Shown here in pieces: positions 1-64,000 of a stretch of DNA of 64,000 nucleotides. The number at the start of each line of letters is the position of its first letter. The stretch's first letter is position 1. Location of the stretch: the NCBI GenBank assembly GCA_943789455.1, contig CALSUE010000007.1:62001-126000 (forward strand). Reading direction: 5' to 3'. A program made the translations under genes and the position numbers. A model generated the notes under the pieces. That model saw only the letters and a list, made by a program, of their open reading frames with translations. It did no database searches and was not told the DNA's origin. Source of the DNA: an uncultured Flavobacteriaceae bacterium. GTDB lineage: Bacteria > Bacteroidota > Bacteroidia > Flavobacteriales > Flavobacteriaceae.

Positions 1-1537
1 GAACAGTAACCGTAAAACCTTCAGGTCTTCCTATCAATTGTTCATTATCTGAAAAAGATTTTTGTGTTTTTGCCATACAAATAGCAAAATCATTAAATCC
101 TAATCTGTTAATTCTCCTCAAATTTAGCTGTGCTTTTTTACTGTATTCCACTTTAGCGGCTCCGTAGATTTCTTTAGCAATTACTTCAATTTTTTCTGTT
201 ACAGGACTTTTCCAGTCATACAATGGTTTGTATTGCGTTGCTTTATTTTCTATGACAGCAACTACAGCTTTTGCCAATTCTTTGGTACCTTCTCCTCCTT
301 TTGCCCATCCCTCAGATAAAACTGCATGAACACCTAAACTTTGACATTTTTCAATGACAAAAGCAACCTCCTCTGCAGTATCAGAAACGAATGAATTAAC
401 AGCTACCACAGGTTCTATATTATATTTTCTAATATTTTCTATATGCTTCTCTAGATTTTTGAAACCTGATGTTACCGCCGCTAAGTTTTGCACATTATAA
501 TCTTCTTTTTTTACACCTCCATGATGACGTAATGCTCTAATCGTGGCAACTAAAACCACACATTTTGGATTTAAATTTGCAAAAGCAGACTTAATATTCA
601 AGAACTTTTCTGCACCTAAATCTGCACCAAAACCAGCTTCGGTAACCACGTAATTAGACAAAGACAAGCCCATTTTAGTTGCAATAATTGTATTTGTTCC
701 TTGTGCTATATTTGCAAAGGGACCACCGTGAATGATCGCTGGATTTTCTTCTAGAGTCTGAACTAAATTTGGCTTTATAGCATCTTTTAATAAAATTGCC
801 ATGGCATTTTCTGCCTTTAGATCTCTCGCAAACACAGGTTTTTTATCATAAGTAAATCCTATAAAAATATCACCTAAACGTTGCTTTAAATTGTCAAAAT
901 CTGTTGCCATACAAAGAATTGCCATCACCTCTGAAGCTGGCGTGATATTAAACCCATCTTGTCTTGGCACTCCATTTGCTGTTCCTCCTAAACCAATAGT
1001 AATATCTCTTAACGCTCTATCGTTCATGTCTATTACTCTTTTCCAAAGTATAGTTCTAGGGTCTATGTTTAAGTTTGAAACTTTATTTTGAATATTATTA
1101 TCAATTAATGCAGACAATAAATTATTTGCTTTTTCAATTGCATTAAAATCTCCTGTGAAATGTAAATTAATATCTTCCATAGGCACAACCTGAGAATACC
1201 CACCTCCTGCAGCACCTCCTTTAATGCCAAAAACAGGCCCTAAAGAGGGTTCCCTTAACACAACTGTAGCTTGTTTTCCAATCTTATTCAAGCCTTCTGA
1301 AAGACCAATCGAAATCGTTGTTTTCCCCTCACCTGCGGGTGTTGGGGTTAAAGCTGTTACCAAGATTAAGTTATTCTCTGCTGCTTTAGCCTCATCTATA
1401 AGGTGTAATGGTAATTTTGCTTTATACTTTCCGTACATCTCAATGTCATCCTCTTTTACCCCTATTTTTTTTGCAATAGTAGTAATATGCACTAACTTCT
1501 TAGCCTGTGCAATTTCGATATCAGATAGATGGCTCAT
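1..1537 (-). CDS. fhs: formate--tetrahydrofolate ligase, C-terminus cut by window edge
   Basis: The enzyme makes 10-formyl-THF from formate, THF and ATP in cytosolic one-carbon metabolism. I translated the minus strand from the ATG at 1537; it stays open for 512 codons to the window edge. The start reads MSHLSDIEIAQAKK. The ATP-binding loop TPTPAGEGKTT lies near residues 65-75, followed by the family stretches REPSLGPVFGIKGGAAGGGYSQ, HFTGDFNAI and VTEAGFGADLGAEKF. Family members are about 555 residues, so roughly 40 residues are missing beyond position 1. It diverges from secDF across a 137-base gap. The minus-strand TATATTTA in that gap is only a near match to a promoter -7 element. Confidence 0.95.
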   Translation of the reverse strand, partial: MSHLSDIEIAQAKKLVHITTIAKKIGVKEDDIEMYGKYKAKLPLHLIDEAKAAENNLILVTALTPTPAGEGKTTISIGLSEGLNKIGKQATVVLREPSLGPVFGIKGGAAGGGYSQVVPMEDINLHFTGDFNAIEKANNLLSALIDNNIQNKVSNLNIDPRTILWKRVIDMNDRALRDITIGLGGTANGVPRQDGFNITPASEVMAILCMATDFDNLKQRLGDIFIGFTYDKKPVFARDLKAENAMAILLKDAIKPNLVQTLEENPAIIHGGPFANIAQGTNTIIATKMGLSLSNYVVTEAGFGADLGAEKFLNIKSAFANLNPKCVVLVATIRALRHHGGVKKEDYNVQNLAAVTSGFKNLEKHIENIRKYNIEPVVAVNSFVSDTAEEVAFVIEKCQSLGVHAVLSEGWAKGGEGTKELAKAVVAVIENKATQYKPLYDWKSPVTEKIEVIAKEIYGAAKVEYSKKAQLNLRRINRLGFNDFAICMAKTQKSFSDNEQLIGRPEGFTVTV

Positions 1538-1629
1538 AGTTTGAGTTTTATTTTGTTGATAGTTGTTTATCACTCTTAAAATGCGGGTAAATATACATAA
1601 TTTCATTAGGCTAATCTTATTGTAAATAC

Positions 1630-1637
1630 TATATTTG
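1630..1637 (+). promoter_or_regulatory. TAnnTTTG promoter -7 element for secDF
   Basis: TATATTTG, followed by CAC, lies 37 bases upstream of the secDF ATG. It matches the Bacteroidetes sigma -7 consensus TAnnTTTG. I see no convincing TTG -33 element at the usual spacing. Confidence 0.6.
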
Positions 1638-1674
1638 CACGTTTTAAAAAGAAGTCGACTAAAATTAAACGAAG

Positions 1675-4600
1675 ATGCAAAACAAAGGACTTATAAGATT
1701 ATTTGCAATCCTTTTCGGATTGGTAAGTTTATACCAACTTTCTTTTTCATTCTTTACCTCTAAGGTAGAAAATGAAGCCAAAGAATATGCAAAATCTAGA
1801 GGTAATCTAGATAACGGAAGAGAATTAGCAAGTTTAGAGAAAAAATACCTTGATAGTGTAAACAATCTTGAGGTTATAAATTTGGGAATCTCTCAATTTA
1901 CCTACAATGATATCAAAGACAAAGAAATGAATCTTGGTCTAGATTTAAAAGGTGGGATCAATGCAATTTTACAAGTCTCTGTAAAAGAAGTATTAATTTC
2001 TTTATCTAATGATTCAAAAAGTTTAGTTTTTAGAAAAGCTTTAAAAGCAGCAGATGAAGCGCAAAAGAATAATACTGATAATTATTTAGATTTATTTTTC
2101 AATGAATTTGAAATCGCTGCAGGAACAAGTGGAATAAAACTTAGTGACCCTGAAATTTTTGGAACAAAGGCACTTCGTGAAAAGATAAACTTCAACAAAA
2201 CAAACGAAGAAGTTCGAGAAGAATTACAATTGGAGATTAATAGCTCTATTAATACTGCTTTTGAAGTTTTAAGAAGTAGAATTGATAAATTTGGGGTAAC
2301 ACAACCAAACATACAACGTATTGGTAATTCTGGAAGAATTCAAATTGAATTGCCTGGAGCAAAAGACATAGACAGAGTTACAAAGTTAGTAACAAGTAAA
2401 GCAGAATTACAATTTTGGGAAGTATTCTCTAATGCTGAAGTTCAAAACTATTTGTTTTCAGCAAACGCTGTTGTGGCTGAAATGCTGAAAGAAGACAAAG
2501 CAGAAGAAAATGACGAAGCTGAGAAAACTGATGAGGCAAATGACATTCAAAGTATTTTAAATGAAGTGCAAGATTCAACTGAGGTTCAAGATAAATCACT
2601 ATTTACCTACTTGACTGTAAATTTTGCACAATCTGAGTCACAAATGAGTTCGCTAGTTGCCCAAGCAAAAGTTGGTGACACTGCCATGGTTAATAAACTA
2701 TTATCTGATCGAAAGGTGATTAGTTTACGAACTAATGACATCAAAAATGTGAAATTCTTGTGGGATTACAAGGCCAATACCACACCTGATGGTTCTGAGG
2801 TAATAGGCTTATATGCTATAAAATCTAACAGGAATGATGTTGCTCCTATTCAAGGCGATGTAATCACAGATGCTGCTCAAGTTTTTGATCAATTAAATAA
2901 CCCACAAGTAAGCATGGCTATGAACGGAAGAGGTTCTAAGCTATGGGAAAAACTAACTGGCGATAATGTTGGTGGTTTTGTTGCTGTAGTTTTAGATGAC
3001 TACGTATACACTGCACCTACAGTAAATCAAGCCATTGTTGGAGGAAGAACTGAAATTTCTGGTGGTAGTATGACCATTGAAGAAGCACAAGATATTGCAA
3101 CTGTATTAAAAGCAGGTAAATTACCAGCAGCTGCAAGAATTATTCAAGCAGAAGTTGTAGGACCCTCCTTAGGGCAAGAATCTATAGACCAATCTACACA
3201 ATCATTTATGTTGGCTATTCTACTAGTATTGGCTTGGATGATTATATATTACGGTAGAGCAGGTGTCTATGCAAACATTGCCTTGCTAGTAAATATTTTA
3301 TTCCTTTTTGGAATTCTAGCCTCATTTAATGCAGTATTAACATTACCTGGTATTGCTGGTATTATCTTAACTATTGGTATGTCTGTAGATGCCAACGTAA
3401 TTATCTTTGAAAGAATTAAAGAAGGAATCTTTAAAAAGAAAGGCTTAAAACAATCTGTTCAAGAAGGATTTAGTGTAAAAGGAGCCCTATCTGCAATTAT
3501 AGATGCTAACATCACGAGTTTATTAACAGGTGTGATACTGTATGTTTTTGGAACAGGTCCTATTAAAGGATTTGCGTTAACCCTAATCATTGGTATTTTA
3601 ACCTCTTTATTTACCGCGGTATTTATTACAAGACTTCTTATAGATGGTGCTACAGATAAAGGAAAGAACTTAACGTTTAACACCTCATTATCTAAGGGGT
3701 GGTTTCAAAATATTAACATTCAATTTTTACGTAAACGCAAAATTGCTTACGTAATTTCAGGAGCTATTATCTTAGGAGGTATTGCCTCTATTGCAAGTAT
3801 TGGTTTAAAGCAGGGGGTAGATTTTAAAGGAGGTCGTTCTTATGTTGTTCGATTTGACAATACAGTAAATGCTTCAGAAGTATCTGAATCTTTAAAAGAA
3901 GTTTTTGAAACGGCTCCAGAAGTAAAAACGTACGGATCTGACTCTCAATTGAAAATAACAACTGTTTATAAAATTGAAGAAGAAGGAAATGATGTTGACG
4001 AAGAAGTACAAACTGCATTATTCACAGGATTAAAAAATTACTTATCTGAGGAAACTACTTATGAAAGTTTTAAACCTGGTTTTCAAAAAGAAGGAGAAAG
4101 TACTAATAGTATTATGAGCTATATCAAAGTAGAACCTACCATTGCAGATGACATTAAAACATCAGCAGTATATGCAGTATTTGGTTCTCTACTGGTTGTT
4201 TTCTTATACATCTTATTACGATTTAGAAAAATATCGTTTAGTTTAGGTGCTGTAATTGCAGTATTTCACGATGTACTTATAGTATTAGGAATCTTTTCAA
4301 TACTCTATAAATTTATGCCATTTGATATGGAAATAGGCCAATCGTTTATTGCTGCTATTTTAACAGTGGTAGGGTATTCATTGAATGATACCGTGGTTAT
4401 TTTTGATAGAATTAGAGAGTTTGCTGGAATTCATACTAAATGGGCTTACAGCGAAGTTGTAGATAAAGCATTAAGTAGTACATTAGGAAGAACAATTAAT
4501 ACCTCATTAACAACATTGTTGGTAATGTTAGCCATCTTTACATTTGGTGGAGATTCTATTAGAGGATTTATGTTTGCTTTAATTATTGGTGTTGTAGTAG

Positions 4601-4677
4601 GAACCTACTCTTCATTATTTGTAGCAACTCCTGTAATGTATGATACTTCTAAAAGAAAAGAAGCAAGTAAGAAATAA
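1675..4677 (+). CDS. secDF: protein translocase SecD/SecF fusion
   Basis: This is an inner-membrane RND-type subunit that uses the proton gradient to help SecYEG complete export. SecD and SecF are fused in one 1000-residue chain, as is usual in Bacteroidetes. A membrane segment sits at residues 5-27. The SecD signature LGLDLKGG is at 87-94, the SecD membrane motif IGMSVDANVIIFERIKEG near 567, the SecF half starts near 675, and its motif VGYSLNDTVVIFDRIRE is near 898. The periplasmic part of SecD carries an acidic, low-complexity insert at about 271-302 (EDKAEENDEAEKTDEA). The start is supported by the promoter at 1630. A terminator follows at 4696. Confidence 0.97.
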   Translation: MQNKGLIRLFAILFGLVSLYQLSFSFFTSKVENEAKEYAKSRGNLDNGRELASLEKKYLDSVNNLEVINLGISQFTYNDIKDKEMNLGLDLKGGINAILQVSVKEVLISLSNDSKSLVFRKALKAADEAQKNNTDNYLDLFFNEFEIAAGTSGIKLSDPEIFGTKALREKINFNKTNEEVREELQLEINSSINTAFEVLRSRIDKFGVTQPNIQRIGNSGRIQIELPGAKDIDRVTKLVTSKAELQFWEVFSNAEVQNYLFSANAVVAEMLKEDKAEENDEAEKTDEANDIQSILNEVQDSTEVQDKSLFTYLTVNFAQSESQMSSLVAQAKVGDTAMVNKLLSDRKVISLRTNDIKNVKFLWDYKANTTPDGSEVIGLYAIKSNRNDVAPIQGDVITDAAQVFDQLNNPQVSMAMNGRGSKLWEKLTGDNVGGFVAVVLDDYVYTAPTVNQAIVGGRTEISGGSMTIEEAQDIATVLKAGKLPAAARIIQAEVVGPSLGQESIDQSTQSFMLAILLVLAWMIIYYGRAGVYANIALLVNILFLFGILASFNAVLTLPGIAGIILTIGMSVDANVIIFERIKEGIFKKKGLKQSVQEGFSVKGALSAIIDANITSLLTGVILYVFGTGPIKGFALTLIIGILTSLFTAVFITRLLIDGATDKGKNLTFNTSLSKGWFQNINIQFLRKRKIAYVISGAIILGGIASIASIGLKQGVDFKGGRSYVVRFDNTVNASEVSESLKEVFETAPEVKTYGSDSQLKITTVYKIEEEGNDVDEEVQTALFTGLKNYLSEETTYESFKPGFQKEGESTNSIMSYIKVEPTIADDIKTSAVYAVFGSLLVVFLYILLRFRKISFSLGAVIAVFHDVLIVLGIFSILYKFMPFDMEIGQSFIAAILTVVGYSLNDTVVIFDRIREFAGIHTKWAYSEVVDKALSSTLGRTINTSLTTLLVMLAIFTFGGDSIRGFMFALIIGVVVGTYSSLFVATPVMYDTSKRKEASKK

Positions 4678-4695
4678 TTTCAAAAAAATATGATG

Positions 4696-4751
4696 AAACC
4701 GTTTTGTTCCTACTGATTTTTCTCAGTACATCAAAACGGTTTTCTCTTTTT
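4696..4751 (+). terminator. rho-independent terminator after secDF
   Basis: An 11-bp stem (AAACCGTTTTG at 4696-4706 with CAAAACGGTTT at 4732-4742) encloses a second stem TACTGA/TCAGTA. A T-rich run follows. It separates secDF from hpt. Confidence 0.85.
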
Positions 4752-4776
4752 AATATCAGCATAGTATCTTTACAAG

Positions 4777-5325
4777 ATGAGCATTATTAAACTACATGAT
4801 TTAAATTTTACTCCGTTTATCTCAGAAAAAGAACTCTCTGAGATAGTAAGTTCTTTAGTAAAGAAAGTAAGTATGGATTTAGACCCCAATGAAATTCCAA
4901 TATTTATTGGGATTTTAAACGGATCTTTTCTTTTTGCTGCAGATTTCATTAGAAAATATACCCACAACTGTGAAGTCTCATTTGTGAAGTTAAGTTCTTA
5001 TCAAGGAACCTCATCTACTGATGTAGTTCATGAATTAATAGGGATAAATGAAGATATCACAGGAAGAACAATTGTAATTTTAGAAGACATTATAGACACA
5101 GGGACTACGCTTCATAAAATTTATGATAGTTTTAAAAACAAAAATATAAAACAATTAAAAATTGCTACCCTATTTTTTAAACCAGATGTCTACAGAAAAG
5201 AGTTACCTATAAACTATATCGGTAAAAATATTGAAGACAAATTCATTGTAGGCTATGGATTAGACTATAATGGCCTGGGAAGAAATCTACCAGCAGTTTA
5301 CCAATTAACAACAGAAACAAACTAA
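4777..5325 (+). CDS. hpt: hypoxanthine phosphoribosyltransferase
   Basis: Purine salvage enzyme (182 aa) that joins PRPP to hypoxanthine or guanine. The PRPP-binding motif VILEDIIDTGTT is at about residues 98-110, preceded by the phosphoribosyltransferase-type strand IFIGILNGSFLFAADF; the C-terminal FIVGYGLDYNGLGRNLPAVY holds the base-contacting region. The stop codon TAA is directly followed by the ATG of adk with no spacer, so the two are surely co-transcribed and link purine salvage with nucleotide interconversion. A near-consensus TATCTTTA at 4765-4772 ends only four bases before the ATG. If it is the real -7 element, the mRNA would be almost leaderless. Confidence 0.93.
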   Translation: MSIIKLHDLNFTPFISEKELSEIVSSLVKKVSMDLDPNEIPIFIGILNGSFLFAADFIRKYTHNCEVSFVKLSSYQGTSSTDVVHELIGINEDITGRTIVILEDIIDTGTTLHKIYDSFKNKNIKQLKIATLFFKPDVYRKELPINYIGKNIEDKFIVGYGLDYNGLGRNLPAVYQLTTETN

Positions 5326-5898
5326 ATGAAAAATATTGTATTATTTGGACCTCCAGGTGCAGGAAAAGGGACCCAAGCAGAACTCTTAAAAGGGAAATAT
5401 AATTTAGTGCATATTTCAACTGGTGATGTTTTTAGATTTAATATTAAGAACGAAACTGAACTGGGAGTTCTTGCCAAAACCTATATGGACAAAGGTGATT
5501 TAGTACCCGATGAAGTAACCATTAATATGCTAGAAGCTGAGGTTGATAAAAATGTTGATGCTAACGGATTTATTTTTGATGGATTTCCAAGAACCCAATC
5601 TCAAGCAGAGGCTTTAGACGGTTTTTTAAATACCAAAGGAGAAAAAATAAATGGGATGGTTGCCCTAGAAGTACCTGAAGACTTATTAGTAGAACGCTTG
5701 TTAGAAAGAGGTAAAACCAGTGGAAGAGCAGATGATACTGATGAAGGAAAAATTAGAAATCGTTTTAACGAATACAATACAAAAACTGCCATTTTAAAAG
5801 ATTATTACGCTGCAAAAGGAAACTATTTTGGTGTAAATGGAGTAGGTTCTATTCAAGAAATTACAGAACGTCTAGCAAAAGTTTTTGATACACTATAA
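5326..5898 (+). CDS. adk: adenylate kinase
   Basis: Catalyses ATP + AMP to 2 ADP in the cytosol. The P-loop GPPGAGKGT is at residues 8-16, the AMP-binding stretch STGDVFRF follows, then the FIFDGFPRTQSQAEAL core and the LERGKTSGRADDTDEGKIRNR lid region. The length (190 aa) and the short lid without zinc-binding cysteines mark the short-lid form. It follows hpt with no spacer and is followed by obgE three bases after its stop, so hpt-adk-obgE reads as one operon. Confidence 0.96.
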   Translation: MKNIVLFGPPGAGKGTQAELLKGKYNLVHISTGDVFRFNIKNETELGVLAKTYMDKGDLVPDEVTINMLEAEVDKNVDANGFIFDGFPRTQSQAEALDGFLNTKGEKINGMVALEVPEDLLVERLLERGKTSGRADDTDEGKIRNRFNEYNTKTAILKDYYAAKGNYFGVNGVGSIQEITERLAKVFDTL

Positions 5899-5901
5899 AT
5901 T

Positions 5902-6891
5902 ATGACAGAAGGAAACTTTGTTGATTATATAAAAGTATATGCTTCCTCAGGTAAGGGCGGTAGAGGTTCTGCGCACTTACACAGAGAAAAGTTTATCACA
6001 AAGGGTGGCCCAGATGGTGGAGACGGCGGACGAGGTGGTCATATCATTCTTCGAGGAAGTAAAGACATGTGGACATTATTTCACCTAAAATTTAAAAAAC
6101 ATTTTAGAGCAGAACAAGGTGGAGACGGAAGTAAGAGTAGAAGTACTGGAAAAGACGGAACAGACATTTATGTAGATGTGCCACTTGGAACCATTGTTAG
6201 AGATAGTGAAACTGCTGAAATTATTTTTGAAATCACCGAAAACGGAGAAGAACAAATTTTATTAGAAGGTGGTATGGGAGGCCGTGGAAATTGGCATTTT
6301 AAATCGTCTACAAATCAAACACCGAGATATGCACAACCTGGTGTTGATGGCTTAGAAGGCTGGTTTCAAATAGAATTAAAAATCTTAGCAGATGTAGGTT
6401 TAGTTGGCTTTCCAAACGCTGGAAAATCTACCTTACTATCTGTAATTACTGCTGCCAAACCAAAAATTGCAGACTATGCATTTACCACTCTAAAACCAAA
6501 TTTAGGAATTGTTGATTACAGAGAATACAAAAGTTTTGTAATGGCAGATATTCCAGGGATTATTGAAGGAGCTGCTGAAGGCAAAGGATTAGGACATCGT
6601 TTTTTGCGTCATATAGAGCGTAACTCTACCCTACTCTTTTTAATACCAGCAGATAGCGATGATATTCATAAAGAATATGAGATATTATTAAACGAACTTA
6701 AGAAGCACAATCCAGAATTACTAGACAAACAACGTTTACTAGCGATCTCAAAAACAGACATGTTAGATGAAGAACTGCAAGAGGAAATTAAAAATGAATT
6801 ACCAACAGGAATTCCTTTTGTATTTATTTCTTCATTAGCTCAAATAGGACTGCAAGAGCTAAAAGACAAACTCTGGAAAATGTTAAACTAA
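5902..6891 (+). CDS. obgE: Obg family GTPase involved in ribosome assembly
   Basis: GTPase that binds the 50S precursor and links ribosome assembly to growth state. The glycine-rich Obg fold fills about residues 1-158 ([27 protein letters not shown]). The G1 motif GFPNAGKS is at 169-176 and the switch stretch [25 protein letters not shown] follows. NKxD is represented by SKTD. At 329 aa it lacks the longer C-terminal extension seen in some Obg proteins. It is the last gene of the hpt-adk-obgE group. Its stop codon overlaps the stop of the convergent lipoprotein gene within CTAA. Confidence 0.96.
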
Positions 6892-7358
6892 TTTTCTAGT
6901 TTAATCCTTATGGGTAACTGATATTGCGTAGTTACAGGAATACCTCTTTTAATTGCAGGATAAATATCTGGCAAATCAGCAATACTTTTTTCGATCATTT
7001 CATGTAACGCTGGAATCTCTTTTCTCAGACTTTCTGAAGCTCCTATATTAGCTAAATTGACCTGTTTATTAGAATTAATGATAATAGTAACCGTAATAGT
7101 TTCGTCTAATGGTTGTTTTACTTTGATAGAATATTTTGCTAAGCTGTTAGCTATTTCCTCTCGTATAGTTGATCTAAAGCAACTGTTTTTTTTATCCTTA
7201 TCAATTAAAGAGTCACAGACTTTGAAAGAAGGAGAAACATCAACAGAGGTGAAATCTACATCCATATCTATTTTCTCTATATTCTTATTTTTTTCAAATG
7301 AAATATACTCACAAGAAGTAAAGGAAATCAAGAGACATATAAATAAAAAATAGCGCAC
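6888..7358 (-). CDS. small lipoprotein with TonB C-terminal-like domain
   Basis: A 156-aa predicted lipoprotein with a short hydrophobic signal ([13 protein letters not shown], lipidation at Cys16). About residues 60-156 resemble the TonB C-terminal fold used by Bacteroidetes energy transducers: [16 protein letters not shown], then the closing strand [15 protein letters not shown]. It lacks the N-terminal membrane anchor and the proline-rich spacer of true TonB, so a stand-alone role at the envelope is likelier than energy transduction. The start is GTG; no in-frame ATG fits before the signal. A TATATTTG promoter element lies 33 bases upstream. A degenerate paralogue-like tail lies further upstream on the same strand at 7594-7668. 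The domain call rests on pattern reading only. Confidence 0.65.
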
Positions 7359-7390
7359 TTTAATTAAAATTAATTTGAGGTGAAATTACG

Positions 7391-7398
7391 CAAATATA
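7391..7398 (-). promoter_or_regulatory. TAnnTTTG promoter -7 element for the small lipoprotein
   Basis: On the minus strand TATATTTG is followed by CG and lies 33 bases from the GTG at 7358. It matches the Bacteroidetes -7 consensus and supports that start. Confidence 0.55.
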
Positions 7399-7446
7399 AT
7401 GACTTTAACTTCTTGTTTAAGAGGCTAGAGCGCCTATTATAAGAAT

Positions 7447-7478
7447 AAAAAAAAATCCCATTCAAAGATTGAACGGGA
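7447..7478 (-). terminator. minus-strand rho-independent terminator
   Basis: On the minus strand a 10-bp stem (TCCCGTTCAA / TTGAATGGGA, including one G-U pair, loop TCT) is followed by nine T residues. On the plus strand the G-U pair becomes a C-A mismatch, so the element is directional. No intact minus-strand gene precedes it; the only candidate client is the coding remnant at 7594-7668. Confidence 0.7.
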
Positions 7479-7593
7479 AGCTTTTATGAAAAAGTAGACA
7501 ATGACTTCTCACTGAACAATATCAAAGGTATTTTTATTTAAAAGACTAGAGTGTTAATAATGAAGCAATTACTATTATATTTGAAGCAAACAA

Positions 7594-7668
7594 CTATACT
7601 TCTACTTCCATAGGTAAGATATATTTAACAGTTACCTTTTTACCATTTAATTCACCATTTAGTTTAAA
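7594..7668 (-). pseudogene. ghost of a TonB-C-like protein tail
   Basis: Read on the minus strand, 24 codons encode FKLNGELNGKKVTVKYILP, then MEVEV and a TAG stop. The pattern GKKVxVKYxLP near a C-terminus matches the closing strands of TonB C-terminal-like domains, as in the neighbouring lipoprotein. A TAG lies directly upstream in frame and there is no start codon. A directional terminator 116 bases downstream appears to have belonged to it. I read this as a decayed gene; chance similarity is possible because the piece is short. Confidence 0.35.
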
Positions 7669-7742
7669 CTAATTTTTTAGTTGAAATTATAACTGTAACA
7701 AATAAAAAGAAGAAACGTCCTATAGTAACAACAAGTAAATCC

Positions 7743-8243
7743 ATGGATCTTCTTCTACTTCTATTAGGTGTTTTTTTTATAATTCTTGGAATTATTGGTT
7801 CATTCATTCCGGTATTACCTGGCCCCATTACAAGTTGGGTGGGTTTATTGTTAATTCATCTTACCAATGCCATTCCCTATAATTGGACATTTATACTAAC
7901 TACCCTAGCGGTTGCCGTACTCGTGTATATATTAGATTATATCATTCCTGCTCTAGGAACAAAAAAATTTGGTGGGAGTAAATACGGCATTATAGGTACT
8001 ACAGTAGGTTTATTAGTAGGGCTTATTTTTCTGGGTCCTTTTGGTATTATCGTAGGCCCATTTATTGGTGCATTTATAGGAGAGCTCATCCATGATAATG
8101 AAAATTCAAATAGAGCATTAAAAGCTGCTTTTGGCTCTCTTATAGGGTTTCTGTTTTCAACTGGATTAAAATTTATAGTTAGCAGTATTTATGCAGGATT
8201 GTTTTTTTTAAAAATTTGGGAAATGAAATCTAACTTCTTTTAA
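7743..8243 (+). CDS. DUF456 family membrane protein
   Basis: A 166-aa inner-membrane protein of unknown function. The sequence shows the DUF456 pattern: an N-terminal hydrophobic hairpin with GIIGSFIPVLPGPITSW, a second segment with the LDYIIPALGTKKFGGSKYG motif, and glycine-rich repeats (GLLVGLIFLGPFGIIVGPFIGAFIGEL) forming paired helices. About five membrane segments are visible. It stands alone on the plus strand; the next gene, lysS, has its own promoter. Confidence 0.8.
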   Translation: MDLLLLLLGVFFIILGIIGSFIPVLPGPITSWVGLLLIHLTNAIPYNWTFILTTLAVAVLVYILDYIIPALGTKKFGGSKYGIIGTTVGLLVGLIFLGPFGIIVGPFIGAFIGELIHDNENSNRALKAAFGSLIGFLFSTGLKFIVSSIYAGLFFLKIWEMKSNFF

Positions 8244-8282
8244 GCGCAAAAAAAAAGCGACCCATCTCAGGGAAGCTTTCCA

Positions 8283-8318
8283 TTGGTTAACAAAACCAAG
8301 ACACTTTTTACGAAAGTG
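8283..8318. repeat. two small hairpins downstream of the DUF456 gene
   Basis: Two 6-bp hairpins lie back to back: TTGGTT/AACCAA (8283-8299) and CACTTT/AAAGTG (8302-8318). A further AAC/GTT-rich stretch runs to about 8360. They end over 100 bases before the lysS -7 element, so they belong to the DUF456 3' region, not the lysS leader. No T run follows, so a terminator function is not shown. Confidence 0.4.
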
Positions 8319-8433
8319 CCAAAACAACACAACACGTTGTTTTGTGTTAAAACAACACACAAATATACTTCTTTTTAAAATTTAAAACACCATTATTTCT
8401 TTTTTAACTTCAAAGTTCTTTTTATCAAATGAC

Positions 8434-8441
8434 TATCTTTG
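8434..8441 (+). promoter_or_regulatory. TAnnTTTG promoter -7 element for lysS
   Basis: TATCTTTG followed by CACC lies 32 bases upstream of the ATG at 8474. It sits inside the longer reading frame that opens at 8429, which rules out 8429 as the start. Confidence 0.75.
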
Positions 8442-8473
8442 CACCTTATAATCATATCAGAAAAGAAAATAGA

Positions 8474-10168
8474 ATGCAATTATCAGAACAAGAAGTTGTA
8501 CGTAGAGAAAAACTAACGAGATTACGTGAATTAGGTATTAACCCTTATCCTGCAGATTTATTTCCTGTAGATGCTAATTCTAAGCAGATAAAAAACAACT
8601 TTGAAGAAGGTAAACAGGTAACTATTGCAGGAAGATTGATGGTTATAAATATTCAAGGTAAAGCCTCTTTTGGTCAGTTACAAGACGGCGAAGGGAGAAT
8701 TCAAGTATATTTCAACAGAGATGAAATTTGTCTTGGAGAAGATAAATCTTTGTACAATACTGTTTTTAAAAAATTACTAGATTTAGGCGATTTTATTGGG
8801 ATAACGGGAACACTTTTTACGACCAAAGTTGGCGAAAAAACTGTGATGGTAAAAGAGTTTACTTTACTTTCAAAATCACTAAAACCCCTACCAATTCCTA
8901 AAGTAAAAGATGGTGTTACCTATGATGCATTTACAGACCCTGAACTAAGATATAGACAACGATATGCAGATTTAGTGGTAAACCCACATGTGAAAGAAGT
9001 TTTTATAAAAAGAACAAAGCTTTTTAATGCCATGCGATCGTTTTTTAATGAAGCTGGTTACTTTGAAGTTGAAACCCCTGTTTTACAACCCATCCCGGGG
9101 GGAGCTGCAGCAAGACCTTTTAGTACACATCATAATTCTTTAGACATTCCTTTGTACATGAGAATTGCAAATGAATTGTATTTAAAAAGATTAATTGTAG
9201 GTGGATTTGATGGGGTGTATGAGTTTTCTAAAAACTTCAGAAATGAGGGTATGGATAGAACTCACAATCCAGAATTTACAGCGATGGAAATTTATGTTTC
9301 ATACAAAGACTATAACTGGATGATGGAGTTTGCAGAACAATTATTAGAACATTGTGCTATTGCAGTAAACGGAACTTCAGTTGCTACTTTTGGAGAACAT
9401 ACCATAGATTTTAAGGCACCTTATGCTAGAGTAACCATGACAGACTCAATTAAGCATTTTACTGGTTTTGACATTACTGGAAAAACAGAAGATGAAATTA
9501 GAGCAGCTGCTGTAGGAATGAATATTGCTGTTGATGAAACGATGGGGAAAGGCAAGTTAATCGATGAAATTTTTGGAGAGAAATGTGAAGGCAATTATAT
9601 TCAACCCACCTATATTACAGATTATCCTAAAGAAATGTCTCCGCTTTGTAAAGAACATAGAGACAACCCAGAACTCACAGAACGTTTTGAATTGATGGTC
9701 TGTGGTAAAGAAATAGCCAATGCCTATTCTGAATTAAACGACCCTATAGATCAACGAGAACGTTTTGAACATCAACTAAAACTTGCTCAAAAAGGAGATG
9801 ATGAAGCTACAGAATTTATTGATCATGATTTCTTAAGAGCATTAGAATATGGAATGCCTCCTACTTCTGGAATGGGAATTGGAATGGACAGATTAATTAT
9901 GTTCTTAACCAACAATCAGTCTATTCAAGAAGTATTATTCTTTCCTCAGATGAGACCAGAACAAAAAGCGCCTTCTATTGAATTAAATGAGGAAGAAAAA
10001 GCAGTTTTAGAAATTATAACGAAAGCTACAAAAATTGACTTACTCGCCTTAAAAACTCAATCTGGATTGAGCAATAAAAAATGGGATAAAACCATTAAAG
10101 GCTTAACCAAAAAAGAGGTGGCAAAGGTTACTAAAACTGAAGAAGGACTATTTGTAGAAGTTGTTTAA
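8474..10168 (+). CDS. lysS: lysine--tRNA ligase, class II
   Basis: Charges tRNA-Lys with lysine. The N-terminal OB fold spans about residues 50-150, with MVINIQGKASFGQLQDGEGRIQ. Class II motif 2 (FRNEGMDRTHNPEFTAMEIY) is near residue 255 and motif 3 (GMPPTSGMGIGMDRLIMF) near 465. The 564-aa length includes a tail of about 65 residues after the catalytic core (SIELNEEEKAVLEIITK onward), rich in Lys, that looks like a small added helical domain. I chose the ATG at 8474 (MQLSEQEVVRREK) over 8429 because the -7 element at 8434 would lie inside the longer version. Confidence 0.96.
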   Translation: MQLSEQEVVRREKLTRLRELGINPYPADLFPVDANSKQIKNNFEEGKQVTIAGRLMVINIQGKASFGQLQDGEGRIQVYFNRDEICLGEDKSLYNTVFKKLLDLGDFIGITGTLFTTKVGEKTVMVKEFTLLSKSLKPLPIPKVKDGVTYDAFTDPELRYRQRYADLVVNPHVKEVFIKRTKLFNAMRSFFNEAGYFEVETPVLQPIPGGAAARPFSTHHNSLDIPLYMRIANELYLKRLIVGGFDGVYEFSKNFRNEGMDRTHNPEFTAMEIYVSYKDYNWMMEFAEQLLEHCAIAVNGTSVATFGEHTIDFKAPYARVTMTDSIKHFTGFDITGKTEDEIRAAAVGMNIAVDETMGKGKLIDEIFGEKCEGNYIQPTYITDYPKEMSPLCKEHRDNPELTERFELMVCGKEIANAYSELNDPIDQRERFEHQLKLAQKGDDEATEFIDHDFLRALEYGMPPTSGMGIGMDRLIMFLTNNQSIQEVLFFPQMRPEQKAPSIELNEEEKAVLEIITKATKIDLLALKTQSGLSNKKWDKTIKGLTKKEVAKVTKTEEGLFVEVV

Positions 10169-10328
10169 GTATCATTTTGCTTCAATAATTACAGGTTTAA
10201 ATTTAAATTTGACAGTTTTTTTCACGCTAAGGTGTTAGTTTTGAAAAAGATAGTAGTCCATTATAAAAAAATTTAAACCTTTTTTATATTTAAGAGTCAT
10301 ATCTTTAGTATTCTATAAAATTATTCTT

Positions 10329-11963
10329 TTGGCATCTTTATTACCAATTAGCGGAGTTCTTGGATTGCGTAAAGCAAAACATTTATTAAGAAGAGCATCA
10401 TTTGCTTATAACAAGGAGATCATCAATACTTTTGCTGCGCTAAACATTAATGATGCTTTAAATAATTTATCTTTTAATGGAACTAATGCTTGGGATGAGC
10501 CCTACGACCCACTCCCAACTGAGAGCCCTGATGCCTTTTGGCTTTCGTCTTCAGAACTTCCTAACACTTTTAACGGTCAATCAAGAAAAAGGAGAATTGT
10601 ATCTAGTTGGTGGTGGTATAACGCATTAAATCATAACAGCTTAAGACATAAGCTTACTTTTTTTCTACATACATCTTTTACCGTTTCTAAAGATGGGGGC
10701 ACAGGAACCTCTACACATTTTTATGACCATCTCCGTTTACTAGATTTCTATGCATATGGCAACATAAAAACCTTAGCAAAAAAAATAACCTTTGACAATT
10801 CAATGTTGATATACCTCAACAATACAACAAACAATGCAAATAATCCGAACGAAAATTATGCACGAGAGTTTTTAGAATTATTTACCATTTTAAAAGGGCC
10901 TCAAATAACGGAGGGAAATTATACAAATTATACAGAATTAGATATTCAGCAGGCTGCAAAAGTTTTCTCTGGCATCAAAGTTCAATACGACAGAAGTATC
11001 ATTGACCCTGATACAAATCTTCCAAAAGGAAGAATAGCTTTAGGGAATCATGACACAACAAATAAAACATTTAGCAGCGCTTTTGATAACCAGACAATTA
11101 CAGGAGGTAATTCAGAGGAGACCATTATTAATGAGTTAGACGCATTTGTAGAAATGATATTTGAAAAAGAGGCAACTGCTAAATCTTTTTGTAGAAAACT
11201 GTATCGTTTTTATGTGAAAAGTGAAATTACTGATGAAATTGAAAATGATATTATTGGTCCTCTGGCCAGTGAACTCATAAATAACAACTATGAGTTATTA
11301 CCGACTGTAAAAACACTTTTATCTTCAGAGCACTTTTTTGGCAATGACATTGCAAATGAAACTGATAAAATTATAGGATCAATAGTTAAAAGTCCGCTAC
11401 AAATGATCTCTGAAATAAGTTCATGTTTTGAACTTGAAATTGCAAACCCTTCAACAAATAATATTGATTTTTATAGATTTTTTAATTTTGTACATAATTA
11501 TTTTTTAGCAAGCAGTGGGCTCATTTTATTTAGTCCTGATTCTGTTGCAGGGTATCCAGCCCATTACCAAGAACCTGATTATGACAGACATTGGTTCTCT
11601 TCGAACACAGTTTTGGGTAGGTATAAATTAATTGAAAGCTTTATTAGTGGTAGAAATAAAATAGGTAACAATGGTCTAATTTATGTACAATTAAATATTG
11701 TTAACTATGTGAGAGATCATATCATCAACCCATCTGATGCAATTTCACTAGTAACAGAATTATCTGATTTACTATATTCTGAAAGTATAGATGCTGACAG
11801 GAAAAATTATTTTTCAGAAAATTTATTAGAGGGGTTTCCTGCATATTATTGGACAGATGCTTGGTCTGAATATTTGAATTCAAATGATGAGACTGTTGTT
11901 AAATCTAGACTAGAGGCATTATTTTCGGCGCTAATAAATGCTACAGAATTTCAATTAACCTAG
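10329..11963 (+). CDS. DUF1800 family protein
   Basis: A 544-aa protein of the DUF1800 family, whose activity is not established. Visible signs are the N-terminal GLRKAKHLLRRASFAY, the central NPNENYAREFLELFTI motif, and the C-terminal half with VKSPLQMISEI and GYPAHYQEPDYDRHWFS. No signal peptide is evident. The start is TTG; MASLLPISGVLG fits the usual family beginning and no in-frame ATG occurs before it. A TATCTTTA near match to a -7 element lies at 10300-10307. The DUF1501 gene starts six bases after its stop; the two families commonly occur as such pairs. Confidence 0.85.
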   Translation: MASLLPISGVLGLRKAKHLLRRASFAYNKEIINTFAALNINDALNNLSFNGTNAWDEPYDPLPTESPDAFWLSSSELPNTFNGQSRKRRIVSSWWWYNALNHNSLRHKLTFFLHTSFTVSKDGGTGTSTHFYDHLRLLDFYAYGNIKTLAKKITFDNSMLIYLNNTTNNANNPNENYAREFLELFTILKGPQITEGNYTNYTELDIQQAAKVFSGIKVQYDRSIIDPDTNLPKGRIALGNHDTTNKTFSSAFDNQTITGGNSEETIINELDAFVEMIFEKEATAKSFCRKLYRFYVKSEITDEIENDIIGPLASELINNNYELLPTVKTLLSSEHFFGNDIANETDKIIGSIVKSPLQMISEISSCFELEIANPSTNNIDFYRFFNFVHNYFLASSGLILFSPDSVAGYPAHYQEPDYDRHWFSSNTVLGRYKLIESFISGRNKIGNNGLIYVQLNIVNYVRDHIINPSDAISLVTELSDLLYSESIDADRKNYFSENLLEGFPAYYWTDAWSEYLNSNDETVVKSRLEALFSALINATEFQLT

Positions 11964-11969
11964 AATTAT

Positions 11970-13607
11970 ATGAAAAGAAGAAATTTTTTAAAACTCTCTG
12001 CAACAGCATCTGCTATTGGTTTACTTCCTCTTGAAATAAAGGCAATATTGAAAACTGCTAATTTATCAACTTGTGATATTGCAAATCGTAAGTTAGTTCT
12101 AATAAATCTAGCTGGTGGTAATGATGGTCTTAACACCATTATACCCATTAATGAATATGATGCCTATGCAAACTTAAGACCTTCACTAAAAATACCAAAT
12201 TCAGGAGTAAATTCTTTCATTACTCTAGACAGTACCCTCCCAGAAAATCAATTGATTGGTCTTCACCCCTCGCTAACGGGTTTTAAAGATTTATATGATC
12301 AGGGTAGGATGCGTATATTACAATCTGTTGGCTATCCTTCCCAGAATAAAAGTCATTTTGCATCTACAGATATTTATTCTACCGGAAATGATGGAAATAG
12401 TTGGGATAATGGAAATGATTCTGGTTGGATTGGAAGATTTATGGAGAGGTATTATATAAATGAATTAACTAACAGCTACCCTTTGGGAGTTCAAATTGGT
12501 TCTAATAAAACCTCTTTAGGGTTCCATGGAGAAACAGAGCACGGTTTAGCAATTAATATCTCCGGACAAGATCCATCGGGTTTTTACTCAGAATTAAGTG
12601 GTTTAGGTGGTGATGCACCAACTAATATTCCAGACAGTGATTATGGTTTAGAGCTTCAATATATTGCGGAAACTGACCAATTATCTAATCAGTACTCTCA
12701 AGCAATTTCAAATGCTTTTAATACAGGGAGTAATGCCAATTCTTACGCTGATTCAGATTTATCAAACCAACTTAAAACTGTAGCCAAATTAATAAGCGGA
12801 GGATTAGAAACTAAAGTTTATATTGTTAGAATTAGTGGTTTTGATACCCATGATAATCAATCTCAATCAGTGGGGTCTATTGAAGGGAAACATAACGACC
12901 TTTTAACCGAAGTTTCTGAGGCTATAAAGTCTTTCGTAGATGACCTAGACCAACAAGGACTAGCAGACGATATTGTTGGGTTAACCTTTTCAGAATTTGG
13001 AAGAAAAGCAAAAGAAAATGGAAGTTTAGGAACAGATCATGGAGAAATTGCTCCCATGTTTGTATTTGGAAATCCTGTTAATGGGGGAGTATCTGGAACT
13101 AATGTAGACTTAAGCGAGGCAACAGACGATAATAATTACCAATTAAAAACTGTACAATTTGATTACAGACAAACATTAGGTACTTTATTGCAAAATTTTT
13201 TAGGCGCAGATGATACAGTTATTGATTCTGCCTTCTTTAACTTTTCAACTGATGAAAGCTTTGCAAATTTAAAAATAAATGAGCTTATCAAAGATTCATT
13301 TTCAGTAGATGAAGAGTGCTACGGACAAACACTCGAAATTGATAAATTTAATGCTCAAGGAGCTCTCAAGGAATGGATTGTTTTTCCGAATCCAGTTCGA
13401 GAAATATTACAAGTACATTCTGAAAAAGAATTTGCAACTGTAAGTTATAGAGTTTTTAATAATCAATCTCAAACAGTTTTAAACGGAACCCATCAATTAA
13501 TTAATGGCACCCTAAAAGTAAATACTCAAAACCTCACCCCTGGTATTTATTTTATCCAAATTATTTCAAATGGCAAAAGTGAAACTCATAAAATCTTGAA
13601 GTTATAA
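11970..13607 (+). CDS. DUF1501 family exported protein with T9SS sorting tail
   Basis: A 545-aa protein with a twin-arginine-like N-terminus (MKRRNFLKLSATASAIG). The DUF1501 (alkaline-phosphatase-superfamily-like) body is marked by NLAGGNDGLNTIIPI, a conserved SxxFASTDIYSTG stretch, and GFDTHDNQ near residue 290, then TFSEFGRKAKENGSLGTDHG. From about residue 467 the tail WIVFPNPVREILQV through LTPGIYFIQIISNGKSETHKILKL has the pattern of a type A T9SS C-terminal signal. So the protein is probably carried across the outer membrane and released or attached. It is paired with the DUF1800 gene; the substrate is unknown. Confidence 0.88.
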   Translation: MKRRNFLKLSATASAIGLLPLEIKAILKTANLSTCDIANRKLVLINLAGGNDGLNTIIPINEYDAYANLRPSLKIPNSGVNSFITLDSTLPENQLIGLHPSLTGFKDLYDQGRMRILQSVGYPSQNKSHFASTDIYSTGNDGNSWDNGNDSGWIGRFMERYYINELTNSYPLGVQIGSNKTSLGFHGETEHGLAINISGQDPSGFYSELSGLGGDAPTNIPDSDYGLELQYIAETDQLSNQYSQAISNAFNTGSNANSYADSDLSNQLKTVAKLISGGLETKVYIVRISGFDTHDNQSQSVGSIEGKHNDLLTEVSEAIKSFVDDLDQQGLADDIVGLTFSEFGRKAKENGSLGTDHGEIAPMFVFGNPVNGGVSGTNVDLSEATDDNNYQLKTVQFDYRQTLGTLLQNFLGADDTVIDSAFFNFSTDESFANLKINELIKDSFSVDEECYGQTLEIDKFNAQGALKEWIVFPNPVREILQVHSEKEFATVSYRVFNNQSQTVLNGTHQLINGTLKVNTQNLTPGIYFIQIISNGKSETHKILKL

Positions 13608-13619
13608 TACTACCTAAAT

Positions 13620-14174
13620 TTACTTCCATTTAATATTACAACCTATACTAGGCTTAGGAATACCTCTGTAGGGTTTTTCACATTCAAGAAGATCTAAAAC
13701 TTCTCGAATGTCTATCCCAGTAACTGGAAGATCATTGCCAGGTCTAGAATCATCTAATTGACCATGATATACTGATGTTAAATTGCTGTCAAATACATAT
13801 AAATCTGGAGTACATGCGGCGTCATAAGCTTTAGCTACCTCTTGAGTTTTGTCATACAAATAAGGAAACGGATAATTTTCTTTTTCAGCATGAATTTTCA
13901 TTTGAGCAGGGCCATCCATCGGGTATTTTTCTGAATCATTACTGCTAATAGCAATAAAGCTAAACCCTTTAGCGCTATACGCATTCGCTATTTGAACTAA
14001 GGCTTTGTTAATGTGAACTACAAATGGGCAATGGTTGCAAATGAAGAAAATAACTGTTCCTTTCTTTCCCTTTAATTCATCTAAAGAAACTACTTTTTCT
14101 GAGATAGTATCTACTAATGTGAACTTGGGAGCAGCAATACCTTTCTGAAAATTATTGGATGGTGTTAGTGCCAT
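13620..14174 (-). CDS. thioredoxin-fold redoxin (AhpC/TSA-like)
   Basis: A 184-aa thioredoxin-fold protein. The entry LxELKGKKGTVIFFICNHCPF carries a CNHC pair at residues 46-49, the position of a thioredoxin CxxC. Later FIAISSNDSEKYPMDGP and the cis-Pro-like region ACTPDLYVFD support the fold. A thiol-disulfide or peroxide-reducing role follows from the family; the true partner cannot be seen. No signal peptide is visible, so it is probably cytosolic. It lies four bases downstream of rsmG on the same strand and is probably co-transcribed with it. It converges on the DUF1501 gene. Confidence 0.82.
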   Translation of the reverse strand: MALTPSNNFQKGIAAPKFTLVDTISEKVVSLDELKGKKGTVIFFICNHCPFVVHINKALVQIANAYSAKGFSFIAISSNDSEKYPMDGPAQMKIHAEKENYPFPYLYDKTQEVAKAYDAACTPDLYVFDSNLTSVYHGQLDDSRPGNDLPVTGIDIREVLDLLECEKPYRGIPKPSIGCNIKWK

Positions 14175-14178
14175 ATAC

Positions 14179-14814
14179 TTAATTTTTAGCCTTAAACTTC
14201 ATAGGCAAATGCACTACTTTTTTTGTATCAAAAAAATCTTCATCGAAAAAATCTGATAAATTAAAAATTGAAACTGTAGTGTATTTTTTTAATTCCTCAG
14301 TTAAATCACCCCCTTTTAAATATAAAATTCCGTTTTTAATTTTATGCTCTTGCTTTTTATTAATTTTCCCTTTAGTCCAGCGAACAAACGTTTCCATTTG
14401 AGCCACTGCTCTACTTACTATAAAATCGTAGGTAGCTTTAACCTCTTCAACTCTTCCATGCGTGGTTGAAATATTGTGCAACCCTAAACCTTCGGCTACC
14501 TCATTTACAACTTTTATTTTTTTACCAATACTATCTACAAGATGGAAATGTGTTTCAGGAAATAATATAGCCAAAGGAATCCCTGGAAAACCACCTCCCG
14601 TACCAACATCTAGTACTTTGGTGTTTGGTTTAAACTGAACTACTTTTGCTATTCCCAGAGAATGCAACACATGTCTCAAGTATAACTCATCAATATCTTT
14701 TCTTGAGACCACATTAATTTTCACATTCCAATCTTTATACAGCTCTTGTAATTTTGAAAATTGTGTAATTTGTTCTTGTGTTAATTCCGGAAAATATTTT
14801 AAAAGTAAATCCAT
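14179..14814 (-). CDS. rsmG: 16S rRNA (guanine527-N7)-methyltransferase
   Basis: Methylates N7 of G527 in 16S rRNA with SAM. The SAM-binding signature VLDVGTGGGFPGIPLAILFPE is in the first third, followed by VEEVKATYDFIVSRAVAQM. I placed the start at the ATG at 14814 (MDLLLKYFPELTQEQ), giving 211 aa. The frame stays open to 14847, but a TACTTTTG promoter element lies at 14831-14838, within that extension. Confidence 0.93.
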   Translation of the reverse strand: MDLLLKYFPELTQEQITQFSKLQELYKDWNVKINVVSRKDIDELYLRHVLHSLGIAKVVQFKPNTKVLDVGTGGGFPGIPLAILFPETHFHLVDSIGKKIKVVNEVAEGLGLHNISTTHGRVEEVKATYDFIVSRAVAQMETFVRWTKGKINKKQEHKIKNGILYLKGGDLTEELKKYTTVSIFNLSDFFDEDFFDTKKVVHLPMKFKAKN

Positions 14815-14830
14815 GATTTTTAATATACCG

Positions 14831-14838
14831 CAAAAGTA
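14831..14838 (-). promoter_or_regulatory. TAnnTTTG promoter -7 element for rsmG
   Basis: TACTTTTG followed by CGG on the minus strand, 16 bases upstream of the ATG at 14814. It fits the Bacteroidetes -7 consensus and decides the start of rsmG. Confidence 0.65.
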
Positions 14839-14903
14839 ATTAATCAATAGAACAATTCCGTTAAATAATATTCGTTTATAATCGTAGCCTAGTCAAAAAT
14901 GTT

Positions 14904-14911
14904 TATTTTTG
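14904..14911 (+). promoter_or_regulatory. TAnnTTTG promoter -7 element for the desaturase
   Basis: TATTTTTG lies 21 bases upstream of the ATG at 14933. Together with the element at 14831 it makes this a divergent promoter region. Confidence 0.6.
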
Positions 14912-14932
14912 ATGAAACACAATTAACCATTT

Positions 14933-16024
14933 ATGAAGTCAATAAATTTTTCAAGAATAGATAAGGCTAAGTTTTTTAGAACGCTCAATAAAAGAGTAAA
15001 TACTTACTTTAAAGAAAATAATATTAAGAGAACTGGCAATTGGAAATTATACACCAAAGCCTTTATAATGTTTTCTGTCTTTTTAGTGCCTTTTATTTTA
15101 ATTCTTACTGTTGAAATGCCACAGTGGTTGATGTTTATTTTAATGGCTGTAACTGGAGTTGGAATGGCTGGAGTTGGAATGAATGTTATGCATGATAGCA
15201 ATCATGATTCTTTTTCTAGTAAAAAATGGGTCAATAAATTAATGGGGAGTAGCATCTACATCCTTGCAGGAAATGTATACAATTGGAAAGTACAACACAA
15301 TGTTTTACACCATACATTTACCAATGTAAAAGATCATGATGAAGATATTGATGCCGGTAGAATTATACGTTTTTCTAAACATTCTAAATGGTTGAAAATT
15401 CATAAACTTCAAAAATACTATTCTATCTTTCTATATGGCTTATTAACAATAAATTGGGCCATTACCACAGACATTAAACAGATGCATAATTATTTAAAAA
15501 GAAAATTATCATATGGTAAATTTCCCAGTCCAGCGGCAGAATGGACAAAATTAGTTGTCTCTAAATTAGTTTATTACTCTCTATGGATTGTATTACCTCT
15601 TGCTGTTTTAGACATTGCTTGGTGGAAAATATTGATTGGTTTTTTTGTAATGCACTATACAGCTGGTATGATTTTAAGCTTAGTTTTTCAATTAGCACAT
15701 ATTGTGCCTAATACAAAAATGCCAATACCAGATAAAGATGGAAATTTAGAACATACGTGGGCAGTCCACCAATTATATACTACCTCTAACTTTGCACCTA
15801 GTAATAGGTTCATAAATTTCTACACAGGGGGGCTGAATCATCAAGTTGAACATCATATTTTTCCACATATTTCTCATGTTCATTATGGCAAGTTGGCTAA
15901 AATTGTAAAAGAAACGGCCAAAGAGTTTAATTTACCCTACAATGAATATAAAACAACTCGTAAGGCCATTACAGAACATTTTAGACACCTGGGTGTTTTG
16001 GGTAAAAATCCAGAAATAGCATAA
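14933..16024 (+). CDS. membrane fatty acid desaturase, front-end type
   Basis: A 363-aa di-iron membrane enzyme that introduces a double bond in acyl chains. The three histidine boxes are clear: HDSNHDS at 87-93, HNVLHH at 122-127 and QVEHHIFPH at about 304-312. A Gln in the third box (QxxHH) is typical of front-end (linoleoyl-CoA-like) desaturases rather than stearoyl-CoA types. Hydrophobic segments occur near 43-85 and 200-250. No cytochrome b5 domain is present, so electrons must come from a separate carrier. A likely role is membrane-lipid unsaturation. The downstream aminotransferase starts 22 bases after its stop. Confidence 0.9.
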   Translation: MKSINFSRIDKAKFFRTLNKRVNTYFKENNIKRTGNWKLYTKAFIMFSVFLVPFILILTVEMPQWLMFILMAVTGVGMAGVGMNVMHDSNHDSFSSKKWVNKLMGSSIYILAGNVYNWKVQHNVLHHTFTNVKDHDEDIDAGRIIRFSKHSKWLKIHKLQKYYSIFLYGLLTINWAITTDIKQMHNYLKRKLSYGKFPSPAAEWTKLVVSKLVYYSLWIVLPLAVLDIAWWKILIGFFVMHYTAGMILSLVFQLAHIVPNTKMPIPDKDGNLEHTWAVHQLYTTSNFAPSNRFINFYTGGLNHQVEHHIFPHISHVHYGKLAKIVKETAKEFNLPYNEYKTTRKAITEHFRHLGVLGKNPEIA

Positions 16025-16046
16025 AAAATATAATTACAACATACCA

Positions 16047-17234
16047 ATGGCGCATCCATTATCGAATAGAATAAATAGCTTGCCTGTTTCTCAAACTTTG
16101 GCTATGGCAGCAAAAGCAAGAGAATTAAAAGCCGCAGGAAAAGACATCATTAGTTTAAGTTTAGGAGAACCCGACTTTAACACCCCAGAATTTATTAAAG
16201 ATGCTGCTGTAGAAGCAATCAATCAAGATTATAATTCTTACACCCCTGTAGATGGGTATGGAGAATTGAAAGAAGCTATCTGTACAAAATTTAAAAGAGA
16301 TAATAATCTAGAGTATAAACCCAATCAAATTGTAGTTTCCACAGGAGCAAAGCAATCCATAGCAAATGTAGCTCAAGTTTTGCTAAACCCAGGAGATGAA
16401 GTACTATTACCAGCTCCATATTGGGTGAGTTATTCTGCAATTGCAATTTTATGTGAAGCAACATTTGTAGAAATACCTTCTTCAATTGATACAGATTTTA
16501 AAATTACACCAGACCAGTTAGAAGCCTCTATTACACCAAAAACAAAAATGGTGTTTTTTAATTCCCCTAATAATCCTAGCGGAACAATTTACACAGAGAA
16601 AGAATATAGAGCACTAGCAAAAGTCTTGGAAAAATATCCTCAAATATATGTTCTTTCAGATGAGATTTATGAGCACATAAATTACAGCAATCCAACCTTT
16701 AGTTTTGCTGCAATCGAAAACATGTTTGACAGAACCATTACGGTTAATGGTCTAGCAAAAGCTTTTGCTATGACTGGCTGGAGAATTGGTTATATTGGAG
16801 CACCAGAATGGATTGCAAAAGCATGTACAAAAATGCAAGGGCAAATCACTTCTGGAACAAATTGTATTGCACAACGGGCTGCTATAACTGCAGTTTTAGC
16901 CCCGGTTTCTAAAGTACAATACATGGTAGACGAGTTTAAATCTCGTAGAGATATTGTTTTAGAACTTCTCGGTAAAATAGAAGGAATCAAATTAAATATA
17001 CCCGACGGAGCTTTTTATGTTTTTCCTGATATTTCCTATTTCTTTGGAAAAACTATTAAAGGCACACACATTAAAGATGCAAATGACTTTTCTTTATTTC
17101 TGCTTGAAGAAGCAGGTGTAGCCTCAGTAACAGGCGCTGCTTTTGGAGCTCCAAACTGTATTAGATTATCATATGCTGCATCTGAGAGTATTCTAAGAGA
17201 AGCAATTGATCGCATACAAAAAGCACTACAATAG
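16047..17234 (+). CDS. class I/II aminotransferase, aspartate aminotransferase type
   Basis: A 395-aa PLP enzyme of fold type I, probably aspartate aminotransferase of the Ib subgroup. Signs are SLSLGEPDFNTPEFI at the N-terminus, YTPVDGYGELKEAI, the cofactor-site motif NSPNNPSGTIY, SDEIYEHINY, and the Schiff-base lysine in NGLAKAFAMTGWRIGY at about residue 237. The C-terminal CIRLSYAASESILREAIDRI carries the substrate-carboxylate Arg. Exact amino-acid specificity cannot be read. The gene converges on the dcw operon, with the ftsZ terminator between them. Confidence 0.9.
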   Translation: MAHPLSNRINSLPVSQTLAMAAKARELKAAGKDIISLSLGEPDFNTPEFIKDAAVEAINQDYNSYTPVDGYGELKEAICTKFKRDNNLEYKPNQIVVSTGAKQSIANVAQVLLNPGDEVLLPAPYWVSYSAIAILCEATFVEIPSSIDTDFKITPDQLEASITPKTKMVFFNSPNNPSGTIYTEKEYRALAKVLEKYPQIYVLSDEIYEHINYSNPTFSFAAIENMFDRTITVNGLAKAFAMTGWRIGYIGAPEWIAKACTKMQGQITSGTNCIAQRAAITAVLAPVSKVQYMVDEFKSRRDIVLELLGKIEGIKLNIPDGAFYVFPDISYFFGKTIKGTHIKDANDFSLFLLEEAGVASVTGAAFGAPNCIRLSYAASESILREAIDRIQKALQ

Positions 17235-17271
17235 AAATCTTAAATAAATACAATTAGCCTCTAGTTAATCT

Positions 17272-17306
17272 ACAAAAAAAACCGCACTCATAAAATAAAA
17301 GCGCGG
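17272..17306 (-). terminator. terminator of the dcw operon behind ftsZ
   Basis: On the minus strand a CCGCGC/GTGCGG stem (one G-U pair) with a 13-base loop spans 17282-17306 and is followed by a run of T residues. It lies about 25 bases beyond the ftsZ stop and is directional for the minus strand. Confidence 0.7.
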
Positions 17307-17331
17307 CAGGGATAATTAGGGTTAAATTTTT

Positions 17332-19248
17332 CTAATCTACATTGTCATGAAGAAAAGAATTGTTAGACTTTAATTGAATGTCTTCATTGTCATCGGTAGC
17401 TAAACTCGTTTTAGATTTACTAATAGTTGAACCTGCATCATCTAAACTTATTCCTAACCTCTTATATGCTGGCTGACGCTCTATATCATCGATATTTTTA
17501 TTCAATTGATCTGTAAATTTATAATTGAATCCTTTCATTTTATTTCGTCTGTCCTCAGCCCGCTTTTGAAGTTCTGTAATGGTAAGACTTAATGGTGAAA
17601 CCTCTTCACTAGTTGCAGCTATTTCATTAATATCTGACTGTGGAAGTGATGTTTTTAATTCAAATTGAAGTTCCTCTTCAACCTCTTTTTCAGCTTTAGG
17701 TATAGAAGAGCTTTTACCAATAGTAGGCTGGATATCAAAATCTTCTAATATATGTTTCTTAAGAGAGGGCTCATCTTTTTCTAATATAATTTCTTGAGCA
17801 TCATTAACTTCTATATCTAAAATTTCTGATGTTAACTCAAAACGAGTAGTAACATCATCTATTTTACTTTCTTCATTAGTATTTAAAGGAAGATCAAATA
17901 ATAAGTCTGCTTGAATTTCTTGTGGCTCTTCAACAACTATTTCTTCAATTTGTGGTGTTGTGTTGGTGATAATAAAATCTTCTTCAGAAACAGCCTCAGA
18001 AAGAACCTCATCATAAATAACAACACTGTTTTTAATGAACTCAGAAGTAGGAATTAAATCCATTTGAACTTCATCGTTAATCTGTGAATTCTCAATTTCA
18101 TCGTCATCCTCCAAAACATGTATTATCTTCTTTTCAAAAGTACTATTTATCTCTTTTGTAGGACGAGATTTAGGGGCGTCATCACTTGAAAAGTCATACG
18201 TGGCTTTTTGTTCATCTTCTAGGGTATGAACTATTTTCTTTACCTCTGTGTTAATAATATTGTTTTGCTGATCAGCAGCAAATCCTGTAGCAACAATTGT
18301 AACAGCTATAGCGTCTCCTAACTCGTGATCTTCACCAATTCCCATGATAATATTGGCCTCAAAACCAGCCTCTGCTTGAATAAAATCATTTATCTCTCCA
18401 ATCTCATCAAGTGTTACTTCATTCACACCTGAAACAATTAATAATAAAACGTTTTTGGCACCTGTAATTTTGTTGTCGTTTAATAAAGGAGAATCTAATG
18501 CTTTTACAATTGCATTCTTAGCTCTAGAAGTACCCGATTCTTTTGCAGACCCCATAATGGCAGTTCCACTTTTAGAAAGTACAGTTTTTGCATCATGTAA
18601 ATCAATGTTTTGCTTGTAGTGGTGTGTTATTACCTCTGCAATACCTCTTGCCGCAGTAGACAATACCTCATCAGCCTTTGAAAACCCTGCTTTAAAACCA
18701 AGGTTTCCATATACTTCTCTTAATTTATTATTATTTATAACAATTAGGGAATCTACATTGTTTCTTAACTCATCTATTCCTACTTGGGCTTGATTAGATC
18801 GCATTCTTCCCTCAAACTGAAAAGGCATTGTAACAATTCCTACAGTAAGAATATCCATATCTTTCGCAACTTTAGCTATAATTGGTGCAGCTCCAGTACC
18901 TGTACCACCTCCCATTCCAGCTGTGATAAATACCATTTTAGTTTGGGTATTTAACATTTCTTGAATTTCCTTAATGCTCTCTTTTGCAGCTTGTTCTCCT
19001 ACCTCTGGATTGGCTCCGGCACCAAGCCCTGATGTTAAATCAACGCCTAATTGTATTTTATTTGGAATTGAACTGTTTTCTAAAGCTTGTGCATCTGTAT
19101 TACAGATAACAAAATCTACCCCTTTGATGTCTTGCTGATACATGTGATTAACAGCATTACTTCCTCCACCACCTACTCCAATTACCTTTATTGTATTGGA
19201 CTGTGATTTAGGCATATCAAATAAAATGTTATCGAATTCTGTACTCAT
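17332..19248 (-). CDS. ftsZ: cell division GTPase FtsZ with long C-terminal extension
   Basis: Tubulin-like GTPase that forms the division ring. The N-terminal nucleotide site [12 protein letters not shown] is near residues 25-36 and the tubulin signature GGGTGTG at 113-119; the GTPase domain ends near residue 330. About 300 further residues follow, far longer than in E. coli. They are acidic and Ile/Glu-rich, with two short repeats ([23 protein letters not shown]) and a conserved-looking end [12 protein letters not shown] and [10 protein letters not shown]. Long FtsZ tails are known in Bacteroidetes; the end probably holds the membrane-tether contact. It is the last gene of the dcw operon, 44 bases after ftsA. 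Confidence 0.97.
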
Positions 19249-19292
19249 AAAAATAACTTTTTTATGTTGTTTGTTTATATATTCTTTTCTAA

Positions 19293-20612
19293 TTACTCTG
19301 CGTTGTCTAAAAACTCCTTCAATCCGTCTGTAAACTTGTCAAAGAAAGATTTCTTTTTAATTTTAGGCTTGACCTCTAATTCTTGGCCTGTAAGCTCGTT
19401 ATTATTTTCTTCAGAAGCATTAACTTCTTCCTGCTCTTTCTCCTCTTTTGAATGATTTTCTAAACCTTTCATTAACAACCCTACTGCCGTTGCATATGAA
19501 GGACTAGACAAGTCATCATCAGAGTTTCCAGCTAGGTGTTCGTTAGGGTATCCTATTCTAGCATCCATTCCAGTAATATACTCTACTAATTGTCTCAAAT
19601 GCTTCAACTGAGACCCACCTCCTGTTAAAACAATTCCAGCAATTAATTTTCTTTTTTGTGTTTCATGACCATAATTTTTTATTTCTAAATAAACATGCTC
19701 TATAATTTCCTGTACTCTGGCGTGAATAATTTTAGAGAGATTTTTAAGCGTAATTTCTTTGGGCTCTCTCCCTCTTAGCCCTGGAATAGAAACTATTTCT
19801 GTTTCCTTATTTTCCCCTGGCCAAGCAGATCCAAATTTTATCTTTAACAACTCCGCTTGTTTTTCAATAATTGAGCATCCTTCTTTAATATCTTCTGTAA
19901 TCACATTTCCACCAAATGGAATAACAGCTGTATGACGAATAACACCATCTTTAAAAATTGCTAAGTCTGTTGTTCCTCCACCTATATCTATTAAAGCAAC
20001 ACCAGCCTCTTTTTCCTCCTGACTTAAAACTGCTGAAGCAGATGCTAGAGGCTCTAGGGTAATGTCTGATAAATCTAACCCTGCGCTTTTGACGCAACGT
20101 CCAATATTTCTTATGGAAGAAACTTGCCCTACAACGACATGAAAATTTGCTTCTAACCTACCCCCATACATCCCTATAGGTTCTTTAATTTCAGACTGAC
20201 TGTCTACTTTAAAATCTTGAGGCAGTACATGAATAATTTTCTCACCTGGCAGCATAACTAGTTTATGAACTTGATTTACTAGGTTTTCAATATCGTTTTC
20301 GTCTATAACTTCATCTGCATTTGATCTTGTTATGTAATCACTATGATGTAAACTTCTGATGTGTTGACCGGCGATACCTACAACAACATCTTCAATTTTT
20401 TGGCCAGACACACCCTCAGATTCTTCAACCGATTGTTGTATGGATTGAATGGTTTGGGTGATGTTACTCACTACACCTCTTTTTACTCCTAAACTTTTTG
20501 CCTTACCGATTCCTAAAACCTCAAGTTTTCCATATTCGTTTTTGAGGCCAATCATAGCCACAATCTTTGTTGTACCTATATCTAATCCAACGGCTATTTT
20601 ATTATTTTCCAT
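19293..20612 (-). CDS. ftsA: cell division protein FtsA
   Basis: Actin-like ATPase that tethers FtsZ to the membrane. The 439-aa chain begins with the phosphate-binding motif VGLDIGTTKIVAMIG. The 1C insert region, SHS2-like (about 85-160, VVVGIAGQHIRS), is followed by ALIDIGGGTTDLAIF and the adenosine motif GIVLTGGGSQLKHL. The C-terminus ends KKSFFDKFTDGLKEFLDN, a likely amphipathic membrane helix, preceded by an acidic linker. It overlaps ftsQ by 11 bases. Confidence 0.96.
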   Translation of the reverse strand: MENNKIAVGLDIGTTKIVAMIGLKNEYGKLEVLGIGKAKSLGVKRGVVSNITQTIQSIQQSVEESEGVSGQKIEDVVVGIAGQHIRSLHHSDYITRSNADEVIDENDIENLVNQVHKLVMLPGEKIIHVLPQDFKVDSQSEIKEPIGMYGGRLEANFHVVVGQVSSIRNIGRCVKSAGLDLSDITLEPLASASAVLSQEEKEAGVALIDIGGGTTDLAIFKDGVIRHTAVIPFGGNVITEDIKEGCSIIEKQAELLKIKFGSAWPGENKETEIVSIPGLRGREPKEITLKNLSKIIHARVQEIIEHVYLEIKNYGHETQKRKLIAGIVLTGGGSQLKHLRQLVEYITGMDARIGYPNEHLAGNSDDDLSSPSYATAVGLLMKGLENHSKEEKEQEEVNASEENNNELTGQELEVKPKIKKKSFFDKFTDGLKEFLDNAE

Positions 20613-21345
20613 ATCCTGTTATTTTTTCACCAACAACTTGATTGTGATATTTAATATTTATGGTTTTATATTTATGTATTGTACTGTCTAAAAACACTTT
20701 GCTATAAAACGCTTTTAACTTTTTTATTTTACTGTCTATTTCAGTCAAATCACCGAAATTAATTCTATAATTACCACTTCTAACAGTAAACATGTATTCA
20801 TTCTGAGCCTTTAATTCGATTCCAATAATTTCTTTACTTAAGAAGTTGTCTTCAACTATTTTATTAAGTAAAACAATTAGTCTAGAGACTTCATTTTTAT
20901 TGCTAATCCCTGTAATTACTGGAACTCTAGCTGAATAATTTTCAGAAATTGGAACTTTTACCGCCTGTGAATCAACATAGTAAGACGAATTACCATCAAG
21001 TATTCTAGCTATGGGCTCTCTTTGTTGAATTACTGTGTTTAGATTCCCATCTACTGTTATAAAAAGCGAAACTTTTTCAACATATGGGTTTTCTAAAACC
21101 TGTTCTTCTAACATGTATAAATCTATTACAGATTTTGCTTGTTTTTTTACTCTTGCATTGTTTTGTATTAACAATTTATTAACTATTTGTTCAGTTAAAA
21201 AATAAGGTTCTTTTGAATGGAATTTAACAACTGATTTAGTGATCATTTGTTGTGAATTTCTCTTGTTAGAAAAACCATATAAAAAACCTATTCCTCCCAG
21301 TAAAATTGGGAGAATAATGTATTTTAAGATTTTTTTTAACTTCAT
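20602..21345 (-). CDS. ftsQ: cell division protein FtsQ/DivIB
   Basis: A bitopic membrane protein of the divisome. It has a short cytosolic start (MKLKKILK), one membrane helix (YIILPILLGGIGFLYGF, residues 9-25), and a POTRA-like periplasmic region in which VIDLYMLEEQVLENPYVEKVSLFI is the recognisable part, followed by VIQQREPIARI and the beta domain to the end. Sequence similarity in this family is low; position between murC and ftsA and the topology give the call. Confidence 0.88.
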   Translation of the reverse strand: MKLKKILKYIILPILLGGIGFLYGFSNKRNSQQMITKSVVKFHSKEPYFLTEQIVNKLLIQNNARVKKQAKSVIDLYMLEEQVLENPYVEKVSLFITVDGNLNTVIQQREPIARILDGNSSYYVDSQAVKVPISENYSARVPVITGISNKNEVSRLIVLLNKIVEDNFLSKEIIGIELKAQNEYMFTVRSGNYRINFGDLTEIDSKIKKLKAFYSKVFLDSTIHKYKTINIKYHNQVVGEKITGYGK

Positions 21346-21350
21346 AATTT

Positions 21351-22688
21351 CTATGCTAGAATTAATTCTGTTTTAACATCCTTCACCATCTTTCCAATGT
21401 CTCCTGCACCCAACATTACCACAATAGTAGCCTCCGAATTTTTAATATCTTTTACTAAATTTTTTTTAGAAGTGATTTTTTTATTCTTGTTAAGAATTTT
21501 TTCTTGTAGCCATAAAGATGTAACCCCTTCAATTGGCAATTCTCTTGCTGGATAGATGTCCAACAATAATATTTCATCAAACTGAGCCAAAGCCAATGCA
21601 AAATCTTCGACAAAGTCTCTAGTTCTCGAAAATAGATGGGGCTGGAATACGACCACGTTTTTTTGTGATGGATAAAGCTCTTTAATAGAATCATAAACCA
21701 CATTAATTTCAGTTGGATGATGCGCGTAATCATCTATTAAAGTAAGTGTATCTGTTTTTATTTTATATGAAAAACGTCTCTCTACACCCTTAAAACTTCT
21801 TAGAGATTTTTTAATACTTTCTAGAGAAATTCCATAAGAATCTGCCATTGCTACAGCAGCTAATGCATTCATCATATTATGTTTCCCTGGTAATAAAAAT
21901 TCTATATCGGAAATATGGTTGTTTGGTGTTGTAACATCAAAAATATAATATCCGTCTGCACGTCTAATGTTTGAAATTTGATAATCTGCGTCTTCATTTA
22001 AAGCATAACTTAAGCCTTCAACACCTGTGCCTTTAGCAACAATTAAAACATCTGATACTTGATTGGCAAATTTTTTAAAAGAGTGTACCAATGAAGAATG
22101 CTCTCCGTAAATGTCTAAATGGTCTGCATCGGTAGAAGTTATACAGGCAATATTTGGTGATAATTGTAAAAAAGATTGATCAAACTCGTCTGCTTCTACA
22201 ACCGAAATCTTTTCAGCACCAAAAATTAAGTTAGAGTGATAGTTTTCAGAAATACCTCCTAAAAAACTTGTCGCTTTATAGGGCTGCATAATGTGTCCAA
22301 GTATCGCCGAAGTTGTTGTTTTTCCATGAGTCCCTGCAACTGCAAAACAAAAGGTGTTCTCAGTTATTAATCCTAAGACCTCTGCACGCTTCATGATTTG
22401 AAAACCTTGATCTCTGAAAAAATTTAGTTCTAAATGGTCAGACTTTACAGCTGGAGTAAAAACAACTAGTGTATTTTTTTTATTTTGAAATTTTTTTGGG
22501 ATTAACGCTACAGAATCATTAAAATGAATTTGAATTCCATTTTTTTCTAAATTAGATGTAACCTCAGTTTTAGTTTTATCATACCCCGCAACATGTTTTT
22601 CAATTTTAGAAAAATATCTAGCTAAAGCACTCATACCGATACCTCCAATACCAATAAAATAGACATTATGTATTTCTTTTAATCTCAA
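21351..22688 (-). CDS. murC: UDP-N-acetylmuramate--L-alanine ligase
   Basis: Adds L-Ala to UDP-MurNAc, the first amino-acid step of the peptidoglycan stem. The N-terminal UDP-binding motif [15 protein letters not shown] is at residues 9-23, the ATP loop GTHGKTTTS at 119-127, and the C-terminal [10 protein letters not shown] marks MurC. Length (445 aa) is normal. It overlaps murG by four bases and lies five bases before ftsQ, so translation in the operon is tightly coupled. Confidence 0.96.
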
Positions 22689-23785
22689 AAATCTACTAAT
22701 TTTTCTACTTGATTTATAATTTTATGTGTTGCATTTGGTAATGCTAATTCTTTTATATTTTGACTTAAACTCTCCTGCTTTCCCTCATCTTTTAAAAGTG
22801 TTTCAAAAACAATAGGAAACGTCTCTAATTCATTTTCTTTTAACAAAATTGCACCGTGTTTTTCTGCTATTGATTTTGCATTTTTTGTTTGATGATCTTC
22901 AGCAACATTTGGTGAAGGAATAAAAATACTTGGTTTACCTACGATACACAATTCAGAAACAGAACTAGCACCTGCTCTCGAAATAATGATATCTGCTGCT
23001 GCATACGCCAAATCCATTTTATTAATAAATGCATGAATATGAACATTTTCTTTTTGAGCATATTTTTTATACTCATCATAATATAATGTACCACATTGCC
23101 ATAGTAACTGAATATTATGTTCTTTGAAAAAAGAAATATTCTTTTCAATTAATTCATTTATTTTTCTGGCTCCTAAACTTCCACCCAACACAAGTACAGT
23201 TGTTGTTTTTACTTTTAATTTAAAAAGTTTGTGGGCCTCTTGAACCTTATCTTTTTGATGAATATTCAATAAACTCGCCCTCACTGGGTTACCTGTTTTT
23301 ACGATTTTTTCCTTTGGAAAAAATCGCTCTAATCCCTCGTAAGCAACACAAATTACAGAAGCTTTCTTACTAAGTAATTTATTGGTTATTCCAGGATATG
23401 AATTCTGCTCTTGAATTAATGTTGGAATTTTTTTCATGGTTGCCATAATTAATGTTGGACCACTTGCAAAACCTCCTGTTCCAATAACTAGGTCTGGCTT
23501 GAATTTTCTAATTATTTTTCCTGCTTTCAATAAACTATACACGAGTTTACATGGAAATAATAAATTCTTTAAGGTTAATTTTCTTTGAATTCCAGAAATC
23601 CATAATCCAATAATTTGATATCCTGCTTGAGGAACTTTTTCCATTTCCATTTTATCCTTGGCTCCAACAAAAAGAAATTTTGTTTCTGGATATCTAACCT
23701 TTAATTCATTTGCAATAGCAATTGCGGGATAAATATGCCCTCCTGTTCCACCTCCACTAATAAGAATGTTAATCGATTGCTTCAT
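22685..23785 (-). CDS. murG: undecaprenyldiphospho-muramoylpentapeptide GlcNAc transferase
   Basis: Converts lipid I to lipid II on the cytosolic face of the membrane. The glycine-rich entry [20 protein letters not shown] is at residues 9-28, the second glycine loop [16 protein letters not shown] near 200, and the donor site [25 protein letters not shown] follows. Length (366 aa) is standard. It overlaps ftsW by 17 bases and murC by four. Confidence 0.96.
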
Positions 23786-24956
23786 GTAAAATATCTAAAG
23801 GATTATCATCTAAAATTGTTTCTTCTGTTTCTGTCTTCGATGCACTAACACTTAAAATCATTCCCAAAGCAAAGCATGTCATCCAAATAGAGGTACCTCC
23901 ACTACTAATTAGTGGTAAGGTTTGACCTGTTACGGGAAATAAATTTGTAGCAACTGCCATATTTATTCCAGCTTGAAATATGATGGGTAACCCAACCCCA
24001 ACTACAAGTAAGGTTCCAAATATTGTTGTCGCTTTTTTAACGATTATAAATATTCTAAACAATAACAAGAAGTAGACAAATACTATGAGAGCGGCTCCCA
24101 CCAATCCGTATTCTTCAACTATAATCGCATAAATAAAATCTGAAGATGATTGTGGTAGGAAATTTTTCTGAATACTTTTTCCTGGTCCTTTTCCTAAAAT
24201 ACCTCCAGTAGCAATTGCTATTTTTGCTTTCTCAACCTGGTATGCTTCTTGACCATCTGAATTAGAAAAATTTTCTATTCTATTTCCCCATGTATTTACC
24301 CTGTTAGGCATGGCATCTGGAAATGCTTTTGCTATTAAAATAAATAGTGCCAACACTACAAATCCTGCGCCTAAAATATACCCAATGTATTTAAGTGGAT
24401 AACCACCAATAAAGGCCACAATTAAAATCATAGAAAATATGATGGCTGTAGTAGAGAAGTTTGCGGGTAGTATGAGCATTAAGATTAAAGCAACAGGCAC
24501 CCATAATTGTATTAAACTTTCTTTAAAAATAATTTTTAAATCTTTATTTTTAGCTAAATATCTTGCAGTATAAACCATTAATACAAGGCCTGCAAGTGTA
24601 GAGGTTTGAAAACCCACTCCTATAAATGGAATTCTAATCCATCTACTTGCATAAGCACCCCCTATGGTTGTTCCTTGAGCTAATGTGTAAATTAATAAGA
24701 AAAAAACGACGGGTAAAAGTAATACTGAGCCTCCACTAAAATACCTGTAAGGAATTTTATGAACTGCATAAATGATTGCAAATCCCATAATTAATAAAAC
24801 AACATGCTTTACCAAGTACCCTAGAGTAGAGCCTCCAACAATACTAACTAAGTTTGCGCTAGCACTATAAACGGGCATAAATGAAAATAACGCTAAGATG
24901 GCTACCAAAGCCCAAATAGTTCTATCTCCTTTTATATGTTTAAAAATTCCTTTCAC
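23769..24956 (-). CDS. ftsW: peptidoglycan glycosyltransferase FtsW (SEDS family)
   Basis: Polytopic membrane protein that polymerises lipid II at the septum together with FtsI. About nine to ten hydrophobic segments are visible over 395 aa. SEDS features include [26 protein letters not shown], the periplasmic loop with [21 protein letters not shown] and [25 protein letters not shown], and the C-terminal [22 protein letters not shown]. It starts 44 bases after murD and overlaps murG. Confidence 0.95.
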
Positions 24957-25000
24957 CTACCTCTATTGTTTCTGCAAAAGCAGAGTTTTATATAAATTAA

Positions 25001-26335
25001 TTACAAGCTTCTAACAGCACTTTTAAATTGACGTCCTCTATCTTCATAGTTCTCAAACAAATCAAAACTTGCACAAGCAGGAGATAGCAAAACGGTATCA
25101 CCTGGTTGAGATAATTTGTATGCAACTTTAACGGCTTCCTCTGCTCCTGCAGTTTCAATCATCATATCTACTACGTTATAAAAAATAGCCTTTAATTTTT
25201 CATTGTCTTCACCTAAGCAAACAATAGCTTTTACTTTCTCTCTAACTAGAGGTAAAAGATCTTCATAATCGTTTCCTTTATCTACACCTCCAACAATCCA
25301 AACTGTAGATTGCTCCATACACTCTAATGCATAGAATGTAGCGTTAACGTTCGTAGCTTTTGAATCATTAATGAATTGAACACCATTCACTTTTTGCACA
25401 TTCTCCAATCGATGTTCAGCACCTTCAAAATTGGCCAAACTATCTTTTATTGACTGACTTCTTACATTTAACAATTGAGATGCCAATGCTCCTGCCATAG
25501 TGTTTTTTACATTATGTTTTCCTTGTAATTTTAGATTAGATATACTCATACTAAATTCTTCTTTATTTAATTTTATTACTATTGTATCTTCTTTTAAAAA
25601 TGCCCCATTATTAACTTCTTTTTGTATTGAAAAAGGAATTAATTGAGCCTTAATTTTGTGATTTTTTATCCATTTATTAATTGTGACGTCATCTGCATCA
25701 TATATCAAAAAATCATCTTTTGTTTGATTTTTTGTGATTCTAAATTTTGAAGCAACATACTTATTGAAATCATTCGCATATCGATCTAAATGATCAGGAC
25801 TAATATTGGTTATCATCGCGATATGGGGTCTGAAATTTATGATTCCATCTAATTGAAAACTACTCAACTCTATCACATAACTGTCAAAGTTTTGTTCTGA
25901 AACTTGTTGAGCAAAACTCCTTCCAATATTGCCTGCAATACCAACATTTAAATTTGCTGCCTTTAGCAGGTGATTTGTTATGAGTGAAGTCGTTGTTTTC
26001 CCATTCGATCCTGTAATGCCAATAATAGTGGCATTCGTGTAATAAGACGCAAACTCAATTTCAGAAATTACTGAAACTTTTTTTGCTGTTAAGTCCCTAA
26101 CAATAGGGACATTATCAGGAATGCCAGGGCTTTTAACAACTAAATCAGCATTTAAAACTATAGGTTCTGAATGTTGATGCTCTTCAAAATTTATTTCATG
26201 ATGTAAAAGAACTTTTTTATATTTTTTTGCAATACTTCCGCTGTCTGAAACAAAAACCTCATATCCTTTTTGTTTTCCCAAAATAGCAGCTCCTACACCA
26301 CTTTCTCCTCCACCAAGTATGACTAATCTTTTCAT
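25001..26335 (-). CDS. murD: UDP-N-acetylmuramoylalanine--D-glutamate ligase
   Basis: Adds D-Glu to UDP-MurNAc-L-Ala. The N-terminus MKRLVILGGGESGVGAAIL is a dinucleotide-like UDP-binding fold; the ATP loop GITGSNGKTTTS is at residues 106-117; NDSKATNVNATFYAL is the MurD-type C-terminal signature, and LLSPACASFDLFENYEDRG closes the protein. Length is 444 aa. It lies between mraY and ftsW. Confidence 0.96.
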   Translation of the reverse strand: MKRLVILGGGESGVGAAILGKQKGYEVFVSDSGSIAKKYKKVLLHHEINFEEHQHSEPIVLNADLVVKSPGIPDNVPIVRDLTAKKVSVISEIEFASYYTNATIIGITGSNGKTTTSLITNHLLKAANLNVGIAGNIGRSFAQQVSEQNFDSYVIELSSFQLDGIINFRPHIAMITNISPDHLDRYANDFNKYVASKFRITKNQTKDDFLIYDADDVTINKWIKNHKIKAQLIPFSIQKEVNNGAFLKEDTIVIKLNKEEFSMSISNLKLQGKHNVKNTMAGALASQLLNVRSQSIKDSLANFEGAEHRLENVQKVNGVQFINDSKATNVNATFYALECMEQSTVWIVGGVDKGNDYEDLLPLVREKVKAIVCLGEDNEKLKAIFYNVVDMMIETAGAEEAVKVAYKLSQPGDTVLLSPACASFDLFENYEDRGRQFKSAVRSL

Positions 26336-26371
26336 TATTTATCGCTTCCTATATTCTTAGGAATGGTACTA

Positions 26372-27598
26372 CTATCTTAATTTTAATGTTACTATTGTGA
26401 ATACGGCTAATAGAATTCCTACAATCCAAAAACGGACTACAATTTTACTCTCGTGATAACCAGATTTTTGATAATGATGATGTAATGGTGACATTTTAAA
26501 AATTCGTCTTCCTTCACCATATTTTTTTCGTGTGTATTTGAAATATGAAACTTGTAGAATTACAGATAAATTTTCTATAACAAAAATTCCAGCAAGAATG
26601 GGCAATAGCAATTCTTTACGTATAGAGATAGCTATTACCGCTATAATTCCTCCTATAGTTAAACTTCCTGTATCTCCCATAAAAACTTGAGCGGGATAGG
26701 TATTATACCATAAAAAACCTATTAAAGCGCCAGCAAAAGCCAATATATAAACGGTCATTTCACCAGAATTTGGAATGTACATGACATCTAAATAATCTGA
26801 AAAAATAATATTCCCTGACACCCAAGCAAAAAGCCCTAAAACAACAACTATAATTGCTGATGAGCCTGTAGCTAAACCATCAATTCCATCTGTAAGATTG
26901 GCACCATTAGAAAAAGCCGCAATAATGAAAATTGTGACAAATATGAAGACTATCCACCCGTATTTTTCATGTCCTTCGCCTAGAAAACTTAAAACACTAG
27001 AGTAGTCTAATTCATTATTTTTAAAGAACGGAACAGTTGTTTTTGTTGATTTATGAGCCTCACCAAAAACTTGTCGTTTCCCATCTTGTTGAACTATTTG
27101 TTGGGCAATTGGCAACTGCTCCTTAATGGTTACATTATCATTAAAATAAAGTATAGAACCTACTATTAAACCCAAGCCTACTTGACCTAAGATTTTAAAT
27201 TTACCTTGTAGGCCTGATTTGTCTTTTTTGAATACCTTAATATAATCATCTAAAAACCCTATTAAACCCATCCAAATGGTTGTTATCAATAGGATGATGA
27301 TATAAATGTTAGTTAACTTTGTAAGAAGTAAAACAGGAATTAATGTTGAAAAAATGATGATAATTCCTCCCATGGTTGGAGTCCCTGCTTTTTGAATTTG
27401 ACCCTCTAAACCCAAATCTCTTATACTTTCCCCAACTTGCTGTTTTCTTAAGAAATTGATGATTCTTTTTCCGAAAATAGAAGATACTAATAACGCTAAA
27501 ATAAAAGCTGTAGCAGCTCTAAATGTAATAAATTGAAATAGTCCTGCTCCAGGAAAATTAAAATGTGTTTCTAAGTAATCAAATAAATAATAAAGCAT
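26372..27598 (-). CDS. mraY: phospho-N-acetylmuramoyl-pentapeptide transferase
   Basis: Transfers phospho-MurNAc-pentapeptide to undecaprenyl phosphate, forming lipid I in the membrane. The Mg-binding and catalytic motifs are present: [17 protein letters not shown], the [15 protein letters not shown] loop near residue 230, [10 protein letters not shown], and the [19 protein letters not shown] end. About ten membrane segments are visible. It has an extra soluble stretch (about 155-195, [17 protein letters not shown]) inserted after the fourth segment, which makes it longer (408 aa) than the E. coli protein. Confidence 0.96.
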
Positions 27599-27599
27599 G

Positions 27600-29063
27600 C
27601 TATTTTTTTAAAAGATTAAAATATTTTTTCACTTCCACCAAGTCGTCAAAATAAAATTGTTCTCCATTGATTTCCTGATAATTTTCGTGGCCTTTACCTG
27701 CGATTAATAAAATATCTCCAGCTTCTGAAAATTTACAAGCAGTCTTAATGGCTTGTCTTCGATCTGATATGGTTATTGTTTTTATTAAGTTCTCTTCAGA
27801 GACTCCTAATTCCATCTCCTCCAATATAGTTTCTGGATTTTCTGTTCTAGGATTATCGGAAGTGAAAATTGATTGTGTACTTAATTGAGAGGCGATATGA
27901 GCCATTTTAGGTCTTTTTGTTTTATCTCTATTACCCCCACAACCAACAACTGTGATTAATTTTTCAGTAGCTTTTCTAATATCATTAATTGTCTCTAATA
28001 CATTTTTTAAAGCATCAGGTGTATGAGCATAATCTACTATAGCAATCACTCCAGTATCTGTAACAAAATGTTCAAATCGCCCACTTACACTTTCTAATTG
28101 ACTTACAATTGTTAATGCTTCTAACTTGTCCATACCCAATTCATAGGCAGTACCAATGATCGCTGCTAAATTGTAGGCATTAAAATTTCCAATTAATTTT
28201 GTCCAAACCTCTACACCATTTATGGACAACAAGGTTCCTGAAAAACTTTTTTCAATGATTTTGGCCTTATAATCTGCTAAAGTTTTTAAAGCATATGTTC
28301 TTTTTTTAGCTTTAGTATTTTGTAACATTACCGCACCATTCTTATCATCTAAATTTGTTAATGCAAATGCTGTTTTAGGTAAAGCATCAAAAAATATTTT
28401 CTTTACATCTCTGTAGGAAGCAAATGAGTTGTGATAATCTAAATGATCATGAGAAAGGTTCGTAAAAATTCCACCTGAAAAATCTAATCCTGCAGTTCTT
28501 TTTTGATGAATTCCGTGAGAGCTAACTTCCATAAAACAATGCGTTACCCCTTGAACAACCATTTGATTCAAATAATTATTTATCGTTACAGAATCTGGAG
28601 TTGTATGTGTACTTTCATATGCAATTGTATCTACTAGAATCTGAACCGTAGATAAAAGACCTACTTTGAAGCCAGCTTTTTTATGAAGTTGATACAACAA
28701 AGAAGCTATGGTTGTTTTTCCGTTAGTTCCCGTAACCCCTATAAGTTTTAATTTTGATGATGGATTATCATAAAAATTTGAGGCTATGATTGCTAAAGAA
28801 GTATTTGAATCATCTACTTGAATAAAAGTTATGTTATCCTGTTTTTTTTCTGGTAATACTTCACAAATAACTGAGGTTGCACCCAATTGAATTGCTTTAT
28901 CTATAAACAAGTGACCATCTACTGAAACTCCTTTTTGAGCAACAAATAATGAACCTTCTTTTACTGCTCTAGAATCAAAGTCTATTTGAGATATTTCTAA
29001 ATTGGTATCTCCGTAAATCGTATTTACAGAAACTTTATACAATATGTCTTTTAATAACTTCAA
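27600..29063 (-). CDS. murE: UDP-MurNAc-tripeptide synthetase, meso-DAP type
   Basis: Adds the third stem residue. The ATP loop [10 protein letters not shown] is at residues 109-118, [13 protein letters not shown] contacts the substrate, and [15 protein letters not shown] is conserved. The DNPR motif at 403-406 ([10 protein letters not shown]) is the marker for meso-diaminopimelate specificity, so the wall is expected to be of the DAP type. Length 487 aa. The gene abuts ftsI with no spacer and mraY with one base. Confidence 0.96.
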
Positions 29064-31079
29064 CTATGAAAGATTTAAAATTATAGTTGTTCCTTTTTTT
29101 ATTGGCGACCCTTTTTTAAGAGATTGACGTCTTACTTTTCCAGTTCCTCTAACCTCTACTAATAGCCCAAAATTTTCTAATAATGAAATTGCATCCATTG
29201 CTGGCATTCCGGTTACATTTGGAATAATCTGATTATTTTTTGTTGTTTCATATTCAGAATTAGCATAGGAGTCTAGAATTCTTTTTGATGAAAAGTTTCC
29301 ATCAACAACATCATCTTCAATTGGAGTACTTGTGTAAATCTTCTGAGCAATCTCCTTAAAAACTGGAGCGGCTACAGTAGCTCCATAATATCCTTTTTTC
29401 TTATTAGGATCGTGAATAACTACAATGCATGAATATTTTGGAACATCAACTGGAAAAAAACCTGCAAAAGAGGCCACATATCTTTTATTTGAATACCCGC
29501 CAGAAATTGTATCACCCTTTTCATTAACATGTCTACCAACATATTTTTTTGCTGTACCTGTTTTTCCTGCCATTGAAAAATTGGAAGAGTAAATATTATT
29601 AGCGGTTCCTTTTTTAACTACATTTTCTAAAACCTTTTTTAATTTTCTTATCGTTTCAGGTTTAGCAATTTGTGGATTTACAATTTCTTTCTGGAAAGAT
29701 TTTTTAATTCTATTTTCTTTTCTCAACTCTTTTATAAATCTAGGCTTTACCATCTCTCCATTATTGGCAACAGCATTGTAAAACATTAATGTTTGCAGTG
29801 GAGTAATAGCAATACTATACCCCCATGACATCCATTCTAAACTAATTTTATTCCATCCTGGTTTACCAGGGTAATAAACAATTGGATTACCCTCACCTTT
29901 AATTGGTAATCCTATTTTTTCTGTTAGACCGTAGGCTTTTAAATGTCCTAAAAATTGTTCTGGATTATCATCGTAGTGTTTTCGTATTAATTTAACAATC
30001 CCAACATTAGATGATACCTCAAAAACTCTTGCTGCTGATATTTCACCATAACCACCCCTTTGAGAATCCTCTACTTTCTTTCCATGAATATATATTCTCC
30101 CTTTTTCTGTATCTACAACAGTTGATGTATCTATCTTTTTATCATCTAAAGCTGCCATAAGACTGGCTAACTTAAATGTTGATCCAGGTTCATGAGATTC
30201 CCAAACTGCATAATTTCTTTTTTCGTAATATTTACCTTTAGAAGTTCTTCCTAAGTTTGAAATTGCTTTAATTTCTCCAGTTGAAGTTTCCATTACAACA
30301 GCACAACCGTGTTCTGCTTCAAAATATTCTAATTGACGAAGCAGTGCATGATGGGTAATATCTTGAATATTTACATCTAGAGTCGTAACAACATCATGAC
30401 CGTCTATTGGCTCTTTTTCATTGACATCATTGATAGGCTTCCATTGTCCTTTTGCTATTTTTTGTTTCCAACGCAAACCATCCTCACCTTTTAAATATTC
30501 ACTAAAAGCTCCTTCAATTCCCGCCTCACCTCTTGCATCATGATATCCAATTGTTCGTTCAGCAATCTTCCCAATAGGATGAGTTCTTATTGTTTTTTGT
30601 TCCGCAATAAAACCACCTCTGTAGACCCCTAATTTAAAAATTGGAAATTTTTTTATTTTCACATAATCATTATAACCTAGGTCTTTTGCAATTAATAGAT
30701 ACCTGTTCTTAAACTTTCTTGCATCCCGTAATTTTTTTTCAAAAAAACTTGGTGATTTTCCTAAAAAATCGCCTAAAGATTCAGATAGTTCAGCTACATC
30801 TTTATTAAAAATTTCAGCAGCTACAGACATTACATCCATTCTGATGGTGAATTTTGACATTGATGTGGCTAGCAAATTTCCATCTGAAGCATATACATTT
30901 CCTTTATTGGCATTAATTGTAAATGGTTTTCTAGTAAGTTCTTTGGATATTTTAATGTATTTATCACCCTGTAAATATTGAATATCTATGATTCTAAATA
31001 TAATTAAGGAGAGAAGAATAGTCATAAAAGCAGCTACAATGTAGAATTTAGTAAGTATGCTTTTTTTATAACTTATCAA
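29064..31079 (-). CDS. ftsI: septal transpeptidase FtsI (PBP3) with PASTA domain
   Basis: Class B penicillin-binding protein that cross-links septal peptidoglycan with FtsW. One membrane helix spans residues 12-30. The dimerisation region follows; then the catalytic motifs STFK at 300-303, SSN at 356-358 and KTG at 506-508. A single PASTA domain (about 610-671, IIPNVTGMPAMDAISLLENFG onward) closes the protein; E. coli FtsI lacks it. The 671-aa length fits the Bacteroidetes form. Confidence 0.96.
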   Translation of the reverse strand: MISYKKSILTKFYIVAAFMTILLSLIIFRIIDIQYLQGDKYIKISKELTRKPFTINANKGNVYASDGNLLATSMSKFTIRMDVMSVAAEIFNKDVAELSESLGDFLGKSPSFFEKKLRDARKFKNRYLLIAKDLGYNDYVKIKKFPIFKLGVYRGGFIAEQKTIRTHPIGKIAERTIGYHDARGEAGIEGAFSEYLKGEDGLRWKQKIAKGQWKPINDVNEKEPIDGHDVVTTLDVNIQDITHHALLRQLEYFEAEHGCAVVMETSTGEIKAISNLGRTSKGKYYEKRNYAVWESHEPGSTFKLASLMAALDDKKIDTSTVVDTEKGRIYIHGKKVEDSQRGGYGEISAARVFEVSSNVGIVKLIRKHYDDNPEQFLGHLKAYGLTEKIGLPIKGEGNPIVYYPGKPGWNKISLEWMSWGYSIAITPLQTLMFYNAVANNGEMVKPRFIKELRKENRIKKSFQKEIVNPQIAKPETIRKLKKVLENVVKKGTANNIYSSNFSMAGKTGTAKKYVGRHVNEKGDTISGGYSNKRYVASFAGFFPVDVPKYSCIVVIHDPNKKKGYYGATVAAPVFKEIAQKIYTSTPIEDDVVDGNFSSKRILDSYANSEYETTKNNQIIPNVTGMPAMDAISLLENFGLLVEVRGTGKVRRQSLKKGSPIKKGTTIILNLS

Positions 31080-31091
31080 GGTGATGAAATT

Positions 31092-31418
31092 TTATTCGTT
31101 ATTAATTATTTTTATTCTCTTTGGTGGATTCTTTGAAGGCTGTAATCCCATTTTTTTTGCCTTTTGACGAATGCTAGATTCCATTTTCATTCGCATTAAT
31201 GTTGTTTGTGTATCTATATATTCTGCTCTTAATTCTCTTTTTTGCTTATTTAATTTTGAAATTTCAATCACCTTTTTATCGGTACTGTGAGCACTAGAAA
31301 TCATTATTAATAAAAGTGCCACTATAAAAAACATCATTCTCCAATTCTTAAAAGACGATTCATCAATTAGAAAACCTCCCTTTAAAAGTTCATACAAACT
31401 TTTCTTTACCTTTAACAT
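31092..31418 (-). CDS. ftsL: FtsL-like divisome protein
   Basis: A 108-aa single-pass membrane protein between rsmH and ftsI, the position of ftsL in dcw clusters. It has a cytosolic start, a membrane helix MMFFIVALLLIMISSAH (about 28-44), and a charged periplasmic helix with heptad-like spacing (ISKLNKQKRELRAEYIDTQ), then IRQKAKKMGLQPSKNPPKRI. Sequence identity in this family is low, so the call depends on topology and location. It would pair with a FtsB-like partner encoded elsewhere. Confidence 0.8.
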   Translation of the reverse strand: MLKVKKSLYELLKGGFLIDESSFKNWRMMFFIVALLLIMISSAHSTDKKVIEISKLNKQKRELRAEYIDTQTTLMRMKMESSIRQKAKKMGLQPSKNPPKRIKIINNE

Positions 31419-32323
31419 TATGTTTTTAATTTAGCCACTCTTAATTTGGCACTTCGAGCTCTATTATTTTTTCTTACCTCTTCTTGATTTGGTATAATTA
31501 GTTTTCCTAATTTCATTAAAGGAACATCAATGTTTCCAAAAAAATCTTTTTCTGGCTCACCATCAAATAACCCTGTTCTAATAAATCTTTTTACTAATCT
31601 ATCTTCTAAAGAATGATAAGAAATAATACTTAGTCGTCCCTCTTGCGAAAGTAAATCTGGGGTTTGAATTAAAAACTCTTTCAAAACCTCTAACTCCTCA
31701 TTTACTTCAATCCTTATGGCTTGAAAAATCTGAGCTAATATTTTATGCTCTTTCGCTTTTGGTAAATATTTTTGCAATAGTTTTCTTAACTGAAAACTAG
31801 TCTCTATGACACCGTCTGTTCTTGCCTCTACAATTGTATGCGCAATTGCTCTTGCATTTCTTAGTTCACCATACATAAACAAGATATTTGCCAACATCTC
31901 TTCAGTATAGGTATTGATGATTTTCTTTGCAGACGTCTTTGAACTTTGGTTCATTCTCATATCTAGCTCACCATCAAAACGAATAGAAAAACCTCTTTCA
32001 GCTTCATCAAATTGATGAGATGACACTCCTAGATCTGCCAAAATTCCATCTACTTTTTTCACTCCATAGAACTTTAAAAACCTACCTATGTATCTAAAAT
32101 TCTCTTCAATTAAAATAAATCGATTGTCGTCAATTTTGTTTCTTTTTGCATCTAAATCTTGATCAAAAGCAATTAGCTTACCTGTTGCGCCTAAACGGCT
32201 TAAAATCTCTCTAGAATGTCCACCACCGCCAAAAGTAACATCAACATAAACACCATCTTTCTTTATTGCTAAAGCGTCAATACTTTCATGCAACAATACT
32301 GGATTATGATACTCCATCTTCAT
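31418..32323 (-). CDS. rsmH: 16S rRNA (cytosine1402-N4)-methyltransferase
   Basis: SAM-dependent methyltransferase for C1402 in the decoding centre. The N-terminus YHNPVLLHESIDAL and the SAM loop VDVTFGGGGHSREIL are diagnostic, followed by DGILADLGVSSHQFDEAERGFS and the C-terminal ISYHSLEDRLVKRFI. It is 301 aa, overlaps mraZ by 20 bases and shares one base with ftsL. MEYHNP, two codons later, is an equally possible start. Confidence 0.96.
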   Translation of the reverse strand: MKMEYHNPVLLHESIDALAIKKDGVYVDVTFGGGGHSREILSRLGATGKLIAFDQDLDAKRNKIDDNRFILIEENFRYIGRFLKFYGVKKVDGILADLGVSSHQFDEAERGFSIRFDGELDMRMNQSSKTSAKKIINTYTEEMLANILFMYGELRNARAIAHTIVEARTDGVIETSFQLRKLLQKYLPKAKEHKILAQIFQAIRIEVNEELEVLKEFLIQTPDLLSQEGRLSIISYHSLEDRLVKRFIRTGLFDGEPEKDFFGNIDVPLMKLGKLIIPNQEEVRKNNRARSAKLRVAKLKT

Positions 32324-32771
32324 CAGTATTACCCATTACCTCCTCTGCCAATAATGCAAAATCTGTCGTCGCATCATCTATTGTTTTCTCATAATTATCT
32401 TTATCCCAAATTTCTATAATATTGATTGCAGAGGACAATACGATCTGCTTTTTAATTCCTGCAAATTGACATAAGTCTTTTGGAATTAATAACCTGCCAG
32501 AAGCATCCAATTCAATCACTCTTACACCAGCAGTAAATCTTCTAATAAAATCGTTATTCTTCTTAACAAATCGATTTAAGCTATTCACCTTAAGCATAAC
32601 TTCATTCCATTCCTGCATTGGATATAATTCTAAACAAGGTTGAAAAACAGCACGCTTTAACACAAATCCTTCTTGTAGAATAGGCGACAATTGCTTTTTA
32701 AAAGCAGATGAAATCATCAATCTGCCTTTAGCATCTGCCTTACACTCGTATGTTCCTATTAAATTTATCAA
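32304..32771 (-). CDS. mraZ: transcriptional regulator MraZ
   Basis: AbrB-type DNA-binding protein that represses its own dcw operon in studied bacteria. Two swapped-hairpin repeats are visible: IGTYECKADAKGRLMISSAFKKQL at residues 5-28 and VIELDASGRLLIPKDLCQFA near 85-105, with DxKGR and DxSGR as hallmarks. It has 155 aa. The start is TTG at 32771, since no in-frame ATG exists before the conserved region, and the promoter lies only 24 bases upstream. Three perfect MraZ boxes lie upstream at 32811-32840. Confidence 0.93.
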   Translation of the reverse strand: MINLIGTYECKADAKGRLMISSAFKKQLSPILQEGFVLKRAVFQPCLELYPMQEWNEVMLKVNSLNRFVKKNNDFIRRFTAGVRVIELDASGRLLIPKDLCQFAGIKKQIVLSSAINIIEIWDKDNYEKTIDDATTDFALLAEEVMGNTDEDGVS

Positions 32772-32794
32772 TTGATTTGATTTGGGCTTGAAGT

Positions 32795-32802
32795 CAAAAA
32801 TA
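32795..32802 (-). promoter_or_regulatory. TAnnTTTG promoter -7 element of the dcw operon
   Basis: TATTTTTG on the minus strand, 24 bases upstream of the mraZ TTG start. The MraZ boxes lie 9-38 bases upstream of it, over the expected -33 region. Confidence 0.65.
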
Positions 32803-32810
32803 AAAATTAT

Positions 32811-32840
32811 TTACCACTTTTTACCACTTTTTACCACTTT
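32811..32840 (-). promoter_or_regulatory. three tandem MraZ boxes
   Basis: On the minus strand the 10-base unit AAAGTGGTAA occurs three times without a break (32831-32840, 32821-32830, 32811-32820). The unit and the 10-base period match the known MraZ operator type, AAAGTG followed by G/T and a spacer. The array sits just upstream of the -7 element at 32795, a position where bound MraZ would block transcription of the whole operon. Confidence 0.85.
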
Positions 32841-32944
32841 GTTGATAAGTATTAACTTAGGTTGTAATTTTTTTACAAATTTTTAGCCTGACAAAGTGAA
32901 TTGTCACATGTTTCAAGTTCAGTTTTTTTGTCATAAAAAATAAC

Positions 32945-32952
32945 TACATTTG
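32945..32952 (+). promoter_or_regulatory. TAnnTTTG promoter -7 element for the alpha/beta hydrolase operon
   Basis: TACATTTG followed by CC, 24 bases upstream of the ATG at 32977. It points away from the mraZ promoter. Confidence 0.6.
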
Positions 32953-32976
32953 CCTTTAAGTCTAACCAAATAAAAA

Positions 32977-33741
32977 ATGACTGAAAGCTTAAAGACTGAG
33001 GGGGAATTTACATATGCTGAAGCAGGAGAAGGAAGGCCTTTAATAGTCCTTCATGGACTGATGGGTGCCTTGAGTAATTTTGATAAAACTTTTCAATATT
33101 TTTCTGAGAAAGGATATAAGGTTTTAATTCCGGAATTACCATTATATACATTGCCTTTGCTAAAAACTAATGTTAAAAATTTAGCAAATTTTCTGCACGA
33201 TTTTATTGAGTTTAAAGGCTTGAAAAATGTAACTCTTCTAGGAAATTCTTTAGGTGGTCATATCGCACTTTACTTCACAAAACATTATCCTAAATATGTT
33301 CATTCTTTGGTACTTACCGGAAGTTCAGGTTTATATGAGAAAGCAATGGGCGACACATATCCTAAAAGAGGAAATTACGAATATATAGAACAAAAAACGA
33401 GAGATGTTTTTTATGATCCGGCTATTGCCACAAAAGAACTTGTGGACCAAGTATATGGAATTGTTAACAACCGAGTCACAGTATTAAAGACATTAACTAT
33501 CGCTAAAAGTGCCATCAGACACAATATGTCAGGTGATCTACCTGATATCATTCAACCAACTTGCTTAATATGGGGGAAGCAAGATTCAGTTACACCTCCA
33601 GAAGTAGCCAATGACTTTCACAAACTATTACCCAATTCTGACTTATTTTGGATTGACAATTGTGGGCATGCTGCAATGATGGAAAAACCAAAGGAATTCA
33701 ATCAAATTTTAGAATCTTGGTTTACCTCAAGAAATATCTAA
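32977..33741 (+). CDS. alpha/beta hydrolase
   Basis: A 254-aa hydrolase of the alpha/beta fold. The oxyanion entry IVLHGLMGALSNF, the nucleophile elbow GNSLGGH (Ser91), the acid in WGKQDSVTPPEVA and the base in NCGHAAMMEKPKEF form a full triad. No signal peptide is seen. The substrate cannot be deduced; esterase-like or C-C hydrolase activity are both possible. The engB gene starts three bases after its stop, so they are co-transcribed. Confidence 0.88.
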   Translation: MTESLKTEGEFTYAEAGEGRPLIVLHGLMGALSNFDKTFQYFSEKGYKVLIPELPLYTLPLLKTNVKNLANFLHDFIEFKGLKNVTLLGNSLGGHIALYFTKHYPKYVHSLVLTGSSGLYEKAMGDTYPKRGNYEYIEQKTRDVFYDPAIATKELVDQVYGIVNNRVTVLKTLTIAKSAIRHNMSGDLPDIIQPTCLIWGKQDSVTPPEVANDFHKLLPNSDLFWIDNCGHAAMMEKPKEFNQILESWFTSRNI

Positions 33742-33744
33742 TTC

Positions 33745-34356
33745 ATGAAAATTAAATCCGCAGAGTTTATCATGAGTAACAGCAATGTTACAAAAGCTCC
33801 TAAAGATAGAATTCCAGAATATGCTTTTATTGGAAGATCTAACGTTGGAAAATCCTCGTTAATTAATATGTTAATGGGGCGTAAAGACCTGGCAAAAACT
33901 TCAGGAAAACCTGGAAAAACACAACTCATTAATCATTTTAAGATAAATGATACTTGGTTTTTGGTTGATTTACCAGGATATGGATATGCTAAAATTTCGA
34001 AAAAAAAACGAACAATTTTTCAATACTTTATTGAAAATTACTTTAAAGAGAGAGAACAACTTGTTTGCACATTTGTTCTAATAGATTCTAGACATGACCC
34101 TCAAAAGATCGATATTGAATTTATGAATTTTTTAGGCAACAACCAGATCCCTTTTTGTATTGTTTTTACAAAGGCTGATAAACTGGGAAGCTCAAAACTT
34201 AATAAACAAATTGTTTCTTACAAAAAGAAATTATTAAACACTTGGGAAACACTTCCAACTTCTTTTATTACCTCATCATCTAGCGGTTTAGGGAAAGATG
34301 ATTTTTTGAATTTTATAGCTACTGTAAATGAGGATGTTGCTAGCAATTTTAAATAA
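33745..34356 (+). CDS. engB: ribosome biogenesis GTPase EngB (YihA/YsxC)
   Basis: GTPase needed for late 50S assembly. G1 is GRSNVGKS at residues 30-37, G2 falls in the KTSGKPGKTQLINHF region, G3 is DLPGYGYAKI, and G4 is FTKADKL. The 203-aa length is standard. It lies between the alpha/beta hydrolase and a pseudouridine synthase in the same direction. Confidence 0.95.
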   Translation: MKIKSAEFIMSNSNVTKAPKDRIPEYAFIGRSNVGKSSLINMLMGRKDLAKTSGKPGKTQLINHFKINDTWFLVDLPGYGYAKISKKKRTIFQYFIENYFKEREQLVCTFVLIDSRHDPQKIDIEFMNFLGNNQIPFCIVFTKADKLGSSKLNKQIVSYKKKLLNTWETLPTSFITSSSSGLGKDDFLNFIATVNEDVASNFK

Positions 34357-34358
34357 TA

Positions 34359-35045
34359 ATGCATTCTACAAAAAACAATTTAGAGGTTCTTTTTGAAGAC
34401 AATCACTTACTGATTGTGAACAAAAAATCTGGAGATATTGTTCAAGGTGATAAAACTGGAGATAAACCTCTAAGTGAAGTTGTAAAAGAATATATTAAAG
34501 AAAAATACAACAAACCAGGTGACGTATTTTTAGGAGTAGTTCACAGGTTAGATAGGCCCACTTCTGGAATTATAATTTTTGCCAGAACCTCTAAAGCATT
34601 GGAGAGATTGAATAAGATGCTTCGAGATAGAGTTATTTCAAAAACATATTGGGCAATAATAAAAAATAATCCAAAAAAAGTAAAAGACACCTTAATTCAT
34701 TTTCTAAAAAAGAACCCAAAAAATAACAAATCTACTGTTTTTACAAAAAAAACTGAAGGCAGTAAAAAAGCCATTCTTCATTTTACCATTAAAAAAAAGT
34801 TAGACAATTATTCACTTCTTGAAATCGATTTAGAAACAGGTAGACACCATCAAATTAGAGCTCAACTTTCTTTCATTGGAAGCCCAATCAAAGGAGACTT
34901 GAAATACGGCGCATCAAGAAGTAATAAAGATGGTAGTATACATTTACATGCCAGAACAATAAATTTCACTCACCCTGTATCAAAAAAGACAATTACAATT
35001 ATAGCTCCAATTCCAAACGAAGTAATTTGGAATGCATGTAAGTAA
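34359..35045 (+). CDS. RluA-family pseudouridine synthase
   Basis: Isomerises uridine in rRNA or tRNA. The catalytic motif GVVHRLDRPTSGIIIFAR has the conserved Asp at residue 65, and ETGRHHQIRAQLSFIG is the second family motif. At 228 aa it has no S4 domain, so it resembles the shorter RluA/TruC-like members; the target base cannot be assigned. It starts two bases after engB. Confidence 0.9.
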   Translation: MHSTKNNLEVLFEDNHLLIVNKKSGDIVQGDKTGDKPLSEVVKEYIKEKYNKPGDVFLGVVHRLDRPTSGIIIFARTSKALERLNKMLRDRVISKTYWAIIKNNPKKVKDTLIHFLKKNPKNNKSTVFTKKTEGSKKAILHFTIKKKLDNYSLLEIDLETGRHHQIRAQLSFIGSPIKGDLKYGASRSNKDGSIHLHARTINFTHPVSKKTITIIAPIPNEVIWNACK

Positions 35046-35085
35046 TTATTATATTTAGGAATAATTATTTTAACGCTATTTTTAT

Positions 35086-36492
35086 ATGACTACTAGAAGA
35101 AAATTCCTTAAAAAAACTTTAGCAGGCTCTGCAGCATTTTTTATTGTTCCAAGACATGTTCTCGGGCGTGGTTTTACTGCACCCAGTGATAAATTAGGTA
35201 TTGCAGCTATAGGTATTGGTGGAAGAGGTACTAGCAATTTAATGAATAGCTTTACCTCAAATAAAGCGAATATTGTAGCACTCTGTGATGTAGATGACAG
35301 AAGAGCTAAGCCCATGAGAGAACAATTTTCTGAAGCTCCATATCTGAGAGATTATAGAGATATGTTAGAGAAACATCACAAAGATATTGATGCAGTTATT
35401 GTGAGTTCAGCAGATCACATGCACTATGTGCAATGTATGTCAGCAATGGATCTAGGAAAACATATGTATATAGAAAAGCCTTTAACTCATGATATTTGGG
35501 AAGCTAGAAAACTTACCGAAATGGCAGAGAATAAAAAACTGGTTACCCAGATGGGAAATCAAGGTGCCAGTGGAGATGGAACCAGATGGATTGACGCAGT
35601 TATACAAGAGGGTATTATTGGTGAGGTAGGAGAAGTTCATGCGTGGACTAACAGACCTGTATGGCCTCAAGGCATCCCTGTTCCAAAAGAAACCATGCCT
35701 GTTCCAAAAGAAATTGATTGGAATTTATGGTTAGGAACTGCTCCATGGAGGGAGTATCATGAAGCGTTTATGCCAACCAGATGGAGAGGCTACTGGGATT
35801 ATGGCACAGGTGCACTAGGAGATATGGGATGTCATTTAATCGATGTTCCGTTTAGAGCACTAAAACTTGGCTACCCTACCTCTGTTGAATGTAGTTTAAC
35901 AAATACCTATCGAGACTTTTTTGAAGAAGTTGTCTATGATGAAACCCCTCCTGCATCATCAGTTATACACCTAGAGTTTCCTAAAAGAGGAAATATGCCT
36001 GCCGTAGAACTTCATTGGTATGATGGTGGAATAGAGCCTGAAAGACCAGATTTACTTCCTGCCAACGAACCACTTGGTGATTGGGGTGGTGGTGTAATTA
36101 TGAAAGGGTCTAAAGGGATCTTAATTTGTGGAACCTACGGAGCTAACCCAAAAGTATTTTTAAACGATGGCTCAGAAGTTCTAGAGGTTAAAAATATGGC
36201 TCCATTAGTTAAAGATGGAATGAGTGGTCATCAAGCTCAATGGATTAATGCTTGTAAAGAAGGGTATGGTGCTTATACTAGCTCACCTTTGTCTCAAGCA
36301 GGACCATTAACTGAAACTGTATTAATGGGAAATCTAGCCATTAGAGCTGCTCTACTTCACGAAAAAGTTGAGAATAGATATAATTTCCCTGGCAGAAGAA
36401 AGAAACTTCTTTGGGACGGTGAAAATATGAAAATTACAAATTTTGACATGGCCAATCAATTCATTAAAAGAGACTACAGAAAAGGCTGGTAA
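35086..36492 (+). CDS. Gfo/Idh/MocA family oxidoreductase, Tat-type export signal
   Basis: A 468-aa NAD(P)-dependent oxidoreductase of the sugar or inositol dehydrogenase type. The N-terminus MTTRRKFLKKTLAGSAAFF is a twin-arginine signal, so it is exported folded with cofactor. The Rossmann entry LGIAAIGIGGRGTSNLM comes near residue 40, then the EKPLTHDIWEARKL motif near 130. The second domain is rich in Trp (WPQGIPVPK, WNLWLGTAPWREY), as in exported glycosidase-like or sugar-oxidising members. Substrate unknown. The nitroreductase gene follows 14 bases later. Confidence 0.88.
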   Translation: MTTRRKFLKKTLAGSAAFFIVPRHVLGRGFTAPSDKLGIAAIGIGGRGTSNLMNSFTSNKANIVALCDVDDRRAKPMREQFSEAPYLRDYRDMLEKHHKDIDAVIVSSADHMHYVQCMSAMDLGKHMYIEKPLTHDIWEARKLTEMAENKKLVTQMGNQGASGDGTRWIDAVIQEGIIGEVGEVHAWTNRPVWPQGIPVPKETMPVPKEIDWNLWLGTAPWREYHEAFMPTRWRGYWDYGTGALGDMGCHLIDVPFRALKLGYPTSVECSLTNTYRDFFEEVVYDETPPASSVIHLEFPKRGNMPAVELHWYDGGIEPERPDLLPANEPLGDWGGGVIMKGSKGILICGTYGANPKVFLNDGSEVLEVKNMAPLVKDGMSGHQAQWINACKEGYGAYTSSPLSQAGPLTETVLMGNLAIRAALLHEKVENRYNFPGRRKKLLWDGENMKITNFDMANQFIKRDYRKGW

Positions 36493-36506
36493 ACTATCTA
36501 TAATTT

Positions 36507-37238
36507 ATGACACAAAAAACAGTAGAGGAAGCGATTAATTATCGTAGGTCTGTTAGAATCTATGACCCTGAAAAGAAAATAGATAGCGCACTTGTAAAAA
36601 AATGTATTTATCAAGCTTCATTGGCTCCTAATAGTAGCAATATGCAACTTTGGGAATTCTATCACATCACTTCCAAGGAAACCATTCAAAAAATAGCGCC
36701 TTTGTGTTTTAATCAAAACGCTGCCAGAACAGCTGAAGAATTGGTGGTTTTTGTAACACGTAAAGATCTCTGGAAAAGAAGAAAAAACTCAAACTTAAAA
36801 ATGATTGATCGAATTTTTCCACCAAAACCAAAGTCTGAACAAAGTAGTAGAGAAAAGGTGAGTAGAAATTACTATGGGAAATTAATTCCATTTGCCTACA
36901 GTGATTTCTTAGGGGTTTTTGGTTTTTTTAAATACCTAATGATTTTAGTAATTGGGCTTTTTAAACCTATTTTTAGAGAGGTTAGAAATAGTGACATGAG
37001 AATAGTTGCTCATAAAACTTGTGCGCTAGCTGCAGAAAATTTTATGTTAAGTATGGCTGCTGAAGGATATGACACCTGTCCAATGGAAGGCTCTGATACA
37101 TGGCGCGTAAAGAAACTTCTAAACTTACCACGAGGTGCAGAAATAAATATGATTGTCTCTTGTGGTATTAGAAAACCAGAGGGTGTTTATGGAGAACGCT
37201 TTAGAATTCCATTTGAGGAAGTGTATACAGAAATTTAA
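36507..37238 (+). CDS. nitroreductase family flavoprotein
   Basis: A 243-aa FMN-binding reductase. The start TVEEAINYRRSVRIYD carries the FMN-phosphate Arg cluster, and ASLAPNSSNMQLWEFY is the family signature. AAENFMLSMAAEGYDTCPMEG and INMIVSCGIRKPEG complete the flavin site. A central stretch (about 125-165, including a hydrophobic FFKYLMILVIGLF) makes it longer than minimal members. Substrate unknown. Its stop codon overlaps the stop of the convergent acylase within TTAA. Confidence 0.85.
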   Translation: MTQKTVEEAINYRRSVRIYDPEKKIDSALVKKCIYQASLAPNSSNMQLWEFYHITSKETIQKIAPLCFNQNAARTAEELVVFVTRKDLWKRRKNSNLKMIDRIFPPKPKSEQSSREKVSRNYYGKLIPFAYSDFLGVFGFFKYLMILVIGLFKPIFREVRNSDMRIVAHKTCALAAENFMLSMAAEGYDTCPMEGSDTWRVKKLLNLPRGAEINMIVSCGIRKPEGVYGERFRIPFEEVYTEI

Positions 37239-39622
37239 TTTTCTTTTTTCTTGAAAATTAATCGGTTTTCACTCTTTAAAATCTCTGAAGGATTCAATTC
37301 CATTTTTATAAAATCACCTTTCAAGTATTTCTGAGCCTGATCTTTATAATATGGACTAAATACATTTCCAGATTGCCCTGTTGGAATAATACTCAACCCA
37401 CTTTCAACATCTGAAAAATCTATAACTCTTCGAGTAGATGGTCCTGCAGTAACTTTATAAAACCCCGTACTATCAAGTTTAAATATTTGGTTATTAATCA
37501 CTTCGTTTCCTCCAGTAGTTTTAAAAGGACCTACATTAAAAAAATCTCTTAAAACCCCTCCTGCTTTTCCAATGGCATGTTCGTGCTCTACAGAAATAAC
37601 TCGACTCCAATTCCATTTATTTACATCAACTCCTAATTGTTTTTTCAAAAAAGCTATACTATTTTTGTAGGATTTTAAAATAATTTCTTGCTTCGTTTCT
37701 ACTATATCTTTTGTTTCTATATTGTCCCACCAAACAGATTGTTCTCTAGCTATTTGAACAGGCAATACCTGATCTTGAAGTTGTGAATTTATAAAGAGAT
37801 TAAAGGCATCACCTGTTTCATCTTTGTACGTATTCTTCAGAAATTCAAATAAAAACCGATTATAGATAGTAGGGCCAACTGATGTCTTAAAGTATTCTCC
37901 TTCCCATTTTTTTAGTGTTTCATAAGCTTCAATTTCTAAATCACTTAACTCATTTTTAGATAAAAATGACAGTAAATCTCTTGCAAAAACATGATCTAAA
38001 GATGACGTAACATCAAACAACATTTCCGCAACATCTCCTTTGGTAAAATCATCTTTTGCTTCTAATAGTGTTACAATTCTTTTTGATCTATTTTCTGGTT
38101 GATAATATCCTGGATACAATTTCCCTCGAACAGAATCTGGCTGATGATTCGCAGAATATACATAATTCCATTTAGGATTGATTGCCTTTGGGTTTTCTTT
38201 AAAATCTAACACCTCAGTGATTTCATCTTCTCCAGAAGTACCATTTAGATACGTTTTAGAAGACAAACCCTCTCTTAATTGGTATAATTTTGCAGACGCA
38301 AACCAAGCAATATTATCTTGACTATCCCCATACATTACATTTAGTCCGGGGGCATGAATTTTACTAACAGATACTTTAAAATCTTCCAGCGATTTAGCGT
38401 GAGTCATGCCATAAGATACATCTAACATCTCGTTTTTTAATTTTGTATAAATCCAATTCATAGCTACAGGCTGGTCTTCATCAATATGTTTGATTAATCC
38501 ATTCATTATTGGGCCGTGTTGGCTAATTTTTACTTGAAAAGTAGTATCAGCGGCATCTTTAACCTTAATAGTCTTTGTTAGAACTTCATATTTTTTAAAA
38601 CCCTCATTTGTTTTGTATTCGGAAGAATTATCAGGATTGTTTTCTTCAGTATAAAAATTTAAGTCATCATTTGCTAACATGGTTAAGCCATAAGCGTAAT
38701 TTCTATTATGACCCAGAAGAGGATAAGGCATTAACGCTAAATTAAAACCATACATTTCAAAATCTGGTGTTTTAATGTGATTTTGATACCAAACAGAAGG
38801 TTGTGAAAATCCGATGTGAGGATCGTTGGCAAAAATAACTTTTCCGTTTTTTGTTTTATCTGCTCCAATGACCCAGGAATTACTTCCAATTAATGGAGAG
38901 ACTGGCATTTTATCCATGATAAGACTCACACTTTTTGAAAATTTGGCTTGTAGTTTAGAAATACTATCTGTTCTGTTTATGGTTAAGGTTTCTGGATGAG
39001 AACCTAAGATTTCATCTAAATATACGTTCCCTAATTTGTCTTTGATTTCCGTCAGTAAAGGGTCTGTTTTATGAGCTACAGCAAAACTAAAAGACATATA
39101 ACCCAATACATTATAGATATCTTTAATCGTATATTTTTCTTTTTCAACTCCTACTAAAGAAAACTCTAAAGGTGTCTTCCCTTTTTCAATGTATTGATTA
39201 ACACCATCTAAATACGCTTGAGCCAATAAATAAGCTTCAGAATTTTTATCTAATTCATTAATTGCAATAATAGCAGCCTCCTCTATTCCTAGGCCAGAGA
39301 AAAAAATATCTGTATCTAATAAATCTTTTCCAAAAAGCTCCGACAATCTTCCTGGAGCAATTCTTCGAATGAGTTCCATCTGCCATAATCTATCTTGTGC
39401 ATGAACATAGCCTAATGCAGTATAAGCATCTTTTTGAGTTTGTGCATTTATATGAGGTACTCCATTATCATCAAAATGAACCATAACATTTTCAGAAAGG
39501 TTATTTAAAGTTAATTCTCCATTATAAGTTGGTTGCAGTGTTCTTGAATATAACCATGCTGATATAAAAATAAGAACACAGCTTAGGACTATTATTTTAA
39601 TAATTCTCAATAGACTTTTCAT
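37235..39622 (-). CDS. penicillin acylase family amidohydrolase
   Basis: An Ntn-hydrolase that is cleaved into two chains; members hydrolyse beta-lactams, acyl-homoserine lactones or other amides. The N-terminal membrane or signal helix (IIKIIVLSCVLIFISAWLYS) directs it to the envelope. The alpha-chain motif VMVHFDDNGVPHINA is followed by the chain boundary and nucleophile at LIGSNSWVIGADKT; the Ser of SNSW is about residue 247, and FANDPHIGFSQPSVWYQ follows. I start at the ATG at 39622 (795 aa), because the frame extension to 39646 begins inside the -7 element. It diverges from the DegT gene. Confidence 0.9.
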   Translation of the reverse strand: MKSLLRIIKIIVLSCVLIFISAWLYSRTLQPTYNGELTLNNLSENVMVHFDDNGVPHINAQTQKDAYTALGYVHAQDRLWQMELIRRIAPGRLSELFGKDLLDTDIFFSGLGIEEAAIIAINELDKNSEAYLLAQAYLDGVNQYIEKGKTPLEFSLVGVEKEKYTIKDIYNVLGYMSFSFAVAHKTDPLLTEIKDKLGNVYLDEILGSHPETLTINRTDSISKLQAKFSKSVSLIMDKMPVSPLIGSNSWVIGADKTKNGKVIFANDPHIGFSQPSVWYQNHIKTPDFEMYGFNLALMPYPLLGHNRNYAYGLTMLANDDLNFYTEENNPDNSSEYKTNEGFKKYEVLTKTIKVKDAADTTFQVKISQHGPIMNGLIKHIDEDQPVAMNWIYTKLKNEMLDVSYGMTHAKSLEDFKVSVSKIHAPGLNVMYGDSQDNIAWFASAKLYQLREGLSSKTYLNGTSGEDEITEVLDFKENPKAINPKWNYVYSANHQPDSVRGKLYPGYYQPENRSKRIVTLLEAKDDFTKGDVAEMLFDVTSSLDHVFARDLLSFLSKNELSDLEIEAYETLKKWEGEYFKTSVGPTIYNRFLFEFLKNTYKDETGDAFNLFINSQLQDQVLPVQIAREQSVWWDNIETKDIVETKQEIILKSYKNSIAFLKKQLGVDVNKWNWSRVISVEHEHAIGKAGGVLRDFFNVGPFKTTGGNEVINNQIFKLDSTGFYKVTAGPSTRRVIDFSDVESGLSIIPTGQSGNVFSPYYKDQAQKYLKGDFIKMELNPSEILKSENRLIFKKKEN

Positions 39623-39643
39623 TCTGATAAATTTAATTTTGAC

Positions 39644-39651
39644 CAAAGATA
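39644..39651 (-). promoter_or_regulatory. TAnnTTTG promoter -7 element for penicillin acylase
   Basis: TATCTTTG on the minus strand, 21 bases upstream of the ATG at 39622. It overlaps the alternative TTG start at 39646 and rules that start out. Confidence 0.65.
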
Positions 39652-39665
39652 ACAGATTAATATTG

Positions 39666-39673
39666 TATTTTTG
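39666..39673 (+). promoter_or_regulatory. TAnnTTTG promoter -7 element for the DegT-galE operon
   Basis: TATTTTTG lies 21 bases upstream of the ATG at 39695 and overlaps the alternative TTG start at 39671. A TTTG at 39638-39641 could act as the -33 element with a 24-base spacer. Confidence 0.65.
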
Positions 39674-39694
39674 ACCCCTACAAAACCTGTATCA

Positions 39695-40858
39695 ATGAAA
39701 AAAATTCAGATGGTTGATCTTCAAGGTCAGTACTCAAATATCAAAAAAACTATTGACTCCTCTATTGAAGAAGTTTTGAATTCCTCTGCTTATATTAATG
39801 GCCCATATGTACATCAATTTCAGGCAGATTTAGAGAAATATTTGTCTGTAAAACACGTTATCCCGTGTGCAAACGGAACCGACGCATTACAAATAGCCAT
39901 GATGGGCTTGGGACTTGAACAAGGCGATGAAGTAATTACAGTTGATTTTACTTTTGCGGCCACTGTTGAAGTAATTGCCCTGTTGAAACTAACCCCTGTT
40001 CTAATTGATGTTGAACCAGATACCTTTAATATCGATATTGATGCCTTAAAAAAAGCCATTACCCCAAAAACAAAAGCCATTGTTCCAGTTCATTTATTCG
40101 GATTGTGTGCGAATATGGATGCAGTAATGGAAATTGCCAAAAAGCACAACTTATTTGTGATAGAAGATACAGCACAAGCTATTGGTGCTAGCTACACTTT
40201 TAAAGACGGTAGCAAGCAAAAAGTTGGAACTATTGGGCACGTAGGAACAACATCATTTTTCCCGTCAAAGAACTTAGGTTGCTATGGTGATGGTGGTGCA
40301 ATCTTCACTAATGATGATGATTTAGCTCACACCATTCGTGGAATGGTTAATCATGGAATGTATAAACGTTATTATCATGACGTTGTAGGGGTAAATTCTA
40401 GATTGGATAGTATCCAAGCAGCAGTTTTAAAAACTAAGTTGCCGTTATTAGACAAATATTGTGACGCCAGAAGAGATGCAGCACGTTACTACAACAATGC
40501 TTTTTCTCAAAATGCTAATATCATTACACCAACTACAAAATCTAATGCAACATCAAATTGTGGTGAGATTTGTGACTCTTGTGACTGTCATGTATTCCAT
40601 CAATACACGATTAAAATAATGAATGGAAAACGGAATGAATTACACCAACATTTATTAGACAATGGAATTCCAAATGCTATTTATTATCCAGTTCCATTGC
40701 ACGCTCAGAAAGCCTATAAAGACAGTCGTTACAAAGAAGATGACTTTACAACAACTAATGAATTAATTGAAACGGTAATTTCCTTACCGATGCATACAGA
40801 ATTAGATAAAGAACAGTTGGCTTTTATTACAAAAACAATCAATGATTTTGTAGGATAG
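39695..40858 (+). CDS. DegT/DnrJ/EryC1/StrS aminotransferase with Cys-rich insert
   Basis: PLP enzyme (387 aa) that usually transaminates nucleotide-linked keto sugars for surface glycans. Fold markers are the N-terminal VDLQGQYSNIKKTID, CANGTDALQIAMMGLGL, DTAQAIGASY, and the Schiff-base lysine in TTSFFPSKNLGCYGDGGA. An unusual cluster CGEICDSCDCHVFHQY (nt 40559-40588, C-x3-C-x2-C-x-C) sits just before the conserved HQYTI strand and could bind a metal or FeS centre. I use the ATG at 39695; the frame opens at 39671 but that TTG is in the promoter. galE follows 23 bases later, which suggests nucleotide-sugar metabolism. Confidence 0.88.
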   Translation: MKKIQMVDLQGQYSNIKKTIDSSIEEVLNSSAYINGPYVHQFQADLEKYLSVKHVIPCANGTDALQIAMMGLGLEQGDEVITVDFTFAATVEVIALLKLTPVLIDVEPDTFNIDIDALKKAITPKTKAIVPVHLFGLCANMDAVMEIAKKHNLFVIEDTAQAIGASYTFKDGSKQKVGTIGHVGTTSFFPSKNLGCYGDGGAIFTNDDDLAHTIRGMVNHGMYKRYYHDVVGVNSRLDSIQAAVLKTKLPLLDKYCDARRDAARYYNNAFSQNANIITPTTKSNATSNCGEICDSCDCHVFHQYTIKIMNGKRNELHQHLLDNGIPNAIYYPVPLHAQKAYKDSRYKEDDFTTTNELIETVISLPMHTELDKEQLAFITKTINDFVG

Positions 40859-40881
40859 TTTAACTTTAAAAAAATCCTCAT

Positions 40882-41889
40882 ATGAAAAAAATATTAGTAA
40901 CAGGAGGCTTAGGCTTTATCGGTTCTCATACTGTTGTTGAACTTCAACAAGCAGGTTATGAAGTTGTTATTATTGATAATTTATACAATTCAAAAATTGA
41001 AGTATTAGAGAGTATTATAGCTATCACAGGAGTAAAACCCTCATATTTTAATATTGATTTACGTAATAAAATAGCAGTTGAAGATTTTTTTAAAAACAAC
41101 AAAATAGAAGGTGTTATCCATTTTGCTGCATCAAAAGCAGTAGGAGAAAGCGTAAAGAATCCATTATTATATTACGAAAATAATATAAGCACCTTAGTCT
41201 ATCTTCTCAAAGAGATGAAAAAATACAAGCTTTCTAACTTTATTTTCAGTTCTTCTTGTACCGTATATGGTCAAGCAGATGAGTTGCCTATTACAGAAAA
41301 TGCACCTACAAAACCTGCAGAATCTCCTTACGGAAATACCAAACAGATAGGTGAGGAAATTATTAAAGAAAGTTGTAAAGCAATCGGCTTGAAGGCCATT
41401 GCTCTCAGGTATTTTAATCCAATTGGGGCTCATGAAACAGCTCTCATAGGAGAATTGCCACTAGGGATACCTCAAAATTTAATTCCCTTTGTAACACAAA
41501 CTGCAGCTGGTATTCGAGAAGAGTTGTCTGTTTTTGGAGATGACTACCCTACCACAGATGGTACTGCTGTACGCGATTATATACATGTTGTAGATCTGGC
41601 TAAGGCTCACATTGCTGCATTAGAAAGGTTACTGAAAAATAATAATAAAAAAGATTTTGAGGTTTTTAATGTTGGAACAGGAACCGGGAGTTCTGTTTTG
41701 GAGGTTATCCAAGCTTTTGAAAAGGTTTCCAAGACTAAACTTAACTATAAAATTGTTGGCAGAAGAGAGGGAGATATTACCTCTGCCTATGCAGATACTA
41801 CATTAGCTAAAGTTGAATTGGGTTGGGAAACAGAAAAAACATTAGATGAAGCATTGTTAGCTGCTTGGCAATGGCAATTGAAACAATAA
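40882..41889 (+). CDS. galE: UDP-glucose 4-epimerase
   Basis: Interconverts UDP-glucose and UDP-galactose with bound NAD. The Rossmann loop VTGGLGFIGSHTVVELQ is at residues 6-22, the SDR catalytic pair is in SPYGNTKQIGEEII (Tyr-x3-Lys), FSSSCTVYG carries the catalytic Ser/Thr, and LRYFNPIGAH is GalE-typical. Length 335 aa. It probably shares a transcript with the DegT aminotransferase and converges on fabD with a seven-base gap. Confidence 0.93.
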   Translation: MKKILVTGGLGFIGSHTVVELQQAGYEVVIIDNLYNSKIEVLESIIAITGVKPSYFNIDLRNKIAVEDFFKNNKIEGVIHFAASKAVGESVKNPLLYYENNISTLVYLLKEMKKYKLSNFIFSSSCTVYGQADELPITENAPTKPAESPYGNTKQIGEEIIKESCKAIGLKAIALRYFNPIGAHETALIGELPLGIPQNLIPFVTQTAAGIREELSVFGDDYPTTDGTAVRDYIHVVDLAKAHIAALERLLKNNNKKDFEVFNVGTGTGSSVLEVIQAFEKVSKTKLNYKIVGRREGDITSAYADTTLAKVELGWETEKTLDEALLAAWQWQLKQ

Positions 41890-41896
41890 CTTAAAG

Positions 41897-42781
41897 TTAC
41901 TCTAAACTAGCACCAGCAGCCTCAACACTTCTATCTATTTTTCGCATCAAGCCTTGTAATACTTTACCTGGTCCAACCTCAATAAACTGTGTTCCACCGT
42001 CAATAATCATGGATTGAATAGATTGTGTCCATTTCACAGGAGCAGTTAATTGTAACATGAGATTCTCTTTAATTTCAGTTGCTGAGGTTACTGCACTTGC
42101 AGGCACGTTTTGATAAACTGGGCAGGTTGGCTCATTGAATTGAGTTTCTTTAATTGCAGCAGCTAATTCCTCTCTTGCAGGCTCCATCATTGGAGAGTGA
42201 AAAGCACCTCCAACAGGTAGGACAAGGGCTCTTCTTGCTCCTTTTTCAGTTAATAATTCACAGGCTTTTTGAATGGCTGAAACTTCGCCAGAAATTACCA
42301 ATTGACCCGGACAGTTATAATTTGCAGCCACGACTACTCCATCAATAGCTTCACATATTTGCTCAACAATTTGATCCTCTAAACCTAAGACTGCAGCCAT
42401 AGTTGAAGGCATAATTTCACAGGCTTTTTGCATTGCTGAAGCCCGTTTAGAAACTAACTGAAGCCCATCTTCAAATGATAAAACGTTTGCAGCTACTAAA
42501 GCAGAAATTTCACCTAAAGAATGTCCAGCAACCATTTCTGGCTGAAAAGAATCACCCATAACTTTTGCTAAAATTACCGAGTGTAGAAAAATAGCCGGCT
42601 GAGTGACATTGGTTTGTTTTAACTGATCTGCAGTTCCTTCAAACATAATGTCCGTTATGCGAAATCCTAAAATTTCATTAGCCTGTTCAAAAAGTTCTTG
42701 AGCCATTTGGGAATTGTTATATAAATCTAAACCCATTCCTGTAAATTGAGCTCCTTGGCCTGGAAAAATATATGCTTTCAT
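41897..42781 (-). CDS. fabD: malonyl-CoA--ACP transacylase
   Basis: Loads malonyl onto acyl carrier protein for fatty-acid synthesis. The N-terminal FPGQGAQFTGMGLDLY, the nucleophile motif AGHSLGEISAL (Ser88), the Arg-containing VSKRASAMQKAC, and the catalytic His in GGAFHSPMMEPAREEL are all in place. Length 294 aa is standard. The gene stands alone, not in a fab cluster, with its own TACTTTTG promoter. Confidence 0.95.
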   Translation of the reverse strand: MKAYIFPGQGAQFTGMGLDLYNNSQMAQELFEQANEILGFRITDIMFEGTADQLKQTNVTQPAIFLHSVILAKVMGDSFQPEMVAGHSLGEISALVAANVLSFEDGLQLVSKRASAMQKACEIMPSTMAAVLGLEDQIVEQICEAIDGVVVAANYNCPGQLVISGEVSAIQKACELLTEKGARRALVLPVGGAFHSPMMEPAREELAAAIKETQFNEPTCPVYQNVPASAVTSATEIKENLMLQLTAPVKWTQSIQSMIIDGGTQFIEVGPGKVLQGLMRKIDRSVEAAGASLE

Positions 42782-42809
42782 CTAAGTTAAATTTCTTAAG
42801 TTATGGACA

Positions 42810-42817
42810 CAAAAGTA
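42810..42817 (-). promoter_or_regulatory. TAnnTTTG promoter -7 element for fabD
   Basis: TACTTTTG followed by TG on the minus strand, 28 bases from the ATG at 42781. Confidence 0.6.
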
Positions 42818-42926
42818 GGTATTTCTTATCTGATTACGAAGACTTTTAGTAGGCCAAAAAAAATCTTAGCTAAATAGTTTAAATCACTTGAGTTTGTAAT
42901 GATAAATAATTAGTAATTTCGTTTGT

Positions 42927-43628
42927 ATGGTTTCACAAAAAAAATCTCAAGCTCAAATCATCTACCTTGTTTTAGCAGCTCTATTTGTTGCTTCATTGGT
43001 AACTTCCAATTTAGTTTTTCAAAAATTCTTTTATTGGTATCCTTTTGACGCTAAAGTTTTTGGAGTTAAATTATTTGAAGTTTCTGTAGGCTTATTGCCT
43101 TATCCCATTACTTTTTTAATTACAGATGTCTTATCAGAAATTTACGGGAGAAAGAAGGCTAATCATGTAGTGATTGCTGGGATTTTTGCTTCTTTATTTT
43201 CTTTGGGAATTATTTATGTTTCCATGGCTGCTCCATCTACTTCTTGGTCTGTGGTTAATGACAATACTTTTATTGAAGTGTTTGGTGCTGCTCCTTTAGC
43301 AGTTTTAGCCTCTATGATGGCCTATTTATTTGCTCAGTTTATAGACATTAGAGTCTATCATTTTTGGAAAACCCTCACTAAAGGAAAACACCTGTGGTTA
43401 CGAAATAATTTTTCAACCTTTACCTCTCAAATTATAGACACACTAACTGTTTTGATACTGCTTTGTTCTTTTGATATTATTGCTTGGGATAAATTTTATG
43501 GGTTATTGGTTAGTGGGGTTATTTTTAAAATGATGATCGCCGCATTAGACACCCCTATTTTATATGTTATTGTCTTTTCATTTAGAAAACATTTTGGTTT
43601 AAAAATGGGAGAAGAAATAGAAATTTAA
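42927..43628 (+). CDS. queuosine precursor transporter (YhhQ/DUF165 type)
   Basis: A 233-aa membrane protein for uptake of queuosine precursors such as preQ0 or preQ1. It shows the family pattern: LAALFVASLVTSNLVFQKFF, the PYPITFLITDVLSEIYGRKKA motif, AVLASMMAYLFAQFIDIRVYHFWK, and NNFSTFTSQIIDTLTVLILLC. Six hydrophobic segments are visible. Its presence with queA at 60.5 kb suggests both uptake and synthesis of queuosine. Its 3' neighbour, the broken DUF547 gene, starts nine bases later, so it may head the arsenosugar transcript. Confidence 0.88.
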   Translation: MVSQKKSQAQIIYLVLAALFVASLVTSNLVFQKFFYWYPFDAKVFGVKLFEVSVGLLPYPITFLITDVLSEIYGRKKANHVVIAGIFASLFSLGIIYVSMAAPSTSWSVVNDNTFIEVFGAAPLAVLASMMAYLFAQFIDIRVYHFWKTLTKGKHLWLRNNFSTFTSQIIDTLTVLILLCSFDIIAWDKFYGLLVSGVIFKMMIAALDTPILYVIVFSFRKHFGLKMGEEIEI

Positions 43629-43637
43629 ATTTGTTTT

Positions 43638-44392
43638 ATGAAGTATAAACTCACTACAAATTTATATCTAAATGATATATTTAAAACTCAATTAATAACA
43701 TTAATATGCATGCTGATCTTTGTTTCAAGTCAAGGTCAAACCTTTATTTTTGACAGTTTACTGAAAAACAAATGTGGATGAAAATGGAATGGTAGATTAT
43801 CAATCTATTAAAAAACAATGAACCAATTTTAGATAATTATTTAGCGTATCTACAGCAGGCTAAACCCGCTAAGGATTGGTCGTTAAATAAAGAAAAGGCT
43901 TATTGGTTAAATACTTACAATGCCTATACCATTAAAATTATTTTAACCAATTACCCCTTGAAAAGTATCAGAGATATTAAAATAGACGGAAAAACAGTTT
44001 GGAAGATTCCTTTTATAAAAGTTGGTGAAAAAACGTATACACTAGACTGGATTGAGCACGAAATCTTACGAAAAAAATACAATGATCCAAGAATTCATGT
44101 GGGTATTAATTGTGCTTCTATGTCTTGTCCTAAATTAGGAAACTTTGCTTTTTCCGAGGATAATATAGAAACCGCCTTAGACAATTTAATGCTAGAATTT
44201 ATAAACAACGAGAATAGAAATAAAATAAGTGAAAATAAATTAGAACTGTCAAAAATTTTTGATTGGTTTTCCATTGATTTTACAAAAAATGGAACGCTAA
44301 TAGATTATATAAATAAATATGCGAGCATAAAAGTAAGTGAAAAAGCAAGCATAAAATACCTAACTTACGACTGGAGTTTGAACATTAAATAA
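43638..44392 (+). pseudogene. DUF547 protein gene broken by two frameshifts
   Basis: Three frames together spell one DUF547 protein. From ATG 43638 a signal peptide (LITLICMLIFVSSQGQT) and FIFDSLLKN run to a TGA at about 43779. The next frame carries VDENGMVDYQSIKK from 43774. A further shift near 43811-43816 leads into NEPILDNYLAYLQQAKPA from 43817, and on through the DUF547 core (AYWLNTYNAYTIKIILTNYPLKSIRDI, CASMSCPKLG, FDWFSIDF) to the stop at 44392. Each shift equals one extra base, next to A runs. It may be a true pseudogene or two sequencing errors. DUF547 function is unknown. It sits seven bases before the arsenosugar genes. Confidence 0.82.
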
Positions 44393-44399
44393 AATTTTT

Positions 44400-44735
44400 A
44401 TGTCTAAAACATATTATAACCCTGCCGATTTACGAAAATTTGGCAATATAACTGAGTGGAGTGAAGAGCTTGGAAATAAATTCTTTGAGTATTATGGAAA
44501 AGTATTTGAGGAAGGAGCGCTAACTGCTCGTGAAAAATCATTGATCGCATTAGCCGTAGCTCATACAGAGCAATGCCCCTATTGTATAGATGCCTATACA
44601 AAAGACGGCTTACAACGAGGGATTACAAAAGAAGAAATGATGGAAGCTGTTCATGTGGGTGCCGCCATTAAGAGTGGTGCTACTTTAGTGCATGGAGTTC
44701 AAATGATGAACAAAGTGAACAAATTGGAAATGTAA
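44400..44735 (+). CDS. AhpD/carboxymuconolactone-decarboxylase-like protein of arsenosugar cluster
   Basis: A 111-aa helical protein of the AhpD-like superfamily. The core LTAREKSLIALAVAHTEQCPYCIDAYTKDG has the redox pair C59-x2-C62 and His55, followed by GITKEEMMEAVHVGAAIKSGATLVHG. It matches the small peroxidase-like proteins found next to arsS in arsenosugar clusters. A thiol-dependent peroxidase or reductase role on arsenic or thiol intermediates is my inference. The arsS start follows one base after its stop. Confidence 0.85.
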   Translation: MSKTYYNPADLRKFGNITEWSEELGNKFFEYYGKVFEEGALTAREKSLIALAVAHTEQCPYCIDAYTKDGLQRGITKEEMMEAVHVGAAIKSGATLVHGVQMMNKVNKLEM

Positions 44736-44736
44736 C

Positions 44737-45792
44737 ATGAGTAAAAAATCACTTTTAGCTAGAAATAATGATCTAGCCAATACAAAAAGACAAATAGAGG
44801 TTTTATCCAACGGACAATTTGCCAATGGAGAATTACCAACATTTGCAAAAAAAATAGCAGCCACAAATCAATTTCCATTACGTCCAAAGAAATTAGAAAT
44901 TTTACAAATTAACATGGGTTATATGTGCAATCAAGTTTGTGCTCATTGTCATGTTGATGCTGGTCCTGACAGAAAAGAAATTATGACCAAAAAGACCATG
45001 CAAGAATGTTTGAATGTTATCAAAAAAACAGGAGCACATACACTTGATTTAACAGGCGGAGCTCCAGAAATGAATCCAAACTTTAGATGGTTTGTTGAAG
45101 AAGCTGCCAAGTTAGGCATCAACGATTTTATTGTTCGCTCCAATCTAACAATTATAAGAGCCAATAAAAAATTTCACGATTTACCAGAATTCTTTAAAAA
45201 ACACACTATTCATGTAGTGAGCTCAATGCCTCATTGGACGAGAGGTAAAACAGATAAGCAAAGGGGTGACGGTGTGTTTGATAAATCTATACAAGCGCTT
45301 CAAGAATTAAATGCTGTAGGATATGGAATTCCAGGAAGTGACCTAAAACTTGATTTAGTTTACAATCCATCAGGTGCTTTTTTACCAGGAAATCAAAAGG
45401 CTTTAGAAAATGATTTCAAAAAGGCACTTAGAGAGGAATTTAATATCAATTTCAATTCTTTATTTGCCATAACAAATTTACCTATAAGTAGATTCTTAGA
45501 TTATTTAATTGCTTCAGAAAATTATGAAGACTACATGTATGCATTGGTAGAGGCTTATAACCCTGAAGCAGTAAAAAATGTAATGTGCACCAATACACTT
45601 TCCGTAAGCTGGGATGGATGGCTCTTTGATTGTGATTTTAATCAAATGCTCAACTTAAAAGTAGCTAGTAAAGTAAACCACATATCAGTCTATAACGAGA
45701 AGTTATTACAAAATAGAAATATTATCATCAATCAGCATTGTTATGGTTGCACAGCTGGTGCTGGGAGTAGTTGTCAAGGAGTTGTTGCGTAA
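44737..45792 (+). CDS. arsS: arsenosugar biosynthesis radical SAM enzyme ArsS
   Basis: Radical SAM enzyme thought to transfer the 5'-deoxyadenosyl group of SAM to a methylated arsenical. The cluster-binding motif C64-x3-C68-x2-C71 sits in NMGYMCNQVCAHCHVDAGP, followed by LDLTGGAPEMNP (SAM-contact GGxP-like). The C-terminal DUF3641-type part has more cysteines (MCTNTLSVSWDGWLFDCDFN, HCYGCTAGAGSSCQG) for likely extra FeS centres. Length 351 aa. It overlaps the downstream glycosyltransferase start by one base. Confidence 0.92.
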   Translation: MSKKSLLARNNDLANTKRQIEVLSNGQFANGELPTFAKKIAATNQFPLRPKKLEILQINMGYMCNQVCAHCHVDAGPDRKEIMTKKTMQECLNVIKKTGAHTLDLTGGAPEMNPNFRWFVEEAAKLGINDFIVRSNLTIIRANKKFHDLPEFFKKHTIHVVSSMPHWTRGKTDKQRGDGVFDKSIQALQELNAVGYGIPGSDLKLDLVYNPSGAFLPGNQKALENDFKKALREEFNINFNSLFAITNLPISRFLDYLIASENYEDYMYALVEAYNPEAVKNVMCTNTLSVSWDGWLFDCDFNQMLNLKVASKVNHISVYNEKLLQNRNIIINQHCYGCTAGAGSSCQGVVA

Positions 45793-46403
45793 TGAATTCA
45801 AAAAATCTATTACTAATTTTTACCCGAAATCCAGAATTAGGAAAAGTAAAAACACGTTTGGCAAAATCCGTTGGAGATAAAACAGCCTTAGATATTTATC
45901 ATTTTTTATTACATAAAACTAAAGAGGCAACTAAAAATATATCTTGTGATAAGACAGTTTATTATTCTAAAAAAATTATAAAAGATGATCTTTGGAATCG
46001 ATCAAATTATCACAAAAAAGAACAATTTGGTAATGATCTTGGAGAAAAAATGAAAAATGCTATTGACGATGGTTTCAAGAAAAAATACAAAAAAATAATA
46101 CTTATTGGGAGTGATTTATTCGATTTAAAACCCTCTCATATTAATGATGCTTTCAAAAAATTAGACCATAATGATGTTGTTATTGGCCCTGCTACAGACG
46201 GAGGTTATTATTTAATTGGTCTAAAAAAATTACACCTAAAAATCTTTGAGAATAAAAATTGGGGATCGTCAACAGTGAGAGAAGATACTTTAAAAAATTT
46301 AGAAAAAGTTGATGTACATTTGTTATCAATGTTAAATGACGTTGATGTCATTGAAGACATCGAAAACCATTCTGCTTTTACTAAATTCTTAAAACCTAGA
46401 TGA
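45792..46403 (+). CDS. TIGR04282-type arsenosugar glycosyltransferase
   Basis: A 203-aa nucleotidyl/glycosyl transferase-fold protein of the TIGR04282 type. The family start LLLIFTRNPELGKVKTRLAKSVG is followed by EQFGNDLGEKMKNAI, ILIGSDLFDLKPSHI (acidic metal site) and VVIGPATDGGYYLIGL. In the pathway it would join the arsenic-bearing ribose to a sugar or glycerol acceptor; the acceptor is inferred. I start at the ATG overlapping the arsS stop (45792). It ends in an ATGA overlap with the phosphorylase gene. Confidence 0.87.
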   Translation: MNSKNLLLIFTRNPELGKVKTRLAKSVGDKTALDIYHFLLHKTKEATKNISCDKTVYYSKKIIKDDLWNRSNYHKKEQFGNDLGEKMKNAIDDGFKKKYKKIILIGSDLFDLKPSHINDAFKKLDHNDVVIGPATDGGYYLIGLKKLHLKIFENKNWGSSTVREDTLKNLEKVDVHLLSMLNDVDVIEDIENHSAFTKFLKPR

Positions 46404-47215
46404 AAAAACAACAGCTAAAAGAAACCATAGACTTTTTAAAATTAAAAGGGTTTCAAAATCCAGAAATTGGAATTGTATTAGGTACAGGTTTAGGGCAATT
46501 AATGAATGAAATTGTTATTGAACAAGAGATTGCCTATGCAGACATTCCACATTTTCCAAAAGCAACTGTAGAGTTTCATTCTGGAAAATTAATATATGGA
46601 ATACTTTCAGGAAAAAAAGTGATTGTAATGTCTGGTAGATTTCATCTTTACGAAGGATACAATTATTGGGAGGTAACCTATGGCATTAGAACAATGCATC
46701 AATTAGGAATTACTACGTTATTAATTTCAAATGCAGCAGGAGCCATCAATTTATCCTACAAAAAAGGAGATTTAATGCTTATTGATGATCATCTCAATTT
46801 GCAAGGAAACTCGCCTTTAGCATTTGCTGAAGTTGGTGAATTTGGAGAACGTTTTGCAGACCTATTAGAACCTTATTCTAAAAAAATTAATCGGGTACTG
46901 AAATCAATCGCAAAACAAAACGACATTAAGCTTCAAGAAGGGGTTTATGCGGGTGTTTTTGGTCCACAATTAGAAACTAGAGCTGAATATAGAATGCTAC
47001 AAATTTTGGAAGTTGATGCTGTTGGAATGAGCACAGTACCTGAAGTTATTGTTGCCAAACATTTAAATTTGACCTGTGCTGCAATTTCAGTATTAACAGA
47101 CGAATGTGATCCCAAGAATTTAGCTCCCGTAAACATCGAGGAAATCATTAAAATAGCAGGAAAAGCAGAACCTAAAATGATCATATTATTTAAAGAATTG
47201 ATAAAACAATTATGA
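46400..47215 (+). CDS. purine nucleoside phosphorylase, MTAP-like specificity residues
   Basis: A 271-aa PNP/MTAP family enzyme that splits nucleosides with phosphate. The motifs VLGTGLGQLMNEI, MSGRFHLYEGYN and ISNAAGAINLSYKKGDLMLIDDHLN (phosphate and ribose sites) are clear, as is VGMSTVPEVIVAKHLN. By alignment with human PNP, Glu201 is kept (E192), Asn243 is Asp (D234) and His257 is Ile (I246). Asp at the first site favours 6-aminopurines, and an aliphatic residue at the second favours nucleosides with no 5'-OH. That fits removal of adenine from the ArsS product. It overlaps both neighbours by four bases (ATGA). Confidence 0.92.
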   Translation: MKKQQLKETIDFLKLKGFQNPEIGIVLGTGLGQLMNEIVIEQEIAYADIPHFPKATVEFHSGKLIYGILSGKKVIVMSGRFHLYEGYNYWEVTYGIRTMHQLGITTLLISNAAGAINLSYKKGDLMLIDDHLNLQGNSPLAFAEVGEFGERFADLLEPYSKKINRVLKSIAKQNDIKLQEGVYAGVFGPQLETRAEYRMLQILEVDAVGMSTVPEVIVAKHLNLTCAAISVLTDECDPKNLAPVNIEEIIKIAGKAEPKMIILFKELIKQL

Positions 47216-48180
47216 GTTACTTAGAGACTACACATAATGTATACAAAGAAGCTGCACTAACCCCTGATGTTGGACTGTGTTGCACAACAAATCCTATTTG
47301 GGAATTACCAGGGTTAAAAATTCCAAGAATTATGCAAGAAATGAACTACGGATGTGGTTCTACTGTGCATGCTCGAGACTTAACCAACAACCCAAAAATG
47401 CTATATGTTGGTGTTGGTGGTGGAATGGAACTACTGCAATTTAGTTATTTCAATAGGCAAAAAGGAGGTGTTATTGGATTAGACGTCGTTGATGAAATGT
47501 TAGAAGCTTCACGAAAAAATTTTATTGAGGCTGAAGAAATGAACCCTTGGTTTAAATCTAATTTTGTAGACCTTCGAAAAGGTGATGCATTGAACTTACC
47601 TGTAGAAAATAATTCAATTGATGTTGCTGCTCAAAACTGCCTGTTTAATATTTTTAAATCAGATGATTTAAAAAAAGCAATTGCTGAAATGTATCGCGTG
47701 TTAAAACCCCATGGACGTTTGGTAATGAGTGATCCAACTTGCGAACAACCCATGAATGCTAAATTACGTAATGACGAACGTTTACGTGCACTCTGTTTAA
47801 GTGGGAGTTTACCTATTAATGAATATGTAAAAGCATTAACCAATGCCGGTTTTGGAACTATTGAGATCAGAGCTCGTAAACCTTATAGAGTATTAGATCC
47901 AAAAAATTATCCAACAAATGAATTGATTTATATAGAATCTATTGAAGTTGCTGCAATTAAAGATCCAATGCCAAAAGATGGACCATGTGTTTTTACGGGA
48001 AAAGCTGCAATTTACTATGGTGATGATGATTTTTTTGATGATGGTGCTGGACATACTTTATTAAAAAATCAACCCTTGGCTATCTGTGATAAGACAGCTA
48101 CGGTATTAAAAAACTTAAATAGAGATGACATCTACTTTTCTGAATCTACTTTTCATTATGATGGAGGGGGTTGTTGTTAA
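47212..48180 (+). CDS. arsM: arsenite methyltransferase ArsM of arsenosugar pathway
   Basis: SAM-dependent enzyme that methylates trivalent arsenic. The SAM loop MLYVGVGGGMELLQF lies near residues 63-77, with GLDVVDEML after it. Cys48 (NYGCGS), Cys143 (QNCLFNIF) and Cys195 (LCLSGSLP) sit where ArsM needs its three arsenic-binding cysteines; the 143-195 distance matches known enzymes. A CC pair at 23-24 and a terminal GGGCC end (Cys321-322) are extra. At 322 aa it has the C-terminal arsenosugar-type extension. It overlaps the phosphorylase gene by four bases. Confidence 0.92.
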   Translation: MSYLETTHNVYKEAALTPDVGLCCTTNPIWELPGLKIPRIMQEMNYGCGSTVHARDLTNNPKMLYVGVGGGMELLQFSYFNRQKGGVIGLDVVDEMLEASRKNFIEAEEMNPWFKSNFVDLRKGDALNLPVENNSIDVAAQNCLFNIFKSDDLKKAIAEMYRVLKPHGRLVMSDPTCEQPMNAKLRNDERLRALCLSGSLPINEYVKALTNAGFGTIEIRARKPYRVLDPKNYPTNELIYIESIEVAAIKDPMPKDGPCVFTGKAAIYYGDDDFFDDGAGHTLLKNQPLAICDKTATVLKNLNRDDIYFSESTFHYDGGGCC

Positions 48181-48197
48181 GAGCTATAAATTTTAAA

Positions 48198-49064
48198 ATG
48201 GATACATACCTAAACATCATTAAAGATTCATTTTCTGGCTATTCAAACTATTTAGCCCGTGAAATCCTGAACCCACATTGGGGCAATTACTTTTATTGGC
48301 TAATTGGTATATCACTTGTGTTTTGGATTTTAGAGGTAGTAATGCCTTGGAGAAAAAATCAAAATAAAATTAGAAAAGACTTTTGGCTGGACAGCTTCTA
48401 TATGTTTTTTAACTTTTTCTTGTTTTCATTAATTGTTTACAATGCCCTCTCTAATGTTGCAGTATTATTCTTTAATAATGTTTTAAAAAGTATAGGTGTT
48501 GACAATCTAGCTTTTTTTAATGTAGAAACGTTCCCTTATTGGAGTCAGTTGTTCATCTTGTTCTTAACACGAGATTTTATTCAATATTTTATTCATAGAT
48601 TATTACATCGCATCCCATTTTTATGGAATTTTCATAAAGTTCACCACTCTGTCAAAGAAATGGGGTTTGCTGCGCATTTGAGATATCATTGGATGGAGAC
48701 TATTGTTTACAGAACTCTAGAATACATTCCATTAGCATTGATTGGTTTTGGTATTGATGATTTTATTTTAGTGTATTTATTCACTTTAGCTATGGGCCAT
48801 TTTAACCACAGTAATATTACTATCCCTTTAGGGCTTTTAAAGTATATTTTTAATAATCCTCAAATGCATATTTGGCATCATGGAAAAAAAGTTCCAAATA
48901 AATTTGGTGTTAATTTCGGGTTAACTTTAAGTGTTTGGGATTACCTCTTTAAGACCAGTTATATTCCATCTGACGGGAGAGATATTGAACTAGGATTTGA
49001 AAATGATGAAAAATTCCCAACGAGCTTTGTAGGTCAAGAAATATATCCATTAGGTAAGAAGTAA
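48198..49064 (+). CDS. sterol desaturase / fatty acid hydroxylase superfamily protein
   Basis: A 288-aa membrane di-iron oxygenase. The histidine clusters are HRLLHR, HKVHHSVKEM, and later HFNHS and HIWHHGKKVPN, in the usual spacing after several membrane helices. The exact substrate cannot be read; lipids or alkyl ethers are family substrates. I use the ATG at 48198, 18 bases after arsM; the frame opens at 48171 inside arsM, but MDTYLN is the better start. Co-transcription with arsM is likely, so a link with arsenic-containing lipids is possible but unproven. Confidence 0.88.
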   Translation: MDTYLNIIKDSFSGYSNYLAREILNPHWGNYFYWLIGISLVFWILEVVMPWRKNQNKIRKDFWLDSFYMFFNFFLFSLIVYNALSNVAVLFFNNVLKSIGVDNLAFFNVETFPYWSQLFILFLTRDFIQYFIHRLLHRIPFLWNFHKVHHSVKEMGFAAHLRYHWMETIVYRTLEYIPLALIGFGIDDFILVYLFTLAMGHFNHSNITIPLGLLKYIFNNPQMHIWHHGKKVPNKFGVNFGLTLSVWDYLFKTSYIPSDGRDIELGFENDEKFPTSFVGQEIYPLGKK

Positions 49065-49095
49065 TCAAAAAAGGCTTTCAATTTTATACTGTTGG

Positions 49096-49896
49096 TCATT
49101 CATAGACGGCACTCAATGTGTTTTCCTTGGGTTCATACCTACTTCCACTTGCCCATCTAATCCCCCTAAAAAGAAGTTCTTTTGCCCCATCAGTATCAAA
49201 ATCTTTCGGATCGTGACCTATAGAAAGATAGAAAACTCTACCATTTCCATAATATGTTTTCCAAGCTACAGGCATCACACGATCTTTTATCCAGGAATGA
49301 ATACTATCTGTAAATTTAGTTGTGGCTAACACTTTTGTATTAGGATCAATATGCATATAATATTGTTCTGTATCTTTTATTTCAAAATCTTTAATTCCGT
49401 CTGATATTGGATCATTGACATCTAGAACATTGACTGTATAGTCAATTTTACCACCAGGGTGTTCAACCCATTGTCCTCCAATCATATACTGATATTCAGG
49501 GTTTTGCCTAAAAGAATCTCCAAGACCACCATGACAACCCGCTAGGCCAACTCCTCTTTTTATGGCATTCTCTAGGCCAAGAAACTGTTCTTTAGTGATT
49601 TCTCCCATTGTCCAATACTGAATAATTAAATCTGTTTTATCCATTATTTTTTTATTAGTATAAACCCCCAAAGAATCTGAAAGTGTAATCTTAGCTCCGG
49701 CCAATTCCAACCATTTAGATACTTTAGTTACAAAAACAGCTGGCTGATGACCATCCCAGCCTCCATAAACCATTAAAATATTTTTCCCTTTAAGAGAAGG
49801 TAATTTTTCTGAAGTTGGTTTGATCTCGTTTTTACAACTAATCATAAAAATTGTCGCAAAAATTAATAGTATAATTTTGAAGTTGTTTTTAATCAT
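49096..49896 (-). CDS. ThuA-domain lipoprotein
   Basis: A 266-aa predicted lipoprotein (signal IILLIFATIFMISC, Cys21) with a ThuA domain, a class I glutamine amidotransferase-like fold found in trehalose-utilisation regions. Visible parts are NILMVYGGWDGHQPAVF, GVGLAGCHGGLGDSF with a Cys-His pair, IGGQWVEHPGG, VAWKTYYGNGRVFYLSIGHDPKDF. The function of the domain is not known. It converges on the sterol-desaturase gene with a 31-base gap and lacks a clear promoter in the shared upstream region. Confidence 0.87.
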   Translation of the reverse strand: MIKNNFKIILLIFATIFMISCKNEIKPTSEKLPSLKGKNILMVYGGWDGHQPAVFVTKVSKWLELAGAKITLSDSLGVYTNKKIMDKTDLIIQYWTMGEITKEQFLGLENAIKRGVGLAGCHGGLGDSFRQNPEYQYMIGGQWVEHPGGKIDYTVNVLDVNDPISDGIKDFEIKDTEQYYMHIDPNTKVLATTKFTDSIHSWIKDRVMPVAWKTYYGNGRVFYLSIGHDPKDFDTDGAKELLFRGIRWASGSRYEPKENTLSAVYE

Positions 49897-49919
49897 TCTT
49901 CTTTTTTATTATTTATTCT

Positions 49920-50020
49920 TTTTTTAAGAATTAAATGGAGTCAGTTTTGCTAAATTTACATCATATATTGTATATGACTCGGATGATGTTATCTAATTAT
50001 TAAATTTAATTCTTAAAAAA
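49920..50020. promoter_or_regulatory. nested inverted repeats upstream of the MerT-like gene
   Basis: A perfect 17-base inverted repeat (TTTTTTAAGAATTAAAT at 49920-49936, complement at 50004-50020) encloses three more pairs: GAGTCA/TGACTC (49938-49943, 49975-49980), ACATCAT/ATGATGT (49958-49964, 49983-49989) and a hairpin CATATA-TTG-TATATG at 49962-49976. The right arm ends nine bases before the ATG at 50029. A TAAATTTA -7-like sequence lies at 49951-49958. It looks like an operator or a structured leader. Confidence 0.45.
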
Positions 50021-50028
50021 TTAAAAAA

Positions 50029-50454
50029 ATGTCTGAAAAAAAAGAACCTAATCTCATCAAATGGGGCTTAAAATACTCATTGAGTGCCGCTGTAGCAGGC
50101 ATACTATGTTGTGTAGCTCCTGCTGTATTATTCATGTTTGGTCTTATGGGTGGTGTTTATGCTATTTCCTTTGCAGACTTTTTCTATGAACAAGATGGCA
50201 GTACTGGTACTGGCTCATTTATTCTAAGAGGTGTTGCTGTTATCATAGGTATATATGGAATTTATGCTTATAGAAAAAAACAGAATCAATGTTCTATAGA
50301 TCCAAATAGAAAACGTAAAAATTTAATCATATTGAGTCTAACAATACTAATTTTAGGAGTAGGTCTTTTTTTCACACTAGAAAAGTGGTCTTCTTGGTAT
50401 TTTGATAAATATATAGTTCCAGAACAACAAAAAGAGTTAAAAATAACCCCTTAG
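50029..50454 (+). CDS. MerT-like membrane protein with vicinal cysteine pair
   Basis: A 141-aa membrane protein with three or four hydrophobic segments. The first, AAVAGILCCVAPAVLFMFGLMGGVY, has a CC pair at 27-28 followed by a Pro, the arrangement of the metal-binding pair in the MerT mercury transporter. The middle loop has YAYRKKQNQCSI, giving one more Cys. The last helix (ILSLTILILGVGLFF) precedes a soluble tail. Metal or metalloid transport is inferred from the CC pair only. It has no merP or merA neighbour. Note the nested inverted repeats upstream. Confidence 0.6.
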   Translation: MSEKKEPNLIKWGLKYSLSAAVAGILCCVAPAVLFMFGLMGGVYAISFADFFYEQDGSTGTGSFILRGVAVIIGIYGIYAYRKKQNQCSIDPNRKRKNLIILSLTILILGVGLFFTLEKWSSWYFDKYIVPEQQKELKITP

Positions 50455-50512
50455 CTCTAAATTCATTTTTTTTAATTATGGTTTCTTTTTATAAGCTTTT
50501 GTTTTCTTTATT

Positions 50513-50520
50513 TATATTTG
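50513..50520 (+). promoter_or_regulatory. TAnnTTTG promoter -7 element for the glycosyltransferase operon
   Basis: TATATTTG lies 22 bases upstream of the ATG at 50543. Confidence 0.6.
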
Positions 50521-50542
50521 AATACATAGCCAATCTAAATTA

Positions 50543-51241
50543 ATGAAACCAATAATTAAGGTAATTATTCCTGCATATAATGAGGAAAATTCTATAACCA
50601 AGGTCATTAAGGACATCCCATCCAATGTAGACGAAGTTATTGTTGTTAGCAATAATTCAACAGACAAAACGGAACAAAATGCTGCTGAAGCAGGGGCTAC
50701 TGTTTTAACAGAGCCTAGAAAGGGTTATGGGTACGCATGTTTAAAAGGAATGGATTATATTGCTAATCTAAAAGCTCCTCAACACCCAGATATTATTGTT
50801 TTTTTAGATGGTGATTATTCTGATTATCCTGAACAATTAACACAACTTGTTGCGCCAATAATCAATGATAAAATTGATTTTGTAATAGGATCTCGTGTAA
50901 AAAAATATAGAGAGTCGGGTTCTATGACACCTCAACAAGTTTTTGGTAATTGGTTAGCTACTTTTTTAATGAGTCTCTTTTTTGGTGCAAAGTATACAGA
51001 CCTTGGCCCATTTAGAGCCATAAAATATAAAAAACTAGTTCAACTAAAAATGGAAGATAAAACCTATGGGTGGACGGTTGAAATGCAGTTAAAAGCAATT
51101 AAAAAAGGATATTCATATACAGAAATACCAATGAAATACAGAAACAGAATTGGTGTTTCTAAGGTATCCGGAACATTAAAAGGCACTATATTTGCAGGTA
51201 TGAAAATATTGGGTTGGATCTTTAAATACAGTTTAAAATAA
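50543..51241 (+). CDS. GT2 glycosyltransferase, dolichol-phosphate mannosyltransferase-like
   Basis: A 232-aa GT-A fold enzyme. VIIPAYNEENSITKVIKDI opens the fold, GYGYACLKGMDY follows, and VFLDGDYSDYPEQL holds the DxD metal site. VIGSRV and LGPFRAIKYKKLV are typical of polyprenyl-phosphate sugar transferases. There is a short hydrophobic stretch near 140-155 and at the C-terminus, but no full membrane domain. It probably makes a lipid-linked sugar for the downstream enzymes. Its stop overlaps the next start by one base (TAATG). Confidence 0.85.
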   Translation: MKPIIKVIIPAYNEENSITKVIKDIPSNVDEVIVVSNNSTDKTEQNAAEAGATVLTEPRKGYGYACLKGMDYIANLKAPQHPDIIVFLDGDYSDYPEQLTQLVAPIINDKIDFVIGSRVKKYRESGSMTPQQVFGNWLATFLMSLFFGAKYTDLGPFRAIKYKKLVQLKMEDKTYGWTVEMQLKAIKKGYSYTEIPMKYRNRIGVSKVSGTLKGTIFAGMKILGWIFKYSLK

Positions 51242-52731
51242 TGGTTTTAGAATATATTATTATCGCCATTTATTCTTTAGCACTTGTCCTTATTTTCATG
51301 TATGCGCTAGCCCAATTAAATTTACTTTTTAACTACAGAAGCGCTCAAAAAAAAAAAGATACTTCACCCAAATTTGATTTAAAAAACATAAACGAAGTTC
51401 CTTATGTAACCATCCAACTTCCGGTATATAACGAAATGTACGTGATGGAACGTTTATTAAATAATATTGTAACATTAGAATACCCCAGAGAAAAACTAGA
51501 AATTCAAGTTTTAGATGACTCTACAGATCAATCTGTTGAGACTACGAGAGCACAAATTAAAAAGCTTCAAAAAACAGGAATTAATATTCAACATATTCAG
51601 AGAACTAATCGTGAAGGTTTTAAAGCTGGAGCCTTAAAAGAGGGCTTAGAAATTGCAAAAGGTGAATTTATTGCCATTTTTGATGCAGATTTCTTACCGC
51701 AAAAAAATTGGTTATTAGAAACTATACCCTATTTCAAAAATAATGAAATTGGAGTTGTTCAAACCCGCTGGGACCATATCAACAGAGATTATTCTACATT
51801 AACTAAAATACAAGCCTTTGCTTTAGATGCCCATTTTACACTAGAACAAGTTGGCAGGAATACTAAAGGCCATTTTATCAATTTTAATGGTACTGCTGGT
51901 GTATGGCGTAAAGAATGTATTTTAGATGCAGGAAATTGGGAAGGAGATACCTTAACCGAAGATTTAGACTTAAGCTACAGAGCTCAATTGAAAAAATGGA
52001 AGTTTAAGTATTTGGAACATGTAAAAACTCCTGCTGAGTTACCTGTTATTATCAGTGCTGCAAGATCTCAACAATTTCGATGGAATAAAGGAGGAGCAGA
52101 AAACTTCCAAAAAATGACGAAACGTGTTTTATTAGATAAAGATATCTCACTAAAAACAAAAATTCATAGTGTATTACATTTATTAAACAGCTCTATGTTT
52201 TTAATGGTTTTAATCGTAGCTATTTTAAGCATTCCTATGCTTTACATCAAAAATGAACACCCTCATTTAAAATCTTATTTCTATATGATAAGTTTTTTTA
52301 TTGTAAGCTCTATAATTTTCTTCATTTGCTACTGGTATATGTTTAAGAAGAGTTATGGAGGAGGTATCAAAAGTTTTTTAAAATTTACAGGAACTTTTTT
52401 TACGTTCTTTTCCATTGCTTTAGGCTTTTCCTTTCACAACAGCACTGCAGTTTTGGAAGGGCATTTTGGAAAAAAAAGTGATTTTATAAGGACACCAAAA
52501 TTTAATATTAAAACACTAAAAGACAGCTGGAAAAAAAATAAATATATCCATAAAAAAATCTCTACAAATACGATCATTGAGGGAATTATGACACTCTATT
52601 TTGCCTTTGGTATGTATAGCGCATTTGTAGTGGGGAATCAAGAGGGTGACTTTGGATTATTTCCTTTTCACCTGATGTTGTTCCTTGGTTTTGGTTATGT
52701 TTTTTGGAAGTCAATTTTTTCTAGAGCTTAA
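51241..52731 (+). CDS. processive GT2 glycosyltransferase, cellulose-synthase-like
   Basis: A 496-aa membrane enzyme for making a beta-linked glycan or similar. An N-terminal helix (residues 2-27) leads to the GT-A domain with VTIQLPVYNEMYVMERLL, VLDDSTDQSVE, IFDADFLPQ (DxD), TEDLDLSYRAQLKKWK (acid base) and QQFRWNKGG (QxxRW), the full D,D,D,QxxRW signature. Four or more C-terminal helices follow from about residue 315. No PilZ domain is seen. The sugar donor is not readable. It follows the first GT with a one-base overlap. Confidence 0.88.
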   Translation: MVLEYIIIAIYSLALVLIFMYALAQLNLLFNYRSAQKKKDTSPKFDLKNINEVPYVTIQLPVYNEMYVMERLLNNIVTLEYPREKLEIQVLDDSTDQSVETTRAQIKKLQKTGINIQHIQRTNREGFKAGALKEGLEIAKGEFIAIFDADFLPQKNWLLETIPYFKNNEIGVVQTRWDHINRDYSTLTKIQAFALDAHFTLEQVGRNTKGHFINFNGTAGVWRKECILDAGNWEGDTLTEDLDLSYRAQLKKWKFKYLEHVKTPAELPVIISAARSQQFRWNKGGAENFQKMTKRVLLDKDISLKTKIHSVLHLLNSSMFLMVLIVAILSIPMLYIKNEHPHLKSYFYMISFFIVSSIIFFICYWYMFKKSYGGGIKSFLKFTGTFFTFFSIALGFSFHNSTAVLEGHFGKKSDFIRTPKFNIKTLKDSWKKNKYIHKKISTNTIIEGIMTLYFAFGMYSAFVVGNQEGDFGLFPFHLMLFLGFGYVFWKSIFSRA

Positions 52732-52734
52732 CCT

Positions 52735-54087
52735 ATGTTACTACAACAAAAAAATAAAACAATTATACTCTCTACCCTCAGTGTTTTGTTTTATTTTCTA
52801 ATGGCTCACTGCTTAGATAGATCAAATTTTACACAGCTAATAACTCAATATTTTATTTTATTTATTCCTTTTTTATACTTCATCAAAAAAGAGAAAAATA
52901 ACTTTACTTTTTTGGTAGCCATTGCTATTATATTTAGATTGATTTTTTTGACTGCTATTCCAAACTTATCACAAGATTTTTATAGATTTATATGGGATGG
53001 AAGAATGATGTTAAAAGGGTTAAACCCTTATCTATATTTACCTGAAACTTTTATAAATCAAGGAAATACACCGATTAATCAAGCCGCTGATTTATACTCA
53101 GGAATGGGGGCTTTAAACGGAAGTCATTATACAAACTACCCCCCTATTAATCAGTTAAATTTCTTCATCGCTGCCATAGTTGCCAATTCAAGTATCATTG
53201 GGTCTATTATTGTATTAAGATTACAAATTATTTTAGCAGATATTGGAATTATTTATTTTGGAAAAAAAATATTAGAAAAATTAAAATTACCAGTTCACAA
53301 TATTTTCTTATATGCTTTAAACCCCTTTATTATTATTGAGTTAACAGGTAATTTACATTTTGAGTCTGTGATGCTATTTTTCCTGATTTGGAGTTTGTAT
53401 ATATTGCTTCAAAAAAAATGGAGTTTAGCCGCGCTAACTTTTGGACTTTCTGTTAGTGTGAAATTAATCCCTTTATTATTTTTACCTCTTTTTTATCAAT
53501 GGTTTACAAAAGAAAATAGAACAAAAGGAGTTTTAAAATTTTTGTCTTTTGGGTGCATAATTATGATCGTAAACATAGTGCTATTCCTTCCTTTTTTATC
53601 ATCAAATTTACTGAATAACTACTTAGATTCTATCGGATTATGGTTTCAAAAATTTGAATTTAATGCCAGTTTATATTACATAGCCAGAGCACTGGGAACT
53701 CTTTTTAGAGGCTATAATGAAATTGCTATTATTGGAAAAATAACTCCTATAGTAGTTGTAATTTTTTTATTAATTATCACTTTTTTTAGAAAAAATAAAT
53801 CACCTCAGCAACTCATAACTGCCCTACTCATGGGAATTTCTTTTTACTATTTTACCACAACTACAATGCACCCATGGTATTTGGCAACATTAGTTATTTT
53901 GTCTGTTTTTACAAACTATAGGTTTCCAATTGTATGGAGTTTTGTGATCGTGTTATCATATCAAGCCTATGCCAATATTCCTTGGAAAGAAAATAATTGG
54001 TTTATGGTTTTAGAGTACCTTGTTGTTTATGGTTATTTGTTTTGGGAAATTATTCAACAAAAAAGAAGTGCTTTATCAATTAAATAA
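52735..54087 (+). CDS. GT-C-fold polytopic glycosyltransferase (GT87/DUF2029-like)
   Basis: A 450-aa protein with about ten to twelve hydrophobic segments. The first loop LSQDFYRFIWDGRMMLKGLNPYLY carries the acidic pair expected in GT-C enzymes that use polyprenyl-phosphate sugars, and YTNYPPINQLNFFIA and LNPFIIIELTGNLHFESVML are typical of the GT87/mannosyltransferase group. It may use the lipid-linked sugar made by the first gene of the operon. The assignment to a particular family is tentative. It is the last gene of the operon, three bases after its neighbour. Confidence 0.75.
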   Translation: MLLQQKNKTIILSTLSVLFYFLMAHCLDRSNFTQLITQYFILFIPFLYFIKKEKNNFTFLVAIAIIFRLIFLTAIPNLSQDFYRFIWDGRMMLKGLNPYLYLPETFINQGNTPINQAADLYSGMGALNGSHYTNYPPINQLNFFIAAIVANSSIIGSIIVLRLQIILADIGIIYFGKKILEKLKLPVHNIFLYALNPFIIIELTGNLHFESVMLFFLIWSLYILLQKKWSLAALTFGLSVSVKLIPLLFLPLFYQWFTKENRTKGVLKFLSFGCIIMIVNIVLFLPFLSSNLLNNYLDSIGLWFQKFEFNASLYYIARALGTLFRGYNEIAIIGKITPIVVVIFLLIITFFRKNKSPQQLITALLMGISFYYFTTTTMHPWYLATLVILSVFTNYRFPIVWSFVIVLSYQAYANIPWKENNWFMVLEYLVVYGYLFWEIIQQKRSALSIK

Positions 54088-54142
54088 ACCCATATAAATT
54101 TTTATTATATTGAATCTTTTACTTTTAAAATTAACTAATTAA

Positions 54143-54955
54143 ATGGATTTATCAAATGTAAAAATGATTGTTTCAGATATGGATGGAACCCTACTCAACT
54201 CTGAAGAAGAAGTAAGTCCTTTATTTTTCGATCAGTTTGAAAAATTGAAGGCGCATAAGATTCATTTTGTAGCTGCAAGCGGAAGGCAGTATAACAGTAT
54301 TGCTCAAAAACTTTATCCCATAAAGGATCAGATTACCATTGTTGGTGAAAATGGTGGTGTTATAAAAAAAGAAAATAAAACACTTCTTTTACAAACATTT
54401 GATCCACAAAAGGTAGTTGAATTAATTCCTGTTTTGAGAAAAATCAAGAATACCTTTATTATTTTATGCGGTGAACATAAAGCTTTTATTGAAACTAAAA
54501 ATCAACGTTTTATTGATATGTTTCAGGAATATTATAGTGCTCACGAGCTAGTGCAGGACTTAACAACTATACCTAATCATAATCCAATTATTAAAATTGC
54601 TTTGTATCACTCTGAATCATCGGAAAAATTTATTTATCCCTCAGTAAAACAATTTGAAGACGTTTTTTTATTAAAAATTTCTGGGAAAAACTGGTTGGAT
54701 ATTTCAAATCTTAACTCTAATAAAGGAACAGCTATCAAATTTTTACAGGAGAAGATGAACATCACTCCAGAACAAACTATGGTTTTTGGAGATTATTTAA
54801 ATGATTTAGAAATGTTAGAAGCAGCAACTTTTAGCTTTGCTATGAAAAATGCGCACGAAGAAGTTAAGAAAACTGCTCGTTTTATGACAGAAAACAATTC
54901 TAATTTAGGTGTTGAAAAAATTATCGAACAAGTACTTAAGGCGCATACAAATTAA
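54143..54955 (+). CDS. Cof-type HAD-IIB hydrolase
   Basis: A 270-aa phosphatase of the haloacid dehalogenase superfamily. The nucleophile motif IVSDMDGTLLNS has D12 and D14; FVAASGRQYNSI is motif II; GKNWLDISNLNSNKGTAIKFL carries the motif III Lys; VFGDYLNDLEMLEAATFSFAM is motif IV. The C2 cap between residues 80 and 190 is typical of HAD-IIB members. Substrate unknown, probably a sugar phosphate or flavin nucleotide. Its stop overlaps that of the convergent nitrilase within TTAA. Confidence 0.9.
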   Translation: MDLSNVKMIVSDMDGTLLNSEEEVSPLFFDQFEKLKAHKIHFVAASGRQYNSIAQKLYPIKDQITIVGENGGVIKKENKTLLLQTFDPQKVVELIPVLRKIKNTFIILCGEHKAFIETKNQRFIDMFQEYYSAHELVQDLTTIPNHNPIIKIALYHSESSEKFIYPSVKQFEDVFLLKISGKNWLDISNLNSNKGTAIKFLQEKMNITPEQTMVFGDYLNDLEMLEAATFSFAMKNAHEEVKKTARFMTENNSNLGVEKIIEQVLKAHTN

Positions 54956-55908
54956 TCCTCAAAAGAAACTGTACTTTGTCGATCTCTATTCACATGTAGT
55001 TTCGTAATATCGGGTCTCGAATAATGCCCTGCAACATCAAAATTTTGACGTTCTTCCAAGACTCTAGAAAAATCTAAAGTTTCATAAAATATTCCTTCTT
55101 TATTGATAACTGGCTCCAAAATCCATTCTCCGTCTGGCCCTGCAATGCATGAACCTCCATTGACCAGAGTATCAGGTGCATTTTTTATAATTTTATCAAA
55201 ATGAGGTGTCTCTTTAGGAAAATTTGATTTTTGCATTAAACTAGAAACAGAAATTACAAATGAACGAGATTCTCTTGCAATAAAGCGTGTAATATCTTTT
55301 GTATTGTGATCACTCCCAGGCCATACTGCCACATGTAAATCCTCTCCTTGACCATACAATGCAGCTCTAGGTAAAGGCATCCAATTCTCCCAACAATTTA
55401 AACCACCAATAGTGAAGTTTTTTAAAGGATGTACCTGTAAGCCATGACCATCTCCTGGGGCCCAAGTTAAGCGTTCATCGAAAGTTGGTTGTAATTTTCT
55501 GTGAACTGATTTTATAACTCCGTCTTGATTTATATACACCAAAGATGCGTAAATACTATGCCCTCCCCTATTCTGAGCGCGTTCTATAATTCCTAAATAT
55601 ATAGCCATACGATGTTCTTTTGCAAGATTACATATGGAAGCTAGTTCTCCTTTTTCAATGGTAATTGAATTTTGTACATAATGGGCATGAATTTCTTTTT
55701 GAACAGAAGAGTTCCATGCTGCGCCATTAGTTAATCCAATCCAAAATGGGTAACCAGGAAGTAAAGCTTCACCAAAAACAATTAATTCTGCTTTTTCTTT
55801 TGAAGCCTCTTCAATGGTATTTTTGATTTTTTGTATGGTTTGTTTTTTATCTAACCAAACTGGAGATATTTGAGCTAAAGCAACTTTAAGAAAGTTAGAT
55901 TTATTCAT
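54952..55908 (-). CDS. nitrilase-superfamily carbon-nitrogen hydrolase
   Basis: A 318-aa enzyme that cleaves a nitrile or amide C-N bond. The catalytic triad is visible: E47 (FGEALLPGYPFW), K138 (VHRKLQPTFDERL) and C172 (GGLNCWENWMPL). ALLPGYPFWIG is typical of branch-1 nitrilases, so true nitrilase activity is more likely than amidase, though not certain. It follows the DUF2797 gene with a 23-base gap on the same strand. Confidence 0.88.
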   Translation of the reverse strand: MNKSNFLKVALAQISPVWLDKKQTIQKIKNTIEEASKEKAELIVFGEALLPGYPFWIGLTNGAAWNSSVQKEIHAHYVQNSITIEKGELASICNLAKEHRMAIYLGIIERAQNRGGHSIYASLVYINQDGVIKSVHRKLQPTFDERLTWAPGDGHGLQVHPLKNFTIGGLNCWENWMPLPRAALYGQGEDLHVAVWPGSDHNTKDITRFIARESRSFVISVSSLMQKSNFPKETPHFDKIIKNAPDTLVNGGSCIAGPDGEWILEPVINKEGIFYETLDFSRVLEERQNFDVAGHYSRPDITKLHVNRDRQSTVSFED

Positions 55909-55931
55909 GACTTGGTAATTTCTTTATGATT

Positions 55932-56726
55932 TTAATTAATATTTAATTCCACTACAATACCCTCATTTGATCTGATATTAAAAACTGTTTGGTCTTCAAA
56001 TATTAAATACTGCCCTTTTATCCCTACTAACTTTCCCGAATAGTTTTGCTCTTTTACAATATTTAAACTTTTAGGTTTTTCTGGATATTGATGTACTGGG
56101 AAATTGATTACTGTTAATGTGTTATTTTCAATGAAATATTCTTTTGCTTCTTCTGGAATGAATGGGCGTAATTTATTTTGCCATTCTTTTAAATCTGCCT
56201 CTTCAATATCGTTTTTTAACATTTTTCTCCAATTAGTTTTATCGGCTACATATGCTTTGAGTGCTACTTCAGTAATTCCTGCTAGATATCTATTTGGAAC
56301 TTCCACAATTTCTATAGCTTCATGGGCTCCTTGATCTATCCAACGGGTTGGCACTTGTTGCTTCCTTGTAACTCCAACTTTTACATTGCTAGAATTTGCT
56401 AAATATACTATGTGAGGCTGAAGTTGAACAGATTTTTCATAGGCTAAATCTCGATCTTCCTTACCCAAATGAGCTGTACTTAATTCAGGTCTCATAATCC
56501 AATCTCCCGCACTTGGTGTTTCAAAAAAACATGATTTACAAAATCCTTGACGATAAATTTCTTTATCTGATTGACAACTCATACAACTATATTTCAAAAA
56601 TTTAAATTCTAAATTCTTGTTTAACAACTGATTAACATTAATAAAGTCAGTTTCTAAATCTAAATAATATTGAATTGCTTCATTGCTTTCAGTGATCATT
56701 TTTTTTAAAACTCCTTGGTATTGCAT
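55932..56726 (-). CDS. DUF2797 family protein
   Basis: A 264-aa protein of unknown role. Two CxxC pairs (C48-C51 in YSCMSCQ, C63-C66 in GFCKSCF) suggest a zinc knuckle. The following HIVYLANSSNVKVGVTRKQQVPTRWIDQGA resembles the GIY-YIG nuclease core but lacks its clear GIY residues. The MQYQGVLKKM start matches the family. A TAAGTTTG promoter element lies upstream at 56771-56778. It is transcribed ahead of the nitrilase gene. Confidence 0.8.
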   Translation of the reverse strand: MQYQGVLKKMITESNEAIQYYLDLETDFINVNQLLNKNLEFKFLKYSCMSCQSDKEIYRQGFCKSCFFETPSAGDWIMRPELSTAHLGKEDRDLAYEKSVQLQPHIVYLANSSNVKVGVTRKQQVPTRWIDQGAHEAIEIVEVPNRYLAGITEVALKAYVADKTNWRKMLKNDIEEADLKEWQNKLRPFIPEEAKEYFIENNTLTVINFPVHQYPEKPKSLNIVKEQNYSGKLVGIKGQYLIFEDQTVFNIRSNEGIVVELNIN

Positions 56727-56770
56727 CTAAAATATTTTTCTATTTTTATCTCTATCTAGTAAGTACATCA

Positions 56771-56778
56771 CAAACTTA
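56771..56778 (-). promoter_or_regulatory. TAnnTTTG promoter -7 element for the DUF2797-nitrilase operon
   Basis: TAAGTTTG on the minus strand, 44 bases from the ATG at 56726. The GH3-like gene on the other strand has no such clear element in the 85-base divergent gap. Confidence 0.5.
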
Positions 56779-56811
56779 CGGAAAAATCATTTTACTAAAC
56801 TCTGAAACACC

Positions 56812-58320
56812 ATGGCAATTCCATTTGTTAATTCTATTATTTCTTGGTTTCTCAAAAAGAGAAAGCATCAAATGGAATTGTTCATTAAATACCCCATAGA
56901 TGTTCAAGAAGAATTATTATTTCGTTTAATTCAATCTGCAAAAGACACAGAGTTTGGGAAAAAATCTGACTTTTCTTCTATTCGTACCTATGAAAATTTC
57001 TCGAATAAGGTTCCGATTCAGCAATATGAAAGCATAGAACCTTTAATTGAGCGGTGCAGAAAAGGAGAACAAAATTTATTTTGGCCAACAAAAATTAAAT
57101 GGTTTGCAAAATCTAGTGGAACAACAAATGCTAAAAGTAAATTTATTCCTGTAAGTGACGAAGCTATTGAAAATTGCCATTTAAAGGCTGGAAAAGATAT
57201 GCTTTGCCTCTACATTAACAACAATGAGGAAACTGCTTTATTTAATGGAAAAGCACTTCGTTTGGGCGGGAGTAATGCTGTTTATGAAGACAACAATTCT
57301 TATTTTGGGGATTTATCTGCAATAATTATTGAAAACATGCCTTTTTGGGCAGACTTTAGTTCAGCACCAAGTCAAGAGACAGCTTTAATGAGTGAGTGGG
57401 AAACAAAGATGGAAGCAATAATTAATGAAACCATTCACGAAAATATAACAAGTTTGGTTGGAGTTCCCTCTTGGATGTTGGTATTATTAAATAGAGTTTT
57501 AGAAAAAACAGGTAAAAATAATATTTTAGAGGTTTGGCCTAATCTGGAGGTGTATTTTCATGGGGGTGTTAATTTTAATCCTTATCGAGAACAATACAGA
57601 AAACTTATCCCAAAAAAAGATTTTAAATATTATGAAACTTATAATGCATCTGAGGGATTTTTTGCCTTACAAGATGTAAATGGCAGTCTAGACCTCCTTT
57701 TAATGCTTGATTATGGAATATTTTATGAATTTATTCCTATGAGTGAATATCGTGGTGAAAACTCTATAGCAATTCCTTTATCTCAAGTAAAAAAAGACAA
57801 GAATTATGCAGTTGTTATTTCTACAAATGGTGGATTGTGGCGATATTTAATTGGAGATACAGTCAAGTTTACCTCGCTAAGTCCTTATAAAATTAAAATT
57901 ACAGGAAGAACTAAACATCATATTAATGTATTTGGAGAAGAACTAATTATTGAAAATGCTGAAGAGGCTTTAAGGCTGGCTTGTAAAAAAACAAAATCAA
58001 CTATTACGGACTATACTGTTGGACCAATTTTTATGAATGGTAAAAAACAAGGAAGTCATGAATGGGTGATTGAATTTGCAAAAGCTCCACAAAATTTAGA
58101 GTATTTCACAGAATTACTCGACAATGCCTTAAAATCTATAAATTCAGATTATGAGGCTAAACGTTATAACAACATGACTTTAGTAATGCCAAAAATACAT
58201 AGTGTAAAAAAAGGGTTATTTTATTCTTGGTTAAAGAAAAAGGGGAAATTAGGTGGACAACACAAAGTGCCAAGGTTATCTAATAAAAGAGATTTTGTAG
58301 AGGAGTTAATAAATCTTTAA
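56812..58320 (+). CDS. GH3 family (auxin-responsive-promoter-like) acyl-adenylating protein
   Basis: A 502-aa protein of the GH3 family, the acyl-acid amido synthetase fold first named in plants. Visible motifs are AKSSGTTNAKSKFIPVS (ATP-binding P-loop-like, about residues 102-118), the YETYNASEGFFALQD stretch near 280, and GLWRYLIGDTVKFTS with the conserved GD. The bacterial substrate is unknown; an ATP-dependent acyl transfer is likely. Its stop overlaps the convergent polyprenyl synthase stop within TTAA. Confidence 0.87.
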   Translation: MAIPFVNSIISWFLKKRKHQMELFIKYPIDVQEELLFRLIQSAKDTEFGKKSDFSSIRTYENFSNKVPIQQYESIEPLIERCRKGEQNLFWPTKIKWFAKSSGTTNAKSKFIPVSDEAIENCHLKAGKDMLCLYINNNEETALFNGKALRLGGSNAVYEDNNSYFGDLSAIIIENMPFWADFSSAPSQETALMSEWETKMEAIINETIHENITSLVGVPSWMLVLLNRVLEKTGKNNILEVWPNLEVYFHGGVNFNPYREQYRKLIPKKDFKYYETYNASEGFFALQDVNGSLDLLLMLDYGIFYEFIPMSEYRGENSIAIPLSQVKKDKNYAVVISTNGGLWRYLIGDTVKFTSLSPYKIKITGRTKHHINVFGEELIIENAEEALRLACKKTKSTITDYTVGPIFMNGKKQGSHEWVIEFAKAPQNLEYFTELLDNALKSINSDYEAKRYNNMTLVMPKIHSVKKGLFYSWLKKKGKLGGQHKVPRLSNKRDFVEELINL

Positions 58321-59294
58321 ATCTTTCGCTCTACTACATAATCGATCATCTTAATTAAGGATGTTTTATAATCAGAGTCCTGAAAATTCTCTAGAATTGT
58401 CAATGCCTTAGTTTTATAATCAATCATTTTTTTTGTGGTGTACTCGATACCTCCGCTTTTTTTAACAAAAGTAATGACCTCTTTAACTCTTTTTTTGTCT
58501 TTGTTGTATTTTTTAATAGAGTTAATTAGCCAAGCCTTTTCTTTTTTTGAGCAACTATTTAATGTATAAATTAAAGGGAGAGTCATTTTTTGTTCTTTAA
58601 TATCTATCCCTGTAGGCTTTCCAATTTTTTCTTCAGAATAGTCAAATAAGTCATCTTTTATTTGAAATGCCATCCCAATATACTGCCCAAATTTTCTCAT
58701 TTGTTGAACCGTATCTTGATTTGCTCCAACTGATGCTGCTCCAATTCCACAGCAAGCTGCAATTAATGTAGCTGTTTTCTGACGAATAATTTCATAGTAA
58801 ACATCTTCGGTAATATCTAGTTTTCTAGCTTTTTCTATTTGGAGTAATTCACCTTCACTCATTTCTCTGACTGCTATTGAAATTAGCTTTAACAAATCAA
58901 AGTCTTCATTATCTATGGAAAGTAAAAGCCCTTTAGACAATAAATAATCTCCTACTAAAACTGCAATTTTATTTTTCCATAGTGCATTAATAGAGAAAAA
59001 ACCCCTTCTTCTGTTACTGTCATCGACAATATCATCGTGAACAAGAGTTGCTGTATGAATTAATTCTACCACAGAAGCCCCTCTATAGGTTCGTTGATCA
59101 AAACCTCCATTAGAAACCATCTTAGCAACTAAGAAAACAAACATTGGACGCATTTGCTTTCCTTTTCTTCTAACAATATAATACGTAATTCTATTAAGTA
59201 AGGGTACTTTGGAGATCATAGAGTCTTTGAACTTTTCTTCAAAGCGTTCCATCTCCTTTTGAATGGGTTTTTTTATTTCCTCAACAATCTTCAT
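58317..59294 (-). CDS. polyprenyl diphosphate synthase (trans type)
   Basis: A 325-aa isoprenyl chain elongation enzyme. The first aspartate-rich motif LVHDDIVDDSNRRRG is at residues 85-99 and the second is QIKDDLFDYSEEKIGKPTG near 213. Two small or hydrophobic residues before the first motif (HTATLV) allow a longer product, as in menaquinone side-chain synthases; octaprenyl or similar is a reasonable guess. A minus-strand TAAATTTG at 59303-59310 lies just eight bases upstream of the ATG and would leave almost no leader. Confidence 0.9.
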   Translation of the reverse strand: MKIVEEIKKPIQKEMERFEEKFKDSMISKVPLLNRITYYIVRRKGKQMRPMFVFLVAKMVSNGGFDQRTYRGASVVELIHTATLVHDDIVDDSNRRRGFFSINALWKNKIAVLVGDYLLSKGLLLSIDNEDFDLLKLISIAVREMSEGELLQIEKARKLDITEDVYYEIIRQKTATLIAACCGIGAASVGANQDTVQQMRKFGQYIGMAFQIKDDLFDYSEEKIGKPTGIDIKEQKMTLPLIYTLNSCSKKEKAWLINSIKKYNKDKKRVKEVITFVKKSGGIEYTTKKMIDYKTKALTILENFQDSDYKTSLIKMIDYVVERKI

Positions 59295-59332
59295 TAGTAG
59301 TACAAATTTACAAAATGTAACCTAGAGTTAGG

Positions 59333-60373
59333 TTACGATTTGTTGGCTAACTGACCACAAGCTGCGTCAATATCTTTTCCTCTAGATCGTCTAACATTTA
59401 CAACAATATCATGCATTTCTAGATTTGAAATATAATTATCTATAACCCTGGAGTTCGCCTGTTGAAACTCTCCATCATCTATTGGGTTATACTCGATTAA
59501 ATTAACTTTACAAGGAATTAGTTTACAGAAATTAATTAGTGCCTTAATATCCTCTTTTTTATCATTAATTCCATCCCAAACGATATATTCATAGGTAACT
59601 ACTCGTTGTGTTTTTTCAAACCAATATACTAAAGAGTCTCCGAGATCTTTCAATGGAAATGTTTCATTAAACGGCATAATAGATGTTCTTACGCTATCTA
59701 TTGCTGAATGCAATGAAACAGCTAGATTAAATTTAACTTCATCATCAGCCATTTTTTTAATAATTTTTGGAACACCAGAAGTAGATACAGTAATTCGTTT
59801 TGAAGACATTCCAAGACCCTCAGTTGATGTTATTTTATCAATTGATTTAATTACATTATTGTAATTCATTAAAGGCTCTCCCATACCCATAAAAACAATA
59901 TTAGAGAGTTTGCGATTGTGATATAATTTACTTTGCTTGTCTATGGCCACTACTTGATCATAAATTTCATCAGGATTCAAGTTTCTCATCCTTTTTAGTC
60001 TAGAAGTTGCGCAAAAACGACAATCTAAACTACACCCAACCTGACTAGAAACACAAGCAGTTGTTCTTTTCTCAGTAGGTATTAAAACAGATTCTACAAT
60101 AAAACCATCATGCAAACGAATTCCATTCTTTATGGTTCCATCTTTACTTCGTTGCATAGAATCTACTTCAATATGATTAATAACAAAGTTTTCTTCCAAC
60201 ATTTGTCTTGTTTCTATGGAAATATTGGTCATGGCCTCAAAAGTATGTAAGGATTTACTCCATAACCATTCAAAAACTTGATTTCCTCGAAATGCTTTAT
60301 CTCCGTTTTCTACAAAAAAATTTCTCAGCTGCTCTTTTGTTAAAGATCGAATGTCTTTTTTCTTTGGCTTCAT
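59333..60373 (-). CDS. rlmN: 23S rRNA/tRNA adenine C2-methyltransferase
   Basis: Radical SAM enzyme that methylates C2 of A2503 in 23S rRNA and A37 in some tRNAs. The FeS motif C114-x3-C118-x2-C121 is in VGCSLDCRFCATSRL; FMGMGEPLMNY is the SAM-contact motif; the C-terminal DAACGQL supplies the second catalytic Cys (about 339). A single long chain of 346 aa is normal. Its own TATTTTTG element lies at 60434-60441. Confidence 0.96.
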   Translation of the reverse strand: MKPKKKDIRSLTKEQLRNFFVENGDKAFRGNQVFEWLWSKSLHTFEAMTNISIETRQMLEENFVINHIEVDSMQRSKDGTIKNGIRLHDGFIVESVLIPTEKRTTACVSSQVGCSLDCRFCATSRLKRMRNLNPDEIYDQVVAIDKQSKLYHNRKLSNIVFMGMGEPLMNYNNVIKSIDKITSTEGLGMSSKRITVSTSGVPKIIKKMADDEVKFNLAVSLHSAIDSVRTSIMPFNETFPLKDLGDSLVYWFEKTQRVVTYEYIVWDGINDKKEDIKALINFCKLIPCKVNLIEYNPIDDGEFQQANSRVIDNYISNLEMHDIVVNVRRSRGKDIDAACGQLANKS

Positions 60374-60433
60374 CTATAATTTCTGTTGTCTTTGAGTCTA
60401 TTGTCTAAATTAAAATCTATTAAGATACTTCCA

Positions 60434-60441
60434 CAAAAATA
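60434..60441 (-). promoter_or_regulatory. TAnnTTTG promoter -7 element for rlmN
   Basis: TATTTTTG on the minus strand, 60 bases upstream of the ATG at 60373. It lies directly behind the T-rich end of the queA terminator. Confidence 0.5.
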
Positions 60442-60468
60442 CAAAAACCTCATAGCATGGCTATGAGG
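60437..60468 (-). terminator. rho-independent terminator after queA
   Basis: A perfect 9-bp hairpin (CCTCATAGC/GCTATGAGG, three-base loop) at 60448-60468, about 27 bases after the queA stop, followed on the minus strand by TTTTTGTATTTTTG. Confidence 0.85.
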
Positions 60469-60495
60469 CTTTTGATTTTATATTTTTTAACCAAC

Positions 60496-61545
60496 TTAAA
60501 TAATCAACATGGCATCGCCATAAGTATGAAACTTGTACTCTTCTTTAACAGCTATTTTATAGGCTTCCATTAAAAAATCATATCCTGCAAAAGCAGCAGC
60601 CATCATCATTAGGGTTGATTTTGGTGAATGAAAGTTTGTAATCATAGAGTTTGCAATACTAAAGTCATACGGTGGGAAAATAAATTTATTAGTCCAACCT
60701 GTGTAACTATTTAATCTAGCACTGGCAGAAACAGAAGATTCAACAGCACGCATTACCGTAGTTCCTACAGCACAAATTCTTCTTTTATTTACAATGGCAT
60801 CATTGATTAACTGAGCTGTTCCCGGAGGAATACTAATTTGTTCAGAATCTGTTTTATGTTTGGATAAATCTTCAACTTCAACTGGACTGAAAGTTCCAAG
60901 GCCAACATGAAGCGTTAATTCACCAAAATCTACACCTTTAATTTCTAAACGTTTCATTAAATGTTTCGAAAAATGTAAACCTGCAGTCGGAGCTGCAACA
61001 GCGCCTTCGTTTTTTGCAAATATTGTTTGATAGCGTTCTTTATCAGAGGCTTCCACACCTCTTTTTATATATTTTGGTAGAGGTGTCTCTCCTAATTCTA
61101 ATAATTTTTCTCTAAACTCTTCATAGTCTCCATCATATAAAAAACGAAGGGTACGACCTCTTGAAGTGGTATTATCAATCACCTCTGCAACTAGACTATC
61201 GTCTTCTCCAAAAAATAATTTATTTCCAATTCTAATTTTCCTTGCTGGATCTACTAAAACATCCCATAATCTATTTTCAGCATTTAATTCCCTCAATAAA
61301 AATACTTCAATCCTAGCTCCAGTTTTTTCTTTATTCCCATACATTCTAGCAGGGAAAACTTTTGTGTTATTTAACATTAAAACATCACCTTCATCAAAGT
61401 AATTAATGACGTCTTTAAACATTTTATGTTCTATAGTTTGATCTTTACGATTTAAAACCATCAAACGAGACTCATCTCTGTGTTCAGCTGGATATTCTGC
61501 CAGTAATTCTTCTGGCAATTCAAAATTAAAATGGGATAATTTCAT
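60496..61545 (-). CDS. queA: S-adenosylmethionine:tRNA ribosyltransferase-isomerase
   Basis: Transfers and isomerises the ribosyl part of SAM to 7-aminomethyl-7-deazaguanine in tRNA, forming epoxyqueuosine. Motifs are [20 protein letters not shown] near the start, [41 protein letters not shown] and [14 protein letters not shown]. Length 349 aa. The ATG at 61545 is preceded by AAGGA at short spacing, an unusually SD-like sequence for this genome. Its TATATTTG promoter lies 112 bases upstream, giving a leader of about 100 bases. Confidence 0.96.
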
Positions 61546-61657
61546 ATGTCCTTAGTTATTTTTTTAAAATATCATAAGTAATTTATCTTAGAATAATGAA
61601 TGGCTTTGCATTCACAAAATAGATATATTACAAAATGTAGTTTTAGGGTAACGGCGG

Positions 61658-61665
61658 CAAATATA
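61658..61665 (-). promoter_or_regulatory. TAnnTTTG promoter -7 element for queA
   Basis: TATATTTG followed by CC on the minus strand, 112 bases upstream of the queA ATG. This implies the longest untranslated leader I can see in the window. Confidence 0.55.
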
Positions 61666-61706
61666 CGATTTGAAGTAAGGGGATGTCAAGTATTTGACAG
61701 TTTAAT

Positions 61707-62936
61707 TTATACTTTATTTAATTGAAAACCAATTTTCTGCAAATCTTTCCAAAAATTTCGATATGATTTAGTAACCACATCAGCATCTAAAATTTCAAGA
61801 GGAATTTTCATTCCTAAAGGTGCAAATGCCATTGCCATTCTATGATCATTATAGGTCTCTATTGAAACATCAGCAACTATCTCTGAGCTACTTTTAAGAT
61901 AAAGGCTAGTAGGAGTTACCGAAATGTTTGCTCCTAATTTTGTGAGTTCTGAATGTAATGCCTCCAGTCGATCTGTTTCTTTAATTTTTAAGGTGTGTAA
62001 CCCCAACAACTCACATGTAATTCCTAATCCATAGCAAGTTACTGCAATTGTTTGTGCAATATCCGGAGCTTTATTTAAATCAATAGTAAGATGTTCTTTA
62101 TTCGCTTCTTTAGTTTTCCTTAAGACTATACTATTGGTCTCATAAACAGTTTCTACACCAAAAGATGTATAAATTTCTGCAAGGATTGCATCTCCCTGTA
62201 AACTTTCTTTTTTATAAGATGACAATCGAATTTCAGAACCAACACTACTTAACGCGGCTATTGAATAAAAATAAGAAGCCGAGCTCCAATCAGACTCTAC
62301 TTCTATGGTATGTTTATTTGCTTCTTCAAAAGGATTTATTTGAATAATCTGACTCTCAAAGGAGGTCGTAATTCCAATTTGATTCAACAAAGACAATGTC
62401 ATATTGATATAAGGAATAGAGGTGATTTCACCTACTAACTCAACACGTAAACCATTAGGTAGGCTGGCAGCAATGAGCAACAAGGCTGAAATATATTGAC
62501 TACTAATATTACCATTAATTTTCACCTGGTCTTTGATGAGTTGTTTTCCAGTAATTTTTAATGGTGGAAAACCTTCATTTCCAAGATAAGAAATCTCTGC
62601 TCCTAGAGTTCTTAGTGCCTCTACCAAAACTTTAATCGGTCTTTGATGCATTCTCTCAGAACCAGATAAAATAGTTGTTCTTTTTTGTTGTATTGCAAAA
62701 AAAGCGGTTAAGAAGCGCATAGCAGTTCCAGCATGACCAACGTTTATTTCAGCATCTTGTGAAGAAAGTGCAGCTTGTAAATGATGAGTATCATCAGAAT
62801 CTGATAAATTATGTATGGTAATTTCTCTAAATAATTTTTGCAAGACCAGCATTCTATTCGATTCACTTTTAGATCCAGAAATAAAAATATCTTTCAAAAT
62901 ATTAGTATTGTCAATTCCTTTGATACAAATTTTCAT
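61707..62936 (-). CDS. aroA: 3-phosphoshikimate 1-carboxyvinyltransferase (EPSP synthase)
   Basis: Sixth step of the shikimate pathway. The phosphate and PEP sites are visible in ISGSKSESNRMLVLQ near residue 19, GHAGTAMRFLTAFFA near 68, RPIKVLVEALRTLGAEI, and the C-terminal KETDRLEALHSELTKLGA and YNDHRMAMAFAP. Length 409 aa is a little shorter than E. coli AroA (427). GHAGTAMRFLTAF replaces the usual GNAGTAMRPL, a difference near the PEP site. It diverges from the BNR-type gene over a 56-base gap. Confidence 0.93.
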   Translation of the reverse strand: MKICIKGIDNTNILKDIFISGSKSESNRMLVLQKLFREITIHNLSDSDDTHHLQAALSSQDAEINVGHAGTAMRFLTAFFAIQQKRTTILSGSERMHQRPIKVLVEALRTLGAEISYLGNEGFPPLKITGKQLIKDQVKINGNISSQYISALLLIAASLPNGLRVELVGEITSIPYINMTLSLLNQIGITTSFESQIIQINPFEEANKHTIEVESDWSSASYFYSIAALSSVGSEIRLSSYKKESLQGDAILAEIYTSFGVETVYETNSIVLRKTKEANKEHLTIDLNKAPDIAQTIAVTCYGLGITCELLGLHTLKIKETDRLEALHSELTKLGANISVTPTSLYLKSSSEIVADVSIETYNDHRMAMAFAPLGMKIPLEILDADVVTKSYRNFWKDLQKIGFQLNKV

Positions 62937-62992
62937 AATCTACTTGGTCTCATTTTAAATTCTTAAATTTAGGCTTCAAAAAACAAACTCAC

Positions 62993-64000
62993 ATGAAAAA
63001 ACTATTAATTATCCTTTTATGCCTTCTTTTTTCTGAAGGATACAAAGTTAACGCTCAAAAGAATACTACCAAATATTCTGAAGATTTTTATAACGCTACC
63101 GAATGGAGAAATATTGGACCGTTTAGAGGAGGTAGAAGTGCTGCTGTGACAGGTGTAGCAGGAAAAGCAAATCTATTCTATTTTGGATCTACTGGTGGTG
63201 GTGTTTGGAGAACTACAGATGCAGGAAATACTTGGGAGAATATTTCAGATGGATTTTTTGGTGGATCAGTGGGTTCTGTTGCGGTAAGTGAATGGGACAA
63301 TAATGTTATTTATGTTGGTAATGGAGAGAAGACAGTTCGTGGAAATGTTTCCTCCGGAGATGGAATTTGGAAATCCGTAAATGCTGGAAAAACATGGGAG
63401 CCTATGGGATTAAAAAATGCCAGACACATTCCAAGAGTTCGTATTCATCCTAAAAATCCAGATATTGTATATGCTGGAGTAATGGGTGACCTTTACAAAT
63501 CCTCTCAAGAAAGAGGGGTTTACAAATCTACAAATGGTGGTAAAACTTGGAGTAAGAAATTATTTGCAAATAAAGATGCTGGAGTTGTAGATTTAATTAT
63601 GGATCCAAACAACCCAAGAGTTTTATATGCTACGACATGGAATATTAGAAGAACTCCATACAGCTTGTCTAGTGGAGGAGACGGCTCCGCTCTGTGGAAA
63701 AGCACTGACGAAGGTGAAACTTGGACTAATATTTCTACACACAAAGGATTGCCGGGCGGTATATGGGGAATTAGTGGTGTAACAGTATCTCCAGTTAATT
63801 CAGATATTGTTTGGGCATTAATTGAAAACGAAAAGGGAGGAGTTTACAAATCTACAGATGCAGGTAAAACTTGGAAACTCATCAATAGTGAACGAAAATT
63901 ACGTCAACGAGCTTGGTACTATACTCGATTGTATGCAGATACTCAAGACGAAAATATAGTATATGTGCTCAATGTAAGATATCATAAATCTACAGATGGC
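62993..64000 (+). CDS. exported BNR/VPS10-type repeat protein, C-terminus cut by window edge
   Basis: The frame is open for 336 codons from ATG 62993 to the window end. A signal peptide (KKLLIILLCLLFSEGYKVNAQ) is followed by WRNIGPFRGGRSAAVTGVAG. Asp-box/BNR repeats of the form GGGVWRTTDAGNTWENI, DGIWKSVNAGKTWEPM, RGVYKSTNGGKTWSKK, SALWKSTDEGETWTNI and GGVYKSTDAGKTWKLI recur every 50-80 residues, indicating a beta-propeller like those of sortilin (VPS10) and sialidase-like hydrolases. Homologues are usually far longer. The active site and any T9SS tail are outside the window. Confidence 0.88.
   Translation, partial: MKKLLIILLCLLFSEGYKVNAQKNTTKYSEDFYNATEWRNIGPFRGGRSAAVTGVAGKANLFYFGSTGGGVWRTTDAGNTWENISDGFFGGSVGSVAVSEWDNNVIYVGNGEKTVRGNVSSGDGIWKSVNAGKTWEPMGLKNARHIPRVRIHPKNPDIVYAGVMGDLYKSSQERGVYKSTNGGKTWSKKLFANKDAGVVDLIMDPNNPRVLYATTWNIRRTPYSLSSGGDGSALWKSTDEGETWTNISTHKGLPGGIWGISGVTVSPVNSDIVWALIENEKGGVYKSTDAGKTWKLINSERKLRQRAWYYTRLYADTQDENIVYVLNVRYHKSTDG

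Follow-up and report, generated by a model that had tools for sequence, protein, structure and literature searches.

Which enzymes could carry the product of ArsS onward to an arsenosugar is the question raised by an arsS locus of an uncultured marine Flavobacteriaceae bacterium, found in a 64,000-nucleotide stretch of DNA (the window, as analyzed here) where arsM and arsS are accompanied by genes for a purine nucleoside phosphorylase (PNP) and a TIGR04282 protein. Arsenic in marine algae and sea food commonly takes the form of arsenosugars according to a passage of PMC10456119, in which adenine removal appears only as a proposed step, that of a nucleosidase in the formation of an algal arsenolipid. 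Published work, as reported in section 8 of PMC12159101, has ArsM as the methylating enzyme and ArsS as the one that transfers the adenosyl group, and a passage of PMC8552651 describes the ArsM and ArsS of Synechocystis PCC 6803 as catalyzing the initial steps of arsenosugar biosynthesis.

The gene block and its order in relatives

The genes for the AhpD-like protein, ArsS, the TIGR04282 protein, PNP and ArsM were found to lie head to tail (Table 1), as described in an earlier sequence-only reading of this DNA, with spacings of +1, -1, -4 and -4 bases; the last two junctions are ATGA overlaps. When compared to the NCBIfam arsenosugar set (TIGR04167, NF038099, TIGR04169, TIGR04282 and TIGR04283), four of the five genes, those for ArsS, ArsM, TIGR04169 and TIGR04282, were adjacent and over their curated cut-offs, so the cluster type is already known. 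The block differs from that set in that no TIGR04283 was found in the genome and that PNP and a gene of the fatty-acid-hydroxylase superfamily (FAH), both matching only general models, are built in. The reading of the five genes as one operon-like block of arsenosugar type is supported.

Table 1. Features of the block and its flanks, with positions in the window.
Feature	Positions	Strand	Evidence
Queuosine precursor transporter	42927..43628	+	TIGR00697 135.4 bits, cut-off 50.95
DUF547 gene (PF04784), broken	43638..44392	+	Split between two frames: N-terminal part from 43638, C-terminal part 43796-44392
AhpD-like protein, TIGR04169, CPYC motif (C59, C62)	44400..44735	+	195.8 bits, cut-off 120
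ArsS, radical SAM, CX3CX2C at 64-71, DUF3641 C-terminus	44737..45792	+	TIGR04167 435.5 bits, cut-off 300
TIGR04282 protein, a predicted nucleotidyltransferase	45792..46403	+	208.4 bits, cut-off 134
PNP, hydrophobic 5' site	46400..47215	+	PRK08202 325.6 bits, cut-off 218
ArsM, arsenite methyltransferase, C48 C143 C195	47212..48180	+	NF038099 566.2 bits, cut-off 400
FAH protein	48198..49064	+	PF04116 99.9 bits

The gene order around arsS was compared in relatives by tblastn, within a stretch of up to 10 kb on each side, and was found to recur in the 80 best-matching named loci listed. Near ArsS in these loci were AhpD in 79 (76 by clustered ORFs), PNP in 72, ArsM in 60 (59 by clustered ORFs) and FAH in 21 (16 by clustered ORFs). 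A TIGR04282-like gene was detected in 77 (76 by clustered ORFs), a count that takes in a more distant paralogue of which the two copies scanned, at 104 and 109 bits, miss the cut-off of 134. Where at least 9 kb was available downstream, PNP was present in 67 of 71 of the best-matching loci listed. Because the same genes recur near ArsS in these 80 loci, their order is not a matter of chance.

The residues expected of the two enzymes of known type were present. The three ArsM cysteines align with those of the solved arsenic methyltransferases 4kw7/4fr0, and ArsS carries its radical SAM motif as CNQVCAHC. The DUF3641 C-terminus of ArsS scored 184 bits against PF12345, and the only other TIGR04167 match in the genome was at 36.7 bits, below the cut-off of 300.

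At its two ends the block departs in detail from the sequence-only reading. The block itself stood, but at position 43638, given as its beginning, there starts a further, sixth gene that had not been mentioned, DUF547. Based on a six-frame listing, this gene is disrupted by frameshifts near 43770-43815, with PF04784 matched at E 2.3e-24 in its C-terminal part; in the nearest relative, L064, DUF547 reads as a single open frame. A sequence search of DUF547 and ArsS against solved structures returned no match. The transporter gene ends 9 bases ahead of DUF547, is upstream of it in 9 of the 80 best-matching loci listed, and may be the leading gene of the transcript, outside the pathway. Three short stretches were scanned for a Bacteroidota-type promoter, and only a -7-like box at 43626 was detected, with no fitting -33 box. 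At the other end, the FAH gene begins 17 bases past the ArsM stop rather than 18 and proved a recurrent partner: genes of at least 57% identity to it were within 20 kb of PNP in 49 of 60 genomes, compared to 1 of 52 for weaker hits. The FAH protein has the histidine clusters HRLLH, HKVHH and HIWHH, and its score for the ornithine lipid hydroxylase OlsE was below cut-off (NF052566, 102.2 bits of 475). That this hydroxylase-like protein acts on a lipid part is a guess.

The phosphorylase: pocket and distribution

We aligned the operon PNP with its human counterpart and found that D234, C236 and I246 correspond to human N243, V245 and H257; the roles of positions 243 and 257 (human numbering) are treated in passages of PMC9916683 and PMC12648331. 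Ordinary PNPs carry His257, a ligand of the 5'-OH, at the position where the operon PNP has Ile and methylthioadenosine (MTA) phosphorylase has Val. The Asn243 and His257 of an ordinary trimeric 6-oxopurine PNP are replaced by D234 and I246, and the MTA phosphorylase (MTAP) family model TIGR01694 gave 93 bits where its cut-off is 274.85. Like MTAP, the operon enzyme has an Asp at the base site and is hydrophobic at the 5' site, but judged by its sequence it is PNP-type, resembling MTAP in the pocket only. Asp243 was rejected as an operon-specific mark of adenine preference because ordinary paralogues have it too, and T at 33 was rejected as not distinctive. MTAP and the NucPNP of nucleocidin biosynthesis both act on 5'-modified adenosines, based on passages of PMC12648331 and PMC8694150, NucPNP being set beside the operon PNP by description and not by sequence.

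In a sample of the family, a PNP of at least 52% identity was present in 110 of 111 genomes with arsS and in 13 of 38 without it, as raw counts that ignore kinship; the Fisher test on this co-occurrence likewise takes no account of relatedness. This identity is an imperfect proxy for the PNP type, as an ordinary H257 PNP (G374) reaches 51%, and the hydrophobic residue itself was read only in retrieved PNPs. In 18 genomes with arsS the PNP was not within 15 kb, and 6 of these 18 were left out of locus retrieval. The suggestion of the sequence-only reading that the phosphorylase acts after ArsS gains support from the pocket residues, as aligned, and from this co-occurrence.

Beyond the family the association loosens. 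PNPs with I, L or V at 257 were widespread in the class without arsS, in a survey of 44 listed matches of which 30 were taken as loci, the residues of the others being read only when a second copy was inside a retrieved locus; the I257 PNP was thus rejected as an arsS-specific enzyme beyond the family. The presence of PNP beside arsS was likewise rejected as a general rule, as none of 45 arsS loci from outside the family had one (in a stretch mostly of 8 kb on each side) when searched at E 1e-6 with a custom PNP/MTAP profile, which would miss MTAN-like proteins. The control genome of Synechococcus elongatus matches the ArsS domain PF12345 and is not among the 13 controls matching PF01048. In a tree built with 25 of the 68 operon PNPs and without human MTAP, the hydrophobic-257 PNPs were all on the same side of one branch, whose SH-aLRT was only 77; because they include many from genomes without arsS, arsenic is not what the pocket was made for. 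Among 16 genomes examined with this PNP type and without arsS, TIGR04282 adjoined PNP in 6, and the other 10 had no operon gene in the retrieved stretch, some stretches ending at contig ends. Some PNP/TIGR04282 copies in genomes without ArsS adjoin rhodanese, DUF547 and TIGR04283-like genes.

The PNP could instead serve general salvage, acting on 5'-deoxyadenosine, methylthioadenosine or adenosine, with another enzyme stripping adenine from the arsenical; it would then be in the operon to clear the ArsS by-product 5'-deoxyadenosine, or through history. We consider this possible but doubtful. The spread of the type in the class and the 10 genomes with no operon gene beside PNP fit such a role, whereas within the family the type follows arsS in the counts above (kinship ignored), and in one genus (g2) only genomes with arsS have it, alongside an ordinary PNP. 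The genome has a single further PNP_UDP_1 match, which resembles uridine phosphorylases most but scores below the cut-off for them. The operon PNP may therefore be the one purine nucleoside phosphorylase of this genome, as salvage would have it; its gene nevertheless overlaps those for TIGR04282 and ArsM. Salvage is also favored by NucPNP, which according to a passage of PMC8694150 acts on MTA and adenosine and not on sulfamoyladenosine.

The TIGR04282 protein and the sugar-transfer step

The TIGR04282 protein had been read as the glycosyltransferase of the pathway. Its predicted model (pLDDT 94.2) was compared to 50 listed entries, drawn from the first 1000 chains of Foldseek, and was nearest among these to 3cgx, followed by 7p97, 2i5e and 6bwh. 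The best glycosyltransferase trailed the four nearest CofC-like entries by 3.7 to 6.3 Z units, and more distant nucleotidyltransferases tied with glycosyltransferases, among the entries listed. Together with the fold, a PF01983 (CofC) match over the gathering score places the protein in the CofC-like nucleotidyltransferase superfamily; its score for the F420 CofC, 2-phospho-L-lactate guanylyltransferase, was below cut-off (TIGR03552, 32.2 bits of 105), and its identity to the CofC-like guanylyltransferases Rv2983 (6bwh, which we take to be FbiD) and 3-phosphoglycerate guanylyltransferase (7p97) was 13-15%. Invariant in the 40 rows of the TIGR04282 alignment were G106, D108, D136, G137, G138, D183, D185 and D189. 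Because the model is nearest to CofC-like nucleotidyltransferases among the entries listed, the earlier assignment is not supported, and the protein is predicted to be a nucleotidyltransferase, with the proviso that fold alone does not settle function. It is quite unlikely that TIGR04282 itself transfers the arsenical riboside to glycerol or lipid, given the lead of the CofC-like entries and the PF01983 match, and given a separate GT2 in 29 of the 80 best-matching loci listed, the one scanned passing the TIGR04283 cut-off.

A search for the TIGR04283 glycosyltransferase in the roughly 90% complete genome gave a best score of 59 bits, compared to a cut-off of 182. TIGR04283 was detected in 10 of 33 same-genus genomes and in none of the other 23, the source genome among them; with the genome about 90% complete, TIGR04283 is thus not an essential mark. 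The unassigned ORFs of 24 same-genus loci were searched for a replacement and gave three clusters of at least three, none read as a glycosyltransferase. To call the pathway almost complete, as had been done, is therefore too strong, since the last transfer is left without an assigned gene.

A proposed route to arsenosugars

We propose, with confidence evenly divided for and against, that the block is a Flavobacteriaceae arsenosugar-type operon in which ArsM and ArsS are followed by adenine removal by PNP, activation by TIGR04282 and glycosyl transfer. As published for relatives, ArsM would convert As(III) to dimethylarsenic and ArsS would add the 5'-deoxyadenosyl radical, yielding what we take to be 5'-deoxy-5'-dimethylarsinoyl-adenosine. 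PNP, without the 5'-OH-binding histidine, may use phosphate to release adenine and form 5-deoxy-5-dimethylarsinoyl-alpha-ribose-1-phosphate, which TIGR04282, CofC-like by fold, would convert to a nucleotide sugar. Natural arsenosugars are beta-ribosides, and an inverting glycosyltransferase, presumably TIGR04283 in many relatives and some other enzyme here, would generate this linkage.

The first part of this route resembles that published for Synechocystis PCC 6803 in methylation followed by radical SAM adenosylation, and differs in that further candidate steps adjoin. ArsS and PNP would repeat the logic of hopanoid HpnH and HpnG, in which, based on a passage of PMC12583986, radical SAM 5'-deoxyadenosyl transfer is followed by a putative adenine-removing phosphorylase; the acceptor is arsenic here and diploptene there, and the likeness is one of reaction logic. 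That the enzymes serve mainly another element or metabolite, with arsenic incidental, is highly improbable: TIGR04282 and PNP are found together in some genomes without ArsS over cut-off and without ArsM in the retrieved stretch, but ArsM and ArsS here both exceed their family cut-offs and ArsM retains the cysteines of solved arsenic methyltransferases. Another idea, which we regard as unlikely, is that PNP and TIGR04282 form a general two-enzyme module by which 5'-modified adenosines, products of radical SAM enzymes, are converted to activated 5-modified ribose for the synthesis of glycosides. Arsenosugars would then be one use of the module, and where ArsS is lacking the retained copies would produce a different 5-deoxyribose glycoside.

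In the portions of the open-license literature consulted on these gene families and on an arsenosugar phosphorylase, no paper was recognized as making the assignment. The cluster type is known; what is new is the evidence, from sequence and predicted structure, on PNP and TIGR04282 as candidates. ArsM and ArsS cover the first steps, and the comparison puts forward one candidate each for two middle steps, which the residue-level prediction for PNP and the fold-level prediction for TIGR04282 make testable with purified proteins.

Gene order around ArsS in the window and in relatives

The five-gene run of the window is tightly packed, as the sequence-only reading had described (-4 to +1 bases), with intergenic gaps measured at +1, -1, -4 and -4 bases, two of which are ATGA overlaps. 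The AhpD-like, ArsS, TIGR04282 and ArsM proteins passed curated NCBIfam cut-offs of models whose descriptions name arsenosugar biosynthesis, and the purine nucleoside phosphorylase (PNP) was over the cut-offs of general PNP models. The three ArsM cysteines (C48, C143 and C195) and the radical SAM motif of ArsS (CX3CX2C) noticed in the sequence-only reading were both found. ArsS over cut-off occurred as one copy in the window's genome, the only other match scoring 36.7 bits. The range of that reading held the five genes and also began with a DUF547 gene omitted from its reasoning. The DUF547 gene is split in the window, which may reflect either decay or assembly error, and its counterpart in the relative L064 is an open frame; the DUF547 protein of one relative had no match by sequence to solved structures.

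Gene order around arsS, which the sequence-only reading had proposed to compare, was examined by tblastn in the fetched stretches of the best 80 named loci. By this approach, ArsS was found to neighbor AhpD in 79, a TIGR04282-like protein in 77, PNP in 72, ArsM in 60, DUF547 in 53 and a fatty-acid-hydroxylase-like (FAH) gene in 21 loci; PNP was present in 67 of the 71 loci with at least 9 kb downstream. The nearest named locus among the matches listed was that of an uncultured Flavobacterium MAG (95% in ArsS), followed among the best rows by Tenacibaculum and Polaribacter. Clustering of ORFs from the same 80 loci added a rhodanese-domain protein (65/80) and a GT2 (29/80); one scanned protein of each kind was over NF045521 and TIGR04283, respectively. 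The rhodanese gene usually lies directly after ArsS and is absent from the window and its nearest kin, L064 and L065, which otherwise have the same gene order. When 45 ArsS loci of other families were searched with home-made profiles, AhpD was nearby in 37, TIGR04282 in 21, TIGR04283 in 17 (two weak) and PNP in none. The gene set around ArsS thus differs outside the Flavobacteriaceae (hereafter, the family).

The FAH gene of the window begins 17 bases past the run and scored under the cut-off of the OlsE model. The gene recurs as a partner of the cluster: FAH was within 20 kb of PNP in 49 of 60 genomes with an FAH match of at least 57% identity versus 1 of 52 with weaker matches. The cluster type is already known, and the built-in PNP and FAH make that of the window a variant.

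Several further features were observed. About a quarter of loci carry a second, more distant TIGR04282-like gene straight after ArsS, both copies scanned scoring under the TIGR04282 cut-off. Inserts of the L132 type (10-11 of 80 loci) place a SusC/SusD pair (Pfam), a membrane protein with weak likeness to sodium/solute symporters (39 of 184 bits) and a metallophosphoesterase between ArsS and TIGR04282, and could serve import of arsenosugars or phosphate esters; relatives of the latter two proteins adjoin ArsS in two other families, and the observation also takes in loci L185 and L186. A small membrane protein of the window with a CC pair was matched by tblastn only in L064 and L065 among the 80 loci, and its only other match, to an NMN transporter, was sub-threshold.

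Coordinates of features in the window and in ArsS loci of other genomes
Feature	Locus	Position	Remark
DUF547 gene	window	43638-44392	frameshifts near 43770-43815
Five-gene run	window	44400-48180	+ strand
Small membrane protein	window	50029-50454	
Rhodanese-domain protein	L066	11094-11594	also in 64 other loci
Distant TIGR04282-like gene	L132	11090-11770	
Distant TIGR04282-like gene	L143	11049-11744	
SusC/SusD-type insert	L132	11859-18700	

Phosphorylase pocket and co-occurrence with ArsS

The window PNP was aligned to human PNP, the sequence of which was checked against PDB; that of human MTAP was checked as well. D234, C236 and I246 of the window PNP correspond to human N243, V245 and H257. 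Among 68 PNPs encoded in such operons, position 257 is I in 64, V in 3 and a gap in 1, and human MTAP has V; R at position 203 and C at 245 are likewise common to MTAP and the operon type. All ten ordinary PNPs from the family (44-48% identical, no operon gene within 1.5 kb) and eight more fetched without neighbors have H257. D243 was rejected as a distinguishing mark, being found in both PNP types; three genomes (L273, L274 and L280) carry tandem PNP genes with Asn at 243 in one copy and Asp in the other. According to PMC12648331, His257 of PNP bonds the 5'-OH, and a side-chain hydrogen bond is almost never seen for MTAP ligands. Since this position is hydrophobic in the operon PNP, its predicted substrate would carry a 5' group other than hydroxyl, and the ArsS product fits this description. 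HpnH plus HpnG, as portrayed in PMC12583986, is close in logic to the ArsS-PNP cluster. NucPNP of nucleocidin biosynthesis, which acts on MTA and adenosine and not on sulfamoyladenosine (PMC8694150), is a caution that a PNP with MTA-like activity does not necessarily accept a different bulky 5' group.

For a sample of 149 family genomes, with close to one genome for each genus, at least 52% identity was used as a proxy for PNPs with I, L or V at 257 (hydrophobic type). Such PNPs were present in 110 of 111 genomes with ArsS versus 13 of 38 without (raw counts, kinship ignored). Among the 110, the distance between PNP and ArsS was at most 15 kb in 92 and at most 5 kb in 78. The proxy is good and inexact, because the remaining ArsS genome has a 47% identical PNP with I257 that adjoins ArsS, and an H257 PNP of another genome (G374) reaches 51%. 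Of 18 ArsS genomes with PNP not within 15 kb, 12 were fetched; TIGR04282 lay beside PNP in 12, a TIGR04283-like gene in 11 and ArsM in 10 (raw counts, kinship ignored). Within one genus (g2), the hydrophobic type accompanied an ordinary PNP in 3/3 ArsS genomes and was present in 0/14 without ArsS over cut-off (again raw counts, kinship ignored).

Proposed pathway and possible wider use of the phosphorylase

Phosphorolysis yields an alpha-1-phosphate, nucleotidyl transfer is retaining and GT2 enzymes invert. In the proposed pathway, PNP would thus give the alpha-1-phosphate, nucleotidyl transfer would keep the alpha configuration, and an inverting GT2 would produce a beta-D-ribofuranoside. Arsenosugars are listed in this form in PMC10456119, and the ArsM and ArsS reactions are taken from published work as cited in other papers. 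The pathway had been called almost complete, a description that was not borne out: the last step, glycosyl transfer, is without a gene, because TIGR04283 was not found in the window's genome (about 90% complete, so that a missed gene is possible) and, of the 33 genomes of the same genus that were searched, just 10 had it over cut-off, each of which also had ArsS.

The wider distribution of the PNP type speaks against specificity for arsenic. A hydrophobic residue at 257 is common among PNPs of the class without ArsS, and in the PNP tree hydrophobic-257 rows fall on one side of a single branch (100 rows versus 30; SH-aLRT only 77). Therefore, the hydrophobic pocket probably predates this operon or has a broader distribution. 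Among 16 genomes lacking ArsS and having the hydrophobic type, TIGR04282 adjoins PNP in 6, some with rhodanese, DUF547 or TIGR04283-like genes, and in the other 10 the fetched sequence around PNP, running to the end of the contig in a few cases, contained no operon gene. Two loci outside the family also have rhodanese and TIGR04282 beside PNP, one in a genome without ArsS over cut-off. TIGR04282-PNP clusters from genomes without ArsS over cut-off (L226, L229, L237 and L239-L241), several of which also include rhodanese, DUF547 or TIGR04283-like genes, possibly represent a second pathway. Thus, either the PNP also acts in salvage, or PNP and TIGR04282 form a module of wider use. Synechococcus elongatus, a control genome, had a PF12345 match and was not among the PF01048 matches; therefore, some ArsS-like lineages at least would need other means of adenine removal.
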